From assembly GCA_020081605.1 (NCBI GenBank), contig JAHREC010000013.1, positions 434,001 to 498,000 of the forward strand: a stretch of DNA of 64,000 nucleotides. The letters are read 5' to 3'. This document shows, piece by piece, positions 1 through 64,000 of this stretch. This DNA comes from Albifimbria verrucaria. Lineage: Eukaryota; Ascomycota; Sordariomycetes; Hypocreales; Stachybotryaceae. Both the position numbers and the translations under genes were made by a program. The notes beneath the pieces are model-generated. The model worked only from the letters and a program-made list of their open reading frames with translations. It searched no databases and was not told the DNA's origin. Positions within the stretch are counted from its first letter, which is position 1. Each line of letters starts with the position of its first letter.

Positions 1-174
1 CAACCAAGAACCACACAAACCCCCCACCCAAGCACCAAGCACCAAGCCCGAGCCCGTCCCTCCACACTTCCATTTCCGTTGGGAGCTTCTCCGCTCTCGC
101 CCATTCCTGCTGGTGCTGGTGCTGGTGCTGGCTCTTTGGTGTAGCTGTTTGCTCTTCCTCCTTCTTCTTTCGCA
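1..174 (+). other. 5' leader of the carbonic anhydrase gene
   Basis: Pyrimidine-rich, A/C-rich sequence with a short GGTGCT tandem run near 110-130. It looks like a fungal promoter/5' UTR; no reading frame is supported. Confidence 0.4.
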
Positions 175-1081
175 ATGCTTACCCTTCCACATTCCCGTGC
201 ATTCACCCTGCTCCGGCCCGCCGTTGCCAGATCCTTAGCTGCTTCTTCTGCTTCTTCTTTTCTCCCTCTTCATTAACTGCATCGCTGCCAATTGCTGCTC
301 CTGCTGCTTCCCCTCCGTCTCCAACAGCTCCAACAGCCCTCCCTTAAGAGCTTCTTCTCCTCCACCGCTTCCGCCTCCGCCTCCTCTCCCCCAAGGACCC
401 CAATTACTGGCGCACCATGGCTCAAAGGACGTCTCCAAGTATCTCCAGCAGTCTCACGACCGCCTCTTCGACAACAACCGCGCCTGGGCCGCCGAGAAGG
501 CCCAGAAGGATCCCGGCTTCTTCGCCGCCCTCGCTGAGGGCCAGAACCCTGAGTATCTCTGGATCGGCTGCAGCGACTCTCGCATCCCCGCCGAGCAGAT
601 CACCGGCCTCGAGCCCGGCGAGGCCTTCATCCACCGCAACATCGCCAACCTCGTCTGCAACACCGACCTCAATGTCATGTCCGTCATCAACTACGCCGTC
701 CGCCACCTCGGCGTCAAGCACATCGTCGTCTGCGGCCACTACGGCTGCGGCGGTGTCAAGGCCGCCATGACCCCAAGCGACCTCGGCCTGCTCAACCCCT
801 GGCTGCGTAACATCCGCGACGTCTACCGCCTGCACGAGAAGGAGCTCGACGCTATCCCCGACGAGTCCGAGCGCTACAACCGCCTCGTCGAGCTCAACGT
901 CCTCGAGCAGTGCCGCAACGTCATCAAGACCGCTGCTATCCAGCAGTCCTTTGCCAAGAACCAGTACCCTATCGTCCACGGCTGGGTCTTCAACTTCCAC
1001 GACGGCCTGCTTAAGGATCTCAAGGTCGACTTTGAGGCTGAGCTGGCCAACGTCCAGAAGATCTACAACCTGGTGGAGTAA
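175..1081 (+). CDS. Beta-class carbonic anhydrase, frame breaks near the N-terminus
   Basis: Zinc enzyme interconverting CO2 and bicarbonate. The core carries the beta-class motifs CSDSR (zinc Cys, Asp-Arg dyad, about 571-585) and HYGCGG (zinc His and Cys, about 737-754), followed by the usual helical C-terminus ending at the TAA at 1081. The frame is broken twice upstream: one C missing at 388-392 and one A missing at 424-426 would restore a run from a Ser/Ala-rich leader through PKDPNYWRTMAQKDVSKYLQ into the core. The ATG at 175 opens an Arg/Ser/Leu-rich leader that could be a mitochondrial presequence, but a stop at 274-276 interrupts it, so the true start is uncertain; the ATG at 417 would give a cytosolic form. 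Family certain from motifs; start and localisation are inference. Confidence 0.9.
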
Positions 1082-1850
1082 CCGGAAACGGGAAAACACC
1101 AGCAAGCATAGAAAAAAGAAACGAAAACAGAAAAAACCAAAGAAAAAAATAAACTGAATGAAGCGTCGGTTCGTACAGCTGTTGGCGTCACGGTGGGAGT
1201 GGAAAGGCCATGGTAGGGTAGGCAGGCAAACTGAAATGGGTTGTCTTCACTTCTCGGCGCTCCCAAGGCATAGAGAGGAAAACGGTGGGTGGTTATACGG
1301 TGTTGTCGCAGGCGTAGCAGGTTTCCGAATGCTGGATTGAATCGTGCCAAACCAGTCGTGTTACAGACGGTCCTTGTCTGTTATTATGAAATAAAAAGTA
1401 ATCAATCATTCCTCGATTACAATCGAAGCTCTCTTTACTCTGTTATTTGCTTTGTCACAGCCAATAAGCAACCCGGCGTCAATACCTTTCTTCGTCGTTT
1501 TACCACAGACCTCGCGCAATCTTGTAGATGCTTCAATCACGGCGATTTATGTTTGATTTCATGTATGGCATTGTTCCTTTATTTGCTTCTCATTCTACTT
1601 CTCTTTCCGTATCAGCCATCAATTAGAATCATAATCCCAAAATCAAGCTACCGTCTCGGTATATTCTCCTCCTCCTTCTATAATTCTTCCATCAATGACA
1701 TTATTAAAAAAAAAGGAAATCCATCTTTATGCTCAAAAGGCATTACCTCTCATCGACATTACGCGAGAAACAGTAATTGGTATCTTCTCAACATCGCAGC
1801 ATCAAACTTCTCCCTCTTTCACAGTAATAGCAATATTTTCCACTAAAAAA
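1082..1850. other. Convergent intergenic region
   Basis: Lies between the ends of the carbonic anhydrase (+) and the ENA ATPase (-). The first part is A-rich (1082-1155) and the rest pyrimidine-rich and AT-leaning, as expected for two 3' UTRs and terminators. I see no gene. Confidence 0.5.
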
Positions 1851-4800
1851 CTACACCATCTCGGTCGCAGCTTGGCCCTGAGGCACGACGCCTCCGGCGT
1901 TGCTGCGCGAAGTGCTGTACTTGGATGTCGACTCGCCCGTGTCCTTGCGGGAGAAGGAAGCCCACGTCTTGAAGCTGGACATGGACATGGTCTTGCGGAA
2001 CTTGGGCCCCTGGTCGTCGGGTCCGCCCTGGCCCCACGTGCCGCGCTGCACGGGCAGGTCCTCGAGCAGGTGGAACGTGCGCTTGATGAACTTCCACAGC
2101 TCCATGCCGGCGACGAACAGAATCGTGAAGCCAATCGACAGCGCCCACTCCCATGTAATGCCGCGGTGCTTGAAGAAGTTGGTGTTGAGGTACGGAATGT
2201 ACACGACGGGGAAGACAGACAGGGCACCGATGACGACGGACCAGAACAGGAAGCGGTTGGCGTACAGGTCCTTGAAGATGGGGAAACGGCTGTCGTCTTC
2301 GGGGTTGAGGCGGAACATGGATCGACGCAGGCTCTTGAACTCCCAGGCGGAGATCAGGATGAGCCATGTGAGCTCGGCAAATGTGGCGGCACGAGCCCTG
2401 AAGACGGCTTCGCAAGCGTCCGTGTACTTGGTGTTGCAGTCCTGGCCGAGGTTGCCGCCGTTGGCACCCCACACAATGATGCAGAAGGTGACCATGGTGC
2501 AGGCGCCCATGATGATACCGTAGACAATCATATCGACAATGATCTGGTTGGTGAATACACCTCGCTTCTTGTCCTGAGGAGGCTTGCGCATCACGTCAGG
2601 CGCGGCAGCCTCACGACCGAGACCGAAGGCGGGGAACGAGGAGGTAACCATGTTGATCCAGATAATCTGGAGTGGCGAAATGGGGAAGACGGAGAAACCA
2701 GAGTTGTCGATGAAACCGAGACCAGCAATCAGTAGAATGACTTCGCCAACGTTGGAGGTGAGCAAATGCAGGACAAACTTCTGAATGTTGTCAAACATGC
2801 GGCGACCCTCACGGATGGCAGAAACAATCGAGTTGAACTTGTCGTCGGTAAGCACAATCTTTGAGGCCGACTTGGCGACATCAGAACCGGAACCCATGGC
2901 AATACCGACATCGGCACGAGACAGCGAGGGAGCATCGTTGACACCGTCACCAGTCATGGCCATGAAGGCGCCACGGCGGCGAAGGGCTTCAATCATGCGG
3001 GTCTTGGTATCGGGCGCGCATCGGGCAATAACCAGAGGCAGTTCTTCAAGGGCGTCAATCTCGGCATCCGTCATCTTGTCGAATTCAGTGGCCTTGACAA
3101 CGATGGACTGCGCGACCTTGTCGGGCAGGACACCGAGGTTCTTAGGGATGATACCGACTTCCTTGGCAATGGCCTTGGCCGTTTCGGGGTGGTCACCAGT
3201 AAGCATGTGAACTTTGATACCGGCGTTGGAGCACTCGCCAATCGAGGGCTTGGTCTCACGTCGAGGGGATCGTAGATACCGGCAAGTCCAAGAAGAATCA
3301 GGTCCTGCTCAACAGTGCCACGGAGCTTCTCATCTTCCTTGGCAGATGAGGACTGCTTGGCGGTGAAGCGGCCATCCCAGGGTCGGTAAGCAACAGCCAG
3401 GACACGCTGACCCTGAGAGGCGAGCTCGTTCATCTGCTGAAGGATGCTTTCCTTCAGTTCATCGGTCATGGGCTGCTGACCAGCGCCAGTGCCAGCGTAT
3501 GCGCACAGATCAAGGATACGTTCAACGGCACCTTTGGTGAAGACCATGCTCTTCTCAGTCTCGATGATGGACCCGCTCTCGCCCTTGGGGGCGTCGTAGA
3601 TGACAGACATGCGCTTGATGGAGGAATCGAAGGGGAATTCGGCAAGCTGCTTCCAGCCGTTGGTCTCGAGAGACTTCTTGCCGTAGTTGAAGCGATGGGC
3701 AAAGACCTGCAGGGCAATCTCGGTAGGTTCACCGGTAGTCTGCCACTTTTCTTCCTCATTATCATATCGAACAGTGGCCAAGTTGCAGAGGGCGGCAGAA
3801 AGCAGGAACGCTCGGAGCTCGTCAATCATCTCACATTCCTGCTCAGGAACGGGAGCCTTCTTCTCAGGTGGGTTGAGCTTCTCGTCAGGTACGTCGAATT
3901 TGAGAACGGCAGCACTACGCTCACGGTCGTAGTCGCGCTTGGGCGCTTCCTTCTCAGGCTCGGTAGCAACAGTCTTGCTCTCAGAGTATGTAACCCGGCC
4001 CTTGGTGGGGTCGTTGGGGCTCTGCGACTCGCGGACGGTGTAGAGGTGGGAGGCGGGAATCAAGCATTGCGAACAATCATGGCGCCCTCAGTGAGGGTAC
4101 CAGTCTTGTCGGAGCAAATGTTGGTAACACCACCCAGAGCTTCGAGAGCGGAAAGATCACGGACGACGACGTTGGCCTTGCGCATAACGGTAACGGCAAC
4201 AACCATTGTGATGGTGAGGACCCTAGAGCATTGTTAGATATGGAGAATTGCACCAAAAGTCGGGGCGACTTACGCAACGAGAGACTCGGGAATAATGGCA
4301 ATACCCAGAGAGGTAGCATAAATGATGACTTCGTGTCGGAGATCGAAGTGGTTAACAGCAAACACAATGATGGCGAGGATAATAGCACAACCGAACAGAA
4401 CATAGGCAAGGGCAGAGAGCTTCCTCTGGAGAGGAGTACCCTCAGTCAGGCCCAGGAACTTGCCAATAATGTCGTAGATACGCTTAGAAAGACCAACAAC
4501 GGGCTGGCGCTTGCCATACTTCTTCCAGTTCATGGATCGGCCGGCCTTGCGCTGCTTCTTGGAGGTGGAGGCAGCAATCTTGCCGACCTCGGTGTTCATT
4601 CCGGTGGCGGTGACAATACCACGACCACGGCCCTTTCGGACGACAGTGGTGGCATAGGCCATGTTGACACGGTCACCGATACCAAGTTCCTCCTCGCTGG
4701 TGACGGGCTTCTCACCCTCTCCAGTGAGGTTGTTCTCGGTGACCTTCTCGACGGGGATCGACTCGCCGGTCAGCTGACCTTCCTCGCAGGCGAGGTTCAT

Positions 4801-5435
4801 GGCTTCGAAGAGACGGAGATCGGCAGGGACGGTGTCACCCGTCTTCAGCAGAACAATGTCTCCGGGGACGACTTCGGGGCTGGAATTGTCATATTAGCAA
4901 TTATAAAACAATAAAAAAGCGGATTGAGTAGTGAGCTTACTTGGAGATAACCTGGGTCTTGCCATCTCGAAGAACCATGGCACTGGGGATGAGAGAGCGC
5001 GAAGCGCATCCATGCGCTTCTCAGCGCGGTACTCTTGCCAGAAACCAATGGTCACGTTAAGCAGAATGACAAAGACAAGAACACCACCTTCGATGTAGTC
5101 CTTGATACCGAAACTAAGGGCCATGGCAAATGCCAACACCTAATGGGCAGATGAGTTAGCGCAAGGTGTCGCGTAAAAACTGGCTTACACAAAAGCTCCC
5201 GTGGGGTGAGTTGGGGGTGGCAGGCGCAAACTTACAATAATCATGGCATTGAGAACCTGTTTCGTTAAGATCTTGTACCAGGCCACGCCCTCGCCGACAT
5301 CGAGCTCATTTTTGGGGTATTTCTGTTGAGCCTGGCTCACCTGCTGTGAGGTGAGACCCTTATCGATGTCGGTTCCGAGAGCCTGGGCGGTCTCCTCAAT
5401 GGTGAGGAGGAACGGGTGCTTGGGAACTCAGCCAT
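1851..5435 (-). CDS. ENA-type P-type ATPase (Na+/Li+ exporting, class IID), four exons
   Basis: Plasma-membrane cation pump that exports Na+, Li+ or K+ using ATP. Visible elements: N-terminus MAEFP then [19 protein letters not shown] actuator motif (about 4760); TM4 [14 protein letters not shown]; phosphorylation site SDKTGTLT (about 4090-4110); nucleotide-binding [24 protein letters not shown] and [11 protein letters not shown] in the P domain; then six C-terminal membrane segments ending at 1851. The PES in TM4 and the N-terminal pattern fit fungal ENA pumps better than SERCA. Introns with good GT-AG borders are 5140-5235, 4880-4940 and 4223-4273. Four single-base deletions break the frame, at 5422-5424, 4985-4988, about 4061 and 3265-3268; restoring one C, C, G and C (coding strand) gives uninterrupted conserved sequence. 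Expected length is about 1,070-1,100 residues, as in the family. Confidence 0.92.
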
Positions 5436-8110
5436 TGTCGCTGGAGGGCAGGACGCTGCTGCTGCGCTGGTGCTCGTGGAGTCGCGGCGCAATGAGCTTT
5501 GTGGTCGTGAGTTCTTCATGAACGGTCGATGTGAGGTCGTGGAGTTGAGCCTTGCGAAGGCTTCGGCGATGGAGTCTGGGCCGGGTTCGGTGTTGATCGA
5601 CCCTTTATTGTTGCTAGGCCTCAGAAGCAATCTTGGGATTGTCCAGAGGATCTACAATTGACTAAATGAAGGGTACCACGAAAGACCCTTTCCTGATGGG
5701 GATGAAGAAAGGAAAAAGAACAAACAAAGTTTGAGGACAAGATTGCGGGGACAGGGTTTATATAAGTCTTCAAGCCGGCACGGCAAGCATTGTCACAAAG
5801 CATCCAGGGCCGGTTACTAGTGCCCTTGCCATTCTGTCGTATTCCATCCTTTTTCCTCTGATGGAAGCGCCGTCATCATCCTACATGGGCATTGGGAAGC
5901 AAAACCAGGCATGTGTGTCTATCTGCCTTCCCCACTTCAAGTGATGGGTCCCCGCGGGTTGGTGTGGCCTTGGCAAATTGGGGCAGGCTTGGCACAAGTA
6001 TCAAAGGGCCTGACGAGTGAGAAGGCTGCGCTCTGCTCGTCTTGGCATGTTGAGGAGTGGTGCGGTCGATATTGCCTTGGCGGGTCTTCGGGGGACCATG
6101 TGGACTTAGTGAGCGTGACGTAGAGATAACAACGGGGATCTGGGGATGGCAACGATCCAGCCGACGCCGGGGACTTCGCCGTCAGGCCACTACGGCAGTG
6201 GATGGCGAGACGGACCTTCCATCGTGAAGAAGGGGCGCATGTCTCGCAATGACCGAGCCGTCGGGCTGCTGTGTCTGATGGGTTAGGTTTGTCGATTTTG
6301 CTGCGATCCCTTGCGTTCTGGAATCCAAGCATTGCATCACCCCTCCGGCAGGAAGCTGCAAAGGGAAATTTTTTCCTGCGGGCAGAAAAGGCTCTGCAGT
6401 CGCAGTGCAGTGATAGGACGCCATAGTGTTACACTTTCAGCGACAGGGGTGTGTCAGTCTCCAAGGGCCCCTTGAGCGCTGGCGGTCGACCCTTGCTTGG
6501 TGATGTTTAGGCGTGGGATCGCCTGGGTTAGGGTAGCAACGCGATGCCTGTTGGTGCAATCACCAAGGCGGAGACACCATCAGACATGGGGCGTGGAGTG
6601 GCGTGCAGAGCAGTGCCAGTTACGCGCTTTAGGTTCAGCGAAAAGCTTCTGTTGGTGTTGTCGAGTTGCAGCCATGACGTGCTGAGCGAGTGTTCGAGTC
6701 ATTGGAGGATGGTGGATGGGCAGTCTTGGCATGTCTAGACGGACGCTAGACCGTCAACTGATCAATGTCCATGATGGTGGTTCGCTTAGAGTTGAGCCTA
6801 GGTGGACTTGTGAGGCTCTGCTGATGCTGGGGCAAAGGCAGGCCTCAGCCCTTAGATAACAGCAAAAGCCAAACTCGGCTTGCCTCGTCCGACACAGTCT
6901 GCCGTCGCCGCGAAGAACCACAGTACGGCCAGCAGCATCGCCAGCAACGACATCATGGCGAGCTGCCGCCGGTCGCACCGTCGCCATTGCGCCATTCTTG
7001 GCAGTTCCCATCGTCGCCAAGACGCTGACCATGGACGGTGCAACACAACCATTGTTTTCGACAGCATTGAGAGCCGCCAAGAGACGCTTCCTCTTGGCGA
7101 CGCGCGTCCTACTGGCCAACGAGCGTCGAGGAATCTGAAAAGGCTGCGTCGCCAAGCATCGAGGCCGGAGGTACCGATACCGCCCACGTCGGAGCCCCGC
7201 GTACCCTCCCTTGCCTCTCATCCCATGCGAGGGCTTAGGTAATTGCTTCCGGTTAAGGTTATTTCTTGCCTGCTTGGTCTCAGGCCATGGCCGGCCCCAG
7301 GCTGAGTGGGCCAGCCAACCTTACCCACGATGGTGGAACGGACCATCAGCCACTAGGCCAGATCTAGGCGGTCGCGATTGGACGTCTCTGCCCGTACAGT
7401 ACTGTACAGAGGGCTCTGGACAGATTACTAGGTGATCCCTTGGCCAGATCCAATGTGCCCATGGCCGTGCCTCCGATTGGGCGACTGAGCCGGTCAAGAG
7501 ATCTGAGGCCACTGTTCAAGCTTCTGGAAGGCAAAGTGGTCGAGAGGCCACGGACGCCAAGGCCGACGATGCAGAGTTCTGTTGTTCGTAGCGCGTCCAT
7601 GACTCACATGAAATGGCACCTCGTGGCAGCGTGGCGGCAGTGCACGCCACTGGTCGTAGAGATGCATTATCACACATTTCACGCGTAGAGTTTCCCATCG
7701 CAGTCGATGGTACAGATGATTACTGCGGTGCATTACAGTGTGCCGCCTGCAGCATGTGGTGTCACGTGGCGAAAGTCAGCTGACTCGCTGCTCCGCTCTG
7801 TATCGCCTACTCTGTACAAACCTAGCAGACCCACCAACCAGGGCCACCAACCAGAACCACCAACTGAGCCAACCTCAGCCTTGGCAGAGGCTTTGCTCGC
7901 TCAGCGTGCATAGTAACTGTACGGTGCAGCTCTAGCTCGAGCTCTCAGGCCTGAGCTCCAGTTTTCCCTCTTCTACCCGTTGCCTTCTGCATGCCGGCAA
8001 GCACACGATTGCTTGCGACCAAAAGCTTGTCGCCGAGAGTTTACTCGCGAAACATTGGCACGCCTGAGACCTGCGCTATCATCTTGCCAAGCAGGGACCG
8101 AGATGAGATG

Positions 8111-8133
8111 TGAGAGTGTGAGAGTGTGAGAGT
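8111..8133. repeat. Short tandem repeat, TGAGAGTG unit
   Basis: Nearly three copies of the 8-bp unit TGAGAGTG inside the gene-poor region. Seen directly; no function implied. Confidence 0.8.
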
Positions 8134-9584
8134 TTCTAGCCTGCCGGCCAAGCCTCCTCGTATGTTTTCGATCCAAACCTCCGGTCCCTTAGCCACGGCT
8201 AATACACGTCTGGAAAGTCCTCCCGGCACAGGCCGCACCGTCGCTCCCACCATTGGTTCGGCCTAGTTGTCCCTTCAAGGTGCTCTCGCTCGGCTCAATC
8301 ACGGATTCCAACGGTTGTGGGAAGAGGCCCCTTGTTACCGCGGGTAGATCTTGGCAGACCGGGGTCCCTGGAGCCGGCCAGATTCCAAGACTGCCAGGTG
8401 ACGGAACCTGACCGTAAGGGTACCAAGGTCGCTCTACATCAGCCAGGTAAGATTTGCAGTGGGACAAGGCCGACCCAGTCGAGGTAACGCCCAGCCTCGT
8501 TTGATGTCGGTACTGTGCAATGACGCAAAAACGGCAGACACGATACCTGGATCATGGACCCTCGAGCGAGATCTGGACTGCCACCAATTGGCCTTCTGGC
8601 TATTTCCAGCACTCCGGGGAATATTTGCCAGGTCGTGATCCCGTCTTGGGATCTGGGCACGCTAACATGCCATGCTTTTTGCCGCCCCGTTATCACATGC
8701 AGTCACTGTAGTGCTTCCCATGTTGCTGCGTAGATTACCGTGATGCACAAGCCTTTCTGGCCAAGTCGGCAAGCTGCTACTGTACACAAGGGCTGATCCC
8801 CATGCGCTGAGAAGAGGGGTTGGATCGACACTAGGTCGACGCTGCCAATCTGCATACACGGATAGCGAATTCTGCATGAAGCCATCAATTGTCGGCAACG
8901 ATCTGACCAAGCCTTTGTTTTTTCCCCATTTGTCCGTTATCAGGTTGTGTGCGGTTATGGCGGTTCGCACAAATCTAGGTAGCTCAACTCAGATGGGCGT
9001 CCACCATACTTGGCGTGCGAGACCAGATCGACGTCAGATATCAGGTGCAATCGATGAACGTCACTCTTCTGGATCTTGGTCTGGGTATGATGAGCTCACC
9101 CACCAAGGGTATCTAGCTATCTCATCAAAATTTTTCTCGTGGGCCTCGCTTGTTGCGGTGAACGCACTTCTCCACTGACCTCGATCAATGCCGTAGTTTG
9201 TGCTTGGCACTCTTGGGCTTGCACAATGCGCTCAGGATCAGAAGCCTGTGCCGTGACATCATGCTGTTCTAGGGGTCCCATGATCCGCTCCCGACTACCG
9301 AAAACATTTCTGAAGAACCGGAGGCTGGAAGCATGGAATATTTATGTTTCAAGATATCAGGATGAGATATCGAGGGTTGTTATGTCAAGGTACATCATAG
9401 CTGGACTTGCAATAGCCAAGCCTCTTGGCAAGAGGACGATTTGTGAAAACATTTAAAACAGAGGACCATCCACTTATCACGTATGTCCTGTCCCTTATTA
9501 AACATTTGAGTCGGGCCACGATCATGAGACGGTGGGTGGCCTCAGACGAGTCGGGCATCCTCGAGTACCATTTCCTGATATGGC

Positions 9585-9860
9585 CTATCCCATTATTATA
9601 CTGTTACCTTTTTCTTTCTCTTCAGGAGTCTTGTGTTTGATGTTCGTATAATTAAGCAAAGCGAAAGAATGAGAAAAGAGCACGAAGTACTCAAGCAGAA
9701 GTAAGAAAGATACCCAGGGTAGCTTCTGCTTTACTTCTTTAATAAGAGGATAATTAATTTTAGGCTTATGCATCTTATCAACGACTAATTGAAGGTCTTT
9801 TTATAAGACTATTAATCGGAGGTTAATGTATCTGATAATATACTCTTGATATTTTTAATC
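9585..9860. other. AT-rich patch, possible RIP-degraded relic
   Basis: Base composition drops sharply to AT-rich, TA/AT-dense sequence with many stops in every frame, unlike the flanks. This is how RIP-mutated repeats look in Pezizomycotina. No transposon protein can be recognised, so the origin is inference. Confidence 0.35.
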
Positions 9861-10596
9861 TGCTGCCTGCTTGAGCCCTGACCACTGTGATGATATTCCT
9901 GACCCAGTCGCCTTGAGCCCTGACGATGCGGAATATGCTGATAAACCTAATTTCTAGGGCCTTGGTGACGGCTGCCTCGATCCTTAATAATCGTGATATC
10001 GAGCGTAACGAGGCCGGCTCGATGCAATCGCCGCCGGAGGCATTTGCCAGGGGCCCTGGATGTTGCCATTGCCATTGCCTTTGACATACCCTAGAGCGCA
10101 CCCGGCTTTCCGTTTTGCTTACCCCTACGAGAAGGGCTCACGTTCCCGTAATGACTACTTAGTTCTAACGGCTCAGATACGCTAAAGGCCAAAATAAGTG
10201 TACCTCTGTTCAAGGTCAGATGACAATTTGTACTTCGCCTCAATGCATCTCTCAAAGATTAGGGAGTTGTGCAAGCCTTCACTTGTGCAATAGCCCATGA
10301 CACTTCCTATCGTATACCACTAAGTGAGTATGGTCAACTAAGATAACACCTTTTCTAAACACTGCGAATGAGATTGCTGCGATTCTGAATATTTTGTTGG
10401 TCCAACGTGTCTGGGGCGCAGGCATCGGTAACCCAATCTGGCATTACTGAGCGCTGCATGCCTGGCAGGGCAGCCTTAGCCTCAGCCGTATAGCTTTCAG
10501 TGACATATATAAGGAACGAAGAAATTGTGATTCCCTACATCGTAAATCATCCAGACAGATCCTGCACATTAGCAAGTCCAGTCTACCGTCGTCACA

Positions 10597-11187
10597 ATGT
10601 CGCGCATCTACGAGATCGCTCACCCTCATCTTCCCGATCCTACAGCGTCTCCGACGTGAACCACGTTGTCTCATTCCACGCAGTTGTCTCAGAGCTCAGC
10701 CACCGCAAGCCGGCGCTCACCCTCCGGCGCGGCCCCTGGCTCGGAAGCCCCGTCGCCGCCGTCTGCCACATGCCCGCGCTCAGCCGGGATTTCAAGATTG
10801 GCCTTGGCGACCCGGCCGATGCCGCCGCCGTGCGTTGGGAGGACATGCAGGCGCTCAACAGGTGTAGTACTGCGTACGGCCTGCCCGCGGGAGTGGCCTT
10901 GGCAGACAAGGCGGGTCAGCAGGGCTGCGTGTGGAAGCACACCAGGAGTGTCATGGTGGATGGGGAACCGGGCTCGGCGGCGTTCAGGGCCCAGGGTGGA
11001 AGCTCGTCGACGCCGATGGCCGCGTCGTCGCTGTGTTCACGGGAGCCAAGGCATTTGCGTTGGGGAGTATGAGACGATGTGGAGCGCTGCAGGTGAACGT
11101 AGATTGGGGGAGGACTTTGAAGCGCTAGTTGTGGTTACGTGCTTGGCATTATATGAGAAGGAGAGGAGAGATGTCACGGGTTCGTAG
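10597..11187 (+). CDS. Conserved fungal protein of unknown function (LURP-one/tubby-like pattern)
   Basis: Starts at ATG 10597 (MSRIYEIAHPHLP). After one missing C at 10633-10635 it continues RSYSVSDVNHVVSFHAV...GPWLGSPVAAVCHMPALSRDFKIGLGDP...VRWEDM, then an FVWK-like CVWKHTRS segment, PGWKLVDADGRVVAVFT, GALQVNVDWG and EDFEALVVVTCLALYEKERRD. The order of short beta strands, with a WK...VVAVF strand and a final helix, resembles small widespread fungal proteins that may share the LURP-one/tubby-like barrel fold; this is recalled similarity. Further single-G deletions at 10987-10989 and 11106-11110 break the frame. About 195 residues if intact. No signal peptide. Function unknown. Confidence 0.7.
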
Positions 11188-11629
11188 GAGGGCTGACTGT
11201 TGCCGGACGTTTGGGTTTGAATGAGAGGGTGAGCATAGCGTTGGTGATTTGGATTAAGCAGAGGCGGGCATAGCGGTTTCATTTGGTGATTTGCGTTCAT
11301 ATAAATGTGTTTTGACCAGTTCCTGTGCATGATGTGAAGTGAAATGATAACGAGTAGGGAAAAGATGATATGAGAATAACCGCAATAGATTGCTAGTTTC
11401 TTTGTGTTCCTGGCCAGTCTACCGAGGTGTGCCCTATTAGAAGCTCATATTGCTCAGATGGTTCCCATGAACATATATACAGCAATGTTTTTCATATCCC
11501 TGGTCATCAAAAGCAACCATGTCTGGGTATGAACCAACCCAGATCCTATAACGCCAGATACGCCGCTCCTATATTTCCTTCTCTCTTGCTGCGTCATTAC
11601 TGTTACCATTTTCTCAGCAACCTGGTCAC

Positions 11630-12667
11630 CTAAACCAGGGCCAGCATCAGCGCGCCGGCCACGCCAATGGCCATGACGGTCGTCTTGGACGCCATCAGCT
11701 GGGCCGGGGCGGCGGAGTCCTTGTTGCCGGTGCCGCTCTTGGGATCGACACCGGTGGAGCCGAAACCCAGGTACCAGGAGCCAATGTCGGTCAGGTCACC
11801 GTCGTTGTTGAGGAAAACGGCGTTGGGGCCGACGTTGGACGTCTCGGAGCGGAAGGCGCCGAAGTAGGTGTAGCGGCCGATGTAGTCGGTCTTGTCGAAG
11901 AAGTCGGAGGTCTGGTTGTAAAACTCCTGGGACGGGCCGATCTCTTGGTGGGCGAAAGCGTACTCGGTGATCCAGATTTCGGCCTTGGGCCACCTGGGAG
12001 AGGGAGGGTTAGCAGATGCAACAGGGCAAAACTGGACCGGGGTGGGCCTACTCCTTGCGACGCTCGGCGATGTGGCTCTGCAGACCGCCGAAGTTGTCGT
12101 ACCAGTGCACGGGCAAAAAGTCCCAGGTGCAGTTCTTCTTCTTGCCGCCTTCACTAAGGATGGCGGAGCAGTTGCCGAGGAAGTCCTTGAGCCAGACGAA
12201 GCCAGAGGGGCGCCAGTGCAGGCGGGCAGGCCCAGCTTGACACCCATCTCGGCGAGGGGATGGATGTTGGCGACCCAGGCGCGGGCGGCGATCTTGGGGT
12301 CGACGCCGCTGCCACCGTTGGCGCTCATGTCAGGCTCGTTGAAACCGAGGACGTGCTTGATGGCGGTGCCCTGGTCCATGAGGTCGCGGATGGTGTTGAG
12401 GAAGGTGGTGTCCTCGGGGTTGTCGGCGTTGACGCCCCACATCATGGGGATGAACTCGAACTCCTCCTGGCTGTAGTCGGCAAAGGCGGGCGAGGGTCGT
12501 TCTTGGTAGTTGTAGTACCAGGTCAGGTCGCTGCCCTCCTGGACCCAGATGGAGTTGTCCTCGACGTGGGTGGCATTGGGGACGAAGCAGAGGCCGCGCT
12601 TATCGGAGCGGGTGGCGGCGGCGGCCAATCCGGCGAGGCCAAGGGCGAGGACGGAGAAGCGAGACAT
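11630..12667 (-). CDS. GH128/Asl1-like glycoside hydrolase, secreted and probably GPI-anchored
   Basis: Predicted cell-wall beta-1,3-glucan-active enzyme. An N-terminal signal peptide (MSRFSVLALGLAGLAAAATR) is followed by KRGLCFVPN, MMWGVN, the acid/base motif GFNEPDMS, and the nucleophile motif WITEYAF, matching the two catalytic glutamates of GH128. The C-terminus ends in a small-residue segment after GNKDSAAPAQL and a hydrophobic tail (VMAIGVAGALMLALV), typical of GPI addition. One C is missing at 12207-12210: restoring it gives SGFVWLKDFLGNCSAILSEG and LPVHWYDNFGGLQSHIAERRKE, which the present frame garbles. A short intron of about 55 nt (GTAGGC...CAG, about 11996-12050) joins RRKE to WPKAEIW. 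Confidence in family is high; exact substrate is inferred. Confidence 0.88.
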   Translation of the reverse strand: MSRFSVLALGLAGLAAAATRSDKRGLCFVPNATHVEDNSIWVQEGSDLTWYYNYQERPSPAFADYSQEEFEFIPMMWGVNADNPEDTTFLNTIRDLMDQGTAIKHVLGFNEPDMSANGGSGVDPKIAARAWVANIHPLAEMGVKLGLPACTGAPLASSGSRTSSATAPPSLVKAARRRTAPGTFCPCTGTTTSAVCRATSPSVARSRPTPVQFCPVASANPPSPRWPKAEIWITEYAFAHQEIGPSQEFYNQTSDFFDKTDYIGRYTYFGAFRSETSNVGPNAVFLNNDGDLTDIGSWYLGFGSTGVDPKSGTGNKDSAAPAQLMASKTTVMAIGVAGALMLALV

Positions 12668-14732
12668 GGCCGTGGTGGTGATGCGGAACGTTCGGATCGA
12701 TGACGAGGGGTTGGTGGTGCGGTTAATGGAGGTTCAGGATTAAGACCGTATTATCTATGGCAATTAGAAGAAAGGAACCAACGAGCGTGATGGAAAAGAG
12801 AGAATGGACGTCGGCGACGAGCACGCGACAAAGGACAGGACAGCCAAACGGTGGGAAAAAGGACCGTTCACGATGGCATTGTGCGGGAGAGGGAAGAGGG
12901 AAGAAAGAATGAGCGACGATGCAATTCGATCCATCCAACGCAGTACGGCGAAGTGACCGTGCCTGGCGCTAAAAAACGGAGGAAACGGGAGGTACCTACA
13001 GTAGGTAGAGCCTAGGGCCAGGTACAGCCTGCCTTAGCCAAAGCTCCCAGCGCCCCTATTCCAGTGGCGTTTTAGTGGCGAGCGCTAGAGCGGGCCAACT
13101 GAGCTAGCACCGAGTCCAAGCACCAGCTGTTGTTGACTTTGACAGGAAGAAAAGAGAGGAGAGCTCAGCAGAGGGAGAGAGAGAGGCAGCGAGAGAGAAA
13201 GAAACAGAAAAAGAGAAGAAAAGAGTAGATTAAAACAGAAACCCCCAAAAGAAGAAACCAAAAGAACAGTTCGCCAAGGGCAATAAAAGAGTAAAATGAA
13301 ACACAGATAAGAAATTACTCGCAAGCACACACAACTAAACAACTCAGCCAAGATCCCTCCTGGTTGGCTGCTCTGCCACGCAAACATGCACAGGCGAGCA
13401 GAAAATCCAATATTTGACTGGACCTGGAAGCCAACCCTGCAGCACAGGCGACGGAGCTGAATGCACATGTGGTTGCAGCACATGGCGTCTAGGCCCTGGT
13501 GCCTTTTCCTCATTCGACGCGTCGCAGGCAGCCCAGATTACAGATCGATAGCAGCACGCATGGACGGACCGCCGTGGGGCCTGGCGGTGGAGCGTGAGGG
13601 CTGCTGCGGCTGGCGTCCATGCTAGTTTTTATTATTATTCTCTTTCTCGTATCGTATGTCGTGCTGGAGGATGGGAAGCCGGGGAAATAAATTGCGGAAA
13701 CGGTTCGCGCTGTCTCTCTCCCCGCATGTCTGAGATGATGTTTCTAGGATTGAGAGACGGGTACGCACATGGCAACGGGTCTAAGCGGACGCGGGAATGC
13801 AAATCCAGAACTCTGGCTGCGTACAGTATAACTTAGTAGGTACCTTACATCCCTACTTGATAGACTAACGTTACTTTATGTGTCTGGATGCAGGGAGGAC
13901 AAATCCAGCTGATTGCCTGTTTTGGACTTATTGGCTCCCTTTTGGACGTCAGCCAGAATCGTGGCCAAGCTTCAATTAATTTACGTATCCTCAATTCATT
14001 TTTACTTCACTCCTGTATTTGAACTTTGTCGCATCTCTCGCCCCTCGTGTTTTCATTCATTCATTTTTTACTCTCGCTGTGGTGACCCGTAAGTATTCAG
14101 CCCCTCATCTGGAGATACCATGACGCATTCCATCATCTGCTTACATCCCATTTCGTATCATCTTCACCAGCTCAACTTGCTCATCAACACAGTGCCCACA
14201 ACGGCTGAGCCCATGATTCATTTAATATGCGCATGCTAGCTTAGAGAAACAATAAGCAGCAATACCCACTGACCCCTTCATACGTCATCTGAAATGTACC
14301 AGTGTTATCCAGCTTCCAGCGCAGTCTTAGCTTCGCCACCACTGGTCTGTATAGACTCAACCAATTCGAATGCACGTTTCATGTTGACACTTTGCAAAGC
14401 CAGCCGAGGCTCATCCGCTGATAAGAAATCGGTTCTCTCGTTAGGGATGCCTCTCCTCGGTATCCAGGCGGGCTCTCATGTCGTCAGTCCGGTATACCTA
14501 ATCAAACGAAAATGCTTTGCAAGAATTCTTTCTTTTTTCGATATTGGCCTCAGCCCTCGTATTTCGTATCACTATTGGCTATCCATCTGAGCACCCTATA
14601 ATTCATCTCGTCCTGTACTTTGGTATATACCATGCTCCCGACCTGCCTCATTGGTTGGCTTCAAAACACTCAACTCATGATATTGCATCCATTCGTTCGA
14701 TAACTCTACTCCAGAGTATTAATCCGAAAGCC
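12668..14732. other. Intergenic region, about 2 kb
   Basis: Contains the promoter of the GH128 gene on one side and the 3' flank of the KNH-like gene on the other. A strongly purine-rich tract (AGAGAG/GAAA) spans about 13143-13270, which on the minus strand is a CT-rich stretch like those upstream of highly expressed fungal genes. No credible reading frame. Confidence 0.45.
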
Positions 14733-15882
14733 TCACAATTCGAACGGCTCTTGACTTCGTCTTCGATCTGCGAGCTTCTCATTACCCAGCTCGTGATAAT
14801 GTGAAACAACATCCATCTCATTATAGTCTGAAACGACATTCATCTCATGTGGCTGTGGAGTCGGAGCGGCTAGAGTGCTACTCCCATTATCCGACCCTTC
14901 CGAACCATGCGTCACGCTGTTCACTATGAACTTGGGCGATGCGGACTTCTGCCCTCGCCTGTAAATGAAGAAACCGGCCCCAACCAAGATAAATATCCCA
15001 AGAAGACCGCAGCCAACGCCGATACCAATTTTAGCTCCGGTATTCAACCCACTTGTTGCGGCTGAATTCGATTGTGCTTCTGAGCTATTCGGTGGTGGCG
15101 TGCGATCGCTCGGCCCGTCCGAACCTGTGGTAGAGGTCGGCGTCGATGATTTCGGAATGGTGGTGAAAGAAGATGTCAACCCTTCTGTTATGCCCCACGA
15201 GTTTGGGAAAGACGAAGATTCTATGACTTCTGTAGTTGAAGATTCTAGAATATCTGTGGTTGAAGACTCCAGAATATCTGTAGGTGCCGAAGAGAGCCCA
15301 CTTGCTGTAGGGATATCTCCAGATTTTCCACTTTCTAATCCTGAACCTCCTGAAGAAGCAGGCGCTACTGACTTAGACACGGACGTGTTAATCCATGCGA
15401 GAAAAGGAAAAGAAATAGAGATACGAAAGGAAGAAGAAGCAAAGAAGAACGGCAGGCGTACGATGATGAATGCTTACTCACTTTTGCTTTTAGCTTCCAC
15501 GGCTTCGAGAAGTTGTTTTCCCCGTTCGCATCTAGTATTTCGAAGATGTAGGACCCCGGTGGGAGGATGTCCTCAGGTATCCATGCGATAGATGTCCCTT
15601 CTTTCTTGCCTGTTACGCCGTGATCTTTGTTAGACTCTGTGACGGGAGAATGCGCAATACAATTAGAAGCGATCACTTGCGTGTGATATAACCCACTTGG
15701 CCGTCCTCATCGCCGATACCGACATCGTTCGCAAACCGCAGGGTGATCTGCACCGGGCTCTTTGCGTCCTTCCATCGTATGACAAATGATAACCCGATTG
15801 TAATATCAAATTCGTCGTTAGCAAATGATGGTCTCCCCAAGACCAAAGGGAATAGGCACAAGAGAAAAGCTAAACCTAGCAT
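14733..15882 (-). CDS. KNH/Kre9-like N-domain, Ser/Thr-rich single-pass membrane protein
   Basis: Signal peptide MLGLAFLLCLFPLVLGRPSF, then an Ig-like domain of the Kre9/KNH type: FVIRWKDAKSPVQITLRF and, in the next exon, TSIAWIPEDILPPGSYIFEILDANGENNFSKPWKL. After a second intron comes a Ser/Thr-rich stalk with an eight-residue repeat (TDILESST), then a glycine-rich membrane segment (IGIGVGCGLLGIFILVGAGFF), RR stop-transfer residues and a short acidic tail ending at 14733. The architecture fits a fungal wall-associated surface protein or sensor. Intron borders near 15690-15620 and 15480-15375 are approximate because the splice phases do not match perfectly, perhaps from base loss. Function unknown. 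Confidence 0.75.
15211..15284. repeat. 24-bp coding repeat in the stalk of the KNH-like protein
   Basis: About three copies of a 24-bp unit (plus-strand GAAGATTCTAGAATATCTGT and variants) encode (T)DILESST, (T)DILESST and (T)EVIESSS. An in-frame unit like this can vary in copy number between strains. Confidence 0.75.
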
Positions 15883-16915
15883 CTCTGACCGTACGATGGG
15901 AGAAGAAGTGGCACAAGTGTGATGTATAGAATGAAAGAGAGATCGAAGTAAGGAGGCAGCCGCTTAAAAGTGAACGGCCACTTTCAAATCCTTCCTTGCC
16001 TCCTTAACCATGGCCTGCAGTAAGGCGCTTGTGCTGACTCTTGGTCAAAGTGGATGTTTATCTCCGGTATTTGCACAGGATTGGTCTACTGCTGCCATGC
16101 TACAAGAGGCTTAATCGATTTAGCCGCATAGGGATCAGATCTAGAAGGGTCATGCTCCTTCAACCCTGGTTTTACAAGCCGAGTACAGAACAGGCTGGTG
16201 TGCATCCACAACCTGGATAAAAGCAGTAAAAACGTACCGATGCAAGTTGTGGCATGGATTTATCAACAATAAGAAAATTGCATCCTGCCAGGAATTTCCA
16301 AACTGCATTCTTAAATGAAGTCATTTTTAACTTGAAAGGCTCCTTTCTCTAGCGATCTACTACAGTTAACTGGAACATCTGGCCATGGAGTGAGACCCAT
16401 GATACACGACCGACAAGGGTTGCAGGGCTTACGGGGTAGATAGTGCTTACATCCCATGCTAATCCTTGTAAAGTACATGTCGATGGCCGAATCTTTCCAA
16501 TTTACACGACAGCTCTGTGGAGGTGAGAAACCGTGGAAAATGTAATAATTTGCCAATATGTCGTTACACAAGGCAGCATTACAAACCCCTATCACTGCGA
16601 GCATCATGGAATAACACTAATATAAAGAATGCTGCTGGAATGTTATCGCTAAACAAATCTGAACCTTTAACATGCTCGTTTTGTACCCCGAAACATTTAC
16701 TGTATTGCGTGAAATGGCTCAAGAGACCTGATGTTGGCTCAAAATCGAGATTTGCTAGTATGCCACAATGGAGATGTTGGGATTTAATTATTACCTCGCG
16801 TGAGCAGAAAGCTCTCAGTATCCTAACTATTTTAATATAGTAAACTAGGTAGGTATAGGCAACCCAGCGCATATATGTCTGGACAACTAGATAACTAGAT
16901 TCTTAGTGCATTTGA
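15883..16915. other. Intergenic region
   Basis: Promoter of the KNH-like gene on the left and 3' flank of the siderophore transporter on the right. AT-rich from about 16240 onward. No supported gene. Confidence 0.45.
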
Positions 16916-18973
16916 TTAAAACACCTTGCCCTCCGTCTGTCGGAACTTGGAGACATTAACGTTCTTCCAAAGCAGAACGCAACCCAGCGCCAACGGCATG
17001 AAACAAGCCCCGGCAATAACCATGTTACGCTGAACATCTCCATATGCAGAGACAATTGCATCTCGCGTCGGCGATCCCCAGGGTATCCAAGCTGAACTCG
17101 AAGATCGCCGAAGATTGTGGTAAGGTTTCCTTGAGACTCCTCCGGCAGGTACTTCTCCAACTTTCCGGGAGTTGGTTGGTCCAAATAGCTCCAGAGATGG
17201 AGGTGCCGATGGATCGACCAACAGACGAGGCGAGACCAATAACTGCCAGCATAACTGCAAGTTCATTGTGCGAGACAACAGACATAACAGCGAGCTGCTC
17301 ACAGATAATGATCGTTCCACCGGAGACTGCCTTCAATATCTGGCACATGATGATATAGCCGATATAAGTGCCAGGGTATCGGAAGTGGATAAGTAAACCT
17401 GTAGTCATGGCGGCGATAGGGATCGCTACCATAGCAATCCATTTGTAACGATGACTCTCGCGAATGAGGCTAAGATCATTAGAACTACTATCAAGTTCAT
17501 TATCAGAAGCGCGGTTACTCACATGCCAACAAAGGGTCCCCAAGTGCACGAGGCAATCGTGTAAATGTTGAGAATGAATCCTGCCTTGCTGATGGATTGT
17601 CTATGAACCACCTGTAGGTAAGAAAAGAAGTAAGAGTCCCAGGTGCTGCGAGGCATTAGTACCGTACCAGTAGCTGATGGAGTTGTAACGCCTACCTGAA
17701 GCTAAGGAAAAGAACACCGGCTACACCAGCAGCTCCAATAAGAGTTCTATCCTTGAGGTTTGGCCAAGGGATCAAAGGTGTGGTTGCGTATTTCTTTTCC
17801 CAGAATCCGAAACATGTAAGTAGGAATACTCCGAGCACAATCATGGCAATGATATACCCAGTCTTCCAGCCATTTGGCGAGTACTGTACCAGACTGAAAG
17901 GAAGTAACAACAAAGAAAAGCCAAACGATATGAAGAACATGCCGACGACTATATTAAGTCAGTAAATAGATCTAACAAACCTAGGACGAGGAAACCCACT
18001 GTCAAATTGCACAAGGTAATAAATGATGGACTGCTTCCAATTGCGACCACTGATAGGCGACTCAAGCTGGGTGCCTTGTTTCTTAGCCTTGCGTAGATTG
18101 TACCACAGCATACCGGATACCAAAGCACCAAAGCATGGGAAGATTATAGCAAAGGATCCAAAAGCCCATCTGAAGGTGCTATGCTTCTGGAATAGCTCAG
18201 CAACAACGGGGCCTGCGAAAGAGCTACCAATATATGCAGTCGAGTTGAGCGTATAAATGATCATACGGTTGCGGAGGGAGGTCGTGTCGGAGATGAGAAC
18301 AGTATGGATGTAGCCGATGCCACCGCTACCGACGGTCCAGAAGACCTCGGCCGCTGCAAATGTTTCAACATTTCGGCAAACAGCCATAAGCATGAGACCT
18401 GTTAAAAAATTCCTGTTCAGCATAATGTATTCTTGAGCTTGGTTGGTCAAACAAACCAAAAGAGCAGCAGATGTGGCAAAAGATGTAGCCCTCCATCCGA
18501 CCGAAGATGTTCAGAATTCGCGCGATCGGGAGCTGGGACACGCCATACATCAAACCAGAGACAATACCGGTCGTTGCCGTGAGGCCGTGTCGCTGGAATT
18601 CGCTCGTAACGTAGGCGGACAAGTTCCTATCCATCTGTTGCTGCATAGCATGACAGAAAGAGGTAAAATATATCCTTGCGAACAAAGAGTTAGTAACGCT
18701 CATGATGGTTATTTCCTATGGTTGCCCAACTTACAGAACATAGGTGCAGACAAGGGCCCTGTAGGACCATGCCGATGTGATGGCTCTGATCTTCTCCACT
18801 CCATATTGTTTCTCTGCCGTATCATACTCGACATCAGATGCCTCTTTGGACGCGGGTTTCTCAGTAGCTGCCTGGTCCTCGGATACCTTCACAGACTCCT
18901 TGGAAGGTTGCGGTACTTCTCCGCTAAGCCCTCCCACTGGCGGGCTCATTTCTATCGGAATACTGTGAGACAT
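16916..18973 (-). CDS. Siderophore-iron transporter, MFS SIT family
   Basis: Plasma-membrane proton symporter predicted to import ferric siderophores. The start MSHSIPIEMSPPVGG (18973) leads an acidic cytosolic tail of about 55 residues, then YGVEKIRAITSAWSYRALV. Diagnostic stretches follow: NVETFAAAEVFWTVGSGGIGYIHTVLISDTTSLRNR, a PVVAELF helix, WYNLRKAKKQG, GRNWKQSIIYYLVQFD, FSLLLLPFSLVQ, PLIPWPNLKDRT and CWDSYFFSYLQVV...SISKAGFILNIY, ending KFRQTEGKVF at 16916. These match the SIT1/MirB pattern. The coding frame is distributed over several pieces: some joins are introns (GT-AG pairs near 18735-18660, 17990-17945, 17700-17630 and 17520-17460), others look like single-base losses (near 18440 and 17100). 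About 600 residues expected. No siderophore synthetase is visible next to it. Confidence 0.88.
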
Positions 18974-19934
18974 AGCGTGGGGTTGTTATGTTAGTATTGA
19001 CTTCTCAATTGCTGACCGGCATACTATGTTGCAACCTCAAGAACTATTCTGTGAAGAAAGGGCGACCCTCATCCCTTTATCTGACAAGATTTTCTCATCC
19101 TCGACCCATGAAGCCTTGGCACGGTCCATAGCCGATGTCGCCCTACCAGGAAGATGCGTGGATCCTCAGCCAACAATATGAAAAATTCTGTCAGGTGAAC
19201 CACTGAGGAACCCTGGCGAACCACCATTATGAGCAATGCTACGGTTGCAACGCCAATAGCATACCATGTATGACCACTTAAAACAGCCACTGCCCTCGTA
19301 AGGTCGGACGGAATCGGATCTGATAAGCAAGGACCGTACCAGAATACCCCACCCTACTCGGATCAGATAAAAACTTGCCGGGATCAACGCCGGTGAAGCC
19401 AATCATAGCGGAGAGTCGAACGGGGAAGAAGGCATGCTACTGCGCGGGGCCGTCACACATTGGCTTGGTGGGGATTTCTAGTATGCAAGGTAGTTACTGA
19501 GCTTCCTTTATGAGCCGACGGAAAAAATTTTCATTGTTGGACCGTTCACGGTGTCCGCAGTTCTTTTGTGATCGGTATATCAGCCGGTGCGCCACGCCAA
19601 ACCCGACCCTTAGGCCCGTTTAAGCATAACTTTATGGTGAGTGCGTCAAACGCTCACTTGCAACGAGTGAATGTTCACGTACATACATAGGATTCTCCTA
19701 CCGATTGCTAGAGCAAACACTAACAAGATATCAACAGCATGTGGTGCCTGATACTCCCTCATGAGCCCACTCATAGAAGTAGGAGGTCTTGCAGATCTTA
19801 CAAAGCAGGCACATTTTGTAACGTTGCTTCAGTTCTTAGCCGAATCTTTCTGTTTACAGACTCTGCCAAGAGCGCATCACCTCCCTTATAAGACGAGTGG
19901 CTTGAAAGAGTGGCATGAACCTACCACCTTTATA
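18974..19934. other. Intergenic region
   Basis: Promoter of the siderophore transporter and 3' flank of the next gene. Minus-strand frames at 19069-19402 have hydrophobic stretches but no family signature. A GATA-like TTATCT at 19076-19081 may be relevant to iron control of the transporter, though such hexamers occur by chance. Confidence 0.35.
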
Positions 19935-21469
19935 CTATATAGCATCCAAGGGCACAATTCTCCTGGTCCACAACTTTGACTCCTCGTCTGTGCCTTTTTT
20001 TCTTAGTACGAACTGCGGCAATGTCCCCTTAGTGCTCTTGATAGCAAATATTGTCAGAGGATAGCTTCGGGGATGTAATTCTTCTTCGATTCTGTCATTT
20101 GAATCGCTGTTCTCGTATTCTATACTCAGAGAGAACTCGTCCGGGTCAGCGCTGTGATTGAACATGCGTAGATACTTCAAAAGCACCGTATCCGTTTGAT
20201 CTGCAAGACTGAGTCTCAGGGTTGAGTTCTTGAACACATAAGCGACCGGTAACGAGGGTCTTGAAGCTTGTTCAGAAGACTCTGAAGGACGAGGAGAAAG
20301 TTCAGGAGACCGCCTGGTCTTCCACCAAAGGGGTGACTTGGCATTGGAAACACCATTCGATGATGGTTTACCGAGATTTGCATCAGTCTTGACTCCACTA
20401 GAACTTGTCTGCAACAAAGCATTAATCGGATGATCAATCCAGCGTGACAATAGAGAATTTATCAAGTTGTTAGCCAAATTCATGGCAGAGTTGCCGACCC
20501 AGCTTTCATGCCTTTCAGCTGGCGTGAGCCCATCGTCAAATATGGCTTTAGAAAGCCAAGCGGAATCCACACTTCGTCGATCGTTGACAGTGGAAAACTT
20601 TGCAAAATCGTAATCAGAAGCAGGCCCTGGAATGTCTTGCTGGAAAGTGAGCCTGTCCGCCTTCCACTGCTCTTCTGTTTGTAGATGTGACTCGAGTTTC
20701 GATGATACCCCTGAGCCTGCAATTTGGCCATGAATAATCTGAGATGTGCGGTTGCGCTTTTTCATGGTTTGAAAGTCCACACCTAAATCACCTGTTGAGG
20801 TATTTGAGTGCCCTTGAACCTCAAGATACCTGATTGTTGTACTTGACGACATTCCCGACAATACGTGGGCGCCTTCTTCTTGCGCGAGGCCGTCAACTCG
20901 GGCTTCCAGCTCTTCCTCCTTTCGTAGCTTATCCAAAGCCGCTTGCTGCGTGATGACTAGGCTTTGTGCAAGAGCCTGCTCACTGCTATTTTTAGTGTTT
21001 CATACTGTCCTACCGAGGCTCTCTTTGCTATCGCCAAAGCGGTCAACATGAGCAGGAGAGTCGCTTTCATAGACTCTAATTTTGACTGGTGGAGTGAGAC
21101 CTTTGAGCGCTGGAACACCCACCTCACTCTTGCTGTCCAAGCAAGCGTCAGTTCTTGGGGTGTGTCAACGCTTTCCCGCTTCAGCTTATCCACCACAGCT
21201 TGGATCTGATTGAAAATATTGCGGCACTCTCCCACGATGGCTTCGGCTGTTGTGATGGCTGTGAGCGAGTAACGCGTGGCCTTGGCCTCTTGGAGAGTTG
21301 CATCAAGCTGGTGAAGCACTGAGCAAAAGATTGAGATGTCGCCCGCGACACTACGAACTTCGCTGGCAGCGCTGCCGACGATCTCGGCGAATTGATAGAG
21401 AGCCAATGATAATTTGGCGCCGGCGCTGGCGACGCCGATGATGCTGGCCGCAAGACCGATCTCGGCCAT
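19935..21469 (-). CDS. Protein with fungal NLR-type N-terminal domain
   Basis: Starts MAEIGLAASIIGVASAGAKLSLALYQFAEIVGSAASEVRSVAGDISIFCSVLHQLDATL, the hallmark of the helical fungal N-terminal domain often found in front of NACHT or STAND modules (PF17111-like). The frame breaks at a T5 run (20989-20993, minus-strand A5): one extra A joins QYETLKNSSEQALAQSLVITQQAALDKLRKEEELEAR to the rest. The remainder is polar and low in recognisable domains, ending in TIFAIKSTKGTLPQFVLRKKGTDEESKLWTRR. No NACHT P-loop is present, so this is a stand-alone form of about 510 residues. Role in signalling or incompatibility is inference. Confidence 0.75.
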
Positions 21470-21654
21470 CTTGTGCAATTATTACGCAACTTAAAGATGA
21501 AAAAAGAGAATTGAATTGCAAAATTTATGGAAGATAGATCGGATGGATGGTTGATGAGACTGAGGATGAGCAGTAAGGCTGACGCTGCCATGGGTTGTGC
21601 CTTGCTCAGCCACAGTGCTGTGCGCTGGGATGAAGCAGATCCATCTATCCACCT

Positions 21655-22250
21655 TACATAGATAAGCAGACTTGATTATCCTGACTAAGAATAGAAGTTT
21701 TGCTTAATTTAATATAAGTGCGCTTTATACAATGCTTATGAGCTACTATTTACATTATTATTAGGCATTTACACCTTTCTTGCCAGAAGAGCACAGCTGC
21801 TAGAGTCGCTTTATGTATAGGCGGTCTAGCTATGAGGAGAGTTCAGATATCCACGGAGCCTGGAAATTGGTAATATACTGAACTTAGTTCATTGATGAAA
21901 CCTATAAGATTAAGAGAAATGCTTATAGAGTTATAGATTATAATGATATATTATCGACCACCGATTTTACATCATTAATTTGGTTAAGCTCCTAATAGGC
22001 CCTGCCTTATCAATGAAATCCTACTTGATATATTTAAACATAATTTTTGTATCGGTCTAAGAATCAAGCAGGGTAGCAGAAATGATAGTCAACTCCATAG
22101 TAAGATGGCTTTGTTATTGTATGCAATTATGATAAGATCAAATACCAGCTTATAGCCTTGTAGCTATTCATTACTGTGGCATACCGTGAAACAATAAATT
22201 TACAAAACACCAAAGTAAGAGGCATATCCAAGGAACAATCCTTGCCAAGA
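21655..22250. other. AT-rich intergenic patch, possible RIP relic
   Basis: Markedly AT-rich with stops in all frames and TA-dense runs; no coding signal. It resembles RIP-degraded repeat sequence between two genes. Confidence 0.35.
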
Positions 22251-22442
22251 TACAGACTCTCAAGGCCCCTCCAAAAGCCATGTTGTCTCGCTGATGCTTA
22301 TTGAGTAGCCATCCTTAGCTGTGCTATGCCTTCTGGAAGAAACAAACGAACGTATTTCGTCTTTATTCCAACCAAAGCCCTTATTTAAGGCAGTTTTATC
22401 TGGATGTCATTAGCATGTTTCTTGTGGTGCAAGACAATATCA

Positions 22443-23029
22443 CTATCTAACCTCCCAAATGCTGATGGTTGCGTTGGAGCCCTGAAGCTTGATCAGACCC
22501 ACTGTTGTTATATAGTTCATAAAATAATATTTTTCTGCTCCTGTCTCGAATTTTGGTCTCATGTAAAGCTCTGTCGGAGGTTGCTCAACTGAACCTGGTT
22601 TTGTAGAAGATCCAGTTGCTTGGATATAGATAATCTCCCCTCTGTGGTTCGGAACTGGTATCGCACATCAATCCAAACGTGACCACGATTGTCAACCCAT
22701 GTCCAATCGCCGGCTGGACCAGCTAGCTCGCCTATGTGTTTTTAGTTCATCATGCCCTCTTTGGGAGCGTAAAGTCATAGCTGTACCTTGGAGGTCGATC
22801 TTGTGCCCAATAATGGTACCGCTTTGCGTCGACGAAATGACCCGGTTTCCAATTGGCGTGGTGCCAACCTGGAGTAGATTTCCGAACGTGACTGTGATGG
22901 TAGCAAATAGGCTGACTTTAGGGGTGCTATTAAAGATTGTTTCTCTGGCGAAATGCTCGAAGCTTTGCTTTGTGCCAGGTACACAACGATGAGCAGTACC
23001 AGCTGAAGAAAGCGATTGAAATTCGCCAT
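22443..23029 (-). CDS. Secreted DUF3237-family protein
   Basis: Signal peptide MANFNRFLQLVLLIVVYLAQSKA at 23029. A missing T at 22951-22953 hides the domain start: restored, it reads RETIFNSTPKVSLFATITVTFG, VGTTPIGNRVISSTQSGTII and GHKIDLQ, then after an intron (22732-22786) GELAGPAGDWTWVDNRGHVWIDVRYQFRTTEGRL. A second shift near 22640 leads to YIQATGSSTKPG, RPKFETGAEKYYFMNYITTVGLIKLQG and ISIWEVR-stop. The G-N-R, GDW, D-R-Y and final N-Y...W-V pattern is that of DUF3237 (PF11578), a beta-barrel family of unknown function. About 195 residues; extracellular by the leader. Confidence 0.82.
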
Positions 23030-23828
23030 TATTTTCTTAATTCATAATATTGGAAGCGTGACTCGTGGAAGGTAACAAATTTGTTCGAAATGTCGAGGTT
23101 CTATTACACGTTCTAAAGAAGTGCCTCTGTCAGGAAATTTGAGGAGAATATTTTCGAATGCCTAGGACAGGTGAACTTAAACCCTATGGGCGACGATGAA
23201 TCTTGTATGCTGCATCACTGGCCAGCCATGTTCAGCTGGGGCAGGGTAAGGACATGAAGAAAGCTGTACATTGTTGATGCTTATACCTTCCTGGTTGAAA
23301 GGCTGGGCTAAGGCCACCCTCCCAGATGCAATCTTCCGAATGCAAGATCGATTTCTCACATTTCCCTAAATAAATGGATTGTTTTGGATTCTCTTGGTTT
23401 CATGACTGGTCGCTTGTTACAAAAGCCGCCAGCATTACTGTAAAACAATGGGAGATGATCAATTACGTCTATGTAGAAATGTGAGATATGAAGGTTGCAT
23501 AAATAAAATGCAGCCATCATAGCTTCTCGGCGCCTACATAAAATATTCCGATTCAGCTTTCCGATTCAGCTTTCCCACACATTTGTCATCATTGGTCTCT
23601 GGGTGCCGCAGGTCAGGCCACAGACATCCAGCTGAGCTGTAGCCAGCATCGGCTACGCCAGTTGGAAATAACTTCAACAGCAGATTCGTACTATTCATAA
23701 CTCAGCTCCGCGGCGACGTCGTAAATCCACTATATTGCGATAAGAGGCGTAATTCCTTGCTGTCTGTTGACAAACTACAGTTAAGCCCCAGTTGCTTCTA
23801 CTGCCTTTCAGCATCTCAGTTTGAGGCA

Positions 23829-26218
23829 ATGGAAAAGGTACTAAACCCCATTTCCTCTGCATCGAGGGCAGTCCTTCGCCTGCTTGGCGCTACAGCAGGC
23901 TACGCTTATTACACCTATGTCACATTTAAATCTTCAGGGCAGCTCCCATGCATGACGTGCTTCGAGCTTGTGGACGAGCCTTACAAGATTTATCAAATAT
24001 ATCTTGGAAAAATCGAGCGCTTGAATAATGGCGCCAATGATTGTCTCCTTGCCATGGGAACTCTAAGTGACATCGAGTCACGGCCATTTTGCCCATTATG
24101 CAGAAGCGTGCGGCAGGTCCTTATATCTGACCGCCGCGTTCGACAAAGCCGTGGAGGCGTTGCCTTCTTGATCCTCCGCCTCGGGCCTCCAGAATTCATG
24201 ATCTATTACAAAACGCAGCAAGACGCGCCTATTCTTACAGGATTTATTTCACTGCTCACAGTTTTCGATCCGGTCCGCGCACAGAAGTCACCAACAAGAC
24301 TCATGATGCTCGATTGGCCATTTTACCCCGAGGCTCCTCAGATTCCTGGTTTAAACTATGGTCTTGTGAAGGAATGGATTGACCGATGTTTAACTAAACA
24401 TGGCGACATGTGCCGCGCTCCTTGGTGGCAGGTCCGTGAGAGACTCGAGCTCAACTTTATCGACGTCGTGGACAAGCGACTCGTGACAGGTTCCTCTGAT
24501 TCTCACTACTTCGCTCTAAGTTATGTCTGGGGATCCCACGAGACATTCAAGACCGAGCAAGCCAATCTTGAAAGCCTGCGACAGCCTGGCGGAATTGAGA
24601 TGGGCCTGCTTCCAAAGACGATAAGAAATGCCATGGAGTTCACGGCAAGACTGGGCACGCGATACATATGGGTCGACAGGCTATGCATCATCCAGGACAG
24701 CCCCCACAAAAAGGATTTGATCAACAGGATGAACATTGTTTATGCCCAAGCCCAATTGACCATCATTGCTTTGTCCGGTGAGCATGCGGATGAAGGCCTC
24801 CCGGGCGTCACTGACAGCCCTCGTCCACCGGTTGGCCCGCTCGAATACTTTTCGACACATTACAACGACCATGTTAGCTTCACTACACGATACCTTGGGC
24901 TGGGCGCCAAGCTTGGCGACTCCGTTTACACAACGCGCGGCTGGACATATCAGGAGCGTATCTTATCACGTCGACGATTATACTTTGCCGAAGGCCAGGC
25001 GTATTTTCACTGTAGCTGCGCCATCTACGAAGAGCAATATGGTCTCGAAGATCGATCTCAAGTTCTGTACCCAGGAGCTATAGACGACGGTAGTGGCAGC
25101 AAGTTAATCAACGGCTGGGTTGACGAAAGTGGTTTCCTACGATATCCTGATGGACGAGTTCTGCGTGCCTTATCTGAGATGCACAACCCGCTTGTTAGCA
25201 TTCAGGGACAGTTCCCGACGATCAACAATGTTCCCGTGACGGACGAGCCTCGAACATGGGTAATCGGTATCAACAAATACACGCAGCTCGTGGAACAATT
25301 CACATCTACAAGCCTAACAAACCCAGGCGACATCCTAGACGCATTCGCTGGTTTGGCATCCGTGCTATCGAATCGCTACGGCGGAACCATGGTCTCCAAC
25401 CTCCCGGAAAACCAGCTTGACATCGCCCTACTTTGGATCCCGGCGTCCAACGACCTCACGCTTCGCACTCTTGACAAAGATGGTCAAAGGATTTCCCAAG
25501 CCTTCCCACGTGGTCATGGGCTGGTTGGCAAGGCGGCTCAGTGCGCTATTGTTATCGTGAGTTTGGCTTCCACTCCAACATTCTGCTGAGTGGAATATCT
25601 TCCTTTGGCTCGAGGATGTGGACGGCGTCCTTCGTCGCTTGGAAAGAGCAGACATAATCCTAGACGCGCCACAAGGTGTGTCAGTTTTAATTGATTTAAA
25701 CTGCACGTTTTCGCATCGCGGCATAACCCAGTTTGAATTCATTCACGCCAACTTAGGCCAGCCAGTCCTCCATTTCCATGCACAGGTCATGGATGCAACG
25801 ATGTTTGAGCTCAAGACAGACAAGTCCAGACTATGGCCACCGAAGCATCCTCGTGCTATTCCAAAGGTAAATCAGGGTTTCCTGGGAAGTTTTGGACAAG
25901 ACAGCGATTACACTTTCCAAAGGTTTGGCTATCAGACTCAGCAAGGGAGTTGCGGTACATTGATAAACCCTGCACAAACTCTTTCCTGGGACAAGTTTGA
26001 TGAATCGTACAAGTTGGTTCTTTTATCAAGGTGGAGCCGAGTTGGGGATTCTACCTCTTCAAATATTCTCGACGGATTCGACCAAGACGATGCAGTAGCG
26101 AACATCATGCTGGTGAAAATGGTTCCGGGCGAGTTTGCCGTACGGCTAGCAATCGGGTTCATGGAATGGTCGGCGTGGGGAACGACAACTGGGAATGGAA
26201 GTATGTGAGGCTTTTATA
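23829..26218 (+). CDS. HET-domain (heterokaryon incompatibility) protein
   Basis: Cytosolic protein with a HET domain, the TIR-related module that triggers incompatibility cell death. The domain runs YFALSYVWGSHETFKTEQAN, LLPKTIRNAMEFTARLGTRYIWVDRLCIIQD, INRMNIVYAQAQLTIIALSGEHADEGLPGV and then TTRGWTYQERILSRRRLYF. Before it is a Cys-rich segment (CMTCFELVDEP, CPLCRSVRQ). First in-frame ATG is 23829. A short intron is likely at 25557-25614, joining AQCAIVI to DVDGVLRRLERADI. Near the end one G appears missing at 26177-26180: restoring it replaces the ragged tail by NDNWEWKYVRLL-stop, a typical HET-protein ending. About 775 residues. Allelic partner unknown. Confidence 0.88.
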
Positions 26219-27604
26219 GTATGGATTAACCAATGCCTATGTCTTACCCGGTACGAACCTCAAGCAGAAGGGGACATCCGGGGCCTCGAGCACAATATCG
26301 TCTTTTCCAACATCAACTATGACACTGGCCTCGCCTTCGTTCACAATAACTTAAACCCTCAATTACTATCGTTAATAACGTTTAAATCGTCGGAGTTGTT
26401 GGCTGTGACATAGCTAGAGTGCACCTTATTTGTCAGACTTTTGATTCTATTTGCAATGTCAAAGTGTTTCCAATGCAATGCGCCGAGGTCACCTGGAACG
26501 TGCATTTCGGTGAAGAAATGCCGCTTTTATTTAGCAAAACATGCTCTCCATTCCCACTGGCCCAGATTTGAGATGTAAGAGATGCTTTATAAGCACGAGC
26601 TTTTCCGCTCTGTCACTTTATTCAAGTAATGTTACATGCAAGGAAACAAGCAATTGTGGCGATATTTTGTGCCAGTCCTTCACAACGTCAGGGCGGTCCT
26701 GGATGAGCAGCTCAGTGCTGACTGCAGAACTTGGCTCTTCGGTGTCTACAGAGAGTGTTTAATTGCTACACAAATCGTAGAGAACTGTGACAAATATATC
26801 AAGAATATAAAGGAGATGCTCTTTAAATGCCTACCACTAGAACTCGTTATGGTTCTTATTTTCTGAAGATGTCAATATTATTAAGAGAAGATCAGCTCGT
26901 TACGCAACCCCGGTAAGTTGTTCTACTTAATTAGTTTGATCAATTACAGCTTTTCGGGTTAGCCGCAAGAAGTTAGAGAATATTGAATAGTGATCTGACA
27001 CGGAATGTGGAGGAAGCCGTGCTAGTCCCTCACGAACCGAGGTTGCATCCCGAACAGTCTGTGTTGGGTTTGAGAGGGAATTTCATGCCGACTACGGAGT
27101 ACCAATTGGGAATTACCTATTTGAGCGAGGAGGTGAAAGTGGCAAAGGGTAGGATTAGTAAACACTGAGATAACTGTTTTGCCATGACGGAGATCTCCAC
27201 TGTTAGATAAAAAGGAAAGAATCAACAAACGAATCTTCAAAGGCCACAACCTGGACGGATTATGTGTAGCTACAGCGTTTGCAAACCCCACTGTTGCAGA
27301 TGTGCTTCAGATACCATCCCTTACCCCAGCTCTAGGGTAGATGGCGGCCCACCTCGGCAAGATGGCGTTACCCCAGGTCTAGGGTAAGCCAATGAGCCGC
27401 CTCGGCGTGGTCGGTTCATGCCTCGGCTCAATCCCCACATCGGCACTTAGCGCGGGTTCCCGAAGCTCCCTAAGCCCATTCACCCGTCCCTCCATCCATA
27501 TCTCACCCATCAGCACCCTCCTCCCGACATCAACCTTTCCCTCCTTCTTGACCACGCAGCTTCTCTTCTATTCCTTCCCTCAACCACGCTCTATCCTCGT
27601 TACA
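26219..27604. other. Intergenic region upstream of the thiolase
   Basis: No supported gene. Contains a direct duplication at 27321-27340 and 27368-27387 near the thiolase start. The last 200 bases are pyrimidine-rich (CCCTCC, TTCCCTC), as expected of a fungal 5' UTR. Confidence 0.45.
27321..27387. promoter_or_regulatory. Two-copy 20-bp element upstream of the thiolase gene
   Basis: ttaccccagctctagggtag (27321-27340) and ttaccccaggtctagggtaa (27368-27387) differ at two positions and sit 47 bp apart, about 220-280 bp before the thiolase ATG. Each is a near-palindrome of TACCC/GGGTA. A protein-binding role is inference. Confidence 0.4.
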
Positions 27605-29025
27605 ATGGCCGCCGAACGCATTGGCTCGCTCTTCCGCCACCTGGCCCCGGGTCGTCGCTCAATTCCATGTACGTTACCTCGTCCTTGACCTTCACATGTG
27701 AGGTGGCGCTGACCGTTTGCTCTGCAGCCAGTCCAAGAACGCCGACGATGTCGTAATCACCCTCGCCATCCGAACGCCCCTGACCAAGGCCAAGAAGGGC
27801 GGCTTCAAGGATACCAGCCTCGAGTACATGGTCTACGCCCTGCTGAAGGAAGTCCGAGAGCGCAGCAACCTGGACCCTGCCCTCGTTGAGGATATCTGCC
27901 TCGGAAATGTTGGTCCTTCCCTGCTTCTTGGAGGCGCTTCTGCTGACATTGCACGTTCACCAGGTCTCCGATGCCAAGGCTGCCTACAAGGCCCGCGCCG
28001 CCTCCCTCGCCGCCGGCTTCCCCAACACGGCCGGTGCCTCGTCCGTCAACCGCTTCTGCTCCTCCGGTCTCAAGGCCACGGCCGACATTGCACACGCCAT
28101 CTCCACCGGCTCCATCGCCGTGGGCATTGCCATGGGCGCTGAGTCCATGTCTATCGGCGGCGACCGCCTCGACGAGCCCTTCGACGAGGACGTTGTTGCC
28201 CAGAGCCAGGAGGCCGCCGACTGCATGCAGCCCATGGGCTGGACCAGCGAGAACGTCAGCCGTGACTTTGGCATCACCCGCGAGAGCATGGATGCCTTTG
28301 CGGCCGAGAGTTTCCAGAGGGCCGAGCGCGCACAGAAGGAAGGCTGGTCTGCTGACGAGATCGTGCCCATCAAGACCAAGGTCAAGGGCCCTGACGGCGA
28401 GGTGAAGGAGGTCATCCTGACCAAGGACGAGGGCATCCGACCTGGCACCACTGCCGAGAGCCTGTCCAAGATCCGCGCCGCCTTCCTCAATGGGGACCTA
28501 CCACGACCGGCGGTAACGCCAGTCAGGTCACGGACGGAGGTAAGCCTGGCATGACCTGAGGAATCCACAGAATTTCGCTGACAATAATTTTTTCTTAGCT
28601 GCTGCTCTGCTGCTGATGAAGCGTTCTACTGCTATCAAGCTCGGCCAGCCCATCATGGCCAAGTACGTCGGCTCGACCGTGGCCGGCCTGGCACCCCGCA
28701 TCATGGGTATCGGCCCTAGCGTGGCCATCCCCAAGCTGCTGTCTCTGTACAATGTGTCGCTGGCGGATATGGACGTGGTTGAGGTCAACGAGGCGTTCGC
28801 GTCGATGGCGGTCTACTGCCGCGACAAGCTGGGCCTGGACTGGAGCAAGATGAACCCCGCGGTGGAGCCATCGCGCTGGGTCACCCTCTGGGCGCGACCG
28901 GTGCTCGCCAGGTAGTGACTGGCCTGAGCGAGCTGCGGAGGACGAAGAAGAAGATGCTGCTGATCAGCATGTGCATCGGCACGGGCCAGGGCATGGCTGG
29001 ACTGTTTGTCAACGAGCAGGTGTAG
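27605..29025 (+). CDS. Peroxisomal 3-ketoacyl-CoA thiolase (beta-oxidation), PTS2-bearing
   Basis: Last enzyme of fatty-acid beta-oxidation, cleaving 3-ketoacyl-CoA to acetyl-CoA. The N-terminus [13 protein letters not shown] contains a PTS2 signal of the form R-I-x5-H-L, placing it in the peroxisome matrix. Catalytic residues are all visible: Cys in [15 protein letters not shown], His in [14 protein letters not shown], Cys in [24 protein letters not shown] is also present. Introns: 27669-27727, 27909-27963 and 28540-28598. Frame breaks: one base lost in exon 1 (near 27665), a C at 28497-28498 (restores [17 protein letters not shown]) and a C at 28855-28858 (restores [15 protein letters not shown]). 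About 415 residues. Confidence 0.93.
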
Positions 29026-30073
29026 AGGTGATGGGTTGGGTGCTTGTGTAAAGAATCATGGCAGGGACATGGGGACTCTGAGGCACAAGGAGCATTTTGT
29101 TTATATTTGCATGTCATGTGTACAGCCTAAATGAAAGTTGATACAGTTATATATCACTATATATATGTATATCTTGGTGTATGTGTGTGGATGTGTGTAT
29201 TTGGTGTGCAGTGGTTGGCTCCATACTATCTAGGTACCTGGTAGGTAGGTAGGTACCTATAGTAGGTAGTTGGCCTATCCATTAGTACTCTGGGAGATGG
29301 CATAACTCCAGTAGCAGTACAGGTACAGACAGACAAGCAGGATGAAGTAACGATGGCGGAGACATGTGATTAATGGAGACAGGCCTTCAGGACACGGTCT
29401 GATTTGCTGCTAAGCCTTGGACCCTGGATACAGCACATGGCACTAGCAGATGGGATGCAAGTCAACTATGCCAACGGTTCATGCCTGTTCCTGCAGTACT
29501 GTAAAAATGGTTACCTACTTACCTATCTATCCAGAATTCAATTCTGTTCCATACACGGCCGGCCTCCTTGGACTGTTTTATTTATTTGTTGACTCAGTCT
29601 CGGCCCAACGCCTTGTTTATGCCGAACATGTCCCGAACCCGAGGCTGGCCGGCGGCCTGTACCCGGTACGTACCGCGGACCGCTGTAACGTGCGCTGCAA
29701 GCTGCACTATGATGTCGTTGCACGGGGTCATTTGGAGGTGGGGCCAAGCAAGACATGACCAGGCCTTTTCCTCCCATCCAAACCAACCCCTGCTAGACCT
29801 GGACCTGGGAATCGCTTCACTTTTCCTCTGTTTCCTCCATGCTGCTAATTCTCCCAGCCTACCTGAATCGGTCCTAGGCCCAGGTTCTTTGTGCATAACC
29901 GACTTAGCCCCTGGTTGCGAGACCCGTTTCTCTCTCTCTGTGCCTGGCACTCTTCCACGCCCTCGGGAAGACAGACATCGTCAACTCAACCTCGCCCGAC
30001 AAACGGATCCCTCGACACTCATGCATTGCGGACGAGGAGCCCACACTCCTGCGCCGCCCTCGTTGTCTTCATC
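29026..30073. other. Intergenic region with microsatellites
   Basis: Between the thiolase end and the SulP start. Holds TA/TG-rich repeats (29140-29210) and GTAG/TACC repeats (29230-29275). The last 250 bases are C- and T-rich, like a 5' UTR. No gene seen. Confidence 0.45.
29140..29275. repeat. Microsatellites: TATA/TGTG and GGTA-type repeats
   Basis: A TATATA/GTGTGT mixed repeat is followed by several GTAGGTAGGTA and GGTACCT units. Simple-sequence DNA in the 3' flank of the thiolase gene. Confidence 0.75.
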
Positions 30074-32526
30074 ATGACCAGCAAACCCACCCACAGCCGC
30101 GCCAGCTCCTACTCCAACGACCACCGTCCCAACCAGCCGAGCGCCCTTCGCCAGACCTACACCGCTGCCAACCCTCCTCCCCACGGTGATGGCCCCGGCC
30201 GCGCTCCTCAAGATGCCGCCGACGAGTCTACGCCTTTGATACACACAGAAGTCTGTACCCACGGCGTCTGCACCCACGGCACCTTCAGCCCTCGGCCCTC
30301 GAGCCCGACTGGCTTTGGCGACCCTAGCATCTTCAGCGAGGCCAGTAGTGACACCGCCGGCCCCTCGGGCTCTGCCTTGGGCGATAGACACGACGATGAC
30401 TGGAAGGAGTGGTTGAAGAGGAGGATGAGAACCAAGAAGATGGGCAAGAGCAGGCACTTGGCCGCCCAGGCTGGCTTCACGGATACCCCATTGATGTGAG
30501 TTGTGCCCAGCTCAGCGTCTCGGTTGCACCGCTAACAAGCCTGTGATAGGTACTTGTCATATTACGTCCCATGTCTCATTTGGATGAACGAGTACAAACT
30601 CGCCTACCTGCAAGGCGACATCGTCTCCGCCCTCACAATGGCCTCCTTTTACCTCCCCATGGCCCTCTCTCTCGCCGCCAACCTCGCCCACGTTCCGCCC
30701 ATCCATGGCTTGTATTCCTTTGTCTTCAACCCTCTGGTATATGCTCTGTTGGGTTCGTGCCCACAGATGGTCGTTGGCCCAGAGGCGGCTGGCTCTTTGC
30801 TCATCGGCAGCATCATCAAGGCCAGCGTCGATGAGGGCCACGGCGACGAGGACAATGACTTGATGCATGCACAGCTCTGTGGTGTGGCTGCGGGCATTGC
30901 CGGTGCTACCGTGCTGATTGCTGGTCTTGCGCGACTGGGATTCTTGGATAGCGTGCTGAGCAGACCCTTCCTGCGAGGCTTCATCAGCGCCATTGGCTTC
31001 GTCATCGCTGTTGACCAGCTGATTCCCGAGTTGGGTCTTATGGACCAGGCCGTCGAGACGGGAGTGAGCCATGGCAGCAGTATTGAGAAAGTCATCTTCA
31101 TCGTTCGGAACATAAAAGATATGCATATGTTGACGTTTGGAATTGCCGCCGTCAGCTTTACCATCATCATGCTCTTCCGGTAAGTGGCGAGACACTGACT
31201 GGTTCCAAGCTTTCAGCTAACTCCTTCCCAGTGAATTAAAGAAGCGTCTGCAACCTAGATACCCCTCCCTCGTCTTCATCCCCGATCGTTTCCTCGTTGT
31301 GGTGGCATCGGCAATCCTCTGCTGGAAGCTTCAATGGAACGAGCAGGGCGTCGAGGTCCTTGGCACTGTCAAGTCGGCTACCGGTGGGCTGTTTGCCTTC
31401 CGCTGGCCCTTCCAGTTGGAGAACATGCCGCAGATTCGAGCAGCCATGTCTACCTCGTTCCTCATCGCCTTGCTTGGTTTCTTCGAGTCTTCCGTCGCCG
31501 CCAAGAGCTTGGGTGGCAGCGACAACGTGCACGACATCCAACTCAGTGCAAACAGAGAGATGATTGCGCTAGGCACGGCCAACTTTGTGGGAGCCTGCTT
31601 CATGAGCTTGCCTGCCTTTGGTGGCTACGGGAGGAGCAAGGTGAACAAGTCGGCTGGCGGAAAGACGCCCATGAGCTCCGTGTTTTTGAGCATGATTGCC
31701 ATGCTCTCCATTTTATTCCTACTCCCATATTTCTACTACTTACCTGTAAGTTGGCATCATGGCCTGCCCCTGCACTACACTTGCTGACCCAGTGTAGAAA
31801 CCTGTTTTGTCGGCCATGATATCCGTCGTGGCCTGGTCATTAATAGAAGAGGCACCTCATGACATTTCTTTCTTCCTGCAAATTAGAGGCTGGACAGAGC
31901 TCACCCTCATGGCCATCATCTTTATTGCCACAATCTTCTACTCCCTCACCCTGGGTATGGCCCTTGGTGTAGGCATTTCGCTGCTGCAGGTCATCAAGCA
32001 CAGCACCCGACCTCGAATCCAAATCATGGGTCGTATCCCTGGCACCAATCGTTTTGAAAATGCCGAAGCGGCAAACTCGCACCTGGAGCACATTGAAGGC
32101 TGCCTCATTGTCAAGATTCCAGAGCCCCTGACCTTTGCCAACACTGGTGAGCTCAAGACGCGACTGCGACGACTGGAGCTGTACGGAACATCAGAAGCCC
32201 ACCCGGCGCTGCCGCGGCTGCGCAGTCAAGATTCGAACCGTAACGTCATCTTTGACATTCACGGTGTAACGTCGCTGGACGGATCTGGAACACAGGTTCT
32301 CGTTGAGATTGTGCAGAACTATCAGCGACGTGGAGTACGAGTCTTCTTCTCGCGTGGACCAAGTCACAAGGGCCACCCAGTTTGGAAGCTGTTGGAGAGA
32401 AGCGGAATTGTAGAGATGTGCGGTGGCGAAGGGCACTTCGTCAACGATGTGGAGGAAGCCTTACGTATGAGCGAGTATGAGGAGAGTATAGATGAGCGAC
32501 AACTACAGCAGCAAGCGCAAAATTAG
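30074..32526 (+). CDS. SulP-family anion transporter with C-terminal STAS domain
   Basis: Membrane transporter of the SLC26/SulP family; substrate probably sulfate or another anion. A polar N-terminal tail of about 140 residues has a Cys-His pair repeat (VCTHGVCTHGTF). The membrane part starts LIWMNEYKLAYLQGDIVSALTMASFYLPMALSLAANL and carries GLYSFVFNPLVYALLGSCPQMVVGPEAA, the SulP signature. The STAS domain follows (LIVKIPEPLTFANTGELKTRL...VIFDIHGVTSLDGSGTQVLVEI). Four exons with clean GT-AG borders: introns 30496-30549, 31180-31231 and 31746-31798. About 765 residues, and no frame break anywhere, unlike its neighbours. The layout recalls the yeast YPR003C/YGR125W group, one of which acts in the vacuole, so location and substrate are uncertain. 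Confidence 0.92.
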
Positions 32527-32814
32527 ACGGGAGCACGACCAGGAGACGGAAGATACTTTTTCTGTGTATTGGATGCGTGCAGTGAGCGAGACTCAGTTAA
32601 ACTTGAATTTGCATATGGTATGGAAAAGCGAAGAATGAGAACGACACAAAAGAGATGGCATATTTGAAGACGTGACAGATACACTTATACCACCAGGAGA
32701 ATTACAAAGCATGCGCCGATTATTTACATTAGAAACTTTGAGCTTGACTTGGATCAGGAATGCCACTCCTCTTGATGATTCCCAGGAATATTGTATTGTT
32801 ACTAACAAGGCATC

Positions 32815-33926
32815 TTACGAACTCTGATGATCTTTCAAGGCTTCAGATACACATTCATCAAGTGCATGCACCGCTTCTTTCACGACAGCCATACTCGGCC
32901 CCTCATCTTCAATCCAGCACTGCTGCTCGAATAGGTGTCCTTCGCCTGGTGCGATAAAGAGTCGTACTTTGTCCTTGCCCAGAGAGTCGCGCATCTCGAC
33001 GCTTATATCATGCGGCACGGGAGCGTCATTGTCCCCATGGAAGATGACTGTCTGTGGCCATTTCTCGCGGCGTGATTGAGCAGAGGGATCTTGTGCCCAT
33101 GAATAACCCAGATCAACAGCCCCGAGGAGATCGATCCATTTGTTCTTATGTGTATAGTATTCGTACAAGTCGCCTTTGCTGTAATGTCCTGGGGTTTGTT
33201 CTACGATTGGCGTAGGTGGGAGTTTGTAGTCTGGGTTCCGAGAACCGTCTGGCAGCAACTTATCCATGGTGAACGCTTGGTGTGGTGCAGTGGTGCCAAG
33301 TACAGGAGGCCCGGAAGTAAACTCCTCTATTTCTGAATATTCGATTGGTACTGGCGAGAGGAGGTTGGATGAGTTGAAGAAGCTGTGCCTGAATGTGTTG
33401 ATGCCACAAAGCGAAAACAGCGCCAGGGAGGCGGACTGCAATGATGTGCTACTAGGACAGTAGGGAAGAAACCTGTCACAAGTAATGTGAGATGGAGAAT
33501 AGAGCATGCTGCGAAAGAGAAGACTGACCGGCACTAGCACCGGCAACAATCACCCGGCGTCTTGTTCCTTCTGGGGATTTCCACTTTTGTGCGAACTCAT
33601 ACGCTGCAGATGCATCTTGGAGAAGGCCACTTCCTCCAGGCTGTGGCATGAGACGGTAGCTAGCGCTGATCAAGGGCCATTTTCGTTGAAGACAAACCTG
33701 CGATTTTAGTTACGGTGTTGTGCTTGCTTAGGGATCCATGTGCGTGGGAAGGGGCTTACCTGAACCAACCAAGGGGCAAACGATCACGACCTGACCCTAC
33801 AAGACCTCCAGCATGAAAGAACAAGAAGACTGGCTTATCATCTGAAGTGCTGTCTTGTCGGTCGTAGACGTCGCATTCAAGCGGCATGCCGTGGTTGGCG
33901 AATACGTGTGTTGTCTTTTGCGACAT
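32815..33926 (-). CDS. Alpha/beta hydrolase-fold esterase (HSL-like)
   Basis: Predicted serine esterase. Starts MSQKTTHVFANHGMPLECDVY (33926). The oxyanion motif HAGGL lies in VFLFFHAGGLVGSG, the nucleophile motif GASAG in VIVAGASAG, the acid in VIFHGDNDAPVP and the His in APGEGHLFEQQ, giving a full Ser-Asp-His set. Introns at about 33697-33759 and 33475-33528. Missing bases at 33778-33780 (T on the coding strand) and 33426-33428 (C) shift the frame; restored, they read GRDRFAPWLVQVCLQRKWPLISASYRL and SPPPLALFSLCGINTFRHSFF. About 325 residues, no signal peptide. It converges on the SulP gene and borders the PKS cluster; membership in the cluster is possible but unsupported. Confidence 0.82.
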
Positions 33927-34480
33927 TTTTGACAATGAGTGGAATAGGCGAAAATGTGCTCTTGATTTAGGATAGAGAATACTGAACGAGGTTTTGCACA
34001 GCATTATAGCAGATACGGCTGCCTAGAGTTGTGATGTTCTCACGACTGTTTAGGGAATGTTGCGTCAATAGGGCGCGGTAACAACATGTTAAGGGCGTTG
34101 CCTAGTGTACGAGATACGACCCACCCGGCATAGGAAGACAACATTTAGTGGAGTTAAGGAGCCTCTGACTCAACACTACTGGTGGTCTCAACTATAAAGC
34201 TCAACCTAGTGGTCCTATATTCCTCGGCACAACGATTATGATGGAGACGTAGGGGAAGTTCAATTAATCCTCTACTTTTAAAGACAAATGCAAGTGCCGA
34301 CAAGCCGTGTTCTGTGCACTACTTGTCACCTCGGATAATCGAGAGTATAGGATGCTGGAATTACTTCGACCGCCGAGTCTAAGTATGTGGATACACGTAT
34401 ATTCATGATGAATATGAAAATATGAACTGCACTGAATAACTAGTTTTGAAACCCCAAACCCAAAACCCGTGTCCAGCTAC
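33927..34480. other. Intergenic region
   Basis: Promoter of the esterase and 3' flank of the first P450. No gene seen. Confidence 0.45.
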
Positions 34481-36107
34481 TCATGCCTGATGCCTTCGGC
34501 GGACGCGAAATCGAGGCTTCAATCCAGCTACCTGCGCGGCCACTCGCCACAAGTTCTGTGGTGGAGGAGGCAGTGGCTGAATATCGTAGTGAAAGATTAG
34601 ATATGCCAGCAGAATCTTGAGTTCTGTCGAAGCAAAAAGCGACCCGGACATGCATACCGACCGTGGCCGAAAGGCGTATACTCTGGACTGGTTGTGACCC
34701 ATGTATGCCTTGTCTTTCCCAATAATTTTCTGCCTTGCCATCAACCTCTCCGCCAGCTTCTTTGCTCTGTGCGGCTGCCATCTCACTGAATCGGAATGGG
34801 TGATACTCCTCTGCTTCAGAGTACAGATTGTCGTCGTGGTGCATAGCGTAACCAGGAACGCCTACAATGGTGCCATATGGCAGCTTGAACCCACTGGGGT
34901 GGTAACACCATCAGGATGAACGACCTTACGAACAACAGTGATAAAGTTGCCATTGTTGAGGCGCTGCGATTCCCGCATAGCAGAGTCCAGCTTGGTCATC
35001 GAGGCAAGGGAGTTCTTGTTCCAATCCCCGCCATGGTGCTCTAGAGATTCGCTGATCTCCTGCCTGAGCTGTTCTATGTGCTCGGGATCCTTGGCCAGAT
35101 CGTTGAGAGCAAACGTAACAGCAAGGGAGCTGGTGTGAATGCTTGAGAAGTTGACAACCATTAGACGACGAGCGAGTGAGTATGGATGGGACTGTTGTGG
35201 GTCTTTGAGCATTTTGGCTTGGTGGATGGACCATTGCAGAAAGTCGTTGGGCTCCTCGACATCAGCGCTATGATCCTTGGTGCGTAACTCATAAAGAGAC
35301 AGCCTGCGTGCCAACTCTTTCTTCATAATCCCATAGAATTGTGATAGCTGGTACCGATTTGGGAGTGTCAGAATCGGAGCCATGATAGGTCGCAGTGGGC
35401 TCCATGTCAGCCGAAGCATTAAAGCCGCCAGCGGAACGGCTTGTGTGAATGCAAGGCTTAGATCCTGGAGCCGCTTGTTCCGGCACAGTGGTGCTCCAAA
35501 GAACACGCGGCCGACGACCTGCGCAATCATGTGCTGCACTGTTGGCATCACATCAACCTCCTTCCATTCGTTACCATTCAAGCCCCAGAGTTGGTCAACA
35601 CATTCCTGAGACTCTTCGTACATGACAGGAATCAAGCCTCCAGTCTCACGCGTAAGCCTTGTTGAGATGAGGTGGACATGCAGGCTGTCGGTCGCTAGTT
35701 TAGAACCCGGTATTGTGTGATCTGTTTCTAGGAAATCTGCGAAGAGCTCGTGAGCGCTCACGATGGAATCGGGCTGGTCTGCAAGCCATTGTATCTCTTT
35801 GGTAGGCAGAAATACGAGATCTCCTAATCCAATGACAGGTAAAGCTACGGTTCTATCCCTTGAGACTTGTAAATGTCCTCCAGACTCTTCTTTAGTGTGA
35901 GTGTGTTGCGCCATCGTGCGCGTGTTTTGGGAAGAACCACCTTCCTGGCTCAATTCCATGGATTGCAATGCCCTTAGGTAGAGTTGGAGACCGGGAAGGG
36001 CTTGATCGTAAGGATTGAGACAGGAACAGGAGAACGATACCTGCGATAGGCACCCAAACCGAGGAACGGTTCTCACGGAGAGCTTCTAGCCATTGCTGCA
36101 TAGCCAT
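34481..36107 (-). CDS. Cytochrome P450, ent-kaurene-oxidase-like (CYP503-type pattern), many frame breaks
   Basis: Haem monooxygenase anchored by an N-terminal helix ([30 protein letters not shown]). The I-helix reads [26 protein letters not shown], the form seen in ent-kaurene-oxidase-like fungal P450s that lack the usual AGxDT. The ExxR motif is AMRESQR. The haem loop [15 protein letters not shown] is present in a third frame (about 34625-34665). Breaks: A5 to A4 at 35925-35928 (restores [21 protein letters not shown]), G at 35857-35859, C at 34896-34899 (restores [15 protein letters not shown]), one before [15 protein letters not shown], and T at 34634-34638. Five losses in 1.6 kb is denser than in other genes, so a real pseudogene cannot be excluded. 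It shares a 703-bp divergent promoter with the lipocalin-like gene. Confidence 0.82.
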
Positions 36108-36450
36108 GATTGAAAAGAGGCAAGACCGGATGGGGTGTAGGACGAGAGACAACCCACGTTGTCACCATGATTAGGGTTCTCACGTATCCTGACAATGTTT
36201 TATCGGCAGGAATCTGAGTGCATAAGGCAATACTCCGTAGGATAATCCGGGACTCTGACATGTATGGGCTTGTCATCTGCCCACCCGCAACTCCATTGCT
36301 GCAGTCGGCATCGAGTACTTCCCGGCTGCCTCCGCACTCCGCCCCTGCATCAATAGCTCTTGGTAATTGTGGGATATCGAAGACCCTGTGTTTTGAAGTA
36401 TACCGATTCTAACCAGTCTCACGTTAGCATTTTGCATCATGTAAGGATCC

Positions 36451-36470
36451 AATCGGTGCTAGTCGGTGCA
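36451..36470 (+). promoter_or_regulatory. Paired TCGGTG element, P450/lipocalin-like divergent promoter
   Basis: AATCGGTGCTAGTCGGTGCA: two TCGGTG half-sites with 10-bp spacing (36453 and 36463), in the promoter shared by the P450 (start 36107) and the lipocalin-like gene (start 36811). Almost identical to the element at 39751-39770. Likely binding site of a cluster regulator (inference). Confidence 0.6.
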
Positions 36471-36810
36471 GGCTTATGATTAGTCGCCGAGCAAGGCGGG
36501 GATCGTCTAATCGATCCCAATCGAGCACGAGAAGATGCCCGGTGAAGCTACGTTCTTAGCTGTGTTAGAATCGTGTCCGTATTGGAGATTGAGCGGCCAC
36601 AGGGATTGATCGTCCTGAAGTTTCGGTATGCCAATCATTGCTACGTCGTATCCTGCATGTCTCCACCTTGACGCTATAAGACGATACACCCTCCTTGATA
36701 CACACATTTCAAGACCATTTGCTTAAAGAGTTCGAATAGATTTCTGTGAAGCAGATCCAAATCATCGATAGAAGAATCTAACCGATTTGGGCGAATCTGT
36801 GTAATTCAAC

Positions 36811-37355
36811 ATGGCGCAGATTGATGGTGCGCGGAAAAAGCTCCTTGGCTCATGGTCGCTTATATCGAGCCGGACAGAACTTCGCGACAAACCAGATGAC
36901 GAACCTACGATCCTATACACTATTGGAAAAGATGCAGAGGGAATTATCATGTTCTCTCCAGATGGTTATGTTGCCACACAGCTCATGCGACCTGGAGCAA
37001 CCAAATGGAAAAGCAATAGCTTGCTAGGTGGCACGACCGAGGAAATGGCGGATGCTACTCAGCACTCTTTGGCATATGCAGGAAAATATGATATCGAGAT
37101 TGGAGAGAATAATGAGATACTAGTCTACATTAGTATGGACATCTCTTCGTTTCCAAATTGGCTTGGCGATAGGCAGGCAAGAGTAGTGACATTTGATGAC
37201 GATGTTCTGACGCTTACACCCTCATCATTCACATTACAGGTGGGTTTCACAAAGCTAGTGTTCTCAAGTGCTGAACTAATCTTGTGTCTTTGCGAATTTA
37301 GGGAAAGATAGCACAGCCGATATTCGAATGGAGAAAGATGGAGAGCAGGACATAG
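36811..37355 (+). CDS. Lipocalin-like domain protein in the PKS cluster
   Basis: Small soluble protein of about 160 residues: MAQIDGARKKLLGSWSLISSRTELRD opens with the LxGxW pattern of lipocalin-like proteins (PF13924 type), followed by beta strands including IIMFSPDGYVATQLMRPG and a central YAGKYDIE strand. An intron at 37240-37301 joins FTLQ to GKIAQPIFEWRKMESRT-stop, and FEWRK is a typical final strand. Such proteins recur in fungal polyketide clusters, where related barrels bind or cyclise reactive intermediates; a role here is inference. No signal peptide. Divergent from the P450, sharing its TCGGTG-bearing promoter. Confidence 0.8.
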
Positions 37356-37629
37356 ACATGGAGCTAGCCATCAATGAGCAAGGCCTGATAAGCCGTCATT
37401 CAAGAAATAACTTCAAAATCGTGTACAAAAAGTGTTGTAAACTCAGTCAGCTGCAAATGGTTGTGTTTTATTGACCTCTACTGTAATTAAACTGTTCTTC
37501 GACTTGTAGACAAAAACATTGTCCGATGTTACAGTTATATAGTCAATTCAATCAATAGTTTACAGTTTTTCGCGATGTTTATGCGGATATTGGACAATAC
37601 GGTGCCTTCTTATATACACCAAGACTATT

Positions 37630-39472
37630 TTATAAATGCCAACTTGATATCTCCCTAGGAAACAATGTAATCTCTGTCACCATCCGTGGACGGTTTTGCA
37701 TGTATCGCTCCACAAGCTCAGGCTCGCTTGTTCGCCTCAGCCAGGGATCACTATCCTGCCGGACTGGAACTGTTCCCGCCTCATCCATACGGAGTTCCAA
37801 CTTGCTGAAACGTTGGAATATGCGCACTAGCGTATAGGCCATTTCCACCATTACCAGTTGTTGGCCAAGGCAGAAACGAGGGCCACCATGGAAGGGCAAG
37901 AAACCCCATGGCTTGGGAACCAATCATCCCACCTGTGCGGATACCATTCTTCAGCTGGGGCAAAGTTCTCGGGAAGGGAGAATATGCCTCTGGGTTGATA
38001 TCTGTCGGTACCAAGTTAGCTCAAGTATGACCAGGCGCCCAAAATAGTAAACATGTTTATACTGACGTAATAGGTGGTTAGAATAGACAATGCCCGTTCC
38101 CTTGAGCACAACAATAGGATCATTCCCATCTGGGCCTCCTCCTCGAGGCAGAGTCGTATCCTTAAGGCAAGCGCGAGTATTCAGAGGTACAGGAGGATAG
38201 AGACGGAGTGTTTCGTTGATAACATTGGACAGTATCTTCATGTCCTTCAACGTTTCGTATCCAGGCTCAGCCTCGAGTCCGATTGTACTGATTATTGCGT
38301 TGCGTATGTCTTTAACAATTTCTGGATGACGCGCTAGTTCGTAGAACATCCAAGTAAATGCCATTGCTGTGTTGTCTCGTCCAGCAAACAACGCTGTAAG
38401 GAGTTCATCGCGCAGAAAACGTCGATCGAGGGAAACCTCAGCAGACGCGCGGAGCATATTGAAACCAGCGTCCTTTTACGAGGTTTCTCCCCAGCATCTT
38501 CAGCCATGATCTGATTAACTGTCTCCGTGATGATAGGATCCATGAAGTTTTCGATGTAGTCGAGGTCAGCCTGGTATTTGCTTCTTGGCACGAGGAACTT
38601 GAATGGTTTCGACCGTTCCCTTTGTATCTTCAAATGCCTAAGACGTTCGAAGCTATCGGCAAATTTGTTTAGAGGCCGTTTGAGTGTGTCGAGACCAACA
38701 CCTAATGTAAAATCGGCGGAAACATCTAAAGTGAACCTGAGAAAGAGGTCCTTTGCCTCTACCGTCCCTCCGTCCTTGTCTAGTAATGGTAGGAGGTTCT
38801 GAACGTGGCGTTCGAAGCACTCCAAGTCGCTGATCCGCTCCCGATAGAAAACTGGTCTAAGTCGTGTTCGCGCATCGTGCCACTCTTGGCCATCGGAGTT
38901 GAATATGCCTAGAGCGTGGGTGTTTGTTAGTTAAAATAGTTCACAATGAGACGAGACTTTTGAAATGAGCTGAACATACTGCGCCCAAGCATGTCAACCC
39001 AATCCTCTCTGAACTTTTTCCCTTTGCCAAAATCATCAAACTGCGTTGCTAGAATTGCTTTGATATTTTCTTGATCGGCTGTCATTATGATGCGCTGGCC
39101 AGCGACCGTAGTCTCGACAGTGTACGGGCTCTTATGGTTCTTGCATAAACGCATGAAGGTATCGTTCCAGAACTTGAGGGTCTCATCGTTGCTCACGGCA
39201 TTTCGAAAATCGACGAGAAAAGACAGACCTTCGCAGCTGTTGAGTATCTGATCTAAAATGCTAATATTTCCAGGATCGCCACGAGATGTACGTACCGAAT
39301 GGGAGTCGTCCCCATACTGGGTTGCCCGAGCTCCATATTGTTTGATCCTGGCTTCCTGACGAAGACGAAGAATGTAACGCCATATGCTCCATCCAAATAT
39401 TACACCAGCCGCAACTAGATAAAGCACTACGGACGGCGAGCGAGTAATGATTTTGACAACATCGGAGATCAT
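37630..39472 (-). CDS. Cytochrome P450, CYP52-like (alkane/fatty-acid hydroxylase type)
   Basis: Haem monooxygenase with N-terminal anchor (VVLYLVAAGVIFGWSIWRYI), then ILATQFDDFGKGKKFREDW, GQEWHDARTRLRPVF, an AGRDNTAMAFTWMFYEL I-helix, ExxR as NETLRLYPPVP, and haem loop PFHGGPRFCLGQQ. DFGKG, RLRPVF and FHGGPR(x)CLGQ are the CYP52 signature; that family omega-hydroxylates alkyl chains. Introns at about 38909-38975 and 37998-38066, with another possible near 39235-39295. Frame breaks: one base at 38459-38460 (restores VSNMLRASAEVSLDRR) and one or two near 37920 (restores the run into VPKPWGFLPFHGG). About 530 residues. In the cluster it could oxidise the alkyl tail of the PKS product (inference). 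Confidence 0.87.
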
Positions 39473-39750
39473 TATGGGAGTCGTGTTCGAGAGAAGCGTA
39501 AATTGTAATACTCAGTCATGACAGAAGCCCCCAAAGACCAAGCTGTGGCCATATAGCTAGGCAACAGGGACTCCCTAAGGGTCTCGAACCGAGGCGAGGC
39601 CTTGGGAAGCTCAGCAACGAATTAGAATGCGATTGCCCCTGTTCTTCCCGTATTATTCGTGGATCCAGTGCTTGCACTAAAACATCGTTTACCCTGCCGA
39701 GGCGGGGCCGCCTTTGTGCATGTCAGCCAGGATTAAGGAATGCCGAAGCT

Positions 39751-39770
39751 AGTCGGTGTTAGTCGGTGCC
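39751..39770 (+). promoter_or_regulatory. Paired TCGGTG element upstream of the CYP52-like P450
   Basis: AGTCGGTGTTAGTCGGTGCC: two TCGGTG half-sites, 10 bp apart (39753 and 39763), 281 bp upstream of the P450 start at 39472. Sixteen of seventeen core bases match the element at 36453. Confidence 0.6.
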
Positions 39771-39789
39771 AGCCTTTTATTCGTGAACG

Positions 39790-40909
39790 AAGACACGAAC
39801 GAGTCAGACAAGTTTATCCTATTGCCTTGGACTGGTTGCTTTGCAATCTTCCCTGATAACTCCTGCATGGCCAAGGGTGATGTTTAGGCATGTGCTGCTG
39901 GGATCTGAGGACATATGAGCGCGTTTATCCTTCATCTACAGGGAAGAAATTGTACTAATTATGTCATCAGGAAGTACAGAGTAAGAATCATCTTTCATAT
40001 GTCCATTTACAGTCCAGGTTTAGAAGGTCATATGGTGATTTTTCTTCTTTTTACAGAGCTCTAAATCTAATGCGCACTGGTGGAATCCACAGCTCAGTAC
40101 AGACAGCATTAGATATTCGGATAGGTTATTACGACCCCTAGACTTGGCCAGTCTGACAGACATGAATTTGTAATGTGTTGGAATTTCTCTTCCATGCCTA
40201 GGCTTACAGTTACACACAATGACGTTAAGAATGCTTACGGTCCTGTAAGCTTCGTGTCAATTATGACCGACACTTCCACCAATTTTAAACCAAGTTATAG
40301 TGAGAGCTATTATGAAAAGATTAATTGTTTTGTAAATCAATGGCCGCTTCGGTCAAACTGGCCAGGCAATTAGACTCCATGTCCGAACAAACGACAATGC
40401 CGGTAGTTGGAATAAACACCGCCAGATCTAGGCGATCCTTTCATGTCGGTTCACTTCGATCGGGACTTACCTATGACGTCAAATCTGCCCGTTTATTGTT
40501 TTGCCGAGCAACTATCTGTGACGTTGTACTGTAGCAAATGATATTTATGTTCCTTCGAGAATTGCGACTTGACCTACGAGAGCCCATTGGATGCCTTATC
40601 AAACCGGTAAATGTATTGGTACTTAAGCGACCTACTGTGCCGTGGAAAAGCATGTGCTTTCGAAGGGAAAAACACTGCGACGAAAGAAGCTGGAGTTTGA
40701 ATCAGGGAAGTATTGGGAGATAGTCGCCATCAGATAGTCAAACAAGCACATGATTACGTCTATGTAGAACTGGGGGAAAAGCTGTACAACCCGACATCCT
40801 TTGATCATTGGTGTGGCCATTCCCACCGAGTCTAATATTGATGCGGCGGCCAGATAAGAGTATAGGAAATCATTGGCATGCTGCAACCACACAAACGTAA
40901 AAGGAAAGA
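39790..40909. other. Intergenic region inside the cluster
   Basis: No frame longer than about 105 codons and none with a recognisable motif. A CACCGAGTCTAAT near 40826 partly resembles the TCGGTG element on the opposite strand. Could hold a decayed gene. Confidence 0.35.
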
Positions 40910-41299
40910 TCAATTTCGACTCATCCTTTGCAACAAGCATGGCAAGCATAGCAAGCTGAAGAGAACAAAGCCGTGAATATACCCGCGGCTGTTAATCAAA
41001 CCGAGGTGGAGGGGCGCCAAGGCAACTAGTTTCTTGGTGAGGCACAATGCATGGATTCTCCGCACTACTTCGGCTTCTCTAGGAGCATTGCAAAGTGCAG
41101 CTTCTGGGCTGATAATGGTCAGACGGCCGGAATCCTTCGTGAGAGCGACTCCGCAAATATAGCCTGAAGAGTATAATGCCAAGGCGCGACTGATGCTTCA
41201 TGCACTAGGATATGCAGGAATTTTGGGTCGGAATCTGACTCAGATACAGATAGGGCGGTGACGTGTGCGTTGAACCGCTTAAGTCCCAATTGGAGCAGG
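40910..41299 (-). CDS. Unrecognised small protein gene, one frame break
   Basis: Two overlapping minus-strand frames appear to be one gene: MFIDPTLLQLGLKRFNAHVTALSVSESDSDPKFLHILVHEASVAPW, then, after one shift near 41181, ALYSSGYICGVALTKDSGRLTIISPEAALCNAPREAEVVRRIHALCLTKKLVALAPLHLGLINSRGYIHGFVLFSL. Composition and lack of stops on both sides of the shift suggest coding sequence of about 135 residues. I do not recognise the family. The 5' end could lie further upstream (41334). Location in the cluster is the only clue to function. Confidence 0.4.
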
Positions 41300-41759
41300 G
41301 TGGGATCAATGAACATGGAACATTCATACACCACACTAGAGAGTCAGGTTTGCCCAGGATTGGACGATGGGGCAAACATGGCTGCCCCAGGAGCTAGTGG
41401 AAACCAGTTGGAACACAAACCGGGCTCGGGACGGGACGATGGGGCTGCCTTCGCCGCAGTGGCAACGCACCTACGCGACATTGAGCATCTAACCTACCCA
41501 CCCATTAGACCAAGATTGGCTTTAGGTTCCATTTATAAGATCCCACTAATACGTTCGGTAACTGACCGTAAGGGAGCTACCCCACAGAATGTGCAAGCTT
41601 ACATTCTTGGATCTATACGCTGTGCCGTCTCGGCTACGCGGTCTCGGCCCCGCCACGTTTTGGGGACTGGATATATCTGTACTTTAAGACCTCAAAATAT
41701 ACTAAACAACGTATCGAAAGAAGCGAGTGCTGAGAGAGAACTTTGCTTGCGTCTGTATT

Positions 41760-43131
41760 ATGTCAACACGCAGGTCAGCAGAATCACGAAGATGGACGCC
41801 GGAAGAAGACAGATTGCTCAGTGAACAAGTCTCCAAGTATACACGCAAGTGCTCAAGATTTGAAATGAGCCACCGAGAACTATTTTGACACCATTCACTG
41901 CAGGAACTGTCAATTGGGTCGCAATCGCTCAGCTTCACCAAGGCCGGAGCAACAAGGATTGCAGGAATAGGTGGATGAAGATTAAAAACAACTGGAACCG
42001 AGGAGCTTGGACGAACGAAGAGGACAAAAGACTCCTTGATGCCATAAATACTTATGGATACAGGTCCGTGTGCTACATTCCATGCCAATATGTTCCTTTA
42101 CCTTGACGAACTCACCGATTGGTTAGTTGGACTTCCATATCTGTCGCTGTCGGCAATCGAAGCCCTGACCGTACGTCGCCCCTCCCTTCTATCCCACCCT
42201 TGAAGGAATCGTTAGCTTATCCCGCGTCCTAGAATGTGCCAAGCATTGGATGAGCTCGCTAGATCCTGGTCTAAGCCATGGTAGATGGACAGAGCAAGAG
42301 GTAAACCGATTCGTTATTGAAAGTTCATGTACAAAGCAATTAACCCGGGCATTTTTACAGGATATTGACCTGATGAGTGTCGTACATCTTCACGGACGAT
42401 CCTGGAGGCGTATTGTTGAGCAATACTTTCCCCATCGATCTACACTCGATGTTGCCAACAGGTATGTTGTTCCCGCGGATGCTCCAAGTAGGTTCTACTG
42501 GGGTCGATGAAGCCAAGAACTGAGCAGGGTTTGAGTAAACAGATACAACCACAACATCAGGAAATTAGAGCAACCCAGCGCATTGAGTCTCGACGGCCCA
42601 GAAAGTCGTGATGTGGTTGGCCCGCTAAATAAAGCTGATTACACCTATACGCATAGAGATATTTGTCAATCGCCCGCAAGTACAAGCCTTATGGTCGATG
42701 TAGAACCAGAAAATTCGGGGCTTAGCTTGATGGCGCCTCAGATGTCTCTGGATTCCTTGAATACATTTGCAAGCCCGGAAATGATGCATTGGGATGAAGA
42801 TTTCACTCCATCACAGTTCCAGCCCAAGCATCCCAACCTTAACACATTTGATCCTTCAAATTACTGGCAGAACGATCTCTGTAACAACATTACAGCTGAG
42901 ATAGATAGCCTGTCATACACGCCAGGGGCCAGTTCGATCTCATCACCGTTTAACGCAGAAGCCGGTGAGGATGGAAGCCCTACGGGAAGCTCCGAGAGTG
43001 GCAACCCAAGGCGACCGCATCGAACACAGAGAACGTCGTTCACAATGGAAAATCTGGACCCTGATACTCGAAATGAGATATTAGACTTCTTATGTAGGCG
43101 GAAAGTGTCTATAAAGATAGAGACTTCATGA
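41760..43131 (+). CDS. Three-repeat MYB transcription factor, candidate cluster regulator
   Basis: DNA-binding protein with three c-Myb-like repeats: R1 RRWTPEEDRLLSEQVSKYT...VNWVAIAQLHQGRSNKDCRNRWMK; R2 NRGAWTNEEDKRLLDAINTYGYRWTSISVAVGNRSPDQCAKHWM; R3 SHGRWTEQEVNRF...DIDLMSVVHLHGRSWRRIVEQYFPHRSTLDVANRYNHNI. The conserved tryptophans and the SNKDCRNRW and SPDQCAKHW recognition helices are clear. Introns at about 41803-41860, 42063-42124, 42171-42231, 42311-42360 and 42463-42541 are needed to assemble these repeats; the first has an imperfect phase. The C-terminal third is acidic and Ser/Pro-rich, as in activators. It ends 60 bp from the convergent type III PKS, which supports a pathway-specific role. 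Confidence 0.85.
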
Positions 43132-43191
43132 GGTCGAGGCCTTTTGGGTTATGAGAATATTAATTCGAAGGATTTCGTCTCCCAAAATCCT

Positions 43192-44549
43192 CTATTCATC
43201 GGTTTTATGTGACCTCAAAGCAATCATTTCTGTGCAAACTCCAGGGCCGAACGAGCAAGCCGCTATGTTTTCTCTCAAACCTTCCATTTTTCTTAGCCGG
43301 TCGAGAACAATGAGCACTGTTGGGCCAGATGAGTTTCCTTTATTTTCAAATACGTCAAATGATGCTCTCATTTGTCCGTTATGAAGTTTCAGATTTTCTT
43401 TCACATCATCTAAGACTGCGAGACCAGCAGGATGTACTGCCCAGTCAAGACTTATGGCTTCCAATTGTTGACCTTTTGCGGGCACTTGCCATGCATTTCT
43501 GGCGAGGAGTTTCTCCAGTAAAGGTGCGACAGCATTACTTGTAACAGTTGGGAGACTGGGACTCATGAATGAGCGGAAACCTAAGGTCAAATCAATTAAC
43601 AACTCCCAGGAAGATACAGATTAGTGAAAGGAATCCCTTAAATCTATGACTTACCTAGAGGATCCAAGAGACAGTGTTCATCTGATTGTGTTCCAGGTAA
43701 TACACCGCTTTCCCAGTCAAGTATGGAGTATGCTGCCTCCTCATCACCCTGCAGACCGCGAGTGTTACAAACCACGAAGGCGGCAGCAGCATCCGAAAAT
43801 AAAGCCATGGACGCTCTGACTTCATTGGGGTTTTCTGAGAGTATCTTCAAGTCGCACCGAATGTTGGTACTGGTCACATCACAAGCAAACCCCAAAACTC
43901 GCGCTGGACGACCTCGTAGGGTAGCGTCATTCGCAATAGTAGCTGCTGCGCGAATGGTGGCCAACCCCTGCACATCCAATCCCGCTCAAAAGCATTCTCT
44001 GAGCCTCGGGGCGGATACCTATCCGCTCATTAACAAGCAGATCATAGCCCGGGCTTCCTGCGTTTGTGCCAGTAGCTGCTACTGTGTGAGTGATCTGGGA
44101 CACCTCTCCTCCCCAATCGGCTATAGCTTTCCTACAGGCTCTAGCTGCAAGATCTACTGCTCTAGTCCGAAAAACATGGTCAAGCTCGGATATCGTCGGG
44201 GGTTCTGAGCGATTGAAAAGAGGCTCGGAACGGGGTACAATGTTCGGGCGTTCTTTGATCCCCGAGCTTCGGTTAACTTGTAGCAGTTTTTTCATACTGG
44301 ATTTGATGTGTAAGCCAAGTCCTACTTTCTTTATAAAAGGTGTATGACCAGGCAATGAGACGGATGTGGTACCTACGCAGGAGTTTCCGTGTCATGAAAT
44401 TTGGCCAAGTACTCCTCGATGTCCTCCGCTTTGTTGACGTAGGGCGGATAGTGGTGGCCTAAGCCCACCATGTAAACGCCAAGCTGGTTAGCAGTCCCTG
44501 TCTCATTTTGACCATGGTTAATAGTACCGCTAGCGGAGGATGGATGCAT
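43192..44549 (-). CDS. Type III polyketide synthase (chalcone synthase-like)
   Basis: Homodimeric ketosynthase that extends an acyl starter with malonyl-CoA and cyclises it. Start chosen at MHPSSASGTINHG (44549), ahead of GVYMVGLGHHYPPYV. The catalytic triad is visible: Cys in SGIGCAG(G)LATIRAAA (about 43970), His in LDWAVHPAGLAVL, Asn in ENKGNSSGPTVLIVL; the GPG loop is FGPGVCTEM. An intron at about 43583-43655 joins LLDPLG to FRSFMSPSLP; another N-terminal intron lies near 44330-44395. The frame breaks at 43963-43968 beside the active-site Cys: the coding strand has GGGGTT where GGGGGTTT would give GCAGGLA. About 400 residues. It is head-to-head with the HR-PKS and probably takes its acyl product as starter, giving an alkylresorcinol or pyrone. 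Confidence 0.88.
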
Positions 44550-44743
44550 GTTGTGCAACACGCAGCTCAGACCGATGCCCCTAAAGACTGCAAAGGGTAT
44601 CCCCAAAACGAACAATGGTCGGGCTCGAGTTGATAGGCCTGTGCGACTTTTCAGTTAATTGGCGAGAGAAATGAGATCCGCTATCGCAATAGCTTACTGC
44701 ATCTAGATATGAACGTTGATAATTGCTTGTCTCAGGCTTATTT

Positions 44744-44768
44744 ACACCGACTAAAGAACCGACTGCTG
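44744..44768 (-). promoter_or_regulatory. Paired TCGGTG/TCGGTT element 1 in the PKS bidirectional promoter
   Basis: Plus strand CACCGACTAAAGAACCGACT: two half-sites on the minus strand (44745-44750 and 44757-44762) with 12-bp spacing, 196 bp upstream of the type III PKS start. Confidence 0.55.
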
Positions 44769-44870
44769 CTACTGGATGCTCTCTATCATGGATCAAGATG
44801 CTGACTTGGATATGTGCCAAGAAGTTTGATCCAATTGCAAAGTGCTAAAGTGGCTTACACACTCTATTAA

Positions 44871-44894
44871 ATCGGTGCTAGATTTAGTCGGTTC
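44871..44894 (+). promoter_or_regulatory. Paired TCGGTG/TCGGTT element 2 in the PKS bidirectional promoter
   Basis: TCGGTG at 44872-44877 and TCGGTT at 44888-44893, 16 bp apart, with the same CTAG and TTAG flanks seen in the other copies. It lies 263 bp before the HR-PKS start. Confidence 0.55.
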
Positions 44895-45155
44895 CTCATC
44901 ATAACCTTAAGCTGACCGGTACGAAACTGCAGCTATAGGACTATCCAAAGACGTGGCTCAAGTGACCATCGTGTCTCGTCATCAAAATTCCATGTTGTTT
45001 ATCTTACAAGTTGACATTTTAAAGAATAATACTCATTAGTACCTGCTTTCGCTTGTGCTTGAAAACATCAAATTAGCAGCATCCTCAAGTGGCTTCTACT
45101 AAGGAGTATAGTGAGCTAGACTCACAATCGGCACAAACATTTATCATCATCCACA

Positions 45156-48100
45156 ATGGGCGCCACTACTACCAGCGGCTATGCAAATGGTCATAGCGAT
45201 AGCTATACCAATGGTCACGCCAATGGTGTTTCAGACACCAATGGCCACGCAAATGGTCTTCCAGACACCAATGGCCATGCAGATGAGGCTTCTAGAAGCC
45301 ATGATAGCGATATACCCCAAGAAGACGTTCAAGAGCCCATAGCCATCATTGGTATGGGTATGCGACTTCCAGGAGGCGTCCACAACGCCGAGGCCTTCTG
45401 GGACCTCCTAGTCAATGGGAAAGATGGACGATGCCAAGTGCCCAAAGACCGTTACAATATTGACACATGGTTTGGGCCTGGACGGGTGACACATGTAGGG
45501 ACAAAGTATGGCCACTTCTTAGAGGAACTCAACTTTGCCAATATCGACCCCAACTTCTGGTCATTCACAAAACAGGAGGCTGAGCTGTTAGATCCACAGC
45601 AAAGACTATTCCTTGAGGTCGTATATGAGGCCTTTGAGAACTCAGGAACCACACAATGGAGAGGGAAGGACGTGGGCGTCTATGTAGGCGCGTTAGGTGA
45701 TGATTGGGGCGAGATGGAGATGCAGGATGGACAAGATCTTAACCCAACGCGGACGTACGTCTATGGTGATTACATCATTGCCAACAGAGCCTCTTATGAG
45801 TTTGACCTCAAGGGTCCTAGGTATGTATGACCTTTCAAATGACTTCCCTATGTTCAAGCTCTTACATTCTCTTTAGTATGGTAGTTCGCACGGCTTGCTC
45901 ATCGTCTATGGTGGCCCTACACCTTGCATGTCAAGACATTCTCAGTGGTGATTGCTCTGACGGTGCAATTGTCGGAGGTATTAACCTCATTATAACACCA
46001 CGAACAACCGTTGCCTTAACTGAGCAAGGAGTTCTGTCGGAAGATGGCCGCTGCAAGACATTTGATGCCGATGCAGACGGCTATGCCCGTGGAGAGGGTG
46101 TTTCAGCCATCTATATCAAGAAATTATCAGATGCAATTCGAGATGGTGACCCGATAAGAGCTGTTATTAGATCTACCTGTGCTGCTGCTGATGGCAAAAC
46201 TGCTGGGTTTACATTGCCCAATCCGGAAAGTCATGAGAAATTAATGAGACGTGGACATCGACTAGCCGGCATCACCGATTATTCGAAGACGGCTATGGTG
46301 GAATGTCATGGAACAGGCACTGCTGTAAGTGAGACCATCAACTTAAGTTTTCTACTGCTAATCAAATACTCACCCGTCAGGTTGGTGACCCGCGAGAGGT
46401 AAGCGCCGTGGCCAACGTATGGGGAGAGCACGGAATCTACATCGGATCAGTACGTCAAAAACCCAAGTACCCCAAAGGAACCTCATTTCTTATACTGCCT
46501 TAGGTAAAACCGAATATTGGTCATGGTGAAGGTGCTTCTGGATTATCAAGTATCATGAAAATGGCTCTGGCGCTCGAAAACAAGACCATACCACCAAATA
46601 TCAACTTCAAGAACCCAAGCCCCAAGAGTACGCGAGTCTATTGAAATATCTCTACCAGTACTAACATTTCTCCTGCAGTTCCCTGGGAGGCCGCAAAGCT
46701 CAAGGTTCCAATCAAAGCCACACCATGGCCTTCCGATAGGCTGGAACGAGTTGCCGTAAATAGTTTTGGAATTGGAGGCGCCAATGCCCACGTATGCTAA
46801 GAAGAATCCTTCAAATTAATCTGGAGTTGATTCCCTCTGACCACAGTTTATAGGTAATTATGGAGTCTGCTGCATCTTTTGGACACGAACGGAAGCCTCA
46901 AAGCATTCCAGATGACACTAACAAAAAGCTTAAGCGTCAGCTTCTAACATTCTCTGCAAAGCATCCCAAGTCGTTGGAAGCTGCAGTGCAGAAACACGAG
47001 GAGTACATAACAACTAACCCTGATTCCCTCCACGATATGGCGTACACACTCAATACAAAACGTACGGTGCACCAACATCGTGCGTTCTGTGTTACTGATG
47101 GGTTAGATTCCTTCGATATTTCCAAGATCGCCAAGCCAGCTCTTGGAACGAAGAACGATCTTGTTTTTGTCTTTACGGGACAAGGAGCTCAATGGGCTCG
47201 AATGGGCCGCGAACTCCTTGAGAGCGAGCCCGTTTTCAAAGCCGTGGTGGACTCTCTTGACACCGCGCTTTCACAATTGGCAGATGGCCCAACATGGAAA
47301 ATGCGAGGTGATTATGAAGATTTGCCCCTCACATAAGTCATTCACTTGCTAATTACATCTACGAATAGACGAGATTCTTGCCTCCAAGCAGGCCAGCCGC
47401 TTATCGGAAGCTGAATTTTCTCAGCCCTGTTGCACAGCCATTCAAATCGCGCTGGTAGACCTACTTCGAAGCTGGGGTATCTCCCTGATGCCGTAGTTGG
47501 CCACTCCTCAGGTGAAATTGCCGCTGCATATGCTTGTGGCGGCATATCTGCTGAAGATGCAATCCGCATTGCATACTATCGAGGAAATTCTACTATTGCT
47601 CTGAAATCCAGCCACAAAGGTGGCATGGCGGCCATAGGTCTTGGACGAGAGAGCGTGGAGCAATACCTTCAACCAGGTGTTACTATCGGCTGCGAGAACT
47701 CGCCCGCCAGCGTCACCTTAACAGGCGATCTCGACGTTTTGGAGAAACTCATGGAAGACATCCGTACCGCAGATTCGTCTGTCTTGGTTAGAGCCCTTCG
47801 TGTCGAATGTGCATACCATTCTGGTAAGTGATACTCGAGAGATTCAGAGAAACAAGTCGAAGCAGACTGGGAGATTTGAAGTCAAGAAGATTCTCTAACA
47901 TTCTGCTATCTAGAACATATGAAATTCGTTGCAGATGATTATGCCGCCCGTCTTGGAACCATTAACGCAAACCAGCCACAGGTTCCCTTCTACTCTTCGG
48001 TAACGAAAGGAGTGAATAGCGATTTGTCAACCTCTTACTGGACAGATAATCTAGTATCTCCCGTCCTATTCAAAGGTGCTGTGCAGACTGCTCTTCAATC

Positions 48101-51100
48101 TCACGAGAATCTCACGTTTTTGGAAATTGGACCCCATTCAGCCCTCGCAGGGCCCATAAGACAGACCATCCAGGGTGAAGGAAAATCAAACGCAGGCTAC
48201 ATCGCGACACTCGTACGAAATGAAGATGCTTATCACTCAATCCTCAGTACAGCAGGTAATCTGTGGCTGATCGGCGCTCCTGATCTTGATTTAAACGCCG
48301 TGAATGGTAAGCAGGAAGGTAGGCAGCTGTTGACCGATCTTCCAACTTACTCTTGGCACTACGATGGCGAGTATTGGCTAGAGAATCGACTATCCCGGGA
48401 CTGGCGATTCCGCAAGTACGATCATCACGAGCTTCTAGGTGCCCGTGTACTTGAAATTGCCGATGCAGGACCCGCATGGCGCTGCAAATTGCGAGTCCAA
48501 GATGCGCCATGGCTCAGTGACCACGACATCCTTGGCGATATTATCTTCCCAGGTGCAGCTTATCTTGGTATGGCTGGTGAAGCTGTCAAGCAGCTTCGTC
48601 CCGGACATGATGACTACTCTTTGAGACGGGTTACGTTGGCCTCGGCACTTGTCCTACAGGGTGACCCTGTCGAGCTGGTAACTACCTTGGTGCCTGTTCG
48701 CCTTACCAACTCCATCGATTCGGATTGGTATAGTTTCAGCATCTCCTCTGTCAACCCGACCACCAACGTATGGACCAAGCACGTATCAGGCCAGGTCAGG
48801 GCCGGAAGCACATTTGTTCCCGAGGCTCCCAAAATTGAGCCTCTTCCTCGCAAGGTCCCTACTTCGATGATGTACAACGTGTGGCGTCGATTTGGTCTAA
48901 ACTATGGTGGCCGGTTCCGTGGCTTGGACGACATTAGCGCGCACACGACTGAGCAGAAGGCTTCAGGAACCATCTATGAGAAGTGCCTACCCGAGGAGAG
49001 TGCACTATACTCAATTCACCCAGCGGGAATTGATGCAGCTTTCCACCTTTCAAATGTTTGCCTGTGCCACGGCCTTGGAAGGAACTTCAGCACACCATCT
49101 GTCCCCAAGTACATCGAGGAAATGTACGTTGCAAAGCCGGATGGACCTATACAAGTGGTTGGAGATGCGGCCAACAAAGGTCGCGGCGGTTCTACTAGCA
49201 ATCTGGTGGGCGTTTCAAACGGTAGAGTGGTTTTAAGCTGGAAGGGCCTCGAGTTGTCACCTTTGAGTGATGGCTCCGATGTGGTCGACGAAGATCCCCA
49301 TGCCGCGGCTGTTCTCGAATGGAAGACTGATATCGACTTTATCGATGCGAAACGCCTTCTGCGGTCACTGAGGAAAGACCCTGATGATGCGCAGCATCGG
49401 TTGGTGGATACCATGGGTCTGGCCTGCATCATTGAGTCAAGGCACCAGCTTGCTGGTCTCGACACATCTCAATGGCATCTTCTCAAATTCCGTGACTGGA
49501 TGGACATTCCTTACCAGGAAGCAGTTGAAGGAAGATATCCTCATGTTCCCAACTGTGCCGAAATCGCAGCGATGAGCTCTGAAGAGAGGCAGAAGCTGAT
49601 CAGGGAGCACCTTGCCGCTTCTGAAGGTACAGATGCTAACGCTGTAGCCATCTCACTTTTCCGCATCTTTGACAATAGCATCGGATTTTTCAAGGGCGAA
49701 GCGGATCCTCTCGAGGTTCTTATGGCTGACAACATTCTGATGCGCATGTACGACTTTACCAACAATGCAGACCACCTCCATTTCCTATCCTTACTCGGCC
49801 ACAAGAAGCCCACCATGCGTGTGCTAGAAATTGGTGCTGGTACTGGCGGCACCACAGCTACAATTCTTCCTGCTCTGAGATCTGACCAAGGAGAGCGGAT
49901 GTATGGCACCTATGTTTACAGCGATATCTCTGCTGGATTCTTCTTGGGAGCCAAGGAACGGTTCCGTGACTACCAGGCTATTGAGTATTCAGTGCTTGAC
50001 ATCACGGAAGATCCAGTCAGCCAAGGATTTGAAGAAGGGTCATTTGATCTTATCGTGTCTTCTAACTGTCTGCACGCGACTCCAAATCTTATCACGACTT
50101 TGACAAACGTGCGGAAACTCCTCAGTCCTGAGGGTAGGCTGTTCCTCATGGAACTTAGCCCCGAGTCTTCTAAGTCGGTCAATTATGTCATGGGACCATT
50201 GGTCGGTTGGTGGCTCAGTGAAGACGGCAGAGAAGATGAACCCTATGTCAGTGCTGACATATGGCATGAGAAACTTTTACAATCAGGCTTTTCCGGCGTT
50301 GAGGGATATGCGTTCGATGGCAACATGAGCAATAGCATAATTGCTAGGCCCGCTCCGATTCCAGAGCGTGTTAAAGAATTAACGGGACTGAGTGTGGTTT
50401 TCAACGAACCCAAAGCGCCAAAGGTAACAGAAGCCATTGAGTATCTACAAGGACTAGGCTTGAATGTGCAACTTTTCTCGCTTGGTCAGACGTTGCCTCC
50501 TGGACAACCTGCAGCTTTCCTAATGGATTTGGAAGCACCTTTCCTTGCCAACGTGACCGAAAAACAGTTTTACGACTTCAAACAAACTTTGTTCTCAGTC
50601 CAAGACGTGTCTTTCTGTTGGGTCACTGGCGCCTGTCAAGTCGACTCCAAGGACCCTAACTATGCTCTAGTTAATGGAATGGCTCGAAGCATTCGTCAGG
50701 AAACAGGAATTGATCTTGTAACATTTGAGCTGGAAAGCTTTGATGAGAGTGCTTGGAAAGCACTGCACGATCTTCTCAAGACGTTCCCTTCGCGAGTAAC
50801 GGAGGAAGAGGTTGAGACTGACTTTGAATCAGAGTATGTGTTCCACAACGGCACAATCCAAATCGGAAGAATGCACTGGATCAAAGTCAATGATGAACTC
50901 AAAGACCAGAAACGAAAAGAATACGTGGAGAATCTGGTCATTGACAAGCCTGGTATCTTGCAAACACTACATTGGAAACAGGCAACGCCACCAACCCTCA
51001 AAGCAGAAGACTGGGTACAAGTAGACACTCGAGCTGTTGGTCTGAACTTTAAGGTACGAATATGAGACCCGGTTTGCTATTTGGGCGTATTGCAACTAAC

Positions 51101-53345
51101 ACAATAATAGGATGTTTTGATCGCCATGGGTATTGTTGAGGCCAGTAAGGATGGCTTGGCAACAGGAGACTTTGGTTTCGAGGGTGCAGGTGTCATCACA
51201 GAAATCGGACCAAATGTTGAGAACCTTGCCATTGGCGATCGCGTCGCATTCAGTTCTACTGGATGCTTTTCTACGTCACAAACCATGCCTGAGATCAACT
51301 GCACCAAGATCCCTGAATCCCTAACCTTCGAAGAGGCGGCAACAATTCCAGTTGTGTATGGTACCGCATTGTATGGTTTATTAGACCTCGCTAGACTGGA
51401 GAAAGATCAGGTAAGCTTCTCTAAATGGACTTGTTATTATTTCAAGAAAGGGCCTAATTTATTTGCAGTCCGTTTTAATCCACTCAGCATGTGGTGGAGT
51501 GGGACAAGCTGCCATTCAAATAGCCCAGATGATAGGGGCAGAGGTTTGTGGCCCCCTCCTAACTTCTCTAGAAATTTTACTTACTTGATTGTGTAGATTT
51601 TCTGTACTGTCGGTAGTGAGGAAAAGATTGAATACTTGACAAAGGTTTTCGGTATCTCTCGAGACCATATTTTCAACTCAAGAGACAGCTCTTTCCTCCC
51701 TGGAGTTCTCAGAGAAACCAACGGCCGAGGTGTTGATGTGGTTCTCAATTCTCTTTCAGGAGAATTGCTCCATGAGTCCTGGAAATGTGTTGCCAAATTT
51801 GGCACTATGGTTGAGATTGGAAAGAGAGACTTCATCGGTAAGGCAGAGTTGGCGATGGATCGCTTCGAGAACAACCGAACATTCGTTGGCCTTGATCACA
51901 CGGAGCTATGGGCTCACAAGCCTAAGCTATCGAACAGGGTTTTGAAGAATATCATGGACCTTTGCGAACAAGGCAAACTGGGACCAATTGGACCCATCAA
52001 GACCTTCGAGGCCGCCAAAGTTGAGGAAGCTTTCCGGTACATGCAAAAGGTCAGCATATTGGAAAAATAATCGTCACCTTCCCCGAGAAAGAGAGCAGTG
52101 ACGCTTTGGAAGCCGAACCCGCACGCCGCGAACTGGTCCTTCGGGAGACAGAACTTACGTGTTTGCTGGTGGACTTGGTGGACTCGGTCAATCAATCGCT
52201 ACGTACTTGGTGGAGAAAGGAGCTCGACACTTGATATTCTTCTCCAGGTCAGCAACTAAATTTGCTGAAACGACTCCTGAATTCTTCGAGGAGTTACGAA
52301 GCTTAGGCTGCGAGGCTCAGGTGGTCAGCGGAAGCATCAATAACATGGAAGACGTTGAAAAAGTCATGGCATCGGCCACTAAGCCTATCGCAGGTGTTTT
52401 ACAAGCCGCTATGGTCTTGCAAGATGCGAACTTCGTGGATATGAAGTTTGAAGCATGGCAGACAGCAGTTCTTCCCAAGGTCTTGGGCACGTGGAACTTC
52501 GAACAGGCGCTGAAGAAACAAGAGGAACCACTCGACTTCTTCTTCCTCTTCAGTTCTGTCTCAGGTACCGCGGGACAGATTGGACAGGCAAATTATGCTG
52601 CGGGCAATACTTTCATGGATGCCTTCGTTCAGTACCGGCAAGCTCAAGGCCTTGCCTGTTCGACTCTTGCCATCGGCATCATGGAAGATGTTGGTTTCCT
52701 TGCCAGAGAGAGACACCTCTTGGAGGCTTTGCGAGCTACTTCGCTGCATCTACTACATGAACAGGATCTGCTTGATTCGCTTGAGTTGATCTTAGGACCT
52801 CGTGCTGTCCCTTTCAATCCCAACGGGGTCAACCAACCACGAAAGAATTGGATGATTACACCAGGCTCACCAGCGGCTATGTGAACCACAGTCATGTAGT
52901 TGTTGGCCTACGCTCTAAACTACCACTTCTATCCCCGATGAACCGTACAGGCTGGAAGAAGAACCCACGTCTTCTTGTGTACCGTAACATTGAGAGCCGA
53001 GACGAAAGCGTTTCCGGCCCAACCACAGATGGTGGCCTCAAGGAGTTCTTGTCATCCTGTGGAGCGACGCCAGAAATACTAGGGGATGAGGCTACGGCCT
53101 TGTTCTTGGCACATGAGATTGGAACTACACTCTTCAACTTCATGATGCGAAGCGACGAGGAGCCTGACATTACAATACCACTTGCAAGTGCTGGTGTTGA
53201 CTCTTTGGTTAGCATCGAGCTAAGGAACTGGTTCAGACAGAAGGTCGGCGTGCCTTTTACGGTGGTGGAAATTGTGGGTGCTTCAAGCATCGCAGAGTTA
53301 GGAAAGATGACTGCTGAGAAGTTGGCGGAGAAGTATAAACGATAG
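45156..53345 (+). CDS. Highly reducing type I polyketide synthase (KS-AT-DH-MT-ER-KR-ACP)
   Basis: Iterative megasynthase of about 2,530 residues in 11 exons. Domains in order: KS ([15 protein letters not shown], active site [34 protein letters not shown]); AT ([24 protein letters not shown]); DH (HELLGARV, catalytic [16 protein letters not shown]); C-methyltransferase ([19 protein letters not shown]); ER (NADPH loop [23 protein letters not shown]); KR ([36 protein letters not shown]); ACP with phosphopantetheine serine in [14 protein letters not shown]. No thioesterase, reductase or condensation domain follows the ACP. Introns: 45821-45876, 46325-46380, 46450-46503, 46628-46678, 46792-46853, 47308-47368, 47824-47913, 51054-51110, 51411-51468, 51544-51596. 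Single-base losses at 47483-47485, 52049-52050, 52143-52145 and 52850-52851 shift the frame; each repair rejoins conserved sequence. All reductive sites look intact. Confidence 0.95.
45207..45296 (+). repeat. 30-bp coding minisatellite in the HR-PKS leader
   Basis: Three tandem 30-bp units begin ACCAATGG(T/C)CA(C/T)GC and encode [20 protein letters not shown] and [10 protein letters not shown]. They form a flexible Asn/Gly/His leader before the KS domain. Confidence 0.85.
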
Positions 53346-54352
53346 ACAGGAAATATCTTGTTGCTAGAATTGCTGTCTGTTCAATAATTTCTTAGTTTAA
53401 GATTAGATTTGGATTATTTCTTATGTATCTCGCCTTGATTAACCACTTACCGAGACCTCCTTCGCTGTGCTGCATGAGACCTTTTAAACGTCCGTATTTC
53501 CCCATCGACCGCGAATAATCGTGTGCACGGGCTTACTACGAAATCAACATCGGTGCTTCCCGGTACGCTTGAACTGATCAACAGTACTTCATTGTTAACC
53601 TGTTAATTGAATTCAAGATGATTAAAGCACAAATGATGGCACGTAGAGAATGTTCCTGCCAACATTATTGTGCATCATCAATTTGCATCATGGACTTGAA
53701 ACGTAGGATACTGTGTTGAAAATAGATTGCACGGTTTCTGATCCTGCATAACTTAAGTTTAAATGAGCCCAGAGGCTTTATCGCTGCCATCATTGTTCGA
53801 TATCTATAAAGGGAAGACTAACTAATCCTCCTTCAATTCGAAAAGCAATAAGATTTTTACCTTCTCTATGCCCAATCATTTCATCTTTGACTGCTGGGTT
53901 ATAAGTGCTACTCCAAGGGCGGGTAGCTTGGAAATTCAGCCTCAACGAAATACACGTCTGGGCTTCGTCTAATATCTTCAATAATTTGGAGAAGCTATGT
54001 CACAAAATGTGCAAGAGGGAGGACATGTCGTCCAGGTGCAAATATTGATGTGACCTAGAATAGCCCTGAGGCTGTGTTTTGGGGCTGTGCTTGTTATCGT
54101 ACAGTAAGTAGGCTTGGGAAGTTAGGGTAGAAATCGCATTGACGTTTACGCACATACCGCATTATGGAACAGTCATGTAATCCTTCTGGATAATCCCTGC
54201 CTTTGATGTGCGCAAACCTGCCTGTCCGTAGTAATATATTATCCTCCGCTGCTGCCTTGAGATTATTTTGGCGTGTGTGCCGCCACCTATTCATAGCTAC
54301 CTTGTCAACATCACTCGTGATCAGATTTATCACTTCCAAGTTCCAACTTATA
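53346..54352. other. 3' flank of the HR-PKS
   Basis: AT-leaning, no supported gene. A single CATCGGTGCTTCCCGGTACG near 53549 contains one TCGGTG half-site. Confidence 0.4.
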
Positions 54353-54708
54353 ATGGACACCAAAGAGGAGTCTACCGAACTAAAACCTGGTATGAGAGAT
54401 TTACTCCTTCTTTGTTTGGTAGGTCAACATCTCTAATCTTTTTATTGCAAGGTGACCGCCGTAACTCCCGCGCTTTATACGAAACATTTTGGCACGTTCT
54501 TCATGGGTGCAATCTTATACAGGGGCTGATGGCATATCTTCATTATCGAGAATTGGGCTGGAATGACATGAAGACACACCATAAAGGAAATTTAGTACTT
54601 GGCTTAGGGGCCCTTTTGCACTTTTCTAGGGAGATTTTGGCTTCCTTTAGAAAACGTCGAACTAAAAATGGAGGTCATGAAGCGCTAGACCGCAACACAG
54701 AGGCGTGA
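54353..54708 (+). CDS. Small 97-residue protein next to the HR-PKS, unknown function
   Basis: Exon 1 (54353-54389) encodes MDTKEESTELKPG; an intron of 62 nt (GTATGA...GCAAG, 54390-54451) keeps phase with exon 2 (54452-54708), which encodes DRRNSRALYETFWHVLHGCNLIQGLMAYLHYRELGWNDMKTHHKGNLVLGLGALLHFSREILASFRKRR and ends at TGA. Helical, with amphipathic or weakly hydrophobic stretches and a basic end; possibly membrane-associated. I do not recognise the family. The intron fits exactly and the frame is clean, which supports a real gene. Co-orientation 1 kb past the HR-PKS suggests, but does not prove, cluster membership. Confidence 0.55.
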
Positions 54709-55360
54709 AGCATTCCAGTTATGGTGGAATTTTTTCTTCTTCGAAAGTTCCTTTTATACACGTCAGAATCACGTAGGACTGTTCTCTTACCGGGCCCGAT
54801 CTATATAGATTATTAAGTAACTTGAAGGCTTCGGCCTTCCTCATTGCAGCTTCAAAAGCGTGAAATGTGACGTGTACTGGCAGTCGTGAGGATCGCCGCT
54901 CCGGTGCGGCACCATAAAGAACCCTTGAAGAAAGCTATAGAGACTAAGAACGCTTGATGATAGTCGCGTCCATGACCAATCTACAATTTACTTTCTGCCC
55001 TCGTCACCAAGGTGAACGCGCATAGAATCTTTATTTAATTCTACAATCTTGCTCTATTTAAATTGGTCCTCGAGTCAAGTCGCTAACACTCTGTGACCCC
55101 AAATTTTAACAGTACTTGCATTTCTCCAGTTTGGTGAGAGGCTATGCGAGCTCGGTCCAAAGTTTGAGGATAAACTTGGAGAAATCCTCCATTGAATTAG
55201 ACAGTAGAATCTGTAGACGTCCATGTATACTATTAACAATCATATTACCAATTAGAATAATACCATGAAAGGGATACATTTCACGAATTCCGTAAACTCA
55301 TCAATCCTAAATCGGGCCATCTACCACTCAGATCAAACCGTCCACTATTATTCCAGGGAT
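54709..55360. other. Intergenic region
   Basis: AT-leaning sequence between the small gene and the 2EXR gene, with no supported reading frame. Confidence 0.4.
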
Positions 55361-56502
55361 TCAACTGGTTATTTGCATCGTTACGTCGTGGCGAAAATGT
55401 ATCCATCGGAAACAGCCAGAATCCGAACGCAGTCTGGACGGCAGACTCAGAAGTATCATTGGGGAGTTTTTGTATTCCTCACATTCAGCCAACCAGCTCT
55501 CATGGTTCTTCTTCAAAAAGCAACTGGCATCTTTCTGTGTTACTCCTTTTATCTGATATAGCTCGCAAGTTAAGAGAATTCTTTGCTCAGCATTCATCAC
55601 AAATTGGTCACCGATGTATTCTCGGCAAAGCCGCTGCCATTGACAGACATAGTCATCAATACTGCCGGTAACCAGAATCCTCGCAAATCATCTCCGATCG
55701 GTCGAGGGTCGGGTTGATATCTGGTGAAGTTGACCGTAGGTGCTGATATGGGAAACGATAAGTTTTCCTGGAAGTCGTGTGTTGGCGCGTTATTTAGCAT
55801 GCCATAGACGTAGCGTCCGACGCCGCTTTGCTTGGAGACTAGGAAAAACTGACGAAGTTGCAGAAAACTCTCCTGGAAATTTATTTTAAGTGATGGGCTG
55901 AGAGCAGTGTGGTCGATAGCAGAGAAGCCTCGAGAGCCCCACAAGTCCGTCCCCTCAAGAGCAAGGTTGAGGATTCCAATCCCGCGAGGGTCGTACAGAG
56001 TCTTCAGGTCATAGAAAAGTTCTGGAGCATGACATTTAATGCGGCAGTCGTCGAGACAACCGTCACTTTTTATCAAGAAAAAATCACACTCAGGATTAAA
56101 GTAGAGGATACCCGGCTTCAGGGTGTGGTGATCTCTGGAGGGGTTCTCGCCCAGCCAGCAGTAGAGCTGAACTCTGTAAAATTCTGTGACAACTTTGCGC
56201 GACTCCTGGTTGATACGAAAGAACTTGCTGATGGTTTGGCACCCATCAATCAGTATATCGTAGCCACCTCCATGTCGGTCGCCATTGTGAGTCTTAGGCC
56301 TAGTTGAGCCGTTGCGGTCGAGAATCTTATTCATTAGCTTCCGGCAACGCAAGTAGATGGTAAGAATGCGCTCGCGAGGAATAGCAAGTTCCCATATGCT
56401 GAGACGTAGCTCGAGCGGAAGAGATGGAAAGGGATCAAAGGATTGCAGGAATGGCTTTGGATTGGCTGGTTGAAAGACTTGACAGGCAGCTAAAGGAGAC
56501 AT
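55361..56502 (-). CDS. 2EXR-domain protein
   Basis: Fungal-specific protein whose N-terminal domain carries the family core FDPFPSLPLELRLSIWELAIPRERILTIYLRCR, followed by INQESRKVVTEFYRV, YFNPECDFFLI and LYDPRGIGILNLALE, all expected of 2EXR proteins. The long frame stops at 55597, but one missing T at 55685-55687 (plus-strand AAA) opens a continuation: DDFARILVTGSIDDYVCQWQRLCREYIGDQFVMNAEQ...SWLAECEEYK, to 55361. This repaired tail, about 110 residues with a Trp/Cys-rich helix, is normal for the family. Roughly 380 residues. Function unknown. Confidence 0.82.
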
Positions 56503-57077
56503 AATACTCCTCTTAGTGTTGAGTTTATGGTAATATATCGATCAAGAGTAACGTAGCAGCAGGGAGGGATAAACTAATGGCAGATTGTAATGGACTACAG
56601 TACGATCGAAGACGAGGAGAAAAAGAGACAAGCTCCGACGCGGGGCGAATGTAACAACACACGCGTATTCAACTCGGTCAGCTATCAGCCTCACAACAAG
56701 GGGCGGCCGTTATCGAGCGCAACAGTCTCTTAGTCAGAGGTCGATATTGAGCGAAAAACGTCCGAATCTTGTCTAGTCGTAGTCTACAGATAAGGCTCGC
56801 TATAGAAGTAACAGTGAAGCCCTGTCCTTTGTTATCATAGTTGTTGCAGTAGTTGGCCTATTTTTTTACAACAGAAGGCATTTCCAACAGGTCAAAATCA
56901 ACATGATCTATGATTATATCTGTGATCCTTGTACATGATGGCCATCACGTGATGAGGCAATGGTCGCCTGAACGTTTCCTTCAAAACGACCCTCAAAAGA
57001 TGAGGCATTGCATATTACTATTCCTGCGCCCAAGGAAATGACATAAACATCAAGACTGCTCTCGTTTTCGGTTTCAA
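56503..57077. other. Divergent promoter region between 2EXR and HET genes
   Basis: About 575 bp without a reading frame; the two genes point away from each other and may share control. The half next to the HET gene is AT-rich. Confidence 0.4.
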
Positions 57078-59262
57078 ATGCGTCTCATCAACGTGGCCAG
57101 CCTCCAGGTTGAAGAGTTCTTCGGCCTTCAAATCCCCGCATACGCAATTCTATCGCATTGTTGGGGCGCGGACGAGGCAACGTACCAAGAATGGACCGCA
57201 CAGCGGCATGTCCCCGAGTCGCAGCGCAATGCGGGGCATAGGAAAATTCTGGCTGCATGCCGTCAAGCCAGTGACGATGAGATGCAGTATCTCTGGTGTG
57301 ACACAGTCTGCATTGATAAGCAGAGCTCTGCGGAGCTCTCCGAAGCCATCAACTCCATGTGGGCATGGTACCGGGACTCGGATATATGCTATGTGCACTT
57401 ATTTGACGTACCAAATGTCTCTGATGCCGCAACTTCCAAGCATCGAAAAGACTTGCGGGCCAGGGAGTCTGAAGGTCTCCAAGGAAGCGCGTTGGATAAT
57501 TTCAAGAATAGTAGATGGTTCACTCGGGGTGGACATTACAAGAACTCATTGCACCAAAACACCTTCGATTCTATTCCAAAGATTGGGAGGAATTAGGCGC
57601 AAAACTTGACCTCATAACCCCCATTTCAGAGGTTACTGGAATTCCAAGTCCAGTACTTCAAGATAGGTCTCGAGTGTTCAAGGCTGCTGTAGCGCAGAGG
57701 ATGAGTTGGGTCTCGGATAGACAAACCACGCGGCCCGAGGACATGTCATATTGTCTTCTTGGCTTATTTGACATCAATATGCCGCTGCTTTATGGCGAAG
57801 GACGAAAAGCATTCCAGCGACTTCAACATGAGATTGTCCAGAAGACGAATGACCAGAGTATTCTAGCTTGGACCCCAACAAAGATTAATGCTTCTTTGCA
57901 TCTTCCCATCTTGGCGCCTTCACCAGCCTGCTTTCGTTGGTGTGAAGAGGTTGAGCTGGACGATAAGGTAGACAGACGCAGCAGCATGCTCTCAATTAGC
58001 AATACGGGGCTCTCACTAGACGGAGGTCTGATTGCTACAGCTATTGGTGGTCTCTGGTTGATTCAACTACAATGTGTCATTCCAACCAAGGTTGAGTTCC
58101 CAGCAAATCCGGTGATGGATCTGATATGCATCGCTGTTCAGGCCCTTGAGGGGAACGAGTCTAACACCTTTGTTCGGATAGCCTTTCCTACACCTTCGGC
58201 GTTTTTCAGGCTGCCATACAGGCTGAAGTACAACTGGGACAATTCTTTCAAGCGAATGGGCTGGCAACTCTTCGTACGAAATCGGTCAATGTCTCGCATC
58301 ACCTTGATACCAGGCAACGAAGTCTCCCGGACGCCCATGCCCAAAATGTTTCCCTTTGGCAACCTGGAAGAGGCGAGAGCTTTTTACCTATTATCGGACC
58401 TGGTCTGCGCCCGTTCCGGGAAGATCTAAGCAGGTGTAATTGCGGCTTATCGACTGCATTATTACGCCCTAGGGGTGGCACAGACTTTGTAAACATCGAT
58501 GCAAGATGGGTTTGATTCGAGGCCGATCAAAGTACGAGCTAGTGTTTATGTATCCTGTACGAGATATGCGACCCCTCGTGCTCATCCCGGTACCCAAGTT
58601 CTCCCCTTATGACGTTTGTTTTTTCTGAGCAAGTGGGAGATCAATCACATGGATTGCTGGTATTCAGACATACGAGGGGCTTTTCATACCGCTTAATAGG
58701 ACTCTTGATCTCGGTCACAAGAGGTTACTATGGACAAGCGGTTCATATTGATGTTCATTGTGTTGAGGGGCTGAGTCCGACAGACCTGCCAGAGGATGAG
58801 GATGGGAAGAAGAGTCTGGTCGAGGCATTGGCTAGGCAGTACAAGCCACCGGATCACACCGGAAACACATCCGCGTCATCTTCTCAGCGCACTTCACGGC
58901 TGTCGTTGTCCTTGACAAAAGTGAATGTCCATTCTTATGACGCTAAACCACATTCCAACTCACGACTCAAAGAAATCTTCACCAAGGAAATGCCAATTCT
59001 GTTATCGGCTCGAGCGAATGCCTCTACAGGGTCAAATGCTCTGCCAAGGCTTTGTTCAGCCGACTTCTATGTGCAACGCGGCGTTCGACATGGTCTTATA
59101 CCGTTGATGATCGATTCTCATGACGACGTCGAACACGACATACCGTTTGGTCATACCAGATTCAGTCGTAACGAGATTTTAACAGCCATCTTCACAGTCA
59201 TAATATCTGTTTCGATATTCTCCGGGTTAGCATTCTGGTTTCGCAACTTGGTTGCCAGATAA
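57078..59262 (+). CDS. HET-domain protein with C-terminal membrane segment
   Basis: Starts MRLINVASLQVEEFFGLQIPAYAILSHCWGADEATYQEW, then YLWCDTVCIDKQSSAELSEAINSMWAWYRDSDICYVHLFDV, RWFTRGWTLQELIAPKHLRFYSKDW and QRMSWVSDRQTTRPEDMSYCLLGLFDINMPLLYGEGRKAFQRLQHEI: a complete HET domain of the HET-D/E/R type. One G is missing at 57526-57529 (RG to WTLQEL). A further break between 58429 and 58609 separates the middle from a tail that shares the same strand and style (LLSARANASTGSNALPRL...) and ends in ILTAIFTVIISVSIFSGLAFWF, a likely C-terminal transmembrane anchor. No NACHT or WD repeats follow. About 720 residues if joined; the exact join near 58432-58615 is uncertain. Confidence 0.83.
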
Positions 59263-60390
59263 GAAGGTTGAAAACAGGTTTCCCAAGGAAAAACAAATTT
59301 GAACTGAGATGCCTGACTACTTAGTAATTCATTGAAAAACAAAGAGTGGCTCCATCACACAACAAATTTAATTCGCCTTCGTGTCGAATCCTAATAGCGA
59401 CCATTCTTTGTCGATTTCCGTACAAAGACCTCGTTTCCAAAGAATCCATGCTCATGGTAACCACCAATCCTGCGTACGCTGCACCACCTGCTTACAGCAA
59501 GACCTATCAGAACTACAAAAAGACCTGTTCAAGCAGGAGGCAACCTCTAAAAAGTGAAGCTCATGAAACGAGCATGGGTTGGATACGATCTATTAAACTC
59601 CCCAGTGTCTTTATACAATACTACCGTAGTATACATAGCAGGCGTTATTAGGGCCCATATAGAAAAGCTAGATTTTATTATTATGATATTGCTACCTAAT
59701 TTATTAAGCCTTAATCCAATAAAGATTCTCTTGGCTCTTCTTAAAGCAGAGACTTATCAGCTACACCCTGACCTGGAGTATATATTAGATAATTTAGAGA
59801 CGCTTGAGCGATTACAGAAGGCAGGTTGGAGGCATGTTATGATATAGAGGAAGCTTCATCTAAACGTAATAGAAACAATGCCCCATCGCATAGCAGCAGT
59901 GATATCAGCGAATGGCTGGTATATACATGCTAGGCCTTTAAAGCAGCATTCAACAATAGGGCCCTAAACGGCTAAGGCTAAAACCAAATACCTCACAGGG
60001 GACTCAACAATCTTGCCGCCCACATAGTATGCACAATTAGGCATCAATACAGACTCTGCTTTACAGCCCAATTCATAAAAAGTCACGTGAGAAATGCTTA
60101 CTGTCATCCACCTTCTTCCTCTCTATCTCCCAAGCAACCTCGTCAAAGCCAATCACTGTCTTTCGATTTCAGGTAACGGTGCAAGTATTAAACTGTTACT
60201 GACACCCTTTGGGTTTCTGGTAATATATCTAATCGAACCCCAAGCATTTAGCACCGTCAGCAAGAGTACCGGTGTAGAAAGTCGCAGTTCTACACTCAGT
60301 TAGACTTGGTTTAAACCTTTGCCAACAAAATTTTACCTCTTCCATTGTGAATTATCTGACCGCGTATTATGTTATAGCATTGCTTAAATC
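59263..60390. other. Intergenic region with AT-rich patch
   Basis: AT-rich from about 59640 to 59860, with one frame of 97 codons (59554-59847) that has a leucine-rich stretch but no recognised domain; it may be a mutated transposon remnant. No supported gene. Confidence 0.35.
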
Positions 60391-63300
60391 ATGAAGCATA
60401 TGTTCCAGAAGATAAATTCAAGGATTAGAAAGAGGCCAGATACGACAGAGCCTTGTAATCAGGACATCAGCCAGCAACAAGCAACAAGCGTTATCCATGT
60501 TCCTTCTAACACAGATCTGGACTCGATTTCAAGCAACCTATGCTATACGGTAATCTCTTCGAATGCATCCCGCCAAAATGAGTCGGAGATTGTACGCGGG
60601 TCAGTTCAACCAGACAATTTCTCTGGTATGGTTATCGCTAGACAGACTGGACCTGTCTGTGATGGGTGCGTGTTCCCAGATCCTTCTTCGAGCGAATCCA
60701 CGAGGACAGTCTCACAAGTGCCTGCTGCACCGGCTAGAACTACACCAAATCGCACAACACCCGACAATGTAAGTGTTTTCCGTGTGAAAGGCATATCTTT
60801 GAAGGCAACAAAAGAAGATGTTCTCTCAATATTGGAAACCAAGTTCACGGGCCTGGGAAATGTCATCAAAGTCAAGACGCTGGCAGTCACTGCCTCGGGT
60901 CAAAACCAGGCAGCTACCATTACTTTTGAGAAGATTCCAGAACAGTTGGAAGTGCTGAAGGATCGAAGTTCATGGGGTCTAGAACACTCTGCAGTAGCTG
61001 GACTTCAATACCAACGGACCTGGGCCATTGACAGCAACTTCCATGGCTTGACAGTCCTTCATTCCCTCCAGTAGAGACTCATAAAGTTGAGTATGTCTCA
61101 TGAGGCTCCTCTCCAACACGTCGCTTGCTGAACAATTCAAGCATTATCGCAATTTCGGGACTTGGTGGTCATGCGTATGGGTCTTTCAAGGAAAGGAGAG
61201 GTAGACACATGTGGCTTTCTGACTCATTACCATTTGATATTCCAACCGCAAGAGTTGCTATCTATGGCTATGAATCAACTCTTGAAAATAGCATCAGTTT
61301 TCAGAATCTGCGGGACCTTGGCAATAGATTTGCTAAAGCTGTTCAAAGCCTGAAGGTAGGATAAAAAGTTATCAATTTCTGGCGATTGAGGCTCAAGATA
61401 CGTCGCTGACAAGTCGTAGACAGTTGACTCGCCCCATACTCCTATTATCTTCATCGCTCATAGTCTTGGAGGTCTGATCGTGAAAGAGGTTAGTCTTGCA
61501 GGGATTTTGATATGTGCTTGTCGGCTGACAGAAGTATCTAGGCTATCATTCAGCTGGGAAGCTCAATAGACTCGCGCATTTCGAAAGTGTTCCATTCAAT
61601 CTACGGCGCCTTGTTTTTGGTGTCCCCAATGATGGCCTCGACATCTCATCATTCATCCCTATTGTCAAAGATGGACCGAACCGATCTCTCATTGAAGACC
61701 TCGGACAGAGTAATTCACACGTCTTGAATACGCAGCGTCAAATGTTTCAAAGGGTTTTCAATGATGAGAAAACGGAGATTCACTGCTTCTATGAGACCTG
61801 CAAGTCGAAAACAGCCATTCAGGTAAGCATAGACTCTAAACGAATAATATGTACAGAGTTAAGTAAAGAAAAAGGATGATAACGGGCGCTGGAGTATGGA
61901 TGGCGAGCCCAGAGTCCTTGTCAATACGAGCTCTGCCACCCATTGTCGTCCATGGGAAGACATTAGCGATCATGTTTGCCCCTCGATCGGGACCATTCGA
62001 GCCTGGTCAAGTTTAGCGATCATGACAGTGATTATGAAACAGTGCTGGGCGTGCTACAGATCATGATAAAAATGCCGACTTCCATGGTAAGAACAAATGC
62101 ACAAACTTAGTACATGAAGGTTCCGAAACTAAGCTACTGTCAAGTATCAAGAACAGCGGATGAAGTAAAGAAATCGACATTGCTCAAATCGTTGCAATTT
62201 GAGCAAATTGAGGCTCGACGTGATACTATAAAAAAGCTCATGCCCAAACATGCAAATGGTTGCTCAAAAATGCCGAATACCTAGACTGGATTAATTCAAG
62301 AAAACTCCAGGATACCAATGGCCTGTTATGGATTAAAGGAAAGCCTGGAGCTGGGAAGTCAACCTTAATGAAATTCCTTCTCGACACTCACACCAACCAG
62401 AATATGATAGTGGTTTATTTCTTCTTCAATGCGCGAGGAGGTGACCTAGAGAAGTCCACAATAGGCATGTATCGATCCATACTATTCCAACTACTCGAAC
62501 ACCACCCGAAGCCTGAAATTGTTTACAACAATCCTAGATTTTCAAGATCTAACGAAGGCTCGATGGAATGGAGTCTTGAGTCTCTGAAAGAAATGTTTGA
62601 ACATGCCGTTCTAGGCATAGGAAATTCGAAATTAATGTGTCTTATTGATGCTTTGGATGAGTGCCATGAGGATCAAATTCGAGATATGATATCTTCCTTT
62701 GCATCTTTAGGAGATTTAACGACATCTAGTGGAGTCGTTTTTCAATTCTGTTTTGCGAGTCGACATTACCCGCACATTAGTATCTCAAAAGGACTCGTCA
62801 TAGTTCTCGAAAATCAATGGGGCCATTTCGAAGATATCAGAAGCTATGTGGACAGTGAACTCATGATTCAACCGATAGCACTCGCCAAAAGATACGTGTG
62901 AGTATTCAGGATAAAGCAGCTGGAGTCTTTATGTGGGTCGTTCTGGTGGTTGGGATTCTCCAGCGACAATACGACAAGGGCCGAACATTTGACCTCGAAA
63001 AAATGCTTCATGATATTCCTAAGGATCTTCATGCTCTATTTCGGGACATTTTGGCTCGAGATAATGATTACGGGCATGATCTTCTACTTTGCATTCAATG
63101 GGTGCTTTTCGCGAGACGACCATTAAAACCAAAGGAATTGTTCTTTGCTATCCTTTCTGGCCAAAGTCAAGCCATTAGCAATCAGGATCCTTCTCAAGTT
63201 ACTGATAATGACGCACTCAGATACATTCTGAGTTGCTCAAAAGGACTTGTTGAAGCTACCAAGTCCTCGTATTCTACCGTACAATTCATTCACGAGTCGA

Positions 63301-64000
63301 TCAGAGACTTTCTGCTCAAAGAAGGAGGACTCGAGGAGATTTGGCTGGGCAACAAAGAAAATGTTCAGGGAATGAGCCACGACCGACTCAAACAGTGTTG
63401 CGATGAATACATCAAGATGAGCGCTAAAGGGCTCGGAGACCAAGGGACACCTCCACAAACAGCAAAAATCTATGAAGCAACCTATGAATCTTACCCATTT
63501 CTGCAATATGCAATTTCTTATATTCTTTACCATGCTGATGCAGCGGATGGACTTGGCGTTACCCAGGTATACTTCCTCGAAGCATTCAATTTCCAAGACT
63601 GGATGAAATATCATCGCTTCCCATCACCACCCTTGTACCACTATACGCCTCAACCAAGCCCTTTATACATTCTGGCGGGACAGAATATGAGCAACCTTAT
63701 CCGATTTTTTGCAAGAAACAACTCATGTTTCGCGGTAGAGGAGCAACGTCATGGTATACCGATTTTGGCTGGCCTGGCTACCAGAAGCTATGAGGCTGTG
63801 CATGCTCTATTGGAAGTAGAGGCTGAAAAGGAACCGCATATTCCTCTTCTCCGTGATTTGAGCAATAAATACTACCATGAAAATAGACGAAAATCTTTCA
63901 GCTATGGCTTCGATTTTGTCAACTTACCCAAAAACCTGATAACATGTCTGGTGGAATCTGATGAAACCACAATCTTGGCTTTTGTCCTAGCGACAAGCAA
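60391..64000 (+). CDS. NLR-like protein: alpha/beta hydrolase plus NACHT NTPase (3' partial)
   Basis: Runs off the window. A polar N-terminus and an RRM-like stretch (VFRVKGISLKATKEDVLSILETKF) lead into a SesB-like hydrolase: FHGLTVLHS, IIAISGLGGHAYGSFKERRGRHMWLSDSLPFDIPTARVAIYGYES, and the nucleophile motif PIIFIAHSLGGLIVKEAI. The NACHT core follows: P-loop GKPGAGKSTLMKFLLD (about 62338), Walker B LMCLIDALDECHEDQI, then WVLFARRPLKPKELFFAIL and VQFIHESIRDFLLKEGG. Several introns (about 61080-61125, 61356-61420, 61489-61540, 61823-61900, 62085-62145, 62899-62930) break the frame; borders are approximate. Such NLRs sense a ligand through C-terminal repeats, which lie beyond 64000. Likely role in incompatibility or innate-type defence (family knowledge). 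Confidence 0.85.

What the first reader, a model, noticed from the sequence alone, without database searches (positions are those of the whole stretch)
43192..53345. Head-to-head highly reducing PKS and type III PKS: a hybrid alkylresorcinol/pyrone pathway
A complete HR-PKS (KS-AT-DH-MT-ER-KR-ACP) without any release domain is divergently paired, across 606 bp, with a type III PKS that keeps its Cys-His-Asn triad. Type III PKSs accept acyl starters, so the reduced chain can be passed directly and cyclised. This logic is known for only a few fungal products (I recall soppilines from HR-PKS plus type III PKS plus P450). Here the HR-PKS also has an apparently intact C-methyltransferase and ER, so a methyl-branched saturated chain is possible. 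Two P450s and a lipocalin-like protein nearby could decorate it.
Basis: partly seen in the sequence, partly recalled or inferred. Interest (0 to 1): 0.88.

Follow-up and report, generated by a model that had tools for sequence, protein, structure and literature searches.

The report
Paired polyketide-synthase gene cluster, fungus
A fungal chromosome carries two head-to-head genes that probably work as a relay, one building a fatty chain and the other closing it into a ring; such pairs are already known in fungi, but this branch has no product that I could find, an altered active site and its own shared promoter signal.

Summary
A KS-AT-DH-MT-ER-KR-ACP highly reducing PKS (HR-PKS) and a type III PKS (T3PKS) diverge from a 606-bp promoter. 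Neither is one clean frame: the HR-PKS has four intron-less frame changes, the T3PKS one. Actin and HSP70 genes of the same assembly break at a similar rate, so assembly error is likelier than decay.

The pair is conserved. Nine contigs hold relatives of both enzymes, seven with consecutive locus tags, and both trees show the same groups. The T3PKS falls with Immersiella (Cercophora) caudata, i.e. 'clade 7' of the 2020 survey that described such pairs, and outside the soppiline (PspB) branch. It is a new member of a known kind.

Added here: (1) a combination of active-site changes shared by the clade (second thiol and bulky gate residue lost); (2) a CYP52-like P450 that lies near the pair in two relatives; (3) the word ACCGACTA, 5 of whose 6 window copies lie in promoters of the P450s, lipocalin and PKS pair; (4) no cyclopropane-synthetase gene at the locus, unlike nearly all published clade 7 loci.

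Sequence does not decide the product (resorcinol, pyrone or other), and every chemical step is inferred.

The parts
43192..44549 (-). Type III PKS, four coding stretches, about 400 aa, with one intron-less frame change after the active-site Cys motif
   Evidence: Pfam PF00195 and PF02797; splice model; relative P0001 aligns gaplessly across the break
45156..53345 (+). Highly reducing PKS, KS-AT-DH-MT-ER-KR-ACP, about 2530 aa, no release domain, four intron-less frame changes
   Evidence: Pfam on pieces; splice model; relative P0122
44550..45155 (.). 606-bp shared promoter with three ACCGACT sites (44746+, 44758+, 44886-)
37633..39472 (-). CYP52-like P450 (P450-2), also broken by at least one intron-less frame change
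   Evidence: Pfam pieces; relatives in Immersiella (68%) and Helicocarpus AJ79_02315 (57%) on the PKS contigs
39750..39767 (-). Tandem ACCGACTA sites, about 280-295 bp upstream of P450-2
36811..37308 (+). Lipocalin-like gene (Lipocalin_5)
   Evidence: PF13924, E 2.4e-24; start chosen by eye
34443..36107 (-). Second P450 (P450-1), in pieces
   Evidence: PF00067; start chosen by eye
36460..36467 (-). ACCGACTA site between P450-1 and the lipocalin gene
41760..43131 (+). Myb-type DNA-binding protein gene next to the T3PKS (convergent); candidate regulator, no ACCGACT site of its own
   Evidence: PF00249 over cut-off in two pieces; extent by eye; sites

Best explanation
A clade 7 hybrid polyketide cluster. 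Inferred mechanism: the HR-PKS builds a reduced, possibly C-methylated acyl chain and keeps it on its carrier domain, having no release domain. The T3PKS takes the chain (as acyl-ACP or after transfer to CoA), adds malonyl units and frees it by closing a ring. The CYP52-like P450 then oxidises the far end of the alkyl tail; the second P450 and the lipocalin act later. The genes form one regulon through ACCGACTA promoter sites, perhaps bound by the Myb-type protein. Shown: anatomy, pairing in relatives, clade, active-site changes, recurrent promoter word. Inferred: each chemical step, their order, the regulator, and that the enzymes work. Ring type open.
For: Domains and triad. Nine contigs with both relatives, seven with consecutive locus tags (lists compared by eye). 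Matching groups in two trees. P450-2 relatives on the PKS contigs of Helicocarpus and Immersiella. Five of six ACCGACTA copies in the window lie in promoters of these genes; 0 of 1500 simulated promoter triples matched that recurrence; the tandem form occurs twice in the genome, both here. Frame breaks match the genome's background. Published PspB and FscB depend on their type I PKS, and CcauPKS had minimal or no activity on CoA substrates (PMC12559476, text read).
Against: Frame breaks in both PKSs and P450-2 could be real; no reads are at hand. No expression data. For the nearest kin (Fusarium, Colletotrichum) adjacency was not testable with the listed representatives. Usnochroma has a 61% P450 relative on a contig other than its HR-PKS. 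Other cuts of the motif are weaker: ACCGACTAAA with one mismatch, 8 of 100 shuffles reach the count; AACCGACT, 21 of 100; ACCGACT in the whole window, 6 of 100. The Myb gene's binding is a guess.
Confidence: 0.72

Rival explanations
1. The frame changes are real and the cluster is decaying; no working enzyme is made.
For: One frame change in the T3PKS, four in the HR-PKS, at least one in P450-2. The 2020 survey reports a clade 7 locus with only remnants of the reducing PKS (PMC6985275, section 14).
Against: Actin and HSP70 genes of the same assembly show 11 gapless changes in 24.4 kb; protein sequence between breaks is well conserved (75-92% to P0122 in five of seven pieces). RPB2 pieces, however, show none.
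Confidence: 0.12
2. The T3PKS works alone on ordinary fatty acyl-CoA; its place beside the HR-PKS is not functional.
For: Many fungal T3PKSs take free fatty acyl-CoA (PMC12559476, PMC6274091, passages).
Against: Adjacency kept in nine contigs and matching trees; CcauPKS, which I take to be the clade 7 enzyme of Cercophora caudata, had minimal or no activity on the CoA panel (PMC12559476).
Confidence: 0.08
3. The T3PKS receives the chain but makes something other than an alkylresorcinol or alkylpyrone, because its pocket has been rebuilt.
For: Clade stem of 1.07 changes per column. In six clade rows position 120 is Gly or Ala, 186 Thr, 252 Cys or Ser, and 307 Ala in the five that reach it; PspB has Cys, Cys, Phe, Gly. 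Cys120 is called a second active-site thiol of ORAS (PMC6274091, passage).
Against: The triad is kept in the window. Single changes occur outside the clade: in the 122-row alignment Cys120 is missing in 37 rows and Phe252 in 58, gaps counted. A wider pocket could still make an ordinary ring.
Confidence: 0.25

Closest known systems
Clade 7 type III PKS / reducing PKS loci (Navarro-Munoz and Collemare 2020, PMC6985275)
   Same: Adjacent, opposite PKS pair; P450 at the locus; T3PKS and HR-PKS both group with Immersiella (Cercophora) caudata
   Different: No cyclopropane-synthetase gene found at this locus, whereas that survey finds the domain in nearly all clade 7 loci; Myb-type gene beside the pair
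Soppiline cluster, PspA/PspB (Kaneko 2019, not read; as told in PMC6985275 and PMC12559476)
   Same: HR-PKS supplies the T3PKS; P450 in the cluster
   Different: T3PKS 43% identical to PspB and in another branch; positions 120, 186, 252, 307 differ
Scirpilin cluster, FscB, Fusarium scirpi (Zhang 2024, not held; as told in PMC12559476)
   Same: T3PKS dependent on a type I PKS
   Different: Not testable: FscB sequence not obtained. I judge it another branch because it resembles XylPKS of Xylariaceae sp. FL1272 and no Xylariaceae row was among the closest listed hits; this is inference
ORAS of Neurospora crassa (PDB 3e1h, 3euo)
   Same: Fold family and Cys-His-Asn triad
   Different: Stand-alone enzyme; has Cys120 and Phe252, here Gly and Cys

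Membership tests
Fungal type III PKS | Both chalcone/stilbene synthase domains and Cys-His-Asn triad | tested here: met
   PF00195 52.9 bits and PF02797 57.9 bits, cut-off 27 each; C152, H305, N338
Fungal type III PKS | One intact open frame | tested here: not met
   One intron-less frame change in this assembly; background control
Highly reducing PKS without release domain | KS-AT-DH-MT-ER-KR-ACP in order, then stop | tested here: met
   Pfam on pieces; four frame changes in this assembly
Clade 7 HR-PKS/T3PKS pair | Groups with Cercophora (Immersiella) caudata in both trees | tested here: met
   100/100 six-row group, 100; synonymy of the two names recalled, not shown
Clade 7 HR-PKS/T3PKS pair | Adjacent, opposite pair with a P450 | tested here: met
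Clade 7 HR-PKS/T3PKS pair | Cyclopropane-synthetase gene at the locus (nearly all, not all, published loci) | tested here: not met
   Whole-genome search: nearest on C10 at 4.30 Mb; tblastn of a partial CMAS protein found nothing below E 0.63 in the window. Broken frames could hide weak remains
Soppiline branch (clade 8) | T3PKS groups with PspB | tested here: not met
Soppiline-type logic | T3PKS uses the HR-PKS chain | not testable with these tools
   needs co-expression or in vitro assay
CYP52 P450 | Close relatives named CYP52 | tested here: inconclusive
   Several source names say 52A11; no tree, no activity

The most novel reading that the evidence does not exclude
Clade 7 T3PKSs have rebuilt their active site (second thiol gone, gate Phe replaced by Cys or Ser) to take a bulky methyl-branched chain straight from the HR-PKS carrier domain and close it into a scaffold that no known fungal T3PKS makes, with the tail oxidised by a dedicated CYP52-like P450, all under one ACCGACTA promoter code.
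Probability: 0.25. Interest if true: 0.75.

Novelty: new member of a known kind. Interest (0 to 1): 0.5.

Why it matters
The 2020 survey states that no clade 7 T3PKS had been characterised, and I found no product of the clade in the library searched (open-licence papers only). The locus offers a concrete gene set, a testable promoter element and named pocket positions, which makes the question of how a T3PKS takes a chain from an HR-PKS open to direct test. It also shows that frame breaks in this assembly should not be read as pseudogenes without a control.

Tried and rejected
Pseudogene reading: set back, not excluded, by the actin/HSP70 control. Intron at the T3PKS frame change: no usable GT-AG pair in the right phase (by eye). 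Soppiline branch: rejected by the tree. Stemphol as a parallel: that paper reports a single T3PKS in the genome and no link to an HR-PKS in the passages seen (PMC12443245). FscB/scirpilin: could not be tested (paper not held; the name occurs in one held paper only). Other T3PKS copies in this genome: two further loci, less like P0001 (36-42%) and without an HR-PKS match in the about 3.4 kb held of each. Host species: not determined. Literature on a Myb regulator: the eight listed papers were mostly on plants. Fusarium avenaceum genome paper lists 2-3 type III PKSs without a product (PMC4237347, passages).

Limits of counts: the lists show 120 of 187, 120 of 5468 and 120 of 1718 matches, after a first cut to about 8000 candidates each. 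The HR-PKS search used residues up to the ER domain. Trees used 44 of 120 T3PKS and 32 of 120 HR-PKS relatives picked by hand; PspA of P. soppii is not in the HR-PKS tree, and a protein named pspA (P0174, Cladobotryum) falls in another branch there. The frame count used 49 of 51 table rows (two nested rows left out); one of the 11 changes has a 19-nt gap and is doubtful. The tandem-site pattern took its spacing from the two sites it found, so only the absence elsewhere is informative (backwards control: 7 matches). A 19-base version with up to 3 mismatches found 10 places against 28 for the control, the exact one being ours.

Full report
What is there. The window lies in a 48.4-Mb fungal genome of 41 contigs. 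From 43192 to 53345 a type III PKS (minus strand) and a highly reducing type I PKS (plus strand) diverge from a 606-bp gap. Pfam on separate pieces finds ketoacyl synthase, acyltransferase, dehydratase, methyltransferase, enoyl- and ketoreductase and carrier domains and then the stop, with no release domain; the partner has both chalcone/stilbene synthase domains. Splice sites chosen by eye give models of about 400 aa and 2530 aa.

Frame breaks. Both genes change frame without an intron: once in the T3PKS, just after the active-site Cys motif, and four times in the HR-PKS. The closest relatives align across the T3PKS, ER-KR and KR-ACP breaks without a gap. Control: the actin, HSP70 and RPB2 matches of the same genome hold 5, 6 and 0 gapless changes in 24.4 kb (from the tables). 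The pair has 5 in about 8.8 kb of coding sequence. The simplest reading is assembly indels. Real decay is not excluded, as no reads are at hand and RPB2 shows no break.

The pair is conserved. The T3PKS is 77% identical to a Fusarium lateritium protein, 73% to F. pseudoanthophilum, 72% to Immersiella caudata, 70% to Helicocarpus griseus and 43% to PspB. The HR-PKS, searched up to its ER domain, is 86% identical to a partial Colletotrichum chlorophyti protein, 84% to Fusarium gaditjirri, 75% to Immersiella and 74% to Helicocarpus. Seven of them show consecutive locus tags: AJ79_02311/02312, MMC17_008269/008270, ABOM_000924/000925, EsH8_VII_000054/000055, DV735_g511/g512, DV738_g3093/g3094, Q9169_006904/006905. 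For the nearest kin, Fusarium and Colletotrichum, the listed representatives differ, so adjacency was not tested there. Trees of 45 T3PKS rows and 33 HR-PKS rows show the same groups: Immersiella, Helicocarpus, Fusarium and the window together (100/100 and 100); a group of lichen fungi; and one with A. bombycis, the Chaetothyriales and C. jinshuiense, where PspB also falls in the T3PKS tree.

Place among known systems. The 2020 survey (PMC6985275; section 14 read, other parts as passages) describes adjacent, often opposite, co-evolving T3PKS and reducing-PKS genes in its clades 7 and 8, most with P450 genes. Its clade 7 figure text names Cercophora caudata, which I recall to be Immersiella caudata. 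The window therefore belongs to clade 7, while PspB of the soppiline pathway is in clade 8. The survey says no clade 7 T3PKS had been characterised. A 2025 study (PMC12559476; parts 1 to 5 of 7 read) reports that CcauPKS, which I take to be the Cercophora enzyme, showed minimal or no activity on CoA substrates, and that PspB and FscB gave product only with their type I partners. I found no product of clade 7 in the library searched; most subscription papers are not held.

Active site. Aligned to ORAS, the six clade rows have Gly or Ala at position 120 (Cys in 28 of 33 others), Thr at 186 (Cys in 31 of 33) and Cys or Ser at 252 (Phe, Tyr or Trp in 26 of 33); the five that reach 307 have Ala (Gly in 32 of 33). 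PspB has Cys, Cys, Phe and Gly. In the wider alignment of 122 rows single changes also occur outside the clade (Cys120 in 85 rows, Phe252 in 64), so it is the combination that marks the clade. ORAS Cys120 is described as a second active-site thiol (PMC6274091, passage), and the 2020 survey speaks of a Phe that controls product specificity; that this is 252 is recalled. The triad is kept in the window; Immersiella has Ser at the Asn position. The clade stem is long, 1.07 changes per column. This points to a changed substrate or product shape.

Neighbours. Usnochroma, with a 61% relative, has it on another contig than its HR-PKS. A second P450, a lipocalin-like gene and a Myb-type gene lie between 34.4 and 43.1 kb. 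Clade 7 loci nearly all hold a cyclopropane synthetase in the survey; none was found here. A Fusarium graminearum record (P0257) joins such a domain to a P450 close to this one.

A shared promoter word. ACCGACT is the only 7-mer with three copies in the PKS promoter. ACCGACTA occurs six times in the window: two in the PKS promoter, two in tandem upstream of the CYP52-like P450, one between the second P450 and the lipocalin gene, and one elsewhere. None of 1500 simulated promoter triples had a 7-mer this recurrent; 67 of 1071 overlapping 700-bp pieces elsewhere in the window hold an ACCGACT. The tandem form occurs twice in the genome, both here, against 7 for the backwards control; its spacing was taken from these sites. 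Other cuts of the motif are less striking. No ACCGACT lies just upstream of the Myb gene; its role as binder is a guess.

Verdict. A real, conserved and probably working hybrid cluster of a known kind, in a branch without a known product as far as I could search, with a pocket signature, a P450 partner and a promoter word added here. The chemistry is inferred.

Noticed in passing
36460, 39750, 39760, 44746, 44885: ACCGACTA in the promoters of the cluster genes, a candidate cis-element; the only two tandem ACCGACT pairs (spacing 3-5) in the genome are at 39751 and 44746.
   Followed up: partly
1851-4893 (-): A P-type ATPase gene appears to change frame as well (by eye), in line with assembly indels.
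   Followed up: partly
L001 (C15:1107107) and L002 (C33:2727641): Two further type III PKS loci in this genome, of other types; L002 also carries a stop inside the match.
   Followed up: partly
P0247, P0255, P0257 (Fusarium graminearum records): P450s close to P450-2 predicted as fusions with methyltransferase or cyclopropane-synthetase-like sequence; perhaps a remnant of a clade 7 locus without the PKS pair.
   Followed up: no
P0004 (Immersiella caudata T3PKS): Ser in place of the catalytic Asn; may bear on the weak activity reported for CcauPKS.
   Followed up: no
P0134, P0152 (Colletotrichum HR-PKSs): Sister to the clade 7 HR-PKSs, but without the listed methyltransferase domains and not seen paired with a T3PKS in the lists.
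   Followed up: no
32818-34022 (-): Hydrolase-like reading frames (by eye; no Pfam match), with no ACCGACT site nearby; probably outside the cluster.
   Followed up: partly
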